DNA from: Fimbriimonadales bacterium
GTDB taxonomy: Bacteria > Armatimonadota > Fimbriimonadia > Fimbriimonadales > Fimbriimonadaceae
Assembly (NCBI GenBank): GCA_026418055.1
Contig: JAOACB010000017.1
Coordinates: 1-36,832, forward strand
DNA: 36,832 nucleotides
Reading direction: 5' to 3'
A program made the position numbers and the translations under genes. Of this stretch, positions 1 through 36,832 are shown one piece after another (within the stretch, counting starts at the first letter, position 1; every line of letters begins with the position of its first letter). The notes below the pieces were generated by a model that saw nothing but the letters and a program-made list of their open reading frames with translations, was not told the DNA's origin and did not search any database.

Positions 1-19
1 CCGCCACGCGCAGGTCGCC

Positions 20-1048
20 TCAGTTGCTCTTCGGCTCGGCCGCCGTGGGGCTGGCCGGCGTGGTGGCCGATGGGTTGTCCTTGGCCTGCTTGATCAGGTT
101 GTCGTAGGCCTCCTTCCACAGCTCCTTCAGCGCCGGGTCGGTGACCTCGATCTTGCTGCTCTTCAGCTTCTCCAAGATGCGCTTGCCCAGGTCCGTGCCC
201 GCCTCGCCTCGCTGGCGCGCGAGCGTGCGCTGCAGGACCGTGTACTTCGCGTCGTCCATCACGATCGGTTTGGCCGGGGTCTTCTTGTCGATGTAGAACT
301 TGGCCCAGCCGTCCTGGGCCCTCAGCCACGCGGTGGCCTTGTTCTCAGGCGTCTTGCGCACCAGGTCCTGGATCGGCTTGGCCATGTTGTTGACGATCCG
401 CTCGGGGAAGCGGCCGTTGGTGCGCCGCACGTTCGGATCCTGGCTGTACTGGATGGCCACGAACGAGAATCCCTGGCCTGCGGCCAGCTCGCGGTCGACC
501 TTCGCCTTGGCAGCCTCGTCCTTCACGAAGATCCACGTCATGTCGGCCGTCTCCGGCTCCATGAACTCGTTCGGGTGCTCCTTGACGTACTTCTCGGCCT
601 CGGCGCGGGTGACGGTGATGCCCTTGGTGAGCAGCTTCTCACGGGCCAGATCGAACCGGAGGCTCTCCTTGATGCGGCTGAGCGTGAGGCCCTGCTTGGT
701 GAGGTTGGTCACGAAGTTCGGGTTGAGCTTCGTGCGGAGCTTCAGCTCCTCGTCGACCTCCTTGTCGCTGGGATACACGCCCTCGTCCTTGGCCAGCTGC
801 AGCGTGGCCTTGCGCAGGATCAGATCCTGGATCACTTGGAAGCCCAGCCGACCGGCGACGGGAGCCTCCACTGGCCCGGCCTGCGTCATCACGCGGACCG
901 TGGGCTTCATGTCGAGGTTGAAAACGAACTCGTCCTTGGAGATCGGCTCGCCGTTCACGGTGGCGACGTCCCCGCCCCCGCCCTTGGAGCCGCAACCGGC
1001 GACCGCGACCATGGCGACGACGCACGCGAGCAAAGCTGTCTTGTTCAA
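20..1048 (-). CDS. SurA/PpiC-type peptidyl-prolyl isomerase lipoprotein
   Basis: A 342-residue lipoprotein, likely a folding factor for exported proteins on the outer face of the cytoplasmic membrane. The N-terminus is a short charged stretch, a hydrophobic segment and a lipobox ending V-A-G-C followed by a GSKGGGG linker, so signal peptidase II processing is expected. An N-terminal SurA-like helical region (about residues 30-150, beginning VATVNGEPISKDEF) precedes a PpiC-like parvulin region with the typical L..G..F..IA..YS.D pattern (about residues 160-265). The start is set at the TTG at 1048, because GGGGAG lies eight bases upstream and the lipoprotein signal follows directly; an open frame reaches further upstream to 1171 but adds only a non-signal-like tail. 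It has its own -10-like CATACT. The parvulin active site is degenerate enough that chaperone activity without isomerase activity is possible. Confidence 0.85.
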   Translation of the reverse strand: MNKTALLACVVAMVAVAGCGSKGGGGDVATVNGEPISKDEFVFNLDMKPTVRVMTQAGPVEAPVAGRLGFQVIQDLILRKATLQLAKDEGVYPSDKEVDEELKLRTKLNPNFVTNLTKQGLTLSRIKESLRFDLAREKLLTKGITVTRAEAEKYVKEHPNEFMEPETADMTWIFVKDEAAKAKVDRELAAGQGFSFVAIQYSQDPNVRRTNGRFPERIVNNMAKPIQDLVRKTPENKATAWLRAQDGWAKFYIDKKTPAKPIVMDDAKYTVLQRTLARQRGEAGTDLGKRILEKLKSSKIEVTDPALKELWKEAYDNLIKQAKDNPSATTPASPTAAEPKSN

Positions 1049-1073
1049 GCTGGTGACTCCCCGTTTTTTGCGT

Positions 1074-1079
1074 AGTATG
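1074..1079 (-). promoter_or_regulatory. Candidate -10 of the PpiC-type lipoprotein gene
   Basis: CATACT on the minus strand, 25 bases before the TTG at 1048, leaving room for the GGGGAG ribosome-binding site. No good -35 element is visible. Confidence 0.35.
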
Positions 1080-1132
1080 CAACAACCGGCTCCCCACCGA
1101 AGGGATCGGTCATTGGTGATCAACGCTCGGCG

Positions 1133-1147
1133 GGCACGAAACGTGCC
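1133..1147. repeat. Small perfect inverted repeat between sigma operon and lipoprotein gene
   Basis: GGCACG-AAA-CGTGCC, a 6-bp perfect stem with a 3-base loop. It lies 27 bases past the stop of the small gene at 1175-1453 and 54 bases upstream of the lipoprotein -10. It may be a weak terminator or an operator. No T-tract follows on the minus strand. Confidence 0.35.
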
Positions 1148-1174
1148 AAATCCCCCGCAAAGCCGGTGCAAGGA

Positions 1175-1453
1175 TCAGGCCGCGATGTCGAGGCCGCCCT
1201 CTTCCGCGGCGTCTCCCGCGACCGGCGGCGACGGATGGACCGGACCCTGCGGCTCGGCTTCCGCCGCGTCTCCCGCGATCTCCACGGTGTCCTGCCGCTC
1301 CTGCTCCCGTCGGTGGCCCTTGCCTCGGCCCTCCTCCCGCTGGTTCACGCGACGGAGGGGATCGACCAGACGGTTGCTGGCGGCAACCTCCCGAACGCGC
1401 TCGATGTCTCCCACGTGCTCCACCGCCTCCCGATCAGCCCATCGGGATCGCAC
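1175..1453 (-). CDS. Small hydrophilic protein coupled to the sigma-28 gene
   Basis: A 92-residue, highly charged protein with no membrane segment. The GTG start at 1453 overlaps the last 20 bases of the sigma factor gene, so translational coupling is likely. The middle is very rich in Arg, Glu, Gln and Gly (around residues 30-55), followed by DTVEIAGDAAEAE and later a second GDAAEE stretch. Third codon positions are mostly G or C, as expected for coding DNA here. The DTVEI..DA motif recalls the VELS..A motif of FlgM anti-sigma factors, but the sigma-binding helices of FlgM are not present, so I do not call it FlgM. Its position suggests a job linked to the sigma factor. Function unknown; the gene is probable rather than certain. 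Confidence 0.5.
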   Translation of the reverse strand: MRSRWADREAVEHVGDIERVREVAASNRLVDPLRRVNQREEGRGKGHRREQERQDTVEIAGDAAEAEPQGPVHPSPPVAGDAAEEGGLDIAA

Positions 1454-2210
1454 CCGCCTCGTACAGGTAGTGCCGCAGGCGGTTCAGCGCCTGCGAGTGC
1501 AATTGGTACACCCGGGACTCGCTCACCTGCAACACCCCTCCGATCTCCTTGAACGTCAGACCCTCGAAGTGGTACAGCGCCACCACGAGGCGCTCCCTGT
1601 CCGGCAGCCGGTCCACGGCCTCGGCCAGGAGGCGCCGGAATTCCTTCCCCTCGACCTGCTCGCCTGTGTTCGCCGACTCGTCCACGATCAGCTCGACGAA
1701 GTGGATCGGATCGTCGGAATCGCCGCTGGGCAGGATGTCGTCGAGCGAGTAGATGTTCGTGCGGCTCATCCGCACCATCAGATCGCTCACCTCGCTGACC
1801 GTGGTGCCGAGCGCCTCGGCCAGCTCCTGCTCGGTGGGAGGCCGGCCCAGTTGCCCCTCGAGCTTGTACATCGCGCGGTCGAGCGCCTTGAGCTTCTCGC
1901 GCACGGAGCGCGGCACCCAATCCTCCTCGCGCAGCATCTCCAGGATGGCGCCTCGGATGAGCGCGATGGCGTAGGTCTCGAACTTCACGTCGCGCGTCGG
2001 ATCGAACTGATCCACGCTCTTGATCAGGCCGATGACGCCCGCGCTGATCAGGTCCTCGCGGTCCACTCCGTTGGGGAGCATCGTGCCCAGCCGCCCCGAC
2101 GTGATCTTCACGAGGTAAGAGTAGTGGTCGATCAGGTCCCTGCGTGCCTCCGGAGAGCCGTAGACCTTGAAATCCACCCATGCGCGCTGCAATTGGTCCT
2201 GCGACAACAT
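1434..2210 (-). CDS. FliA/WhiG-family RNA polymerase sigma factor (sigma-28 type)
   Basis: A 258-residue alternative sigma factor that directs RNA polymerase to sigma-28-type promoters, classically flagellar and chemotaxis genes. Region 2 is at about residues 20-95 (DLISAGVIGLIKSVDQFDP, then FETYAIALIRGAILEMLRE), region 3 at about 95-165 with the FliA-like WVPRSVREK stretch, and region 4 at about 195-250 with a helix-turn-helix (LTFKEIGGVLQVSESRVYQLHS). Length matches the FliA/WhiG family. It starts 8 bases after the stop of the small membrane protein gene and its 3' end overlaps the next small gene. No flagellar structural gene is in the window, so whether it serves motility cannot be told here. 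Confidence 0.93.
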   Translation of the reverse strand: MLSQDQLQRAWVDFKVYGSPEARRDLIDHYSYLVKITSGRLGTMLPNGVDREDLISAGVIGLIKSVDQFDPTRDVKFETYAIALIRGAILEMLREEDWVPRSVREKLKALDRAMYKLEGQLGRPPTEQELAEALGTTVSEVSDLMVRMSRTNIYSLDDILPSGDSDDPIHFVELIVDESANTGEQVEGKEFRRLLAEAVDRLPDRERLVVALYHFEGLTFKEIGGVLQVSESRVYQLHSQALNRLRHYLYEAGAIPMG

Positions 2211-2218
2211 CCTTTCGA

Positions 2219-2464
2219 CTACTCCTCACTCCCAACCGCCGACCGGCCAACCCGCGCGCCGTCCTCCCCGCGGCTCCCCATTGACTCGGCCGGATGCAGG
2301 CTCTGCGCGCGCGCCGCAAAGAAGACATACCATGCTTGGGTGCCCAACAAGCCTACCCCGAACGCCAAAGCGGCCCTCAGCAGACAATCGAGGGGGTCGA
2401 CGTTCGACAGAACGCCCGCCATCAGCGCGACCAACGCTGCCAAACCTCCGACGATTCTGGGCAT
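2219..2464 (-). CDS. Small membrane protein upstream of the sigma-28 gene
   Basis: An 81-residue protein with two predicted membrane segments (about residues 4-20 and 28-50) and a short polar tail. It is the first gene of the apparent operon with the sigma factor, ending 8 bases before the sigma start. Small two-helix membrane proteins of this kind sit next to fliA/whiG-type genes in other phyla, but I do not recognise a named family. CGGAG abuts the ATG too closely to be a good ribosome-binding site. Other nearby starts in this frame are absent. Function unknown. Confidence 0.6.
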   Translation of the reverse strand: MPRIVGGLAALVALMAGVLSNVDPLDCLLRAALAFGVGLLGTQAWYVFFAARAQSLHPAESMGSRGEDGARVGRSAVGSEE

Positions 2465-2511
2465 CTCCGCATGGTCCGACCGGACGCCGCCGGATCGGCG
2501 CCGGCACTCTT

Positions 2512-2540
2512 CCCATCGGTGATTCTGCGGGGGACCTTTA
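2512..2540 (-). promoter_or_regulatory. Possible sigma-28-like promoter of the sigma operon
   Basis: Reading the minus strand, TAAAGGTC, 12 bases, then ACCGATGG. This resembles the sigma-28 consensus TAAAGTTT-N11-GCCGATAA with one extra spacer base and mismatches. It lies about 50 bases before the small membrane protein start and would make the sigma operon self-regulated. Weak evidence. Confidence 0.25.
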
Positions 2541-2583
2541 GGCTGAACCTAGAGGAAACTGCGAAAAACGCGAGCTGGGAAAC

Positions 2584-3342
2584 CTAGAGCGGAATCCGCA
2601 GGCCGTCGTAGGCCAGGCGCACGCCCGGCGGCAACCGAGCCTCCGTCGGACCGTGGTCGAACTCGTCGCAGAGGTGCGTCAGGTACGTGGTTTGCGCCCG
2701 CAGCTCCGCGGCGACCTCCAACGCCCGCTCGAGGTGGAAGTGGTTCGGATGGGGTCGGCGCCGAACGGCGTCCAGGATCAGGGTCTTTAGTCCCTGCAGT
2801 CGGCGCCAAGCCGGAGGGGGGATGGCGCTGACGTCCGTGACGTAGGCGAAATCGGCGATGCGCAGAGCCAGCACGGGCCAGTCGCCGTGCAGCACGTCCA
2901 GGCGCTCCGCCTGAATGTCGCCGACCTCCAGTCTGTCCGGCATCTCCGCGAGATCGAAGCGGGGCACCTCGATCCCTTCGGGAAAGCTCCGGAACGCATA
3001 GGGGAACACCCTCCTCACGTCGTCCAAGTAGCGCTGGTGCGTGTAGATCGGCATCGGGCGCCCCAGCACCCTGCACAGCGGCCGCAGGTCGTCCATGCCC
3101 ATCATGTGGTCGGCGTGGGAGTGCGTCAGAACCACGGCGTCCACACGGCGGATGCCCTCGCGCAGCAGCTGGGTGCGCAGATCGGGAGTGCAGTCCACCA
3201 GCAGCGTGGCCTCTCGCCCCAGAACCGCCAGCGACGGTCGGGTGCGGTGGTTTCGGGGGTCCGCCAGAAACTCGGCCGGGTAGTCGATGCCGAGGCAGGG
3301 CACGCCGGTGCTGGTGCCGGACCCGAGGACGACCGCCTCCAT
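2584..3342 (-). CDS. PhnP-like metallo-beta-lactamase-fold hydrolase
   Basis: A 252-residue metal-dependent hydrolase of the metallo-beta-lactamase fold. The N-terminus MEAVVLGSGTSTGVP and the following RTRPSLAV match the PhnP-like branch (phosphoribosyl cyclic phosphate phosphodiesterase and relatives). The metal-binding motif is H74-S-H76-A-D78-H79, with further candidate ligands in VLHGD, in YVTDVSA and in the THLCDEFDHG region near the C-terminus. No other phosphonate gene is near, so the real substrate is open; related enzymes act on cyclic phosphodiesters or nucleotides. The ATG at 3342 shares one base with the upstream stop (TGATG). A GTG three bases earlier is an alternative. The overlap couples it to the DnaA-domain-like gene. 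Confidence 0.88.
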   Translation of the reverse strand: MEAVVLGSGTSTGVPCLGIDYPAEFLADPRNHRTRPSLAVLGREATLLVDCTPDLRTQLLREGIRRVDAVVLTHSHADHMMGMDDLRPLCRVLGRPMPIYTHQRYLDDVRRVFPYAFRSFPEGIEVPRFDLAEMPDRLEVGDIQAERLDVLHGDWPVLALRIADFAYVTDVSAIPPPAWRRLQGLKTLILDAVRRRPHPNHFHLERALEVAAELRAQTTYLTHLCDEFDHGPTEARLPPGVRLAYDGLRIPL

Positions 3343-3950
3343 CACAGCTCGCCGACGGCCCTAAGAACCTCGAGGGCGATCAGCGCGCTCGGCGTGTCGG
3401 TGTGTTGCGCCAGGCGCTCCATGCAGCGGGCGAAGTTCCGCTCGTTCAGCTCGTCGGACACGCCGATGCTCTTGCGGGCGTCGGCGATCAGCTTGACCCC
3501 CTCCACCAGCAGGCGGGCCCGGTTCTGGGGCAGCGAACGGTTGCCCATCTGGGCGTAGCGGCGACCGAGCGCCTCGTACACACCCTCCCAGGTGGCCTTG
3601 GAGGCCGCCTCGGCCCGGCTCTTCTGCAGGGCGAGCTCCTGCAGCCTGCGCGCCTCGGCGTCGCGGCGCTTCACGTTGTCCCAGTCCTGCAGGGTGATGC
3701 CTTCGATCACGCGCAGCTTGACGGAGGATCCCCAGGCAGCGCTGAACTTGGCCTCGATCAGTCGCGTCAGGTGGGGCATCCGCAGGTGGCCCGCCAGCTC
3801 GCTCTCCTCGTGGGGAAGGCCGAGCACCAGCGTGTCGTCCTCCACGGTGACGGCGCGGCAGGTGTTCAGCGCCGCCCATACGCCGACGCCCGTCACGCTC
3901 TGCCGCACCTCCGGCAGCACCTTGGACCACATCTCCGCTGCTTCTGCCAC
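3342..3950 (-). CDS. DnaA domain I-like protein without AAA+ ATPase
   Basis: A 202-residue protein whose first 85 or so residues resemble DnaA domain I: a W..VLPEVR start, a core with LVLGLPHEE where DnaA has its 'l.vpn' strand, then helices and a closing VKLRVIEG strand. DnaA domain I binds partners such as DnaB and forms oligomers. A charged helical middle (about residues 90-125) follows, then a helical C-terminal domain (about 125-200) that I do not recognise. Walker motifs and the DnaA DNA-binding domain IV are absent, so it is not DnaA. The start is taken as the GTG at 3950, 10 bases after a CATAAT -10-like box; an ATG at 3932 is an alternative. It is coupled to the MBL-fold hydrolase downstream and divergent from aconitase. 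Confidence 0.6.
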   Translation of the reverse strand: MAEAAEMWSKVLPEVRQSVTGVGVWAALNTCRAVTVEDDTLVLGLPHEESELAGHLRMPHLTRLIEAKFSAAWGSSVKLRVIEGITLQDWDNVKRRDAEARRLQELALQKSRAEAASKATWEGVYEALGRRYAQMGNRSLPQNRARLLVEGVKLIADARKSIGVSDELNERNFARCMERLAQHTDTPSALIALEVLRAVGEL

Positions 3951-3960
3951 GACAGTCAGG

Positions 3961-3966
3961 ATTATG
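3961..3966 (-). promoter_or_regulatory. Candidate -10 (CATAAT) of the DnaA domain I-like gene
   Basis: CATAAT on the minus strand, 10 bases before the GTG at 3950. The leader would be only a few bases, and no Shine-Dalgarno sequence fits between. Confidence 0.45.
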
Positions 3967-4026
3967 GACGCTCGGGGGTCCGCGCTGCAGTCCGCCGCAG
4001 ACCTTGACGCACCGAACCCCGAACGG

Positions 4027-4032
4027 TAACCT
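4027..4032 (+). promoter_or_regulatory. Candidate -10 (TAACCT) of the aconitase gene
   Basis: GGTAACCT with TAACCT at these positions, 14 bases before the ATG at 4047. The same GGTAACCT string precedes the E2 gene at 33066. Confidence 0.35.
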
Positions 4033-4046
4033 GACCCTCTGGAACG

Positions 4047-6682
<2,636 letters not shown>

Positions 6683-6686
<4 letters not shown>

Positions 6687-7477
6687 TCGCGCTGTTCGCC
6701 CTCCTAACATCCCAAGGCGAACCCTGGTTGCCTCCGACGCCCGAGCGCCTCGAGTGGCGACTGACGTGGAGCGACGAGTTCGAAGGGGACCGTCTGGACG
6801 AGACCAAGTGGGAGGTGCCGGAGTACAAGCGCCGCGACGCTCACTGGTCGCGCCGGGCGGTGGAGGTGCGGGAGGGTCGCCTGCGGATCCTCACCTTCCG
6901 CGATCCCGACGGCTCCTACCACGACGCTTGCGTGCGCACGAAAGGGCGCTTCGAGCACACCTATGGCTTCTACGTGGCCCGGATCCGCCTGCATCGGTCA
7001 CCGGGCCACTGGCCCGCCTTCTGGCTGTTCAACGACTCCCAAGGCAACCTCGGCGAGGGCGGCAGCAACGGAGCCGAGATCGACATCCTGGAGAAGCCGT
7101 GGCTGGACGACAGGATCAACATGGCGATCCACTGGGACGGCTACGGAGAGCACCATCGCAGCGCCGGCCGGGAGGCGCGGCTGCCGGGGGTGATGGAAGG
7201 CTGGCACGACTTCGCCCTCGAGTGGTCGCCGAAGGGCTACGTGTTCTACGCGGACGGCAGAGAGCTGTGGCGCACCGACGCCGGGGGTGTCTGCCGCGTG
7301 CCGCTGTACCTCAAACTGTCGGACGAGCTGCAGTTCGGAGGCTGGGCGGGAGATCCCGATCCCTCGAGGTTGCCGGACTGGTTCGACGTCGACTTCGTTC
7401 GCGTGTACGATCTGGTGGACCGGAAGACGGGCCGCCGCGTCTTCCCCGGACATCCCACCGAGATCCCCAGGCGCTAG
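6683..7477 (+). CDS. Glycoside hydrolase family 16 (beta-glucanase-like)
   Basis: A 264-residue GH16 enzyme, probably cleaving beta-1,3 or mixed beta-glucans. The catalytic motif is E132-I-D134-I-L-E137, where E132 is the expected nucleophile and E137 the acid/base. The family start [21 protein letters not shown] (split over residues 23-43), the WPAFWLF strand and the [13 protein letters not shown] segment are all typical. The N-terminus has only a short hydrophobic stretch ([12 protein letters not shown]) with no basic residue, so export is unclear. The ATG overlaps the aconitase stop by four bases (ATGA). Its stop shares the palindrome CTAG with the stop of the convergent methyltransferase gene. 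Confidence 0.9.
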
Positions 7478-8229
7478 GGCCTGCGCAGCAAGGCGCGAAC
7501 GGTCGCCGAGCCCCCGCGTGAGCCCAGCTCTATGCGCTCGGCAACCAGGCCGGCTCTCGCTGCCTCCCTCGCCACCGCCTCCGGGGTTGCGGTGACCCCT
7601 GGCCTTCTGGCGCCCTCCGCAAACGCCTCGAGCATCAGCGAACCGCCCTGCGCCAGGCGATCCGACCATCCCACCGCCAGCCGCCAGTGCCGGCACAGGA
7701 ACGCGAGGAGAAGATCGAACGGGCCTCGAGGCAACTCCCTTGGTCGGCGCAGGTCCGCCTCCACCCAGCACGTCTTGGCGGACACCCTGCAGCGTCGGGC
7801 CAGCTCCTCCGCTCGGAGGAGAGCCTCGGGCAAACGGTCCAGTCCCACCACCTGCCAGCCGTGCGCGGCCAGCCACACGGCGTCCCGACCCGCCCCGCAA
7901 CCGAGGTCGAGGGCTCGCCCCGCAGGACGAGGACAAGGCACGAGCATCGGGTTGGGCTCCCACAGGCGCCACGCCATCGGTCGCTCGGTCCAAACCCAGT
8001 CGGACGCGAGGATGGCCTCGTAACCGAGCTCCCTCAACCGCACCGCGGCCATCCTGGCCTCGGGGCCGGTGTCTGCCACCGCCACGGGCTCGCCGGGCGG
8101 CGGCAGCTCCGCACGGCGGGTCCGGAGCGACTCCCAAGGGATGTTGGCGGCCTCGGCGATCGGTGCCGAGGCCGCCGCCTCCTCGCTGCGCGGATCCAAG
8201 AACCGGGCCTTGGGCAGGACCGGCTCCAT
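7474..8229 (-). CDS. Rhodanese-like/SAM-dependent methyltransferase fusion
   Basis: A 251-residue protein in two parts. Residues 25-75 look like a rhodanese domain (IPWESLRTRRAELP, then AAVRLRELGYEAI), but the catalytic loop that normally reads C-x-x-G-x-R-S is ADTGPEAR, without cysteine, so sulfurtransfer is unlikely. Residues 95-250 form a class I methyltransferase with motif I ALDLGCGAGRDAVWLA (about 106-121), a VVGLDR acidic strand and a FDLLLAFLCRHW segment. The substrate is unknown. Similar small methyltransferases include tellurite-resistance TehB relatives. It starts 5 bases after the Tricorn-type protease stop, so the two genes are probably co-transcribed. Confidence 0.8.
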   Translation of the reverse strand: MEPVLPKARFLDPRSEEAAASAPIAEAANIPWESLRTRRAELPPPGEPVAVADTGPEARMAAVRLRELGYEAILASDWVWTERPMAWRLWEPNPMLVPCPRPAGRALDLGCGAGRDAVWLAAHGWQVVGLDRLPEALLRAEELARRCRVSAKTCWVEADLRRPRELPRGPFDLLLAFLCRHWRLAVGWSDRLAQGGSLMLEAFAEGARRPGVTATPEAVAREAARAGLVAERIELGSRGGSATVRALLRRP

Positions 8230-8234
8230 CGGTC

Positions 8235-11200
8235 TCACCGCACCCGCGGGAACTCCGGCGCCGTGATCTTCTTCTTCGGCGGGGACTTCCTCAGCTGGTC
8301 CAGCAGGTACTCGACCGCCTTCTCCAGCTGCGGGTCGCGTCCCTTGGCCACCAGATCCGGCCGGTTGTCGACCTCGATGTCCGGATCCACTCCCGTGTTC
8401 TCGGCGATCCACTTGTTGGTCTTGGGATCGAAGATGCCGAACGAAGGGCTGCTGAGGAATCCGCCGTCGACCAGCGGCGCCGAACCGCTGATCCCGACCA
8501 GGCCTCCCCAGGTTCGCGTGCCGATCAGCGGACCGAGCTTCATCTGGCGGAACAGCCAAGGCAGCATGTCTCCGCCCGAGCCGGCGTACTGGTTGATCAG
8601 CATCACCTTGGGCCCCACGTGCACCTGTCCGGGGATCGGCTCCGCTCCCGGCACGTTGCGGGCCACAGCGCCCGCGACGATCTGTTGCGCCAGCCGCTCG
8701 ACCATGAACGTCGGAATCCAACCGCCGCCGTTGAAGCGCTCGTCCAAGATCAGCGCGTCCTTGTCGTGCTGCGCGAAGAAGCCTTTCAGCAGTCCGTAGA
8801 TGCCTTCGGCCGACGTGTTCGGGATGTGGATGTAGCCGATCCGTCCTCCGGAGAGCTCGGCGACCTTGCGTCGGTTGTCCTCGACCCACTGGGCGTACCG
8901 CAGGCGGTCCTCCTCGGCGACCGGGCGCACCACCACCTTGCGCGCTCCCTCCAGCTTGGGCTCCTTGTTCACCGTGAGCACCACCGGCTTGCCCACCTTG
9001 CCCGCCAGCCACTTGGCCGGAGGGTTGTCCTCGTCCACGGGCTTGCCGTCGATCGCCAGCAGATACTCGCCGTCCGACACGTCCACGCCGGGCTGCCCGA
9101 GGGGCGCCTGGGCCGTGTCGTCGTATTGCACGCCGCGGTAGACGCGCGCGAACTTGACCTTGCCGTTCTCGACCGCGTAGTCCGCTCCCAGCAGACCCGT
9201 CGGCAGGCTGGGCATGACCACGCCTCTGTCGCCGCCGCCCACGTAGGCGTGGGACGTTCCCAGCTCGCCGATCATCAGGCCGAGCACGTAGTTCAGGTCC
9301 TCGCGGTGAGCGACGAACGGCAGCAGCTCGGCGTACTTCTGTCCGATCGCCTTCCAATCGAGCCCCAGCATCCCGGGATCGTAGAAATGATCCCGCTGGT
9401 ACCGCCAGGCCTCCCAGTAGATCTGACGCCACTCGGCCCGCGGGTCGACCACGGCCTCCACGTCGTTGGTGTTGACGGCGGCCGCCTGCGGGTTGACGCC
9501 CTCTCGGATGTCGGCCACACCCACGGTGCGCCCGGTGAGGAACGCCATCTTCGTGCGCTTGGCGTTGACGTCGATCGCCCTCACGGGCGCCTGGAGGATG
9601 TCGTAGGCCCGTCGCTGGTCCATGCTGTAGCCCTGCAAGCCCGTCTGCTTGACCAGCATCACGCCGCCCTGCAGGCCGATCAGGCCCCGCGTGCCGTTCG
9701 CGTTGATCGGCAGGCTCACCAAGCGGCCCCCGAGGCCTTCCAGATCGATGCGGATGCCCTCTTCCTTCTTCTCGCCGCCCTGAGCCTGCTGCGCGGCTCC
9801 CTGCGCGGGCCTCTGCTGCTGCTGGCTCTGGTCCGGCTCCTCATCCGACCTTGGCTCCATCGGGTTGGCCGCGTCCTTGCGCAGCAGCAGCGCGTACAGG
9901 CGCAGCGAGTTCGCGAGGTTCATCGAAAGCTCGAAGTCGCCCGGCGCGAGCTCGAAGTTGCGGGCCGACAGCAGGTACAGGTACTGGCCGTTCTGGTCGA
10001 AGGCCACGTCCTGGTCGTTGAAGAAGCCCTCGGTCACCTGGGTGTGCTGCTTGTTCTCGACGTTGTACAGGTGCACGGCTCCCAGCAGGTTGTTGCCCGG
10101 CCGCACGTACGCGATCCACTTGCTGTCGGGAGACCAGTCATAGGCCTCCGCGGAATAGCGCCCCTCGAACACCTTTTCCGTGGTCTTCTTGTCCAGATCG
10201 AACAGGTACAGCTCGTTGGTGATCGTCGTGTAGGAGATCTTCTTGCCGTCCGGCGACAGGCGGAAGTTGTCGATGCGGTGCGAGGGATCCGTCTGCAGCA
10301 TCTTCGGCTCTCCGCCCATCTGCGGGACCTCGTACAGGCGCACCTCTCCCGTGGCGTCGCTCACGAAGTAGATCTTCGACCCGTCGTGCGACCACACCGG
10401 CTTGCCCTCCCGGCTGCCGACCGTGTCCGTGAGGTTGCGGGTGATGCCGTTCTTGGCGGGCACCGAGAACAGCTCGCCCCTGGCCTCGACCACCACCCGC
10501 GCGCCCGAGGGAGACACCGCGACCTGGCCGATCTGATCCCCCAGGCGCCGGAGGGCCGGACGGGTGAGGATCTTGTCGCCCAGGATCATCGGCGCGACGG
10601 TTTCCGTGCGCCTGGTCTCCAGATCGAGCACCATCAGCTTTCCGCCGACCTCGAACACCATCCGGCGGCCGTCGGTGCTCGGCAGCCGCACGTCGAAGTC
10701 GGTGAAGCGCGTGATCTGCTCCGTCTTCTTCGTCTTGGTGTCGTAGCGGTACACGTTGACCGCGTTCTGGTTCCGATCGCTGATGTAGTAGATGGAATCG
10801 CCGACCCACATCGGGATCCAGCTGTTCTCGCGGCCCGACGGAAGCTCGGAGTAGCTGTCGGTGGCGGTGTCCCAGATGCTGATGCGTCCCTGCGTGCCGC
10901 CGCGGTACCTGCGCCAGTTGAACTGGTGGGAGTTCACGCGGCTGTAGGCGATCTTCTTGCCGTCCGCCGAGAAGGACCCGTCGGCGATCTCATAGATCTT
11001 CGTCGGGATCGGCATGCCGCCTTCGGGCCGCACCAGCCACAGCCGCGGCTGGACGTAGCCCGGCGAACCGGCCGTCGAGGCGTAGGCGATCTTGCCGTCC
11101 GGCGTCCAGCCCAGCACCTTGTCGCCCTCTGGGCCGAACGTCACCCGCTGGGGCTCGCCGCCCTCGGCGGGGATCACGTACACGTCCGAGTTGCCCTCGT

Positions 11201-11429
11201 ACGACGCCGTGAACGCGATCCGCTTGCCGTCCGGCGAGAACTTGGCGTACATCTCCATGCCGGGATGCGAGGTGAGCCGCCGAGCCACCCCTCCGCGGCG
11301 GTCCGCCAGCCACAGGTCCGAGGCGTAGGTGAAAACGATCCGATCGCCGTGGATGTCGGGGCTGCGCATCAGGCGCGCGTCCGCGACATCGCCTTGGGCG
11401 AGCGCGAGTGCGAGAGCGAGGGAAAGCAT
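8235..11429 (-). CDS. Tricorn-type protease (family S41)
   Basis: A 1064-residue Tricorn homologue, a serine protease expected to degrade peptides. The N-terminal 670 residues form two beta-propellers with TolB/WD-like repeats (FSPDGKRIAFTAS, WSHDGSKIYFVSD). A PDZ-like region follows near 750-830, then the S41 catalytic core. The visible catalytic residues are S726-H727 (GTSHAYVGG), S951 (YAGSGGD) and E1010 (IAENTG), in the order and spacing of Tricorn S745-H746, S965 and E1023. A Q/G-rich, low-complexity linker lies at about residues 530-555. Unlike cytoplasmic Tricorn, the start MLSLALALALAQG looks like a short signal peptide, so the protein may be exported. A -10-like TAACGT lies 8 bases before the ATG. 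Confidence 0.92.
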   Translation of the reverse strand: MLSLALALALAQGDVADARLMRSPDIHGDRIVFTYASDLWLADRRGGVARRLTSHPGMEMYAKFSPDGKRIAFTASYEGNSDVYVIPAEGGEPQRVTFGPEGDKVLGWTPDGKIAYASTAGSPGYVQPRLWLVRPEGGMPIPTKIYEIADGSFSADGKKIAYSRVNSHQFNWRRYRGGTQGRISIWDTATDSYSELPSGRENSWIPMWVGDSIYYISDRNQNAVNVYRYDTKTKKTEQITRFTDFDVRLPSTDGRRMVFEVGGKLMVLDLETRRTETVAPMILGDKILTRPALRRLGDQIGQVAVSPSGARVVVEARGELFSVPAKNGITRNLTDTVGSREGKPVWSHDGSKIYFVSDATGEVRLYEVPQMGGEPKMLQTDPSHRIDNFRLSPDGKKISYTTITNELYLFDLDKKTTEKVFEGRYSAEAYDWSPDSKWIAYVRPGNNLLGAVHLYNVENKQHTQVTEGFFNDQDVAFDQNGQYLYLLSARNFELAPGDFELSMNLANSLRLYALLLRKDAANPMEPRSDEEPDQSQQQQRPAQGAAQQAQGGEKKEEGIRIDLEGLGGRLVSLPINANGTRGLIGLQGGVMLVKQTGLQGYSMDQRRAYDILQAPVRAIDVNAKRTKMAFLTGRTVGVADIREGVNPQAAAVNTNDVEAVVDPRAEWRQIYWEAWRYQRDHFYDPGMLGLDWKAIGQKYAELLPFVAHREDLNYVLGLMIGELGTSHAYVGGGDRGVVMPSLPTGLLGADYAVENGKVKFARVYRGVQYDDTAQAPLGQPGVDVSDGEYLLAIDGKPVDEDNPPAKWLAGKVGKPVVLTVNKEPKLEGARKVVVRPVAEEDRLRYAQWVEDNRRKVAELSGGRIGYIHIPNTSAEGIYGLLKGFFAQHDKDALILDERFNGGGWIPTFMVERLAQQIVAGAVARNVPGAEPIPGQVHVGPKVMLINQYAGSGGDMLPWLFRQMKLGPLIGTRTWGGLVGISGSAPLVDGGFLSSPSFGIFDPKTNKWIAENTGVDPDIEVDNRPDLVAKGRDPQLEKAVEYLLDQLRKSPPKKKITAPEFPRVR

Positions 11430-11437
11430 CGGCTCTC

Positions 11438-11443
11438 ACGTTA
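11438..11443 (-). promoter_or_regulatory. Possible -10 (TAACGT) of the Tricorn-type gene
   Basis: TAACGT on the minus strand, 8 bases before the ATG at 11429, within the 43-base gap after the TolB-like gene. Spacing is close to leaderless. The hexamer is a weak match. Confidence 0.3.
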
Positions 11444-11472
11444 CCCGCTCCCGCTGTCCGGACGGGAAAGGC

Positions 11473-12732
11473 CTACTTGGACTGCGGGCTGAAGCTGGGG
11501 TCGGCGAAGTCCCCCGCGTCCCCCGTCAGGTCCCGCAGGCCCGAACCGTCCTTGTTGACCACGAAGATGGCCCGCTTGCCCCGGTCGTTGCGCAGGCAGA
11601 GCACCACCGAGTTGCCGCTCGGGTGCCATTCCGAGTCGAACACCGGCTTGTCCAACAGAACGCTGGCGAGGCGGGCGCCGGCCTCGGTGGCAGGCATCAG
11701 CACGAGACGTCGAACCTCGGTGCGTCCATTGCCCTGGTAGGGACCCTCCTGCACGAGCAGCGTCGCGCCGTCGGGGGAGAGGCGCGGTTGCTGGAAGCTC
11801 CTCTCGTCCCCCTTGCCGATCCACACCGGCACGATCCTGGGGGGCAGCTGGGTTGGGTCGAACTTCCCAATCATGTGGTCGAACGGCACCACGATCCTGC
11901 CGTTCTGGATCCACTCCTTGGGAGCCTGCTCCGGGTCCACGACGCGGAACCCCGAAACCACGAACACCGCCTCTCCGGTGCGGGGGTCGATGTCGAACTC
12001 CACCTTGTCGCCCGCGACGACCGGGTAGGGCGGTACGGCGCGGGTCATGTCCTGCACGACGAGCGCCTCCCCCTCGTCCCGACGCATCACGGCCACGATG
12101 ACCTTGCGCTCCTTGCCCCACCGCGCCTGCTTGAAGCTGTTGCCGATCCGCTTGTAGGCCGCGTCGAACTGGCTGGCCGCCCCATGGGCGTCGTCCGACT
12201 CCGTCTGCGCGATCTCTCGGCCCACGGGCGGGAGCACCTGGTGGGTGGTTCCCTCGCGAGGCTTGAACTCGAGCACGAAACCGCCGGCCAACACGAGCGC
12301 GGTGTCCGTGCCGGCTCCCAGCTCGGGCGGCGAGAACACCGGCTGCAGCTGGCTCCGCGTGCCCTGCGAGCGCCGCTCCACGAGGTTCAATCCAAGGTTC
12401 CAGCGGAACAGGTTGTACGCATCCGACTCCCGATCGCTCGTAAAGAACACCTGGTTCCCGCCGGGGCGCCACACCGGCTCGCGATCGTTCTTGCCCTCGG
12501 TGTATCCCGGCGACTCGACGACCGTGCCATCCGGCCTGATGGCCACCACCTGCGCGCCGGAATCCCGCAGACGCAGGGCCACGATCCAGCCGGCCGTTTC
12601 CGCCTTCCCGACGTCTCCGGGGTCCTGTCCGAAGCCGCGGATCCACTGGTAGCCGAAGAAGAGCAGGGCGATCGCGAACAGCCCGCCGATGAGGCGGAAC
12701 GCGAGCTTGCGGTGGACGGCAGGAATGATCAT
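11473..12732 (-). CDS. Membrane-anchored TolB-like beta-propeller protein
   Basis: A 419-residue protein with one N-terminal membrane anchor (about residues 10-30, LAFRLIGGLFAIALLFFGYQ) and an extracytoplasmic beta-propeller. Propeller repeats of the TolB/WD40-like kind are visible: VVAIRPDGTVV, PVWRPGGNQVFFTSDRES, PRLSPDGATLLVQE, SEWHPSGNSVVLCLRND and a closing DPSFSPQSK. No catalytic motif is seen, so it is likely a binding or scaffold protein. Its ATG overlaps the fmt stop by four bases (ATGA), placing it in the def-fmt operon. The Tricorn-type gene with similar propellers follows after 43 bases. Confidence 0.75.
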   Translation of the reverse strand: MIIPAVHRKLAFRLIGGLFAIALLFFGYQWIRGFGQDPGDVGKAETAGWIVALRLRDSGAQVVAIRPDGTVVESPGYTEGKNDREPVWRPGGNQVFFTSDRESDAYNLFRWNLGLNLVERRSQGTRSQLQPVFSPPELGAGTDTALVLAGGFVLEFKPREGTTHQVLPPVGREIAQTESDDAHGAASQFDAAYKRIGNSFKQARWGKERKVIVAVMRRDEGEALVVQDMTRAVPPYPVVAGDKVEFDIDPRTGEAVFVVSGFRVVDPEQAPKEWIQNGRIVVPFDHMIGKFDPTQLPPRIVPVWIGKGDERSFQQPRLSPDGATLLVQEGPYQGNGRTEVRRLVLMPATEAGARLASVLLDKPVFDSEWHPSGNSVVLCLRNDRGKRAIFVVNKDGSGLRDLTGDAGDFADPSFSPQSK

Positions 12733-13649
12733 GGCAACAAGTCCGCTCCGGGCTGGAGGCGCAACCCTCGCGCCAGCTCCGCGCCGGTAACCCTGTTTTT
12801 ACCTTCCAGCTGCACCTCCTCCACCAGGAGCGACCTGCCCCCGAAGCCGATGGCCAGGCGCTTGGCAACTTCGAGAACCTCGCCTGGCCTGCCGCCCTCG
12901 GGTCCCGGCGCCACGCGCCAAAGCTTCCACTTGCCGTACCTGGTGCGCAGCCACAAGCCGGGTCTGGGGTGGGCGGCCTGCACCCATGCGTACACCCGCT
13001 CGGCCGGGTGGTCGAAGCCCACGACCAGGTCCTCGGGCTTGAGCTTCGGCGCGTAGGTGGCCAGCCTGGGGTCCTGAGGGGTGCGCGGGTAGTCGCCGTC
13101 GGCGATCCGAGGCATCCATTCTCGGGCCAGCTCCGCCGACCAAGCGGCCAGCGTGGCCTCCAACTCCCCATAGGTGGGAAGGTCCCAAACTCCCGAGAAC
13201 GGGTGTTCCCGGGTCGCGATGATGTCGCCGGTGTCCATGCCGCGGTCCATCTGCATCAGCGTGACGCCCGCGTGGCTCCGCTCGCGGATCGACCACTGGA
13301 TCGGCGCGGCCCCTCTCCAGTACGGCAGCACCGAGCCGTGGAAGTTGATGCCGCCGTAGGCGGCGACGCCGAGCAGCTCCTCCGAAAGGATCTGGCCGTA
13401 GGAGGCCACCACCAAGGCGTCGGGAGCCATCCGGCGCACCCTCTCGACGAACTCGGGCGCGCGACAGCGCTCGGGCTTCTCCACCGGCAAACCGAGCTCT
13501 TGGGCGCATCGGCCGACCGGCGTCGGAGCGGGAACCATCCGGCGGCCGGAGGGGCGGTCCGGCTGGGTGACGACCAGCATCACGTGGTCGGCAAGGCCCG
13601 TCAGGATCGGAACCGCGAATTCGCCCGAGCCGAAGAACACCAGGCGCAT
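12729..13649 (-). CDS. fmt: Methionyl-tRNA formyltransferase
   Basis: A 306-residue enzyme that transfers a formyl group from 10-formyltetrahydrofolate to initiator Met-tRNA. The catalytic residues are N102 and H104 (INFHGSVLPYWRGAAP, the family's N-x-H-x-S-L-L-P-x-x-R-G motif with V for L) and D139 (MDRGMDTGD). The N-terminal Rossmann start VFFGSGEFAVPIL is typical, as is the smaller C-terminal domain from about residue 205. The ATG shares one base with the def stop (TGATG). Def and Fmt act at opposite ends of the formyl-methionine cycle and are often neighbours. Confidence 0.96.
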   Translation of the reverse strand: MRLVFFGSGEFAVPILTGLADHVMLVVTQPDRPSGRRMVPAPTPVGRCAQELGLPVEKPERCRAPEFVERVRRMAPDALVVASYGQILSEELLGVAAYGGINFHGSVLPYWRGAAPIQWSIRERSHAGVTLMQMDRGMDTGDIIATREHPFSGVWDLPTYGELEATLAAWSAELAREWMPRIADGDYPRTPQDPRLATYAPKLKPEDLVVGFDHPAERVYAWVQAAHPRPGLWLRTRYGKWKLWRVAPGPEGGRPGEVLEVAKRLAIGFGGRSLLVEEVQLEGKNRVTGAELARGLRLQPGADLLP

Positions 13650-14182
13650 CAGGCCGTTTCCGGCTCTCCGTCCGGATGCATCCAGCGGAGCGTGGCGGGG
13701 TCGACCTTGTCGGTGAACAGGATCCCGTCCAAATGGTCCACCTCGTGCTGCACCACCCGCGCCGGCATCCCCTCCATCCGATACTGCACGGGCCGCCCTT
13801 TGCGGTCCAGCGCGCGCACCTCGATCGCCGCGGCCCGCTTCACGTCGCCGTACAGGCCGGGGATGCTGAGGCAACCCTCCTGGCCGACCTCCTCCCCCTC
13901 CGTCGAGAGGATCACCGGGTTGACCAGCGCCAGCGGCCGGAACCCCTCGGGAGCCACCACGATCACCCGCTGGGTGACGCCCAGCTGCGGGGCCGCCAAG
14001 CCGATCCCGTGCGCCTTCCGCATGGCGGCCAACAGTCGGTCGATCAGCTCCTGGGTTTTCTTCGTGACCCTCGGCACCGGCTGGCAGACGGTGCGGAGGC
14101 ACGCCGCCGGCACCTTCACGACCGGCCGCTCGTCGTTCTGCACGTACAGGTATTTGAACTCGTCGGGAACGACGATCTCCAC
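13649..14182 (-). CDS. def: Peptide deformylase
   Basis: A metal-dependent deformylase that removes the N-formyl group from new proteins. All three family motifs are present: GIGLAAPQ, EGCLS with the metal-binding cysteine, and HEVDH with the two metal-binding histidines and catalytic glutamate. I place the start at the GTG at 14182 (177 residues), because CATAAT ends exactly 7 bases upstream, as at the ROK and OppD-like genes. The usual choice would be the ATG at 14203 (184 residues), which has a weak GAGAGG ribosome-binding site nine bases upstream, but then the -10 box would lie inside the gene. Either way it keeps about 20 extra N-terminal residues compared with E. coli Def. It is the first gene of the def-fmt-TolB-like operon. 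Confidence 0.93.
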   Translation of the reverse strand: MEIVVPDEFKYLYVQNDERPVVKVPAACLRTVCQPVPRVTKKTQELIDRLLAAMRKAHGIGLAAPQLGVTQRVIVVAPEGFRPLALVNPVILSTEGEEVGQEGCLSIPGLYGDVKRAAAIEVRALDRKGRPVQYRMEGMPARVVQHEVDHLDGILFTDKVDPATLRWMHPDGEPETA

Positions 14183-14189
14183 AGGCTGG

Positions 14190-14195
14190 ATTATG
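14190..14195 (-). promoter_or_regulatory. Candidate leaderless -10 (CATAAT) of def
   Basis: CATAAT on the minus strand followed by 7 bases (CCAGCCT) and GTG at 14182. The spacing puts transcription start at or next to the GTG. It overlaps the first codons of the alternative ATG start. Confidence 0.5.
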
Positions 14196-14270
14196 GCCGA
14201 CATGCGTCTCGTCCTCTCTCGGAAGGAGCGATCGGACCACGGGCGCGGTTCCGGAGGTGCGCCGATCGTC

Positions 14271-15731
14271 CTAGGAGCCGAGCGCGCTCTGCAGCAACCG
14301 GCGGACCTCTTCGCTGCCCTCGACGCGCTCGACCCTCGCGCCTGCCTCCAGCAGGGCCCTCACCGTGTCGGCGTAGGATCCCACGGGGTGGGGGCAGTTC
14401 TCGCTTCCGTGGCAGGCCCAGTGCAACGGGGTGGAGTCGTGGTGGTCGCCGCGGGCGTGCACGTCGGCTCCCGCTTCCAGCAAGGCCCGAACGCAGTCGG
14501 CGGCCCCCACCCACGACGCGCAGTGCAACGGCGTCCCTCCATCCACACCCCGCGAGTCCAGGGGCCAGCCCATCGCCAGAAACGCCCGAACCGCGGCCGA
14601 GCGTCCGCGGAAGGCCGCGTCCGGCAGCATCCGCCATTCTCGCTCCCCGAGGCTCTCGCGCAGGCCGGGTTGGTCCCGCAACAGGCTCTCGGCGAGCAAC
14701 ACGTCCCCCTTCGAGCACGCTCCAAGGAAACGGTCTTCCGGCCGAACCTCCTCGGCGGCCCCATTGCTCCGCAACAGCTCCGCGGCGTCGTCCCTGCCTA
14801 GCCGCACCGCCAAGCGCAACGCACCCAGGCCGTCGTGCGGCCGTACGGCGTTCGGATCGGCCTTGGCCTGCAGGAGCCGCTCCACGACCGCCAGCGACCT
14901 GCCGTTTTCCAAGGCGTGATGGATCGGAAACGATGGGTCGTCCCGCAGGCTGCCGGCGCTCTGCAGCAGCAGCTCGAGACCCTCGGGATCGTCGTAGTCC
15001 AGCATCCGGCAGACCGCGTTGGTGCCCGCAACCCTCGCGCCGCGCTGCAGCAACAATCGGGTGCAGGCGTGGTCGCGGTGCTCGCACGAGTGGTACAGCG
15101 ACTCGTTGTCGTTGGGGTCGGCGCCGGCGTCCAGCAGCATGCGGGCCAGCTCCGGATCGTTCCGCAGACCCACCGCCGCGTACAGCACCGAGAGCCGCGT
15201 CTGCTCGTTCCACTCCCACAGCTTGTGGGCGTTGGGGTCGGCCCCCGCCTCCAAGAGCAGACGGGCGCATCGGCGCGCGGCCTCGTTCGAAGACCACCGA
15301 CTGAAGCAGACGTAGACGAGCGGCGGCAGGCTCAGCGCCCCGCACGGCCGCCCGACGGCCTTCGGCTCCCTCTGAAGCGCCCGCCCGATCTCCTCCGAGT
15401 CGCCCAGGACGCAGGCCACCGCCAAGGTTCGGGGCGGCTCCTCCGGTGCCGGCAGCCCGTCGAGCGCCGCGCGCAGAGCCTCGCGCTCTCGGTCCGCCTC
15501 GGGAGTGAGCAGGAACGCGGCGTGCCGGCGGAGCCTCTGCCACGAGTCGAAGCCGTGCTCCCGAGCCACCACCTTGAGCGCATCCAGCAGCCCGAAGTTC
15601 CGGCCCGGTTGCCTTCCCACGGCGCTCACGCGCGCCACCGCACCGGCATCGCCGTCCCGGACGGCGCGCAGCAGCTCGTGGCCCTCGCGCTTGAGAGCGG
15701 CCAGGTTTGGACGATCGGAGAGGAACCTCAT
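14271..15731 (-). CDS. Ankyrin-repeat protein
   Basis: A 486-residue soluble protein made mostly of ankyrin repeats, a protein-binding fold. The N-terminal 75 residues follow the common header of such bacterial proteins (LAALKREGHELLRAVRDGD, then AREHGFDSWQRLRRH). Repeats are clear at LLLEAGADPN, MLLDAGADPND, LLLQRGARVAG, GGTPLHCASWVGAADCV and DSTPLHWACHGS, ending in ALLEAGARVER. No enzyme domain or signal peptide is visible. It begins 3 bases after the DppA-type gene stop and so is probably co-transcribed with it. Target unknown. Confidence 0.88.
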   Translation of the reverse strand: MRFLSDRPNLAALKREGHELLRAVRDGDAGAVARVSAVGRQPGRNFGLLDALKVVAREHGFDSWQRLRRHAAFLLTPEADREREALRAALDGLPAPEEPPRTLAVACVLGDSEEIGRALQREPKAVGRPCGALSLPPLVYVCFSRWSSNEAARRCARLLLEAGADPNAHKLWEWNEQTRLSVLYAAVGLRNDPELARMLLDAGADPNDNESLYHSCEHRDHACTRLLLQRGARVAGTNAVCRMLDYDDPEGLELLLQSAGSLRDDPSFPIHHALENGRSLAVVERLLQAKADPNAVRPHDGLGALRLAVRLGRDDAAELLRSNGAAEEVRPEDRFLGACSKGDVLLAESLLRDQPGLRESLGEREWRMLPDAAFRGRSAAVRAFLAMGWPLDSRGVDGGTPLHCASWVGAADCVRALLEAGADVHARGDHHDSTPLHWACHGSENCPHPVGSYADTVRALLEAGARVERVEGSEEVRRLLQSALGS

Positions 15732-15734
15732 GGC

Positions 15735-16580
15735 TCAGTGCAGGCTCTGGATGCCTTCCCCACCGAAGATGCACAGGTTGCGGAACAGCCGATGGGCCGC
15801 CGCAAAGTCCGGGCAATCCGCCGCCACCGTGTAGCCGTCCACGCGCCGCACACCGGGAAGGCGCTCGCAAAGGTCGGCCGATTCCGCGCGGTTGAACTCC
15901 ACGCGCACCTCCACGGGGCCGTCGAAGACCACGGGAGCGATCTCCGACCGACGCTCGAGCCCATCGCGCACGGCGGCCTCGATCAGCGGACCAGTGGCCT
16001 CCGGCGGCAGGCAGCGAGCCATGTAGCGGCCGTAGCCCTCCTTCACCGCGGCGGTGGCCACCTCCGGCACGAGGGCCCTGGCTTCGGCGCACCCCGCCTC
16101 GTCGCTCGTGACCGCCACCACCGGCACGCCGTAGCGTCCGGCGAGCCCCGCGCTGAGCCCGATCTCCCCGATCTCCCTTCCGTTGAACCAAAGCCGGTGC
16201 ACCTGGCCGGACATCGTGTGCTCCATCACCGCCCGCGGTGTGCCGGCCATCGCATGGTAGCCCACGAGCACGCACGCGTCGAAAGTGCCGTCGATGCCCT
16301 GCATCATGCCGTCGATCGGCCCGCAGCCGACCCCGGACACCAGCTGCGCGCCGCCCACGAGCAGGTCCGCCGTCAGGTTCTTGCTGTTGCCGTGGCTGTC
16401 CTTCACCACCACCAGCTCGGCTCCGGCGGCCTTCGCCCCCCGAATGGCGGAGTTCACGTCGTGGGCCATCATCTGACGGGCGAAGACGAAGTCGAAGCGG
16501 GAGGAGGCCGGACCGCCGCACTGGTCCCAGGTCGTGACGCCCGTGACGCCCTCGATGTCGGCGGAAACGAACACGCGCAT
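15735..16580 (-). CDS. D-aminopeptidase DppA-type (family M55)
   Basis: A 281-residue zinc aminopeptidase of the DppA family, which in Bacillus releases D-amino acids from short peptides and has been linked to cell-wall peptide use. The N-terminal SADIEGV motif gives D8 and E10. H63 (KDSHG), H109 (GYHAM), H121 (MEHT) and E139 (GEIGL) line up with B. subtilis DppA H60, H104, H115 and E133, so all metal and catalytic positions are kept. Length is normal. It heads the two-gene unit with the ankyrin protein. A TACCCT box 6 bases before the ATG suggests a leaderless mRNA, and an inverted repeat frames that box. Confidence 0.92.
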   Translation of the reverse strand: MRVFVSADIEGVTGVTTWDQCGGPASSRFDFVFARQMMAHDVNSAIRGAKAAGAELVVVKDSHGNSKNLTADLLVGGAQLVSGVGCGPIDGMMQGIDGTFDACVLVGYHAMAGTPRAVMEHTMSGQVHRLWFNGREIGEIGLSAGLAGRYGVPVVAVTSDEAGCAEARALVPEVATAAVKEGYGRYMARCLPPEATGPLIEAAVRDGLERRSEIAPVVFDGPVEVRVEFNRAESADLCERLPGVRRVDGYTVAADCPDFAAAHRLFRNLCIFGGEGIQSLH

Positions 16581-16598
16581 GGGTGCAGGGTAGCACCC
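16581..16598 (-). promoter_or_regulatory. dppA-type promoter: -10 box inside an inverted repeat
   Basis: On the minus strand GGGTGC-TACCCT-GCACCC-ATG. The hexamer TACCCT (16587-16592) is a -10 candidate ending 6 bases before the ATG. The 6-bp arms are perfect complements, so a dimeric repressor could cover the -10 box. Confidence 0.45.
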
Positions 16599-16613
16599 CG
16601 ATCGCTCTCCGGG

Positions 16614-17990
16614 CTAGGCCGAGCGGCGGTGGTGGCTGGACAGCATCCGCTCGCCCTGCCGGTACTTGCTCACCGTCCGTCGCGCGATCTTGACCCCCTT
16701 CTGGGCCAGCAGCTCGGCGATGCGCTCGTCGCTCAGCGGGCGACGGGGGTTCTCCGTGGCCAGGATCTCCTCGATCATCTTCCGCACGCGCAGCGCGGGC
16801 TTGAAGAACACGTCGAACGGCAGAACCTCGCCGGTCGCGATCTCCACGAACTTGCCCATGGTGGCCCGGCTCACGGTGCTCTCGTGCAACCCCAGGTCGT
16901 GCGCCATCCTGGTGCGGGTGAGCGGCTGCAGGTACTGGTAGCGACCCGTGGCGAGAAACCCTGGCTGGCGCTCCACCAGGTAGCGCCCGATGCGGTTCAG
17001 GGGCTTGCAGCGCTGGCCCAGCGACTCGATGAAGTTCCTGGCGCGCTTGACGAACTCGCCGACGTGCCGCACCTCCTCGCGCTGCCCGCGCGAGCCCTCG
17101 CGCAGTTGCTGCAGGCGGTTGCTGTACGAGCGGCTGATCGTGAACATCGAGGGCTCTGGGCCGTGCACCAGCACCTCCCAGCCGTGGTCCCTCAAGCGGA
17201 TGGTCAGGTCCGGACGGGCGGCGGGGGACGCCTTGGGGCGCTTCGCGCCGACCGTGAGCGGGGTTCCATCCACAGGGAAGGGATCCAGAGAGAGGATCCG
17301 CGCGAAGGCCGCTTCCACGGCCTCTGGGGACACCCGGTACCTCCGAGCGAGCTTGCCCACCTCGCGCGAGGCCAGCTCTTCGACGTGGTTCTTCAGGATC
17401 GCCCGGGCCAGCCGTCCCTCTTCGGTGGTGTCCCCCCGAAGCTGCAACAACAGGCAGTCCACCAGGTCCGTGGCCCCGACGCCGGGCGGATCGCACGACC
17501 GCAACAGCCGATGAACCTCCTCCGCCTGCTCGAGAGTGCAACCTGTGGCGAGCGCGACCTCCTCCACGGGGACGTCCAGGTAGCCGCGCTCGTCGAGGCA
17601 ATCGACCATGTAGTCTGCGACGGGCCAGAGCGCCTCAGGCACCAGCTGCGCCAGCTGGGCCCTCAGGTGGTCACCCAGGCTGTCCTCAGTGCACACGTAG
17701 TCCAGCCAGTCGACGCCCTCTTCGGTCGGAAGGCTCCGCCGGAACTCCCAGTCTTGGGAACACGGCAGAGCCGCCTCGGGAAGCAGGCTCTCCAGGACGC
17801 TCTGCTCGCTCAGCGGGCTCTCGGACTCCTCGAGCCGCTCCAGAGCAGGGTTCTCCTCGAGCTCGTTCTGGATCGCCGACTCCAGCTCGACCGAGCTCAG
17901 CTGCAGGATCTGGCTGGAGAGGATGACCCTCGGATCGACCCGAAGCTCGGTCCCGGTGCGCAGCGACGCCTGATGCCAAGGATGTCTCAC
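16614..17990 (-). CDS. rpoN: RNA polymerase sigma-54 factor
   Basis: A 458-residue sigma-54, which directs RNA polymerase to -24/-12 promoters and needs an AAA+ activator. Region I is short but recognisable (ILSSQILQLSSVELESAIQNEL, residues 24-45), followed by an acidic stretch. The core-binding region carries DYMVDCLDERGYLD and SCDPPGVGATDL. The DNA-binding part has the HTH MAHDLGLHESTVSRA and the RpoN box ARRTVSKYR near the C-terminus. I use the GTG at 17990, preceded by GGGGAAGGGAAG; the frame opens 9 codons earlier. Region I is slightly divergent, lacking the usual Q-rich MTPQL stretch. It is the last gene of the efp operon, 99 bases after rtcA. No enhancer-binding protein is in the window. 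Confidence 0.95.
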   Translation of the reverse strand: MRHPWHQASLRTGTELRVDPRVILSSQILQLSSVELESAIQNELEENPALERLEESESPLSEQSVLESLLPEAALPCSQDWEFRRSLPTEEGVDWLDYVCTEDSLGDHLRAQLAQLVPEALWPVADYMVDCLDERGYLDVPVEEVALATGCTLEQAEEVHRLLRSCDPPGVGATDLVDCLLLQLRGDTTEEGRLARAILKNHVEELASREVGKLARRYRVSPEAVEAAFARILSLDPFPVDGTPLTVGAKRPKASPAARPDLTIRLRDHGWEVLVHGPEPSMFTISRSYSNRLQQLREGSRGQREEVRHVGEFVKRARNFIESLGQRCKPLNRIGRYLVERQPGFLATGRYQYLQPLTRTRMAHDLGLHESTVSRATMGKFVEIATGEVLPFDVFFKPALRVRKMIEEILATENPRRPLSDERIAELLAQKGVKIARRTVSKYRQGERMLSSHHRRSA

Positions 17991-18089
17991 GGCTTCCCTT
18001 CCCCGTCGTAGGAGCAACCGTCCTGGTCCCCCTCGTTCCCATGATCGGCAGGACCTTCGAAAGGCATCCCGTGGAAGATGCGGGGATCG

Positions 18090-19151
18090 TCAGTGCCGGA
18101 CGGTGACCAACCCGGGCTGGCCGACCTCGCCGCGCACGGTGATGTAGATCGGCAGAAACTGCTTGACCACCCACACGGCGGTGAGCAAGCGCTCGGTGAG
18201 CACGGGGGTACGGAAGGACACGTCGGTCTCGGCGATCGCGGCGGTGATGAGGAGCTGGTCCGCAAGGTGCTGGTCCACGGTGGCGTCGGACCGGAACCAC
18301 TGCAGAAACTGCTCGAAGGCGCTCTGGGCGACGCTCTCGATGCGCACACCGCGCGCGCCGAGCGCCGTGGCGGACCCGAAGCCGCGCTCGTACTCGGCCC
18401 AGACGGTCACCGAGGCGCCGGGGCCGCGCGCCCGGACGCGCTGCTCCTCGACCTCGAGCAGCATGCCGGCGCTGCGCGCGAGCCTCTGCAGGTGCGCCAC
18501 GCCGCGCCGCCCCACGTCGTCCCCTAGCTCCGCGCAGGTCACGACGGCGCGGAAGTCCACCACGCGGCCTCGGGAGTCCCAAGCGACCCCGTTGAGGGCG
18601 CTCGGCTCGATCTCCGCCCGGATCTGCCCGCGCCCGAAGCGTCCGAAGCCCGCCTCGAGCAGATCCACCGTCGCGTACAGCCCGAAGCGCCGCAGGGCGG
18701 GGACCGTCGTGCCCGCGAAGGCGTCGAACCCCAACACGTTGTTGCCGTGGGTCTCCCCGACCACCGTCACGGTGCCAAGCTGCCCGGCGCGGGCGGCCAC
18801 CGGCAGAAGGGCCGTCAGCACCACCGGCGCCGTGAGGGATCCGGGCCCATCCTCGTCGTCCGGCGGCTCGATGCGCTCCGGGATGGTTCTGGGCAATCTT
18901 GTGGGCAGAAAGCTGAACACATCGGAGCCAGGCTGGGCTCCCACCATCTCGGCGGCGGTGGCTTTGGCCAAGGCGCGGGCGATGGCCAGATCCTCGGCTC
19001 GCAGACCGGGACGCGCCATGCCGGCACGAACGCCCTCGATGCGCACCGGCTGCTGCGTCAGCGCCGACAGCGCCAGAGCCGTGCGCACCAGCGTCGGTCC
19101 GCCCTCGCCGTACGAGCCGTCCAGAACCACAGGGGCGGCGAGCGGCCTCAT
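18090..19151 (-). CDS. rtcA: RNA 3'-terminal phosphate cyclase
   Basis: A 353-residue enzyme that converts RNA 3'-phosphate ends to 2',3'-cyclic phosphates, using ATP through a covalent histidine-AMP. The N-terminal GSYGEGGPTLVRTALALSAL and RAGMARPGLRAEDL match the family. The nucleophile H295 lies in TVDQHLADQLL, matching E. coli RtcA H309. GEGGPT replaces the more usual GEGGGQ, a mild oddity. The ATG shares one base with the upstream stop (TGATG), so translation is coupled to the cysteine-rich membrane protein. The partner ligase RtcB and activator RtcR are not in the window, but the sigma-54 gene, which drives rtcBA in E. coli, is directly downstream. Confidence 0.93.
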   Translation of the reverse strand: MRPLAAPVVLDGSYGEGGPTLVRTALALSALTQQPVRIEGVRAGMARPGLRAEDLAIARALAKATAAEMVGAQPGSDVFSFLPTRLPRTIPERIEPPDDEDGPGSLTAPVVLTALLPVAARAGQLGTVTVVGETHGNNVLGFDAFAGTTVPALRRFGLYATVDLLEAGFGRFGRGQIRAEIEPSALNGVAWDSRGRVVDFRAVVTCAELGDDVGRRGVAHLQRLARSAGMLLEVEEQRVRARGPGASVTVWAEYERGFGSATALGARGVRIESVAQSAFEQFLQWFRSDATVDQHLADQLLITAAIAETDVSFRTPVLTERLLTAVWVVKQFLPIYITVRGEVGQPGLVTVRH

Positions 19152-20233
19152 CAGAGCTTCGCCTTGAAGATCAGGAACTCCACCAGTTTCAGCGAGTAGG
19201 CCAAAGCCACGACCAGCAGGCAGGCGAGCAGCAACGCCTGCACCACGAAGGGCACCTGTTCGGTCAGCAGCCTTTGGCCCTCGCGGTACGTCGCGATGCC
19301 GATGACACGGTCCAGCTGGCGGATCAGGCCCTCCACGCCGCCCAGCATCGGCCTATGGAACAGCGCCACCAGCGCGCCGTAGGAGACGAACAGCATCGGC
19401 ACCGCCAGCCGGTACTTGTGCTTCTGGCGCTCGTTGTAGATGACGCAGGCTCGGCACCGCTCTGCCTTGGCCTCCGCGCTCAGCTTCTGGTTGTAGGGGA
19501 TGAGCCGGAACGCCTCCTCTTGGCTCTTGGGCACGGGGCGACCCTCCATCGCCCCGCGGATCACGTCCTCCTCGCACATGCAGCCCACCCTCTCGCGCCA
19601 GCAGGTTGTCTGGGCATGGTAGATCGGGCAGCGCTCCCGCACGAACTTGCGGCAGTAGGGCAGCTGCCAGCACTTGCCCAGGAACACGTTCTGGAAGTCG
19701 ACCTCCTTGCCGACGTTCCTACCGTAGCGCAAGGCGTCCGCCTTCGCGCCGTACATCGCCCTCAGGCGCATCCGCTGCGCCACGTCCAGCACGATCACCG
19801 CGACAGCCACGAGCCCGAGGAACACGCCCCCGTTTTGGACGGCTCCCAGGGACGCCCGGGCCACCACCGCCGCGACTCCCGAGTCGCCCACCAGCAACGG
19901 AACAACCAGAGGAGCGAAATACAGCAGAGCCGCGCCGATCAGCAACAGGGCTCCCAGCACCTCCTCGCCCCAGAAGAGGTACGCCGACCCGACGCCGACC
20001 GACAGCGCTCCGGCCGCGAGGACCTTGCGCAGGATCTCCACGTTCGCCGCGGCGCGATCGGGGTCCGCCCCGTTGGGCGCCGCGAACAGCACGAACGTGT
20101 ACACGAGCAGGCCGATCGAAACCAAACTGGCCAACAGGCCGCCCCAGAAGACGAACCTCGCTACGGCCTCCAGGAACTGGAAGAACGTCTCCTCCGCGCG
20201 TAGACCGTCTCCCGACGGTGGCCGCCTGCTCAT
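19151..20233 (-). CDS. Membrane protein with a two-CW-like eight-cysteine domain
   Basis: A 360-residue protein I cannot assign to a named function. About four hydrophobic segments lie before residue 155, a soluble cysteine-rich domain follows (about 185-265), then two more hydrophobic segments (about 275-293 and 328-350). The cysteines are C188 (KCW), C194, C202 (CPIY), C211 (TCW), C218, C220 and the pair C260/C263 (ERCRAC). The CW...C...CP.Y...CW...C.C order recalls the two-CW domain found in some signalling proteins, and it could bind metal or an iron-sulfur cluster. The gene lies 9 bases after efp and overlaps rtcA by one base, so it is embedded in a conserved-looking operon. Start ATG at 20233. 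Confidence 0.7.
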   Translation of the reverse strand: MSRRPPSGDGLRAEETFFQFLEAVARFVFWGGLLASLVSIGLLVYTFVLFAAPNGADPDRAAANVEILRKVLAAGALSVGVGSAYLFWGEEVLGALLLIGAALLYFAPLVVPLLVGDSGVAAVVARASLGAVQNGGVFLGLVAVAVIVLDVAQRMRLRAMYGAKADALRYGRNVGKEVDFQNVFLGKCWQLPYCRKFVRERCPIYHAQTTCWRERVGCMCEEDVIRGAMEGRPVPKSQEEAFRLIPYNQKLSAEAKAERCRACVIYNERQKHKYRLAVPMLFVSYGALVALFHRPMLGGVEGLIRQLDRVIGIATYREGQRLLTEQVPFVVQALLLACLLVVALAYSLKLVEFLIFKAKL

Positions 20234-20242
20234 CCGTTCACC

Positions 20243-20812
20243 CTACTTCTTGACGCGCTCGAGATAGGTGTCCGTTCGGGTGTCGACCTTGACGATGTCG
20301 CCCTCGTTGATGTGGAAAGGCACCTGGATCACCGCGCCCGTCTCCAGGGTGGCCGGCTTGGTGCTGCCGCCGCTCACGGTGTCGCCGCGGAAGCCTGGAT
20401 CGGTTTGCACCACCTGCAACTCGACGAAGGTGGGAACCTCGTATCCCAGAACCTCCCCGTTAGCCTCCAGCACCGTCAGCTCCATCTCCTCCTTCAGGTA
20501 CTTGACGCCCTCGCCGATCGCGGACGCCTCCACGGCCTCCTGCTCGTAGGTGTCGAGGTCCATCAGCACGAGCTCGTCGCCCTGCCGATACAGGTACTGC
20601 TTCTTCACGCGCTCGATGAACACCGGCTCGACGCGCTCCCCGGCGCGGAAGGTCTTCTCGATCGTCTGCCCGGTCCTCACCTTCTTCAGGCGGGTGCGCA
20701 CGAACGCCCCGCCCTTGCCGGGCTTCACGTGCTGGAACTCGACGATGGTGAACACCTCGCCGTCCAACAGAATGGCCATGCCGTTCTTGAAGTCGCTGGT
20801 ATCGATTGCCAA
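20243..20812 (-). CDS. efp: Translation elongation factor P
   Basis: A 189-residue factor that rescues ribosomes stalled at proline runs. The KOW-like N-terminal domain starts DTSDFKNGMAILLDGE. The loop HVKPGKGGAF carries K33 at the tip, so a lysine modification (EpmA-like or none) is possible, not the arginine type. The two OB domains follow, ending GDIVKVDTRTDTYLERVKK. Length is standard. The start is a TTG at 20812, with GGGGGA upstream. It heads the efp - membrane protein - rtcA - rpoN unit. A CATAAT box lies 32 bases upstream, with an inverted repeat at the likely transcription start. Confidence 0.97.
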   Translation of the reverse strand: MAIDTSDFKNGMAILLDGEVFTIVEFQHVKPGKGGAFVRTRLKKVRTGQTIEKTFRAGERVEPVFIERVKKQYLYRQGDELVLMDLDTYEQEAVEASAIGEGVKYLKEEMELTVLEANGEVLGYEVPTFVELQVVQTDPGFRGDTVSGGSTKPATLETGAVIQVPFHINEGDIVKVDTRTDTYLERVKK

Positions 20813-20822
20813 GGAACCTGTC

Positions 20823-20843
20823 CCCCGAATGTCGGATTCGGGG
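20823..20843 (-). repeat. Inverted repeat at the efp transcription start
   Basis: CCCCGAAT-CCGAC-ATTCGGGG on the minus strand: a perfect 8-bp stem with a 5-base loop. It lies between the CATAAT box and the ribosome-binding site of efp, covering the expected +1. It could be an operator, a leader hairpin, or a weak terminator for rodA, whose stop is 40 bases upstream. Confidence 0.55.
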
Positions 20844-20844
20844 A

Positions 20845-20850
20845 ATTATG
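20845..20850 (-). promoter_or_regulatory. Candidate -10 (CATAAT) of the efp operon
   Basis: CATAAT on the minus strand, 32 bases before the TTG start of efp, so this mRNA would have a short leader with a ribosome-binding site. No convincing -35. Confidence 0.5.
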
Positions 20851-20882
20851 GCCGATCGGAGTCTGGCGGATCCGGCCGCGCC

Positions 20883-22013
20883 CTAAAACAGCAGCGGGCG
20901 CTGGCGGCGGTGGATGTTCAGCAGCAGCGCCACGCAACTCAGGCAGAGCCACAGGGCCGTGCCTCCCCTGCTGAGGAACGGCAACCACAGCCCGACCACC
21001 GGAATCAGCTGGAGGTTCATGCTCAGGTTCACGATCGTGTGGAACGCCAGCAGACCCAGCACTCCGGCCGCGAGCATCTGGTCGTACGGATCCTTCGCGC
21101 GGAACATGATCCACCACGCTCGGGCGAACAGCAACCCGTAGAGCGCCAGCACGATCAGGCATCCGACGAACCCACCCTCCTCGCCGACGACCGTGAACAC
21201 GAAGTCCGTGTCTTGCTCGGGGATGAAGCCGCCGGCCTTCTGCTCCCCGTTCAGGAAGCCTACGCCGGTGAGTCCCCCCACGCCGAACGCGATCTCGGCG
21301 CGCGAGGTCTGGAACCTCTCCTTCTGCTCGTCGCCGCCCAGGAGCCCCTGCACCCGCCCCATCTGGTACTCCTTGAACACCCCCGGGATCCGCAGCACGT
21401 ATGCCGCCGCGAGGAAACCCAGCGCCAGGGCGATGGTGAGGAACACGTAGCGCATCGGAACTCCCGCGCCCACGGCGACCGCCAGCCAGATCACGAACAG
21501 CACGATGGTTGCCCCCAAGTGCGGCTGCCGGAACACGAGCAGCAGGATCGGAAGCGCGTGCAGGAACGACAGCGCGAAGGTCTTGGGAGACTGCAGCGCG
21601 TCCCTGCGGCCGTGGAAGAAGTTCGCCAGCGTGATGACCAGCAGGATCTTGGCCATCTCGCTAGGCTGGAACTGGAACGAGCCGATCTCGATCCAGCGCT
21701 GTGCGCCTTTGGCTCGGGAGCCGGCTGCGAGCACCAGCGCCAGCATCCCGACGTTCGTCAGGTACAGCAACGTGCCGAAGCGGCGCCACGCGTGGGGGCT
21801 GACCAGCAGGAAGATGGCGAACGGCACCGCCCCCACCGCGAGCCACGCCAGCTGCTTGGCGAACCCGCCCCCCCACCGACCGCCCTCGAGGCTGAACTGG
21901 GAGAACAGGCCGAACAGCAGGAGGCCGGCCGCGGCCGCGACCAACCACCAGTCCACGCCCCGCTCTCGGGGCCTCGCCTGCGAAACCGGCAGAGGGTTGG
22001 AGAACGCCGCCAA
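20883..22013 (-). CDS. rodA: Rod shape-determining protein RodA (SEDS family)
   Basis: A roughly 376-residue polytopic SEDS protein, a peptidoglycan glycosyltransferase of the cell-elongation machinery. Family motifs are plain: GAQRWIEIGSFQFQPSEMAK, the PEQDTDFVFTVVGEEGGF loop with the key aspartate, and GLWLPFLSRGGTALW near the end. About ten membrane segments are expected. The start is uncertain: I choose the TTG at 22013 because GGAGGG lies 4-5 bases upstream. A TTG at 22025 adds four residues. RodA rather than FtsW is favoured by the GSFQFQPSE and QDTDF forms. It follows the two lipoprotein genes by about 22 bases, so the group forms an envelope operon. No PBP2 or MreBCD gene is in the window. 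Confidence 0.92.
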   Translation of the reverse strand: MAAFSNPLPVSQARPRERGVDWWLVAAAAGLLLFGLFSQFSLEGGRWGGGFAKQLAWLAVGAVPFAIFLLVSPHAWRRFGTLLYLTNVGMLALVLAAGSRAKGAQRWIEIGSFQFQPSEMAKILLVITLANFFHGRRDALQSPKTFALSFLHALPILLLVFRQPHLGATIVLFVIWLAVAVGAGVPMRYVFLTIALALGFLAAAYVLRIPGVFKEYQMGRVQGLLGGDEQKERFQTSRAEIAFGVGGLTGVGFLNGEQKAGGFIPEQDTDFVFTVVGEEGGFVGCLIVLALYGLLFARAWWIMFRAKDPYDQMLAAGVLGLLAFHTIVNLSMNLQLIPVVGLWLPFLSRGGTALWLCLSCVALLLNIHRRQRPLLF

Positions 22014-22035
22014 GGGACCCTCCAACCCTAGCGCT

Positions 22036-22773
22036 TCACTGGCCGACCGACACGGCCTCGACGGTGACCTTGACCGGGTCCTTCTGGCCGGAGACCTTGC
22101 GCTCGACCTCCATCTTCACCGAGCCCAGGCCCTTGACGTACCACGATCGCATTTTGGCGGTCGACTTCTGTCCGTCCTCGATCAGCTCGCCCTGGCCCTC
22201 GATGAGCAAGGCCTCGAACTCTCCGGCGGGAACCTTCACCTTCTCGACCCGGCGCACGACGTACGTGCTGTTGTCCTTGAGTTTCCTGCCCTGAAGGGTG
22301 AACTCGTTGGAGGTGGTCCACCGTTTGCCGGGCGCCAGGCCGTTCGGCAGCTCCAAGACCGGCTTGGGCACCTCGCCGTTGTCCAGCGCCTCCACGTAGA
22401 GGCCGTCCGACCGAAGCAGCAGCGTGGCGCCGGGCAGCGAGGCGAGGCCGCCGGTCCTTTCGACGCGGAAGCGCGGGGCGCCGTCTTTGCTCTCGACCTG
22501 GCGGACCACCACCTCGCCCTCGAGCTTCTGTGTCGAGTTCGAGAAGACCATCGACATCTTGATGGGCTTCGAGTTCCCAAGGCCGTAGTACTCGAAGGCG
22601 TCTTTCTTCAGCTCGTCGGGAACGGGCGGAGGCGGCGGCGCCTTCTCCTCGACCTTGGCTTGGGCGCCCGTCTGGTTCGCCTGCTCGCGGGCGGCGGTTT
22701 CGGGCGCCTTGGCGTCCTTGGTCTGGCATCCGGCCAGCGCGGCGACGATGGCGAGAATCCACAGCTTCCTCAT
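22036..22773 (-). CDS. Lipoprotein B of the SecD-like/rodA operon
   Basis: A 245-residue lipoprotein of unknown function. The signal MRKLWILAIVAALAGC ends in a lipobox (LAGC), followed by a disordered Ala/Glu/Pro linker with six consecutive or near-consecutive prolines (to about residue 52). The rest is beta-rich: SDGLYVEAL, LAPGKRWTTSNEFTLQGRK, VKVPAGEFEALLIEGQGE, MRSWYVKGLGSVKMEVER. This order matches that of the neighbouring lipoprotein A (GIYQL, TGRTFQWKGKG, VDTDMGRMSAFCVETSG, MRSMVWWAPKVGLVRGRM), so the two look like diverged tandem paralogues. It starts 12 bases after lipoprotein A. Confidence 0.75.
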   Translation of the reverse strand: MRKLWILAIVAALAGCQTKDAKAPETAAREQANQTGAQAKVEEKAPPPPPVPDELKKDAFEYYGLGNSKPIKMSMVFSNSTQKLEGEVVVRQVESKDGAPRFRVERTGGLASLPGATLLLRSDGLYVEALDNGEVPKPVLELPNGLAPGKRWTTSNEFTLQGRKLKDNSTYVVRRVEKVKVPAGEFEALLIEGQGELIEDGQKSTAKMRSWYVKGLGSVKMEVERKVSGQKDPVKVTVEAVSVGQ

Positions 22774-22785
22774 GGCTTCATCCGA

Positions 22786-23496
22786 TCACTTGAGCGTGTA
22801 GCTCTTCAGCCGCAGCGTCTGGACCGCACCGAGCTCTCCCCCCGACAGCTCCATCCGCCCCCGCACGAGGCCAACCTTGGGAGCCCACCACACCATCGAG
22901 CGCATCTTCCCCTGGCCTCGCTGGCTGCGGAACGTCCCGCTGGTCTCGACGCAGAACGCCGACATGCGGCCCATGTCCGTGTCGACCTCCTGCGGCCCCA
23001 GGATGCGGTTCTCCAGCGTTCCGGAGCCGGGCGTTCCGTCGGGCATCAGCCCCTTGCCCTTCCACTGGAAGGTGCGGCCGGTGTCGACGGGGAACAGGAT
23101 GCCCGGCTGCTTCGGCTCGTACGCCAGCGGGACACGGCCCGCGGTGAGCTGGTAGATGCCCGTGCTGTCCACGAGCCACGACTGCGTTTCCTGAACCCTG
23201 CCTTCGATGCTGACCTCGATCACGCCCTTGATGCCGTCACCCACCGGCTCGGTCTTGGCGACGCGGAACACGGCCTCGGCCGTGCGCGAGCCCACCTGGT
23301 CGCCCCTTCGCTGCTGGTCCTCCACGGTGTACACCCACTGGTTGCCCACCTGGAGTGGGAACAGCGTGCGTTCCTCGCCCCTGGCCACCACGGCGGGCGG
23401 CACGGACTTCACGGGGGTCGGCTGGTACTCGCCGGATTGCCCGCACCCGGCCAGGACGGCCGACGCGGCGCAGACGATGCAGACGCTTCGCTTCAT
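22786..23496 (-). CDS. Lipoprotein A of the SecD-like/rodA operon
   Basis: A 236-residue lipoprotein of unknown function. The signal MKRSVCIVCAASAVLAGC carries a lipobox. The mature part is beta-rich: FPLQVGNQWVYTVED, STGIYQLTAG, TGRTFQWKGKG, then VDTDMGRMSAFCVETSG and SMVWWAPKVGLVRGRMELS. The 'GNQWVYTV...WWAPKVGLV' layout is common in secreted bacterial proteins of unknown role. The start is set at the ATG at 23496 because the lipoprotein signal begins there and it overlaps the SecD-like stop by four bases (ATGA). Longer upstream frames read into that gene. Confidence 0.78.
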   Translation of the reverse strand: MKRSVCIVCAASAVLAGCGQSGEYQPTPVKSVPPAVVARGEERTLFPLQVGNQWVYTVEDQQRRGDQVGSRTAEAVFRVAKTEPVGDGIKGVIEVSIEGRVQETQSWLVDSTGIYQLTAGRVPLAYEPKQPGILFPVDTGRTFQWKGKGLMPDGTPGSGTLENRILGPQEVDTDMGRMSAFCVETSGTFRSQRGQGKMRSMVWWAPKVGLVRGRMELSGGELGAVQTLRLKSYTLK

Positions 23497-24626
23497 CTTC
23501 CCTTCCCTCGGTTGATCGTATCGACGGCTTCTTGGACGAGCTCCTCGTCCGTCAGGTTGCTGATGGTGACCTCGCGGCCGGGAATCTCCTGCTTGACCCA
23601 CGGCGCGGCGATGGCGGTTCCGTTCACGACGAACAGCAGCTGCGTCCCCTGGTGGAGCTTGCTGTACTTCCAGATGCGCCGCCTCCCCTCGTCGTTCAGG
23701 CGGATGCCGATGGTGAAAACCTCCTTGCCGTTGCCCGCCACGAACTTCGAGTAGCTGGCGGACTCCATGAGCGAGTCGTTCACCACCACCTGAGCGCTGG
23801 ACAGCACCCTGCTCGGCGCCACAGCCATCTCCTCCAGCCGCTTGGGGTCGATCATGCGCTCGATCGACCTGCGGACGTCCTCCTTGCCCGTGGCGCCCTG
23901 TTGGAGCTCCCGCAGCATCTGCAGGTAGGTGCCCTGGATGGCCGCCTGCGTCACCTCGAACTTGTCCTTGTACAGACGCTCCGTGAACGACACGCAGAAG
24001 CGGGGGCGGTACGGCTGCTCGACGATGCCGGTCAGCAGGCGGTCCTGGTCGCCCACCCGCACCTTCACCCGCACCGGCAGCTGGGCCACGATGCCGTTCT
24101 CGATGCTGGAGAGCCGGATCTCGTTCAGCGGCGTGCCGTCCAGCCGCACGTTCAGGTCCCGCTCCAGCTTGGCCCGCAGCGCGGGGTCTCCCTCGACGGC
24201 TTTGCGCAGCTGTTCGGCGGTCCAGTACACCTGCACGGTCGGCCAGTCTCGGTCGTTGCGGCGGATGTCGTTCATGAACATCACGAACCGGCCGAGCGGC
24301 TTCTCGTCGCCCTGCAGGATCGCGACGAGGTCGCGGATGGACAGCTGCTTGCGCTTGGCCTGCTCGACGGCCTCCCCGGACTCGTCGGCACCCTCCTGCC
24401 CGTACTCGGATCCCTCGCCCTGCACCAGCCCTGCGATGCGGTTCGCCACCACGATCCGGAAGCCGGCGCCGGGATCGATGCCGAGCAGCGTGGCCTTTCC
24501 CGGGGCGAGGTCCGGGAACTGCTGACTGAGAACCATGCGGTCCGTCACGAACTTGTAGCCGAACACGACCGCGGCCGTGATCGCGACGAAACCGATGGCG
24601 ATCTTCTGCGCTGCCCGCAACCTCAC
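23493..24626 (-). CDS. SecD periplasmic-head-like membrane-anchored protein
   Basis: A 377-residue protein with one N-terminal membrane segment (about residues 8-25) and a large extracytoplasmic part. The C-terminal 110 residues resemble the P1 head of SecD: FTIGIRLNDEGRRRIWKYSK, TQLLFVVNGTAIAAPWVKQEI, REVTISNLTDEELVQEAVDTIN. The six-helix SecD channel is absent, so it cannot itself be SecD. The middle (about 120-290) has no recognised motif. The start is a GTG at 24626 with AGGAG six bases upstream. It heads the operon with two lipoproteins and rodA, behind its own TACAAT promoter. A role as a chaperone or envelope-assembly factor is a guess. Confidence 0.65.
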   Translation of the reverse strand: MRLRAAQKIAIGFVAITAAVVFGYKFVTDRMVLSQQFPDLAPGKATLLGIDPGAGFRIVVANRIAGLVQGEGSEYGQEGADESGEAVEQAKRKQLSIRDLVAILQGDEKPLGRFVMFMNDIRRNDRDWPTVQVYWTAEQLRKAVEGDPALRAKLERDLNVRLDGTPLNEIRLSSIENGIVAQLPVRVKVRVGDQDRLLTGIVEQPYRPRFCVSFTERLYKDKFEVTQAAIQGTYLQMLRELQQGATGKEDVRRSIERMIDPKRLEEMAVAPSRVLSSAQVVVNDSLMESASYSKFVAGNGKEVFTIGIRLNDEGRRRIWKYSKLHQGTQLLFVVNGTAIAAPWVKQEIPGREVTISNLTDEELVQEAVDTINRGKGR

Positions 24627-24676
24627 CGTTCTCTCCTCAACGCTCCCGGAGGGCGGAACGATCCCGCTGAACTCGC

Positions 24677-24682
24677 ATTGTA
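24677..24682 (-). promoter_or_regulatory. Candidate -10 (TACAAT) of the SecD-like/rodA operon
   Basis: TACAAT on the minus strand, about 50 bases before the GTG at 24626, with an AGGAG ribosome-binding site in the leader. The same hexamer precedes both PEP-CTERM genes. Confidence 0.55.
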
Positions 24683-24692
24683 CCGACCTCCG

Positions 24693-26381
24693 TCATTCGC
24701 TCGGGTTGTAGACCGCGTACAAACCGGACGCTAGGCCGACGGTCGGCACGGCGATGCCCGCTGCAAGGGCCACGGCCGGCCAGGCCGCCAGCCACCAGGG
24801 CACCCCCAGCACTCCCAGGCCGACGAACGCGCCGATGGGCGGCGCGCAGGCGATCACCACCCCCAGCAGCATCATCAGACGGCGAAACTGCACCCCAGTG
24901 GCGTCGTCCTCGTCCGGGAAGAGGAAGCTCACAGCCAGCACCGCCGCGCAGATCAGGTACGAGAGTCCCGCGGCCAGCACGCAGGCCCCCAGCAGCACGT
25001 CCCACCAACCCGGCTGGATCGCCGCCAGCACCAGGCACGGGATCCAAACCACCGCCAGCCCGTACAGGGACTGCGCGGCGAGCTCGGCCGCCACCACCCG
25101 CCAGGGAGCGAACGGCATCGCCTTGACCACGTCCACGCGCCGCAGCATCTCCATGCAGCCCGTCAGCGAGGCGGTCATCGACACGTTGAGCAGGCCGAGT
25201 CCCACCATCGCCAGCGAGAAGATCGGACCCGCCCGACCCAGCTCGCGCTGCCCGCCCACGAACGCCGGCAACAGCGCCACCACGCCCATCAGGAACCCGA
25301 GGAACATCAGCCCGCGCGTCCCGCCGCGACCCTGCACCAGCAGCTCCTTCCACAGCAGCCCTGCCACGCCGCGCCACCGCCGACGGTGCCACCACCCCTG
25401 CCGTCGGACCCTGATCTTGCCCTCGCGGGCGCGCTGGGAGGCGATCGCCAAGAGGTCTCCCCGCCGACCGAGCTCGCGCGCCTCGGACTGCCGGAACGCT
25501 CTGGCAGCCGCCTGATCGTACATCCAACCCACCTGGGAGAACGCGACGCGCAGCGCCGCGGCCATGACGGCGAAGAGGATCCCGGCCCCCAGAGCCGCCG
25601 AGGCCCACGACCCCGTGATCGGCGCCATCGTGATCATCGAGGCGCAGCTCGCGGTGAAGAACGCCGCCCGAAGGATCGGGTCGTGCGAGAACCGCACCGC
25701 GTCCTGAACGCTTCCGGCCGCCAGCAGACCATAGACCGCGTAGGCGGCGACCGCAAGGAAGAGCCCCACCGTTCCGCCTACCAGCAACCTCTTGTTGCGA
25801 TCGCTCTGCAGGTCGCTGCGGTTCACGAACAGGCTGGCCGCATAGGCGATGGCCACCCAGGTCAGGGCCATCAGGATCCAGGACACGGTCATCGCCCGCC
25901 CGACCAAGCCGGCTGTCTCCGGGTTGGGAACCTCGCGGAAGATCATCCGCCATCCGCTCGACACCGGCCGGAATGCGATCAGCACGAGGAACAGCGGGAG
26001 GATGAGCGTTCCCAGGTACTCCCGCACGATGCGGAACACCAGCACTGCCTTCGCGGGAATCGGCGTGGCGAACAGAACGTCCACGTCGGCGGGCTTGAAG
26101 CCGCCTCGGTAAGCGAAGATGCCCAGCGCCAGCATCAGGCTCAGCGCGGAGAACCATCCGAACAGCACCGCCTCGACGAGGTCCAAGGCGGGAAAGTCGA
26201 GCTGCAGCCCCGGACCCGTGGGAGCCGCGCCCCGCCCCAGACCGGGCCGAATGAAGAACCAAAAGTAGTACGACAGCAGGAACAGCAGCCCGATCAACCT
26301 GCGCGGAGACGTCAGCGCGCGGCGGACGCCGTTCACGAGCGTCCTAAACGTCAAAAACAGCAGGGGTCTGAGCGCTTTCAT
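24693..26381 (-). CDS. ABC exporter permease (putative ABC exporter family)
   Basis: A 562-residue polytopic protein, the membrane half of an ABC exporter. It begins MKALRPLLFLTFRTLVNGVR and shows roughly ten to twelve hydrophobic segments. The ADVDVLFATPIPAKAVL stretch near residue 100 is typical of the putative ABC exporter group of permeases (Pfam ABC_export). Its 5' end overlaps the ATPase gene by 38 bases, which strongly links the two products. The substrate cannot be told from sequence. Confidence 0.85.
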   Translation of the reverse strand: MKALRPLLFLTFRTLVNGVRRALTSPRRLIGLLFLLSYYFWFFIRPGLGRGAAPTGPGLQLDFPALDLVEAVLFGWFSALSLMLALGIFAYRGGFKPADVDVLFATPIPAKAVLVFRIVREYLGTLILPLFLVLIAFRPVSSGWRMIFREVPNPETAGLVGRAMTVSWILMALTWVAIAYAASLFVNRSDLQSDRNKRLLVGGTVGLFLAVAAYAVYGLLAAGSVQDAVRFSHDPILRAAFFTASCASMITMAPITGSWASAALGAGILFAVMAAALRVAFSQVGWMYDQAAARAFRQSEARELGRRGDLLAIASQRAREGKIRVRRQGWWHRRRWRGVAGLLWKELLVQGRGGTRGLMFLGFLMGVVALLPAFVGGQRELGRAGPIFSLAMVGLGLLNVSMTASLTGCMEMLRRVDVVKAMPFAPWRVVAAELAAQSLYGLAVVWIPCLVLAAIQPGWWDVLLGACVLAAGLSYLICAAVLAVSFLFPDEDDATGVQFRRLMMLLGVVIACAPPIGAFVGLGVLGVPWWLAAWPAVALAAGIAVPTVGLASGLYAVYNPSE

Positions 26382-27108
26382 CGGTGAGCTTGAGGAACAC
26401 CTCCTCGAGGGTTCCCGACTCGAGCTGGGAGGCCTGGCGCAGCTCCTGCAGCGTGCCCTCGGCCACCTTGCGGCCGCGCGCGAGGATCACCACGCGGTCG
26501 CACAGGACCTCGGCCGTGTCGAGCAGGTGGGTGGAGACGAGCACGGCGCAACCGCGATCCCGCGCGTTGCGGATCTCTCGCTTCAGCTCGGCGGCCCCGG
26601 CGGGATCGATGCCGATCAAGGGCTCGTCGAACAGCATCACTCGCGCCTCGTGCACGAGAGCGCAGGCCACCGCGACCTTCTGGCGCATGCCCTTGCTCAG
26701 CGTGGCCACCAGCTGGTCGCGCTTCTCCGTGAGGTTGTAGCGGGCGAGCAGGTCGTTCCGCACGCGCTCGTACACGTCGAGGCTGTCGTAGCACATCGCG
26801 ACGAACCGGAGGTGCTCGTCCACGGTCAGCAGCTCGTACAGCGAGGGCACCTCCGGCACGAAGGCCAGCGCCGCCTTCGCGCGGGCCGTGTCGCGCTCCA
26901 GATCGTGCCCGCAGATCCGGACCGTTCCGGCCGTGGGCTTCAGAATGCCGGCGATGGAACGCAGGGCCGTGGTCTTGCCAGCGCCGTTGGGCCCCAGCAA
27001 GCCCACGATCTCGCCTCCCCGGATCTCCAAATCGAGAGCGTCGACCGCGCGGAACTTCTTGTACTGCTTGACGAGCCCCCGAACCTCGAGGAGCGGCAGG
27101 TCTTCCAC
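26344..27108 (-). CDS. ABC exporter ATP-binding protein
   Basis: A 254-residue ATPase that powers the downstream permease. Walker A is GPNGAGKTT (residues 39-47), the signature is LSKGMRQKV (137-145), with LSKGM in place of LSGGQ as is common in exporters of the CcmA type, Walker B is VMLFDEP (157-163), and the switch histidine is in VSTHLL. The start is a GTG at 27108, 7 bases after a TAAACC box, so the mRNA may be leaderless. Its 3' end overlaps the permease gene by 38 bases. Confidence 0.94.
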   Translation of the reverse strand: MEDLPLLEVRGLVKQYKKFRAVDALDLEIRGGEIVGLLGPNGAGKTTALRSIAGILKPTAGTVRICGHDLERDTARAKAALAFVPEVPSLYELLTVDEHLRFVAMCYDSLDVYERVRNDLLARYNLTEKRDQLVATLSKGMRQKVAVACALVHEARVMLFDEPLIGIDPAGAAELKREIRNARDRGCAVLVSTHLLDTAEVLCDRVVILARGRKVAEGTLQELRQASQLESGTLEEVFLKLTDESAQTPAVFDV

Positions 27109-27115
27109 CGGACGC

Positions 27116-27121
27116 GGTTTA
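27116..27121 (-). promoter_or_regulatory. Degenerate leaderless -10 (TAAACC) of the ABC exporter
   Basis: TAAACC then 7 bases and GTG at 27108. The final T of a good -10 box is missing. It is listed because the spacing equals that of the clear leaderless cases and no Shine-Dalgarno sequence is present. Confidence 0.3.
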
Positions 27122-27159
27122 CCTTGCCTTGAGAGCCCGATGCTCGGCGGAACGGGACG

Positions 27160-27183
27160 GGGCCCCGCCCGGAGGCAGGGCCC
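27160..27183 (-). terminator. Hairpin after the PEP-CTERM-like gene
   Basis: On the minus strand GGGCCCTGCC-TCCG-GGCGGGGCCC: a 10-bp stem with one G-T wobble and a TCCG tetraloop, 28 bases past the stop at 27211. No T-tract follows. Confidence 0.5.
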
Positions 27184-27210
27184 TTGTGGAGAGGATGCGC
27201 CGATGAAGGC

Positions 27211-27831
27211 TCACCGAGCGCGCAGCCTGCCCCTGGCCAGCAAGCCGGCGAGGAAAGGCAGCGCGGCCGCCGGACCCGGCACCACTGGAACCGCCGTCGG
27301 CTCGTTGATCCGGATGTCGTCGAACGCGGCTTGTCTGCCTGAGCCTGACATGGTTGGATCGTCCGTGCCGTTGGACGTTGCGAACCAGACTTCGTCGATC
27401 CCAGACCAGTCGAGACGCACCAGCTTGGGGCGACGAGTGTCCAGAACAACCGTCTTCGCTTGGACCACCGTGCCGTTCCGATATCCGGTGATGTCCATCA
27501 CAAGGTCTCGGTTCCACGCGGCCGTCAAGAACAGGCTGTTGAGGGTGAACGTCTCTCCACCCGTCCAGAAGCCAGCCGGATCTGCGAATCCGTTGTAACC
27601 TACGCAGCTGCTGGAAACGCAACCGTTGTGGTAGCCGCTTGGGTACGTGGAGAACCGCGACGTATCCAGCACCCTGAAGAAGAAACTCCAAGAGAAACCG
27701 CCGTAGCCGTCTGGGATGTCGCCCCAGATGGGCCCGGAGTCGCTCAAGATGCCTTCGAAGTCGAGCACCACCGCAGCTGCGGGAGGTGCGACGGCGATCG
27801 CAGCTGCGCAGAGCGCCAGAAACCTCTTCAT
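27211..27831 (-). CDS. Secreted protein with a PEP-CTERM-like sorting tail
   Basis: A 206-residue exported protein. An N-terminal signal peptide (MKRFLALCAAAIAVAPPAAA) is followed by a beta-rich region (VVLDFEGILSD, GFSWSFFFRVLD) and a pair of cysteines at GCVSSSC. The C-terminus is VVPGPAAALPFLAGLLARGRLRAR in pieces: a Pro-containing motif, a hydrophobic helix and a basic tail, which is the layout of exosortase-sorted PEP-CTERM proteins in a VPxPAA variant. No exosortase gene is in the window. It has a strong AAGGAGG ribosome-binding site, a TACAAT -10 and a leader of about 55 bases. Confidence 0.82.
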   Translation of the reverse strand: MKRFLALCAAAIAVAPPAAAVVLDFEGILSDSGPIWGDIPDGYGGFSWSFFFRVLDTSRFSTYPSGYHNGCVSSSCVGYNGFADPAGFWTGGETFTLNSLFLTAAWNRDLVMDITGYRNGTVVQAKTVVLDTRRPKLVRLDWSGIDEVWFATSNGTDDPTMSGSGRQAAFDDIRINEPTAVPVVPGPAAALPFLAGLLARGRLRAR

Positions 27832-27891
27832 GCTTCCTCCTTTCTTTCCGGAACACCCGGACCGCCCCCATCCGAGGAGCGGAACGATCCT

Positions 27892-27897
27892 ATTGTA
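27892..27897 (-). promoter_or_regulatory. Candidate -10 (TACAAT) of the PEP-CTERM-like gene
   Basis: TACAAT on the minus strand, 60 bases before the ATG at 27831. The ribosome-binding site AAGGAGG lies just before the ATG, so this gene has an ordinary leader. Confidence 0.55.
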
Positions 27898-27921
27898 AGT
27901 CCGAAAAAGAATTTCCCGGCC

Positions 27922-28902
27922 TCAAGATTCCGGGCTCCGCGTCTTCGGTGGGGCGATCGGGACTTTCGGTCCTTCGGCGTGCCAACAGGCAACGCGCAAC
28001 CCGCCGCTCCCGCGCAGCTCGGGATCCTCGAGACACCTCGCGTCCGCCAACGGGCAACGGGGACGGAAGGCGCAACCCTGCGGCAGGTCCTCGAACCGGG
28101 GCGGCTGGCCCGGGATCGTCGGCAGACGCTGCAAATGCGGTCGAGGCATCGCCGCGAGCAACGCCCTGGCGTACGGATGGGCCGGAGACCGGAGCACCGC
28201 CTCGGCGGGCCCCTCTTCGACGATGCGGCCGGCGTAGAACACCGCGACGCGGTCCGCCACCGCCGCGACCACGCCGATGTCGTGGGAGATGAGGATCACC
28301 GCGGTGCCCTCCTGCTCCTGCAGGTCCTCGATCAGCCGCAGAATCTGCGCCTGCAGGGTGACGTCGAGCGCCGTGGTCGGCTCGTCGGCGATCAGAACCT
28401 TCGGCCTGCAGGCGAACGCCGTGGCGATCACGACCCGCTGTCTCTGGCCGCCGCTCATCTGGTGCGGGTACTTCCGCGCCGACCGCTCCGCGTCCGGCAC
28501 GCCCACCTGGCGAAGCAACGACACGGCCTCATCCCGGGCTTGGCGGCGACCCATGCCGCGGTGCAGCTCCAGAACCTCGGCGATCTGGTCGCCCACGCGC
28601 ATCACGGGGTTCAGACTCGCGAACGGGTCCTGCATGACCAAGGCGATCTGCGCCCCGCGCACCGAGCGCCACTCGGCTTCCGGCCGCCCCAGCAGCTCCC
28701 TCCCCTCCAGCAGGATCGACCCGGTGACGCGCCCCGGCCTGGGGACCATGCCCATGAGCGCGTAGCCGGTCATGCTCTTGCCGCAACCGGACTCTCCCAC
28801 GACGCCCAGCGTTTCGCCGGGGTCGAGCCGCAGGCACACCCCGCGCACCACCTCCGTCTCGCCGAACCGCACGCGCAGGTCCGAGGCCTCCAGAACCGCC
28901 AC
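27922..28902 (-). CDS. Oligopeptide/dipeptide ABC transporter ATPase (OppD/DppD type)
   Basis: A 326-residue ATPase for peptide or nickel uptake. Walker A is GESGCGKS (residues 36-43), the signature MSGGQRQR (149-156) and Walker B VLIADEP (169-175). The C-terminal extension of the OppD/DppD family is present, with QGCAFRPRCPLADARC and a final ACWHAE, a four-cysteine set that in some relatives holds an iron-sulfur cluster. No permease, binding protein or second ATPase is adjacent, so it is an orphan here. The GTG start at 28902 lies exactly 7 bases after CATAAT, giving a leaderless layout. It is divergent from the response regulator. Confidence 0.92.
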   Translation of the reverse strand: MAVLEASDLRVRFGETEVVRGVCLRLDPGETLGVVGESGCGKSMTGYALMGMVPRPGRVTGSILLEGRELLGRPEAEWRSVRGAQIALVMQDPFASLNPVMRVGDQIAEVLELHRGMGRRQARDEAVSLLRQVGVPDAERSARKYPHQMSGGQRQRVVIATAFACRPKVLIADEPTTALDVTLQAQILRLIEDLQEQEGTAVILISHDIGVVAAVADRVAVFYAGRIVEEGPAEAVLRSPAHPYARALLAAMPRPHLQRLPTIPGQPPRFEDLPQGCAFRPRCPLADARCLEDPELRGSGGLRVACWHAEGPKVPIAPPKTRSPES

Positions 28903-28909
28903 GCACCGG

Positions 28910-28915
28910 ATTATG
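28910..28915 (-). promoter_or_regulatory. Leaderless -10 (CATAAT) of the OppD-like gene
   Basis: CATAAT on the minus strand, 7 bases (CCGGTGC) before the GTG at 28902. It faces the response regulator promoter, with 37 bases between the two -10 boxes. Confidence 0.55.
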
Positions 28916-28952
28916 CGTCGGGCGCGATGGAACCTTCCTCAGTGCCAGTAGG

Positions 28953-28958
28953 TATATT
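28953..28958 (+). promoter_or_regulatory. Leaderless -10 (TATATT) of the response regulator gene
   Basis: TATATT followed by 7 bases (GTCCTGT) and the ATG at 28966. No Shine-Dalgarno sequence can fit. Confidence 0.6.
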
Positions 28959-28965
28959 GTCCTGT

Positions 28966-29628
28966 ATGGCGCAGACGATCCGCGTTGTTGTCGTCGACGA
29001 TGAGGCGCCCTACAGGGCCGCCCTTCAGAAGACCCTGACTCTGATGCCCGAGTGCCAGCTGATCGGCCTGTGCAAGGACGGACAGGAGGCGTTGGAGGTG
29101 TGCCTTGCCGATCCGCCCGACGTTTTGCTCACCGACCTGAACATGCCCCGGATGGGCGGCATCGAGTTGATCCGCAAGCTCCTGAAGCAGGAGAAGAACG
29201 TCAAGGTGGTGGTCCTGACCGTTCAGGAGGACGACGAGACGGTGTACGAAGCCTTCCGGGCCGGCGCGCTGGGGTACCTTCTGAAGACGTCGACGCCGCA
29301 GGACGTGATCGAAGCCATCCGCCTCGCGAACCAGGGCGAGGCCAAGATCACGCCGAGGATCGCCGCCAAGGTGATCGAGGACTTCCGCCGGGTGGACGAG
29401 GACGAGGAGGGCGACGAGAGCGAGCTGTACGTCCTGAGCGACCGGGAGACCGAGATCCTCGAGTACGTCGCCCAGGGCCTCCGCAACAAGGACATCGCCG
29501 CCAAGCTCTGCATCGCGGAGAAGACCGTGAAGAACCACGTGAGCAACATCTTGAAGGCCCTGCAGGTGAACAGCCGCACCGAGGCGGCCATGAAGGCCGT
29601 CAAGGCGAAGCTCGTCGAAAAGGGCTGA
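28966..29628 (+). CDS. NarL/FixJ-family response regulator
   Basis: A 220-residue two-component regulator. The receiver domain (residues 5-120) has the acidic pair D11-D12, the phospho-acceptor D57 (LLTDLNMPRMGG), T85 and K107. An acidic linker rich in Asp and Glu (about 143-155) leads to a LuxR-type DNA-binding domain (LSDRETEILEYVAQGLRNKDIA, then EKTVKNHVSNIL). No histidine kinase is nearby, so its partner is elsewhere. A TATATT box 7 bases before the ATG suggests a leaderless mRNA. A strong hairpin follows the stop. Confidence 0.95.
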   Translation: MAQTIRVVVVDDEAPYRAALQKTLTLMPECQLIGLCKDGQEALEVCLADPPDVLLTDLNMPRMGGIELIRKLLKQEKNVKVVVLTVQEDDETVYEAFRAGALGYLLKTSTPQDVIEAIRLANQGEAKITPRIAAKVIEDFRRVDEDEEGDESELYVLSDRETEILEYVAQGLRNKDIAAKLCIAEKTVKNHVSNILKALQVNSRTEAAMKAVKAKLVEKG

Positions 29629-29649
29629 CATCCCACTCCAATGGTTCGA

Positions 29650-29685
29650 GGAGGGCTGGGCCGGTTTCCTTCGGCCCAGCCCTCC
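29650..29685. terminator. Shared hairpin between convergent genes
   Basis: A perfect 14-bp stem (GGAGGGCTGGGCCG with its complement) and an 8-base loop GTTTCCTT. It sits between the response regulator stop (29628) and the HExxH protein stop (29690), so it can end both transcripts. No T-tract on either side. Confidence 0.7.
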
Positions 29686-29689
29686 GCTC

Positions 29690-31825
29690 TCAGTGGCTGA
29701 AGCCCGGAGGCGGAACGAGCCGCGCCTCGAACTCTGCGAAGTCGCGCCGGCCGCGCCAGAAGGCCAGGTGAAGGTCCGAGACCTCGATGAAGTGCACGAA
29801 GTCGCCTGCTTCGGCTCGCACCACGCACAGCAGCACCGTGTTCGCCTCGCCGAACGTGTGCCTCAGCTTCTTTGGAAACGGCGTCCCGTCGAACTCCACC
29901 CGGCCATCGGCGTCCAGCCTCAGCCTCAGGTCGGGTTCGCCCTCGTACACCTTGCCGTACCACACGCCCGGATCGGGCTTGGCCTTCCAGATCCACAGCC
30001 GGGCCCCGCTGGCCGGAGAGCCGTCCGGCAGAAGGAACCGCCAAGCCGTGCGCTTGGGAAGATCGGTCTCCAGCCACTCGCCGATCACCGCGGGAGCGTT
30101 CATGTTGCCGCCCCGCGCCCTGCGTCCAGCCACGCGAGCCCAAACTCCCGCCACGTACTCGTCGAGGACCGAGTAGTCGCCGCCCATCATGCCGGGATAC
30201 TTCTGGAAGCGCACGAAGTTCTCCGGAAGCAGCCCGCCGATCAGCGGCTTGCCGTCCAGCCGCACCCGGATGGACGGCGCGTGCACGTCGAAGCCGTAGC
30301 TGTCGATGTGGTAACGGGCGTGGTGCAGCTCGTGGATCAGCGCGAGATCCGCCAAGAACGCCGGCGGGTTCCGGAGCGGGGAACCCTGGTGCGGCCGGAA
30401 GGACCAGTAGTCGCTGACCGACGAGTCCGCCTCGCTGCTGAAGCCCCAGGCCAGGTCCACGGTCTTGTCCAAGGAGTCCGGGTTGTTGCTCGGCAGGCCG
30501 CCGTTCAGCGGCAGCGCCAACGTGGGCACCACCACCAACCGGTCTAGGCGCACGCGGTCCGTGAGCCCTTCGGGCGACAACCCGGGGTGGCGCGCGGCCT
30601 CCATCATGCCGTTCCACAGCCCGAGCACGTACCAAGCCCAGTCGGCGAAGCTCTCGTTGGCCGGGTTCTGCCGATGCTGGTGGTCCAACCAATGGTCCCA
30701 CATCCTCTGGTCCACCCAGAACCCGACGGCCAGGGCGTTGGTTCGGAACTCGCGCGCGTTGTTGCCGGCGTTGGCGTCCCAGGCGGGCGGATCGATCTCG
30801 AAGCGCAGGGTCTCGCCCCTCTGCCGCCACGTTCTCCCAAGGTCCACCGAGGCCCAGCGGCCCGACCGCACGCTCACCTTCCCCCTGGCAACCTCCCGAC
30901 CGTCGGCCAGCCAGCGGTACGGCACGTCGGAAGCGGACCGGTTGTGGGCGGCGATCCAAGCGCGCCACACCACCCGCTGGCCCTCGGCCGGCCACCCCGG
31001 CCCGTTCCCACGATCCGGCGCGTCGTACGCCAGCCGCGGCAACCGCTCCACGTGCAGGACGTCCACGTCCGTCCGCGCGTGCGATCGGGGATAGGAGAAG
31101 AGGACGAGGTCCAGCCTGGCCTCGAGGCCGCCGGCCGAGGCCTCGATCCTGCCCCGGCGCTCCCCCCTCTCCACTCGGACCGCCTGCCACCCGTCCCTCC
31201 AACGGCGAAAGCCGTCGGCGCGCCAGGCGACGCGGTCGGTCGCGTCCACCGTCACGCCCTCGGCCTCTGCCAAGGCGCGCACGCGCACGATGCCCTCGCT
31301 GGCGATCCTATCCGAAGGCTTCCATTCCGGGCGGTTCGGGATGCGCTCCAGCCGAAGGCGACGGGCCGGAACCCTCCGAACCGCCTGCACCTCGAACACG
31401 TGCACGTAGTCGTCACCCTTCAGGCGACGCGTCCAGAACCGGAACGCCCGAGCCGTCGTCGGCGCCGGGAGCTCGATCGTCAGCTCCCCGCCGGCGTCGG
31501 TCTCGGCCTCCACCAGCCTGCGGAAGCTGCCTCGGCGGGACTCCAGGTCTTGGAGGCTGTCGGCCGCCTCGAGAAGCACCCTGCTGCGGTCCGCCACCAG
31601 CACGCGCACGGCCCGCACCTCCTTGGGCCGCGCCAGCTCGAACACGAGCTCCGCCGGGTTGACCGACGGGGTGCGAAAGAGCGTGGAGGGGCTCGCGTCC
31701 AGCGCGGCCTGCGCCGAACCGATGTCGGCGCGCGTGGATCGAGCGACCCTCAGGTCGCCCCAAGGGTCCGGCACCGGCACCCACAACCGAGAAGTCGCGC
31801 CGAGCGCGACGATCAAGCCGAGCAT
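29690..31825 (-). CDS. Large secreted protein with HExxH motif and discoidin/CARDB-like regions
   Basis: A 711-residue protein of unknown function. The first residues (MLGLIVALGATSRLW) may be a weak signal peptide or anchor. Residues 30-150 resemble a discoidin (F5/8C-like) fold: a 'SPSTLFRTPSVNPAELVFEL' layout and RAFRFWTRRLKGDDYVHVFEV. Residues 280-365 resemble a CARDB-type beta-sandwich (VWRAWIAAHNRSASDV, FEIDPPAWDANAGNN). Residues 498-502 are H-E-L-H-H within LALIHELHHARYHIDSYGF, a zinc-peptidase signature, with D555-E556-Y557 as a possible third ligand. A further beta region (about 595-700) closes the protein. It starts 23 bases after the E2 stop but has its own TAGACT box 6 bases before the ATG. 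It could be a metallopeptidase, but the fold is not one I can name. Confidence 0.65.
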   Translation of the reverse strand: MLGLIVALGATSRLWVPVPDPWGDLRVARSTRADIGSAQAALDASPSTLFRTPSVNPAELVFELARPKEVRAVRVLVADRSRVLLEAADSLQDLESRRGSFRRLVEAETDAGGELTIELPAPTTARAFRFWTRRLKGDDYVHVFEVQAVRRVPARRLRLERIPNRPEWKPSDRIASEGIVRVRALAEAEGVTVDATDRVAWRADGFRRWRDGWQAVRVERGERRGRIEASAGGLEARLDLVLFSYPRSHARTDVDVLHVERLPRLAYDAPDRGNGPGWPAEGQRVVWRAWIAAHNRSASDVPYRWLADGREVARGKVSVRSGRWASVDLGRTWRQRGETLRFEIDPPAWDANAGNNAREFRTNALAVGFWVDQRMWDHWLDHQHRQNPANESFADWAWYVLGLWNGMMEAARHPGLSPEGLTDRVRLDRLVVVPTLALPLNGGLPSNNPDSLDKTVDLAWGFSSEADSSVSDYWSFRPHQGSPLRNPPAFLADLALIHELHHARYHIDSYGFDVHAPSIRVRLDGKPLIGGLLPENFVRFQKYPGMMGGDYSVLDEYVAGVWARVAGRRARGGNMNAPAVIGEWLETDLPKRTAWRFLLPDGSPASGARLWIWKAKPDPGVWYGKVYEGEPDLRLRLDADGRVEFDGTPFPKKLRHTFGEANTVLLCVVRAEAGDFVHFIEVSDLHLAFWRGRRDFAEFEARLVPPPGFSH

Positions 31826-31831
31826 GCGGCC

Positions 31832-31837
31832 AGTCTA
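31832..31837 (-). promoter_or_regulatory. Candidate leaderless -10 (TAGACT) of the HExxH protein gene
   Basis: TAGACT on the minus strand, 6 bases (GGCCGC) before the ATG at 31825, in the 23-base gap after the E2 gene. Confidence 0.4.
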
Positions 31838-31848
31838 AGCCGCTCGCG

Positions 31849-33066
31849 TCACGAGAGCAACCGGGTCGGGTTCTGCAGGTACTCCTTGACCTTGTTGACG
31901 AACCGGGCGCCGTCGGCCCCGTCCAGCACGCGGTGGTCGCACGACAGGGTGATGTTCATCCGCTCGCGGATCTCGATCTCGTCCTTCTCGTTCACGACGA
32001 CGGTCTTGCGCGCGGTGGCCACGGCCAGGATGGCGGCGTTCGGGGTGTTGATGATCGCGCCGAACTCGTCGACGTCGAGCATGCCCATGTTGCTGATGCT
32101 GAACGTGCTTCCGGTGAGCTCGTCCGGCGTCAGCTTGTTCTCCCGCGCCTTGGCTGCCAGCTCCCTCGCCTGGGCGGAGATCTGCCGCAGAGTCAGCCTG
32201 TCCGCGTTCTTGATCACCGGCACGGTGAGTCCGTCTGGCACGGCCACCGCCATGCCGATGTTCACCGCGCCGTGGCGCACCACAGAATCCCCTTGGAAGC
32301 TCGCATTCGCTTCGGGGAGGTCCCGGAGGGCCAGCGCGCAGGCCCGGATGACGAAGTCGTTGATCGACACCTTGCCGCTGCCTTCGGCCTCGAACTGCCT
32401 GCGCAGGGCCTGGATGGCTTCGACGTCCACGGCGACGGTCACGTAGAAGTGCGGCGCCTGCTGCTTGCTCTGGGCGGTTCTCTGGGCGGTGATCTGCCGC
32501 AGGCGGGTGAGCTTCACCACCTGGTCCTCGGCGATCACCGGAACGACCGCGGGCTCCACCGTCGGCTTCGGCAGCTTCGGGCCTGCCGCCAGAGCGGCCC
32601 GGACATCCTTCTCGACGATGCGACCTCCGGGACCGGTGCCGATCACCGACGAGAGGTCCAGCCCCGCCTCCGCGGCGATCTTGCGGGCCAACGGGCTCGC
32701 CTTGATGCGGCTGGAATCCGGGACCGCGGGGACCTCCGCGACGGCGGCCGCCTGTGGGGCCGACGCCTTCGACTCCTCGGCCGCTCGCCCCGCCGACGGG
32801 CCTCCACCCCACCCCTCGGGCAAGGACTCGCCCGCCTTCAGGATCGCGGCGATCGGTCGTCCCACCGGCACGGTGTCTCCAGGGCCGATGAGAAAACCGG
32901 TGAGGATGCCGCTCGCGGGGGCTTCGAGCTCGAGGGTGGCCTTGTCCGTTTGGATGGTGCCGATCACGTCGCCGCTCTTGACCTTGTCCCCCTCGCGCTT
33001 GAGCCACTCGACGAGGGTGCCCTCCTCCATCCCGTCGCCCATCTTGGGCATGATCACTTCTTGCAT
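31849..33066 (-). CDS. Dihydrolipoamide acyltransferase (E2 of a 2-oxoacid dehydrogenase complex)
   Basis: A 405-residue E2 core enzyme, most like pyruvate dehydrogenase E2. The single lipoyl domain (residues 1-80) has the lipoylated K42 in TDKATLE. An Ala/Pro/Ser-rich linker leads to the peripheral subunit-binding domain (about 125-165, IKASPLARKIAAEAGLDL then GPGGRIVEKDV). The catalytic domain (about 180-405) ends with H378 and D382-G383 in CDHRVLDGADG. The E1 and E3 genes are not adjacent, so which complex it serves (pyruvate, branched-chain or acetoin) is open. A GGTAACCT box lies about 35 bases upstream. Confidence 0.93.
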   Translation of the reverse strand: MQEVIMPKMGDGMEEGTLVEWLKREGDKVKSGDVIGTIQTDKATLELEAPASGILTGFLIGPGDTVPVGRPIAAILKAGESLPEGWGGGPSAGRAAEESKASAPQAAAVAEVPAVPDSSRIKASPLARKIAAEAGLDLSSVIGTGPGGRIVEKDVRAALAAGPKLPKPTVEPAVVPVIAEDQVVKLTRLRQITAQRTAQSKQQAPHFYVTVAVDVEAIQALRRQFEAEGSGKVSINDFVIRACALALRDLPEANASFQGDSVVRHGAVNIGMAVAVPDGLTVPVIKNADRLTLRQISAQARELAAKARENKLTPDELTGSTFSISNMGMLDVDEFGAIINTPNAAILAVATARKTVVVNEKDEIEIRERMNITLSCDHRVLDGADGARFVNKVKEYLQNPTRLLS

Positions 33067-33101
33067 GGTCGCTTGAAACGCTCCTTCGGCTTCTGGCCAG
33101 T

Positions 33102-33107
33102 AGGTTA
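33102..33107 (-). promoter_or_regulatory. Candidate -10 (TAACCT) of the E2 gene
   Basis: TAACCT on the minus strand, 35 bases before the ATG at 33066. A GAAGGAG stretch lies in the leader but rather far (about 15 bases) from the ATG. Confidence 0.35.
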
Positions 33108-33123
33108 CCTGCCCGCGGGGGAG

Positions 33124-34158
33124 CTACCCTCGGACTCCATCGGACTGCAGCAGCGCCAAGGCGGCGCCGCCCAGCACGCCCGCTTCGTCGATGCACTCCG
33201 CCAGCTGAATGGTTCGGACGTCGGCCCACAGGCTCTCGATCGACGCGTCCCTGGCCACGGCGATCGCCGGCTCCAGCAGCCACTTTCCAGCCTTCGCGAT
33301 CTGACCTCCGATGGCCACCACGCTCGGCGCGAACAGGTTGATCGCGTTGGCGATTCCCAGGCCCAGAAACGACCCCACCTCCCGCCAAACCTGGATGGAG
33401 AGCTCGTCCCCGCGTTCGGCCGCTTCGGACAGCATCTTCGGGGTGATCTTGGACAGATCGCCCTCGCACAGGTCGGTCAGCAGGCTCCGGCGCCCGCGGA
33501 CGAGGCGGTACACGGCCCGCTTGACGATGCTGTCGCGCTGGCAGTAGGCCTCGACGGTTCCGTAGAGGCCGGCCGTGGTGTCCAGCCCGTCGCGCAGGAT
33601 CACCATGTGTCCGCCCTCCGCGCCGCCCTTGTTGCCACCCAGCAGCATGGCCGGTCCACGCACGTCGCCCTGGAGGCTGCGTGGCCCCAGCACCACCCCG
33701 AATCCGATGCCCGTTCCCACGGTGAACATGACCAGACAGTCCGCCGAATTCCGGCCCAAGCCGAAGCGGTACTCGCCGAGCGCGGCGAGGTTGGCGTCGT
33801 TGCCCATCGCCATCGGCAGGTCCAAGTGCCGGGCCAGCATTTCGCGGAACGGCACGTCCTTCCAGTAGTGGAACACGTCGCCGATGCGGCGGCCCAGGTT
33901 CGGCGACCAGCGAACCACGCCGGTCTCGTCGTCCACCGTTCCGGGGATGGCGACGCCCACGCCGCGCACGGCGACCTTCGCGGCGTTCATGGCCTCGAGC
34001 ACGCACAGCGCCACGGCCTCGGCCGTGGCCTCGGGTCCCTCCTCACCGCGGGAGGAGGCTTGCACGGGATCGCCCAGCATCCTGCCTTCGGCGTCCACCA
34101 CGGCCGCTCGGACGTTGGTTCCCCCCAGATCGACACCCACGACGTGCGATGCGCTCAC
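33124..34158 (-). CDS. ROK-family sugar kinase (glucokinase-like)
   Basis: A 344-residue kinase for glucose or a related sugar. The phosphate-binding start VVGVDLGGTNVRAAVVD, the catalytic Asp in GNDANLAALGE and the EGGHMVI stretch are all typical ROK features. The usual ROK zinc motif C-x-C-G-x-x-G-C-x-E is lost: the segment reads TTAGLYGTVEAY with no cysteines. I place the start at the GTG at 34158, since CATAAT ends exactly 7 bases before it. The ATG at 34167, three codons upstream, overlaps that -10 box. It is separated from the E2 gene by 57 bases. Confidence 0.9.
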   Translation of the reverse strand: MSASHVVGVDLGGTNVRAAVVDAEGRMLGDPVQASSRGEEGPEATAEAVALCVLEAMNAAKVAVRGVGVAIPGTVDDETGVVRWSPNLGRRIGDVFHYWKDVPFREMLARHLDLPMAMGNDANLAALGEYRFGLGRNSADCLVMFTVGTGIGFGVVLGPRSLQGDVRGPAMLLGGNKGGAEGGHMVILRDGLDTTAGLYGTVEAYCQRDSIVKRAVYRLVRGRRSLLTDLCEGDLSKITPKMLSEAAERGDELSIQVWREVGSFLGLGIANAINLFAPSVVAIGGQIAKAGKWLLEPAIAVARDASIESLWADVRTIQLAECIDEAGVLGGAALALLQSDGVRG

Positions 34159-34165
34159 GCCCGGC

Positions 34166-34171
34166 ATTATG
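34166..34171 (-). promoter_or_regulatory. Leaderless -10 (CATAAT) of the ROK kinase gene
   Basis: CATAAT on the minus strand, 7 bases (GCCGGGC) before the GTG at 34158. It overlaps the alternative ATG at 34167. Confidence 0.55.
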
Positions 34172-34187
34172 CCACTCCGAACGTACG

Positions 34188-34218
34188 GCGGGCCCGGTCG
34201 CGTGGCGACCGGGCCCGC
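34188..34218 (-). terminator. Strong hairpin after the superoxide dismutase gene
   Basis: A perfect 14-bp GC-rich stem (GCGGGCCCGGTCGC) with a 3-base loop, 22 bases past the SOD stop and just upstream of the ROK promoter. No T-tract. Confidence 0.7.
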
Positions 34219-34240
34219 GGGGCTGCAGATCCCCGGAGCG

Positions 34241-34969
34241 TCAGCGCAACGCCGCCCTCAGCCTGGCGTTGACCGCGTCCCAGTCGATCACCTGCAGGTA
34301 GGCGTCGATGTACCGTGCGCGGGCCGTCTGGAAGTCGAGGTAGTAGGCGTGCTCGTACACGTCCAGAGCGAGAACCACCGTGTGGTTCCAGATCGGGAAC
34401 GTGTTCTGCGCGTCGCCGATGTAGTTGAACACCCGCTGTTCCTCGTGGTCGTAGGCGAGGAAAGCCCAGCCGCGGCCGGCGATGCCCGTGGCTTTGAAGT
34501 CGACCGCCCACTTGTCGAAGCTGCCGTACGCCTCCTGGATCAGGTCGGCGATCGGGCCGGTGGCCGGTCCGCCCTGGCCACCGATCGTGTCGAAGTACAC
34601 GTTGTGGTTGATGTAACCCTCGTAGGCGAAGGTCAGGTCCACCTTGAGCGCGCGGATGGCGCTGTAGATCTGATTGGCCTTGGCCGGGTCCGTGTCGAGC
34701 TCGGCGAGGGCCCTCCGGATCTCGTTGGTCTTGTTGGCGTAGCCCTGCCAGAGCTTCAGGTGCTCGTCGTGCGTCTTGCGGCTGATGCCGACTCGCTCGG
34801 TGGTGTACACCTTCTCGGGAATCGCTTGCGGTACGGTGACGAGTTTCGGTTCCATGGTTCTTGCTCCGCGCACCGAGGCCGACGCGAGGGCTCCGACCGG
34901 GAGGGTAACCACGGCTCCCACTGCCAAGCCAGTGGCCAGAAGTTCCCTTCGAGTCAAACCGTTGTCCAT
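34241..34969 (-). CDS. Tat-exported Fe/Mn superoxide dismutase
   Basis: A 242-residue superoxide dismutase. A Tat-type signal is seen at the N-terminus: TRRELLATGLAVGAVV followed by ALASA, with the twin arginines at residues 7-8, so a folded, metal-loaded enzyme is probably exported. Metal ligands are visible as the His in DEHLKLWQGY, the His in INHNVYF, and the Asp and His in LDVYEHAYYLDF. The usual DxWEHAY has Y in place of W. Start at the ATG at 34969, with AGAGG seven bases upstream; longer frames lack a signal at the right place. A TATCCT box lies 30 bases upstream. Confidence 0.92.
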   Translation of the reverse strand: MDNGLTRRELLATGLAVGAVVTLPVGALASASVRGARTMEPKLVTVPQAIPEKVYTTERVGISRKTHDEHLKLWQGYANKTNEIRRALAELDTDPAKANQIYSAIRALKVDLTFAYEGYINHNVYFDTIGGQGGPATGPIADLIQEAYGSFDKWAVDFKATGIAGRGWAFLAYDHEEQRVFNYIGDAQNTFPIWNHTVVLALDVYEHAYYLDFQTARARYIDAYLQVIDWDAVNARLRAALR

Positions 34970-34999
34970 CCGCGAACCTCTCTGCGCTCTTGGCCGTGA

Positions 35000-35005
35000 A
35001 GGATA
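35000..35005 (-). promoter_or_regulatory. Candidate -10 (TATCCT) of the superoxide dismutase gene
   Basis: TATCCT on the minus strand, 30 bases before the ATG at 34969, leaving room for the AGAGG ribosome-binding site. Confidence 0.4.
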
Positions 35006-35102
35006 AACCCTGGGAAACCCGCGGAAACGAACCTTGGGACCGCCGCGGGACTCCCGAGCCTCCGTTCGGGTCCATCGGACCATCCTTTCCGCTGCCAAAG
35101 CG

Positions 35103-35135
35103 AGGGGCCCGAACCCTCTCGAGGTTCGGGCCCCT
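35103..35135 (-). terminator. Hairpin after the PEP-CTERM gene
   Basis: AGGGGCCCGAACC, a 7-base loop, then the perfect complement: a 13-bp stem ending 26 bases past the stop at 35161. No T-tract. Confidence 0.7.
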
Positions 35136-35160
35136 GGAAACCTCGGGGGCGAACCGCCCG

Positions 35161-35823
35161 TCAGCGTCGCCGACGGCGCAACAGCGCGGCTGCGCCCAAG
35201 CCCAGAGCCGCGATGGTGGCCGGCTCCGGAACGGCCTCGACGCTACCCAGCTTGTAGTCCGCGCCAGCCTGGTTCGTGAAGCGCAGGATCACCTGGTCCA
35301 CGTCCGCGAGGTTGAAGGAACCGAAGACCGAATACGGCACGAGAACGTCGAACGGAGTCGACTGGGCGGCAACCACCGTGCTGTAGGTGCCCCATTGCGC
35401 GCTCGATCCGACCGTTCGGCGCAGCTGGACCAGCAGGTTCAGGTTGCCGGTGTTCTCCAGGAAGGAGACCTTCAGGGCCGACAAGCCCCCGGACGTGAGG
35501 TTCGCATTGAGGTCCGCCAGCCCGCCGCCCAGGGTGTAGCCGTACCGCAACTCGGAGGTGTGCACCAATCCGTCTCCGGCGTTGAACGTCGCGACGCCGG
35601 ATCCCACGTTCACGGTCAGCGTGGAGCCGCTCGGATTGGCGGTCACGTTCGACAGGGTCCAGCGGGTGCCGCCGAGCATCGTTCCGGAAACGCGGACGCT
35701 CGAAGTGCCCAGCGTCGACCTGGAGTAGCTGAACGGGCCGCTCGTGAAGCTATCGATCACGACCGCAGGGAACGCCAAGGAACCGAGCGCCGCCGCGGCT
35801 ACGATCGCAGTACCTTTCAACAT
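35161..35823 (-). CDS. PEP-CTERM surface protein
   Basis: A 220-residue exported protein. A signal peptide (MLKGTAIVAAAALGSLAFPA) precedes a beta-rich body full of Ser, Thr, Gly and Leu with repeats of hydrophobic strands (STLTVNVGSGVATFNAGDG, FLENTGNLNLLVQLRR). The C-terminus is a classical exosortase signal: VPEPATIAALGLGAAALLRRRRR in pieces, that is VPEP, a hydrophobic helix and five arginines. The function of the body is unknown. The start is the ATG at 35823 with GAGAGGGG upstream. The gene is divergent from argC. Confidence 0.88.
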   Translation of the reverse strand: MLKGTAIVAAAALGSLAFPAVVIDSFTSGPFSYSRSTLGTSSVRVSGTMLGGTRWTLSNVTANPSGSTLTVNVGSGVATFNAGDGLVHTSELRYGYTLGGGLADLNANLTSGGLSALKVSFLENTGNLNLLVQLRRTVGSSAQWGTYSTVVAAQSTPFDVLVPYSVFGSFNLADVDQVILRFTNQAGADYKLGSVEAVPEPATIAALGLGAAALLRRRRR

Positions 35824-35863
35824 CAATCCACCCCTCTCATCCGCCCCAATGGGACCCACGTGC

Positions 35864-35891
35864 ATTGTACAACGGCTTTGGCAAGATGCAA
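35864..35891 (-). promoter_or_regulatory. Promoter of the PEP-CTERM gene
   Basis: On the minus strand TTGCAT (35886-35891), 16 bases, then TACAAT (35864-35869). The leader is about 35 bases and holds the ribosome-binding site. This is the only promoter in the window with a recognisable -35 half. Confidence 0.55.
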
Positions 35892-35972
35892 GGGCTTTCT
35901 CGCCCGAGAGGCGGGAAACAACCAGAACCTGTAACAATTGCTGGGCAACCGACGACCCTTCGACCGGGCGGG

Positions 35973-35978
35973 TACCCT
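35973..35978 (+). promoter_or_regulatory. Leaderless -10 (TACCCT) of argC
   Basis: TACCCT followed by 7 bases (ACGTTCC) and the ATG at 35986. No Shine-Dalgarno sequence. The same hexamer stands before the dppA-type gene. Confidence 0.5.
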
Positions 35979-35985
35979 ACGTTCC

Positions 35986-36832
35986 ATGCCCACGGCCTCT
36001 GCCCGGTTCACCGCCACCGTGGTCGGCGCCACAGGATACTCCGGCGCCGAGATCGTGCGGTTGCTCTCGTGCCACCCCGAGGTGCGCGTCGTGCGAGCCA
36101 CGTCCGAGCGGAAAGCCGGCGTGCCGCTCGCTAGGGAGTGCCCTTGGCTCGACACCGATCTCCAGCTCGAGAGCTTCGACCCCTCGGCCATCGACTCGGA
36201 CGTGACGTTCCTCTGCCAGAGCGCGGGCTTCGGCATGAAGGCCGCTCCGCAGCTCGTGGGCCGAACCCGCGTGATCGACCTGGGGGCCGATTTCCGCCTG
36301 AAGCCCGCGGAGAGCTTCCGCACCTGGTACGGCTTGGACCACTCCTGCCCCGACCTGCTGGGGGAGGCCGTGTACGGGCTGACCGAGCTGTGCGACCCGG
36401 GGGCTCTGGCCCGAGCGAGGATCGTTGCCAATCCCGGATGCTATCCCACCTCCGCGGCTCTGGCCCTCGCGCCTCTGGCGAGCCGCGGGATGCTGGCAGG
36501 CACGCCGGTCGTGGACAGCAAATCCGGGGTGTCCGGAGCCGGGAGGTCCCGCACCGAGTGCGACTACCTCTGCTCGGAGCTGAGCGGGGGGTTCCGGGCC
36601 TACGGTGTGGTCGGCCATCGCCACACGCCGGAGATCGAGATGGCGGTGGGACGGCACGTGCGCTTCACGCCGCACCTTCTGCCCTTCGCCCGGGGCATTC
36701 ACACCACGATCCACGTGCCGATCGAGGAGGGCGTCGACCGGGCCGCCATCTTGGGCGCATGGCGCGAGGCCTACGAGGGCAGGCCGTTCGTTGCGGTGCA
36801 GACGGAGGGCTGGCCCAGCACGAAGCAGGTGC
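35986..36832 (+). CDS. argC: N-acetyl-gamma-glutamyl-phosphate reductase (partial, cut by window end)
   Basis: The first 282 residues of ArgC, which reduces N-acetylglutamyl phosphate with NADPH in arginine synthesis. The N-terminal VVGATGYSGAEIVRLL nucleotide-binding motif, the catalytic cysteine in NPGCYPTSA, the SGVSGAGR loop and the GVVGHRHTPEIE histidine region are all present. The frame is still open at the window edge, and the full protein would be about 340-350 residues. Other arginine genes commonly follow argC. A TACCCT box 7 bases before the ATG suggests a leaderless mRNA. Confidence 0.95.
   Translation, partial: MPTASARFTATVVGATGYSGAEIVRLLSCHPEVRVVRATSERKAGVPLARECPWLDTDLQLESFDPSAIDSDVTFLCQSAGFGMKAAPQLVGRTRVIDLGADFRLKPAESFRTWYGLDHSCPDLLGEAVYGLTELCDPGALARARIVANPGCYPTSAALALAPLASRGMLAGTPVVDSKSGVSGAGRSRTECDYLCSELSGGFRAYGVVGHRHTPEIEMAVGRHVRFTPHLLPFARGIHTTIHVPIEEGVDRAAILGAWREAYEGRPFVAVQTEGWPSTKQV

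Follow-up and report, generated by a model that had tools for sequence, protein, structure and literature searches.

A SecD-type head domain encoded with predicted lipoproteins and rodA in a conserved locus of the Fimbriimonadaceae

What would a protein that ends in the P1 head of SecD do without the SecD channel, when it is encoded directly ahead of lipoproteins and rodA? The question is raised by a stretch of Fimbriimonadales DNA of 36,832 nucleotides (contig JAOACB010000017.1 of assembly GCA_026418055.1), which is referred to as a whole as the window. An earlier note, made from the sequence alone, had described a single-pass protein with a SecD P1-like head overlapping the first of two tandem lipoproteins, which looked like diverged copies of each other, with rodA following. 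It read the set as an envelope-assembly module linked to cell elongation and matched it to no known system. That last point held, as no known system was found in the libraries searched and no matching arrangement of known domain families in the papers searched. Judged from sequence, the locus looks like an undescribed envelope-building set.

Gene Content of the Locus

The host assembly comprises 2.89 Mb in 135 contigs, and among named records an uncultured Fimbriimonadaceae bacterium and an Armatimonadetes MAG come nearest to it. On the minus strand, the order of transcription is ABC ATPase, ABC permease, secH, lipoprotein A, lipoprotein B, rodA and efp (Table 1), where secH is a provisional name coined for the SecD-head gene in the present analysis only. 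The overlap noted earlier between secH and the first lipoprotein gene amounts to 4 nt, with the stop of secH running into the ATG of A (AGATGAAG). A scan for promoters and terminators returned none above chance level. The genes of the operon are presumed to be co-transcribed.

Table 1. Features of the secH locus and its neighbors in the window.
Feature	Positions	Strand	Description
ABC exporter ATPase	26344-27108	-	PF00005, E 4.8e-30; overlaps the permease gene
ABC exporter membrane subunit	24693-26381	-	PF16962; 66 nt upstream of secH
secH	23493-24626	-	GTG start, 377 aa; PF22599, hhalign match to SecD
Lipoprotein A	22786-23496	-	Lipobox LAGC, FPLxxGNQW motif, diverged DUF3108-like domain
Lipoprotein B	22036-22773	-	Lipobox LAGC, DUF3108-like, YmcC-like fold by model
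rodA frame	20883-22025	-	380 aa; SEDS glycosyltransferase; PF01098
efp	20243-20812	-	After rodA in the window

Two other minus-strand genes of the window were recorded in passing. The gene at 27211-27831 encodes a small secreted protein whose C-terminal VPGPAAALPFLAGLLARGRLRAR tail resembles a PEP-CTERM sorting signal, and among the compared loci it occurs in the window genus only. Positions 19151-20233, flanked by efp and a gene for an RNA 3'-phosphate cyclase, encode a 360-aa protein that has several hydrophobic segments, a stretch rich in cysteine (CWQLPYCRKFVRERCPIYHAQTTCWRERVGCMC) and no significant family match in Pfam or NCBIfam. Its neighborhood is retained within the genus.

The SecD Head of SecH

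SecH consists of an N-terminal membrane segment, an extracytoplasmic middle region and a C-terminal SecD P1-head domain (residues ~272-370). The head family PF22599 matched residues 274-362 of the window protein at E 1.9e-5, with 25.0 bits against a cut-off of 27, and rose above the cut-off (27.4 bits) in the six-frame search; 36 of 47 SecH orthologues matched it, at best with E 4.6e-9. When SecH was compared by hhalign with a profile built on 28 SecD proteins of relatives, residues ~272-370, and only these, aligned, at a probability of 95.6% and E 1.1e-8. The probability stayed below 1% for the N-terminal and middle parts of SecH, and it was at most 0.5% in five controls in which the columns of the whole SecD profile had been shuffled. 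Searched against all PDB sequences, a profile of the 47 orthologues retrieved Thermus SecDF alone, and weakly (3aqo, E 0.013; 3aqp, E 0.14). The part shared with the SecD/SecDF head covers the C-terminal ~98 residues, in which a GVAIAAPxI-like stretch of SecH aligns opposite a DNQVISIAPLE-like stretch of SecD. The domain is a SecD P1 head.

Nothing else of SecD was detected. Unlike SecD, SecH has no detected similarity to the P1 base and no membrane helices 2-6; the RND-type six-helix channel domain and a SecF partner are absent from it, and the protein ends after the head. The full-length SecD model TIGR01129 scored 18.6 bits on the window protein against a cut-off of 244.4. In a hydropathy scan, the N-terminal hydrophobic segment exceeded the threshold in 32 of 55 full-length members, while additional membrane segments were predicted in only five of the 55, all of them marginal and inside the head. 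Because of these profile and hydropathy results, SecH most probably spans the membrane once or is signal-anchored, and carries a SecD head without the channel, in agreement with the earlier description. An AlphaFold model built from three close sequences reached a pLDDT of 36, too low to be of use. In one orthologue (G010), the match to the SecD model started at model position 1 (E 5.5e-7).

Several other identities for SecH were considered and set aside. A full P1 domain, with base and head, found no support beyond the head in the profile comparison. The N-terminal LLGIDPGAGFRI had been likened to the GLDxxGG motif of SecD, a likeness that is missing in the f2 and f8 relatives (the labels f1 to f25 denote families) and was not scored by the profile. 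A truncated or broken SecD is also out: SecH was found in 58 of the 61 Fimbriimonadaceae genomes searched, and a complete SecDF coexists with it. A SecD match was present in all 61 genomes and above the curated cut-off in 58, and the host genome itself encodes a complete SecDF in an 846-aa gene at C41, so the true secD does lie elsewhere. A plasmid search with SecH gave no match.

Lipoproteins A to D

A and B each carry a lipobox and are predicted to be lipoproteins; the lipobox Cys is invariant in the orthologue alignments of both (39 of 39 aligned sequences for A). As paralogues they are detectable by profile only. Pairwise BLAST of A against B returned nothing (E 2.4), whereas profile-profile comparison aligned 229 columns with 99.4% probability (E 8.7e-22), which bears out the suspicion that they are diverged copies. 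Profiles also related A to C, A to D, B to C and B to D. Lipoprotein matches were found in 55 loci, with ABCD in 34, ABD in 14 and AB in two; the window genus has A and B only. In the tree, A, B, C and D form four groups that are nearly pure for gene position, which suggests specialized subunits of one assembly. C has a signal-peptide-like start and no lipobox, and D usually has a lipobox. The A and B of the window are the remainder of these four position-specific paralogues. Both lipoproteins of the module in the earlier note are real, but the module is a reduced form of a four-gene set, and the upstream ABC exporter had been missed. The tree separated A and C from B and D with a support of 0.996. 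A duplication of an A-B pair into A-B-C-D is only a tentative reading of this split, since profile scores do not favor A-C and B-D over A-B.

The fold of B could be assigned with the help of a model. PF21347 (DUF3108-like) matched the window B at E 3.7e-5 (24.1 bits against a cut-off of 27) and 40 of 45 B orthologues at E 0.01 or better; on the window A it scored 12.1 bits, under the gathering score, and it matched eight of 39 A orthologues. A profile of B found 4fvs (E 5.5e-7) and 3fzx (E 1.2e-6) in the PDB. The B model (pLDDT 71.6) superposed on these two Bacteroidales structures with Z 13.3 over 178 residues at 3.8 Å, and the title of 3fzx names a YmcC-like fold. B is accordingly predicted, on the strength of its model, to be a YmcC-like beta-barrel, and A would share the fold through its profile homology to B. 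With the PF21347 family B has in common the profile hit to 4fvs, the modeled fold and the lipoprotein form; the window set differs from that family in being of a four-paralogue operon type with secH. The general fold of the B model is also shared with GfcB (YmcC), the lipoprotein of the E. coli group 4 capsule (Z 8.1 to 2in5), a likeness that rests on fold and not on sequence similarity. None of gfcC, gfcD, gfcE and etk was among the conserved neighbors, which are the ABC exporter, secH, A-D, rodA and an FtsK-like gene. Weaker matches of the B model to LolA (Z 7.5), LolA3 (Z 7.7) and LmcA fell in a range of Z 7.5-8.2, below the clear YmcC-like matches, and values under 8 may reflect a common barrel arrangement. 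Foldseek placed LolA-like proteins at low ranks, and Pfam assigned none of A-D to LolA or LolB.

Some other genomes of the phylum have further clusters of A/B/C/D-like, DUF3108-type genes that do not lie with secH (L167, 6102-11027; L166, 6288-7962).

Conservation of Gene Order and the Link to rodA

The window RodA matched PF01098 at E 1.6e-75; its best NCBIfam match was TIGR02210 with 294.7 bits, below the cut-off of 336.7, and an FtsW-type paralogue is encoded elsewhere in the genome (C97). Translation of rodA probably starts at the inner TTG near 22013, since the two homologues from the same genus begin at this point with GTG (MAAFSNPL, MASFSNPL).

Within the Fimbriimonadaceae, the genes keep to one order, secH-A-B-(C)-(D)-rodA, and rodA follows the lipoproteins on the same strand in all 47 loci that had enough downstream sequence to be testable. 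Around this constant core the flanks change. An FtsK-like gene (by sequence) comes after rodA in only 16 of 45 family loci, the window having efp at that place, and the gap rule finds an ABC permease adjoining secH in 31 of 49, to which locus L067, missed by the rule, adds a 32nd. Because a constant run of secH, lipoproteins and rodA stands against these changing flanks, the comparison gives the best evidence that selection holds the three together in the Fimbriimonadaceae. Constitutive co-transcription would likewise keep the gene order, with no joint function needed.

The association with rodA is confined to the Fimbriimonadaceae. Family f5 has a complete secH-A-B-C-D with rodA adjacent in none of six loci, and rodA does not adjoin secH and the lipoproteins in the single f3 locus either. 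Conversely, genus g29, with reduced genomes of 1.5 Mb, retains rodA and MreB and has lost secH and the lipoproteins, and family f2 has rodA and MreB with the lipoprotein set absent. Since rodA occurs without the set in g29 and the set without adjacent rodA in f5 and f3, RodA does not require the set and the set need not adjoin rodA. Of the proposed link to cell elongation, what stands is the adjacency of rodA in the Fimbriimonadaceae (47 of 47), as the earlier note had ordered the genes; a general link does not. The two g29 genomes, L152 and L153, are near-complete Fimbriimonadaceae genomes, and in L152 rodA adjoins a gyrB-like gene.

SecH appears to exist independently of the lipoproteins in other families. 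Short secH-like genes occur among unrelated neighbors in f2, f8, f12 and f25, with neither A-D nor rodA near them in the stretches read.

The ABC exporter is best described, on gene content, as an accessory and dispensable part. It also lies beside secH in f3 (L092) and in one f5 locus (L098), and its ATPase is DrrA-like by NCBIfam, below the cut-off. Ten near-complete family genomes had no recognizable exporter of the PF16962 kind, so an essential role is out.

Possible Role of the Set

We tentatively read SecH as a dock or holder, a plausible role that we would still put somewhat short of an even chance: the SecD-like head would dock or chaperone a hetero-set of envelope lipoproteins that is co-expressed with RodA. 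SecH, whose head is a homologue of the P1 head with which SecD binds substrate, would be anchored in the inner membrane and face the periplasm, and would hold the lipoproteins, or their unfolded or extended client, on the outer side of that membrane. The lipid-anchored YmcC-like beta-barrels A-D (here A and B) could then assemble the envelope as a hetero-oligomer. In loci with the ABC exporter upstream, it would supply or export a substrate. Co-transcription of rodA would time this envelope step with cell-wall elongation in the Fimbriimonadaceae, and physical contact with SecH would be unnecessary for such coupling.

Two precedents make docking the most economical reading. In SecD, the P1 head has a cavity that binds substrate, and it touches PpiD, a periplasmic chaperone anchored in the membrane (PMC11470409). 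GfcB, the YmcC homologue of E. coli, pairs with GfcC as a 100 nM heterodimer and also binds GfcD, a protein of the outer membrane (PMC8592465). The restriction of SecD homology to the head, the fixed gene order, the 4-nt overlap and the A-D groups also favor docking; the secH-like genes apart from A-D and rodA and the dispensable exporter count against it. The fuller proposal of a new inner-membrane-to-periplasm complex of Fimbriimonadales, in which a stand-alone SecD-type head serves as dock or holdase for a four-paralogue YmcC-like hetero-oligomer and assembly is tied to RodA-driven growth in one family, is doubtful, though worth entertaining. If true, the substrate head of SecD has been reused outside SecDF and permanently teamed with a set of lipoproteins, in a phylum that has received little study and some of whose lineages were inferred to be diderm from what their genomes contain (PMC5629042). 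The operon is near-universal in the Fimbriimonadaceae, small and naturally split (AB, ABD or ABCD, with or without the exporter), which makes its logic testable across lineages.

A somewhat unlikely alternative places SecH at the Sec translocon as an accessory: a SecD partner consisting of the head only would catch exported proteins, and lipoproteins especially, as they leave SecY and hand them on, and A-D would be no more than co-expressed clients. Homology to the SecD P1 head only would fit this, as would the secH-like genes apart from lipoproteins in other families; with SecDF in the same genomes, SecH would add to it and not replace it. However, secH had no sec gene neighborhood in the loci read, the papers searched held no stand-alone SecD head of such a role, and a secH that is strictly paired with A-D in f1 and f5 calls for a more specific role.

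It is unlikely that SecH and the lipoproteins are accessories of the elongasome that bind or regulate RodA/PBP2 or bring wall polymer. The invariable position of rodA directly downstream in the family, where it closes the conserved set, speaks for this; the persistence of rodA and MreB without secH and A-D in g29, their occurrence without the lipoprotein set in f2 and the rodA-free neighborhoods of f5 and f3 speak against it. The elongasome partners lie outside the operon: no cluster of rodA with mreBCD/PBP2 was found in the window, and mreB is on separate contigs (C22, C74).

A weak and quite improbable proposal is that the exporter, SecH and LolA/LolB-like lipoproteins move hydrophobic cargo to the outer membrane in place of Lol, in a lineage that has no evident canonical LolA. 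In its favor are the weaker fold similarity of B to LolA-type proteins, the adjacency of an exporter in most loci, and a LolA family (PF03548) above cut-off in only two of 15 genomes tested, the window's own falling below it (best 20.2 bits). Against it are a permease of the PF16962 (ABC_export) type and not the LolCDE type, its absence from ten near-complete genomes that retain SecH and lipoproteins, and the missing Pfam assignments of A-D.

Neighbors of secH-like Genes in Other Families

The secH-like gene of f12 has an aminotransferase-like gene ahead of it, and in f3 the exporter and secH are separated by a class V aminotransferase; since this neighbor is found in both, common descent of the f12 and f3 loci is suggested. 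A class V aminotransferase gene was located directly upstream of secH or a secH-like gene in three loci of two distant families (L092, 10601-11743; L158, 7896-9041; L096, 5707-6924), the call resting on Pfam in L092 and on resemblance in L158 and L096. In f2 (L094 and L154-L157), several of the short secH-like genes have an MqnD-like gene (RLGHSPDADDAFMFWAL start) directly downstream.
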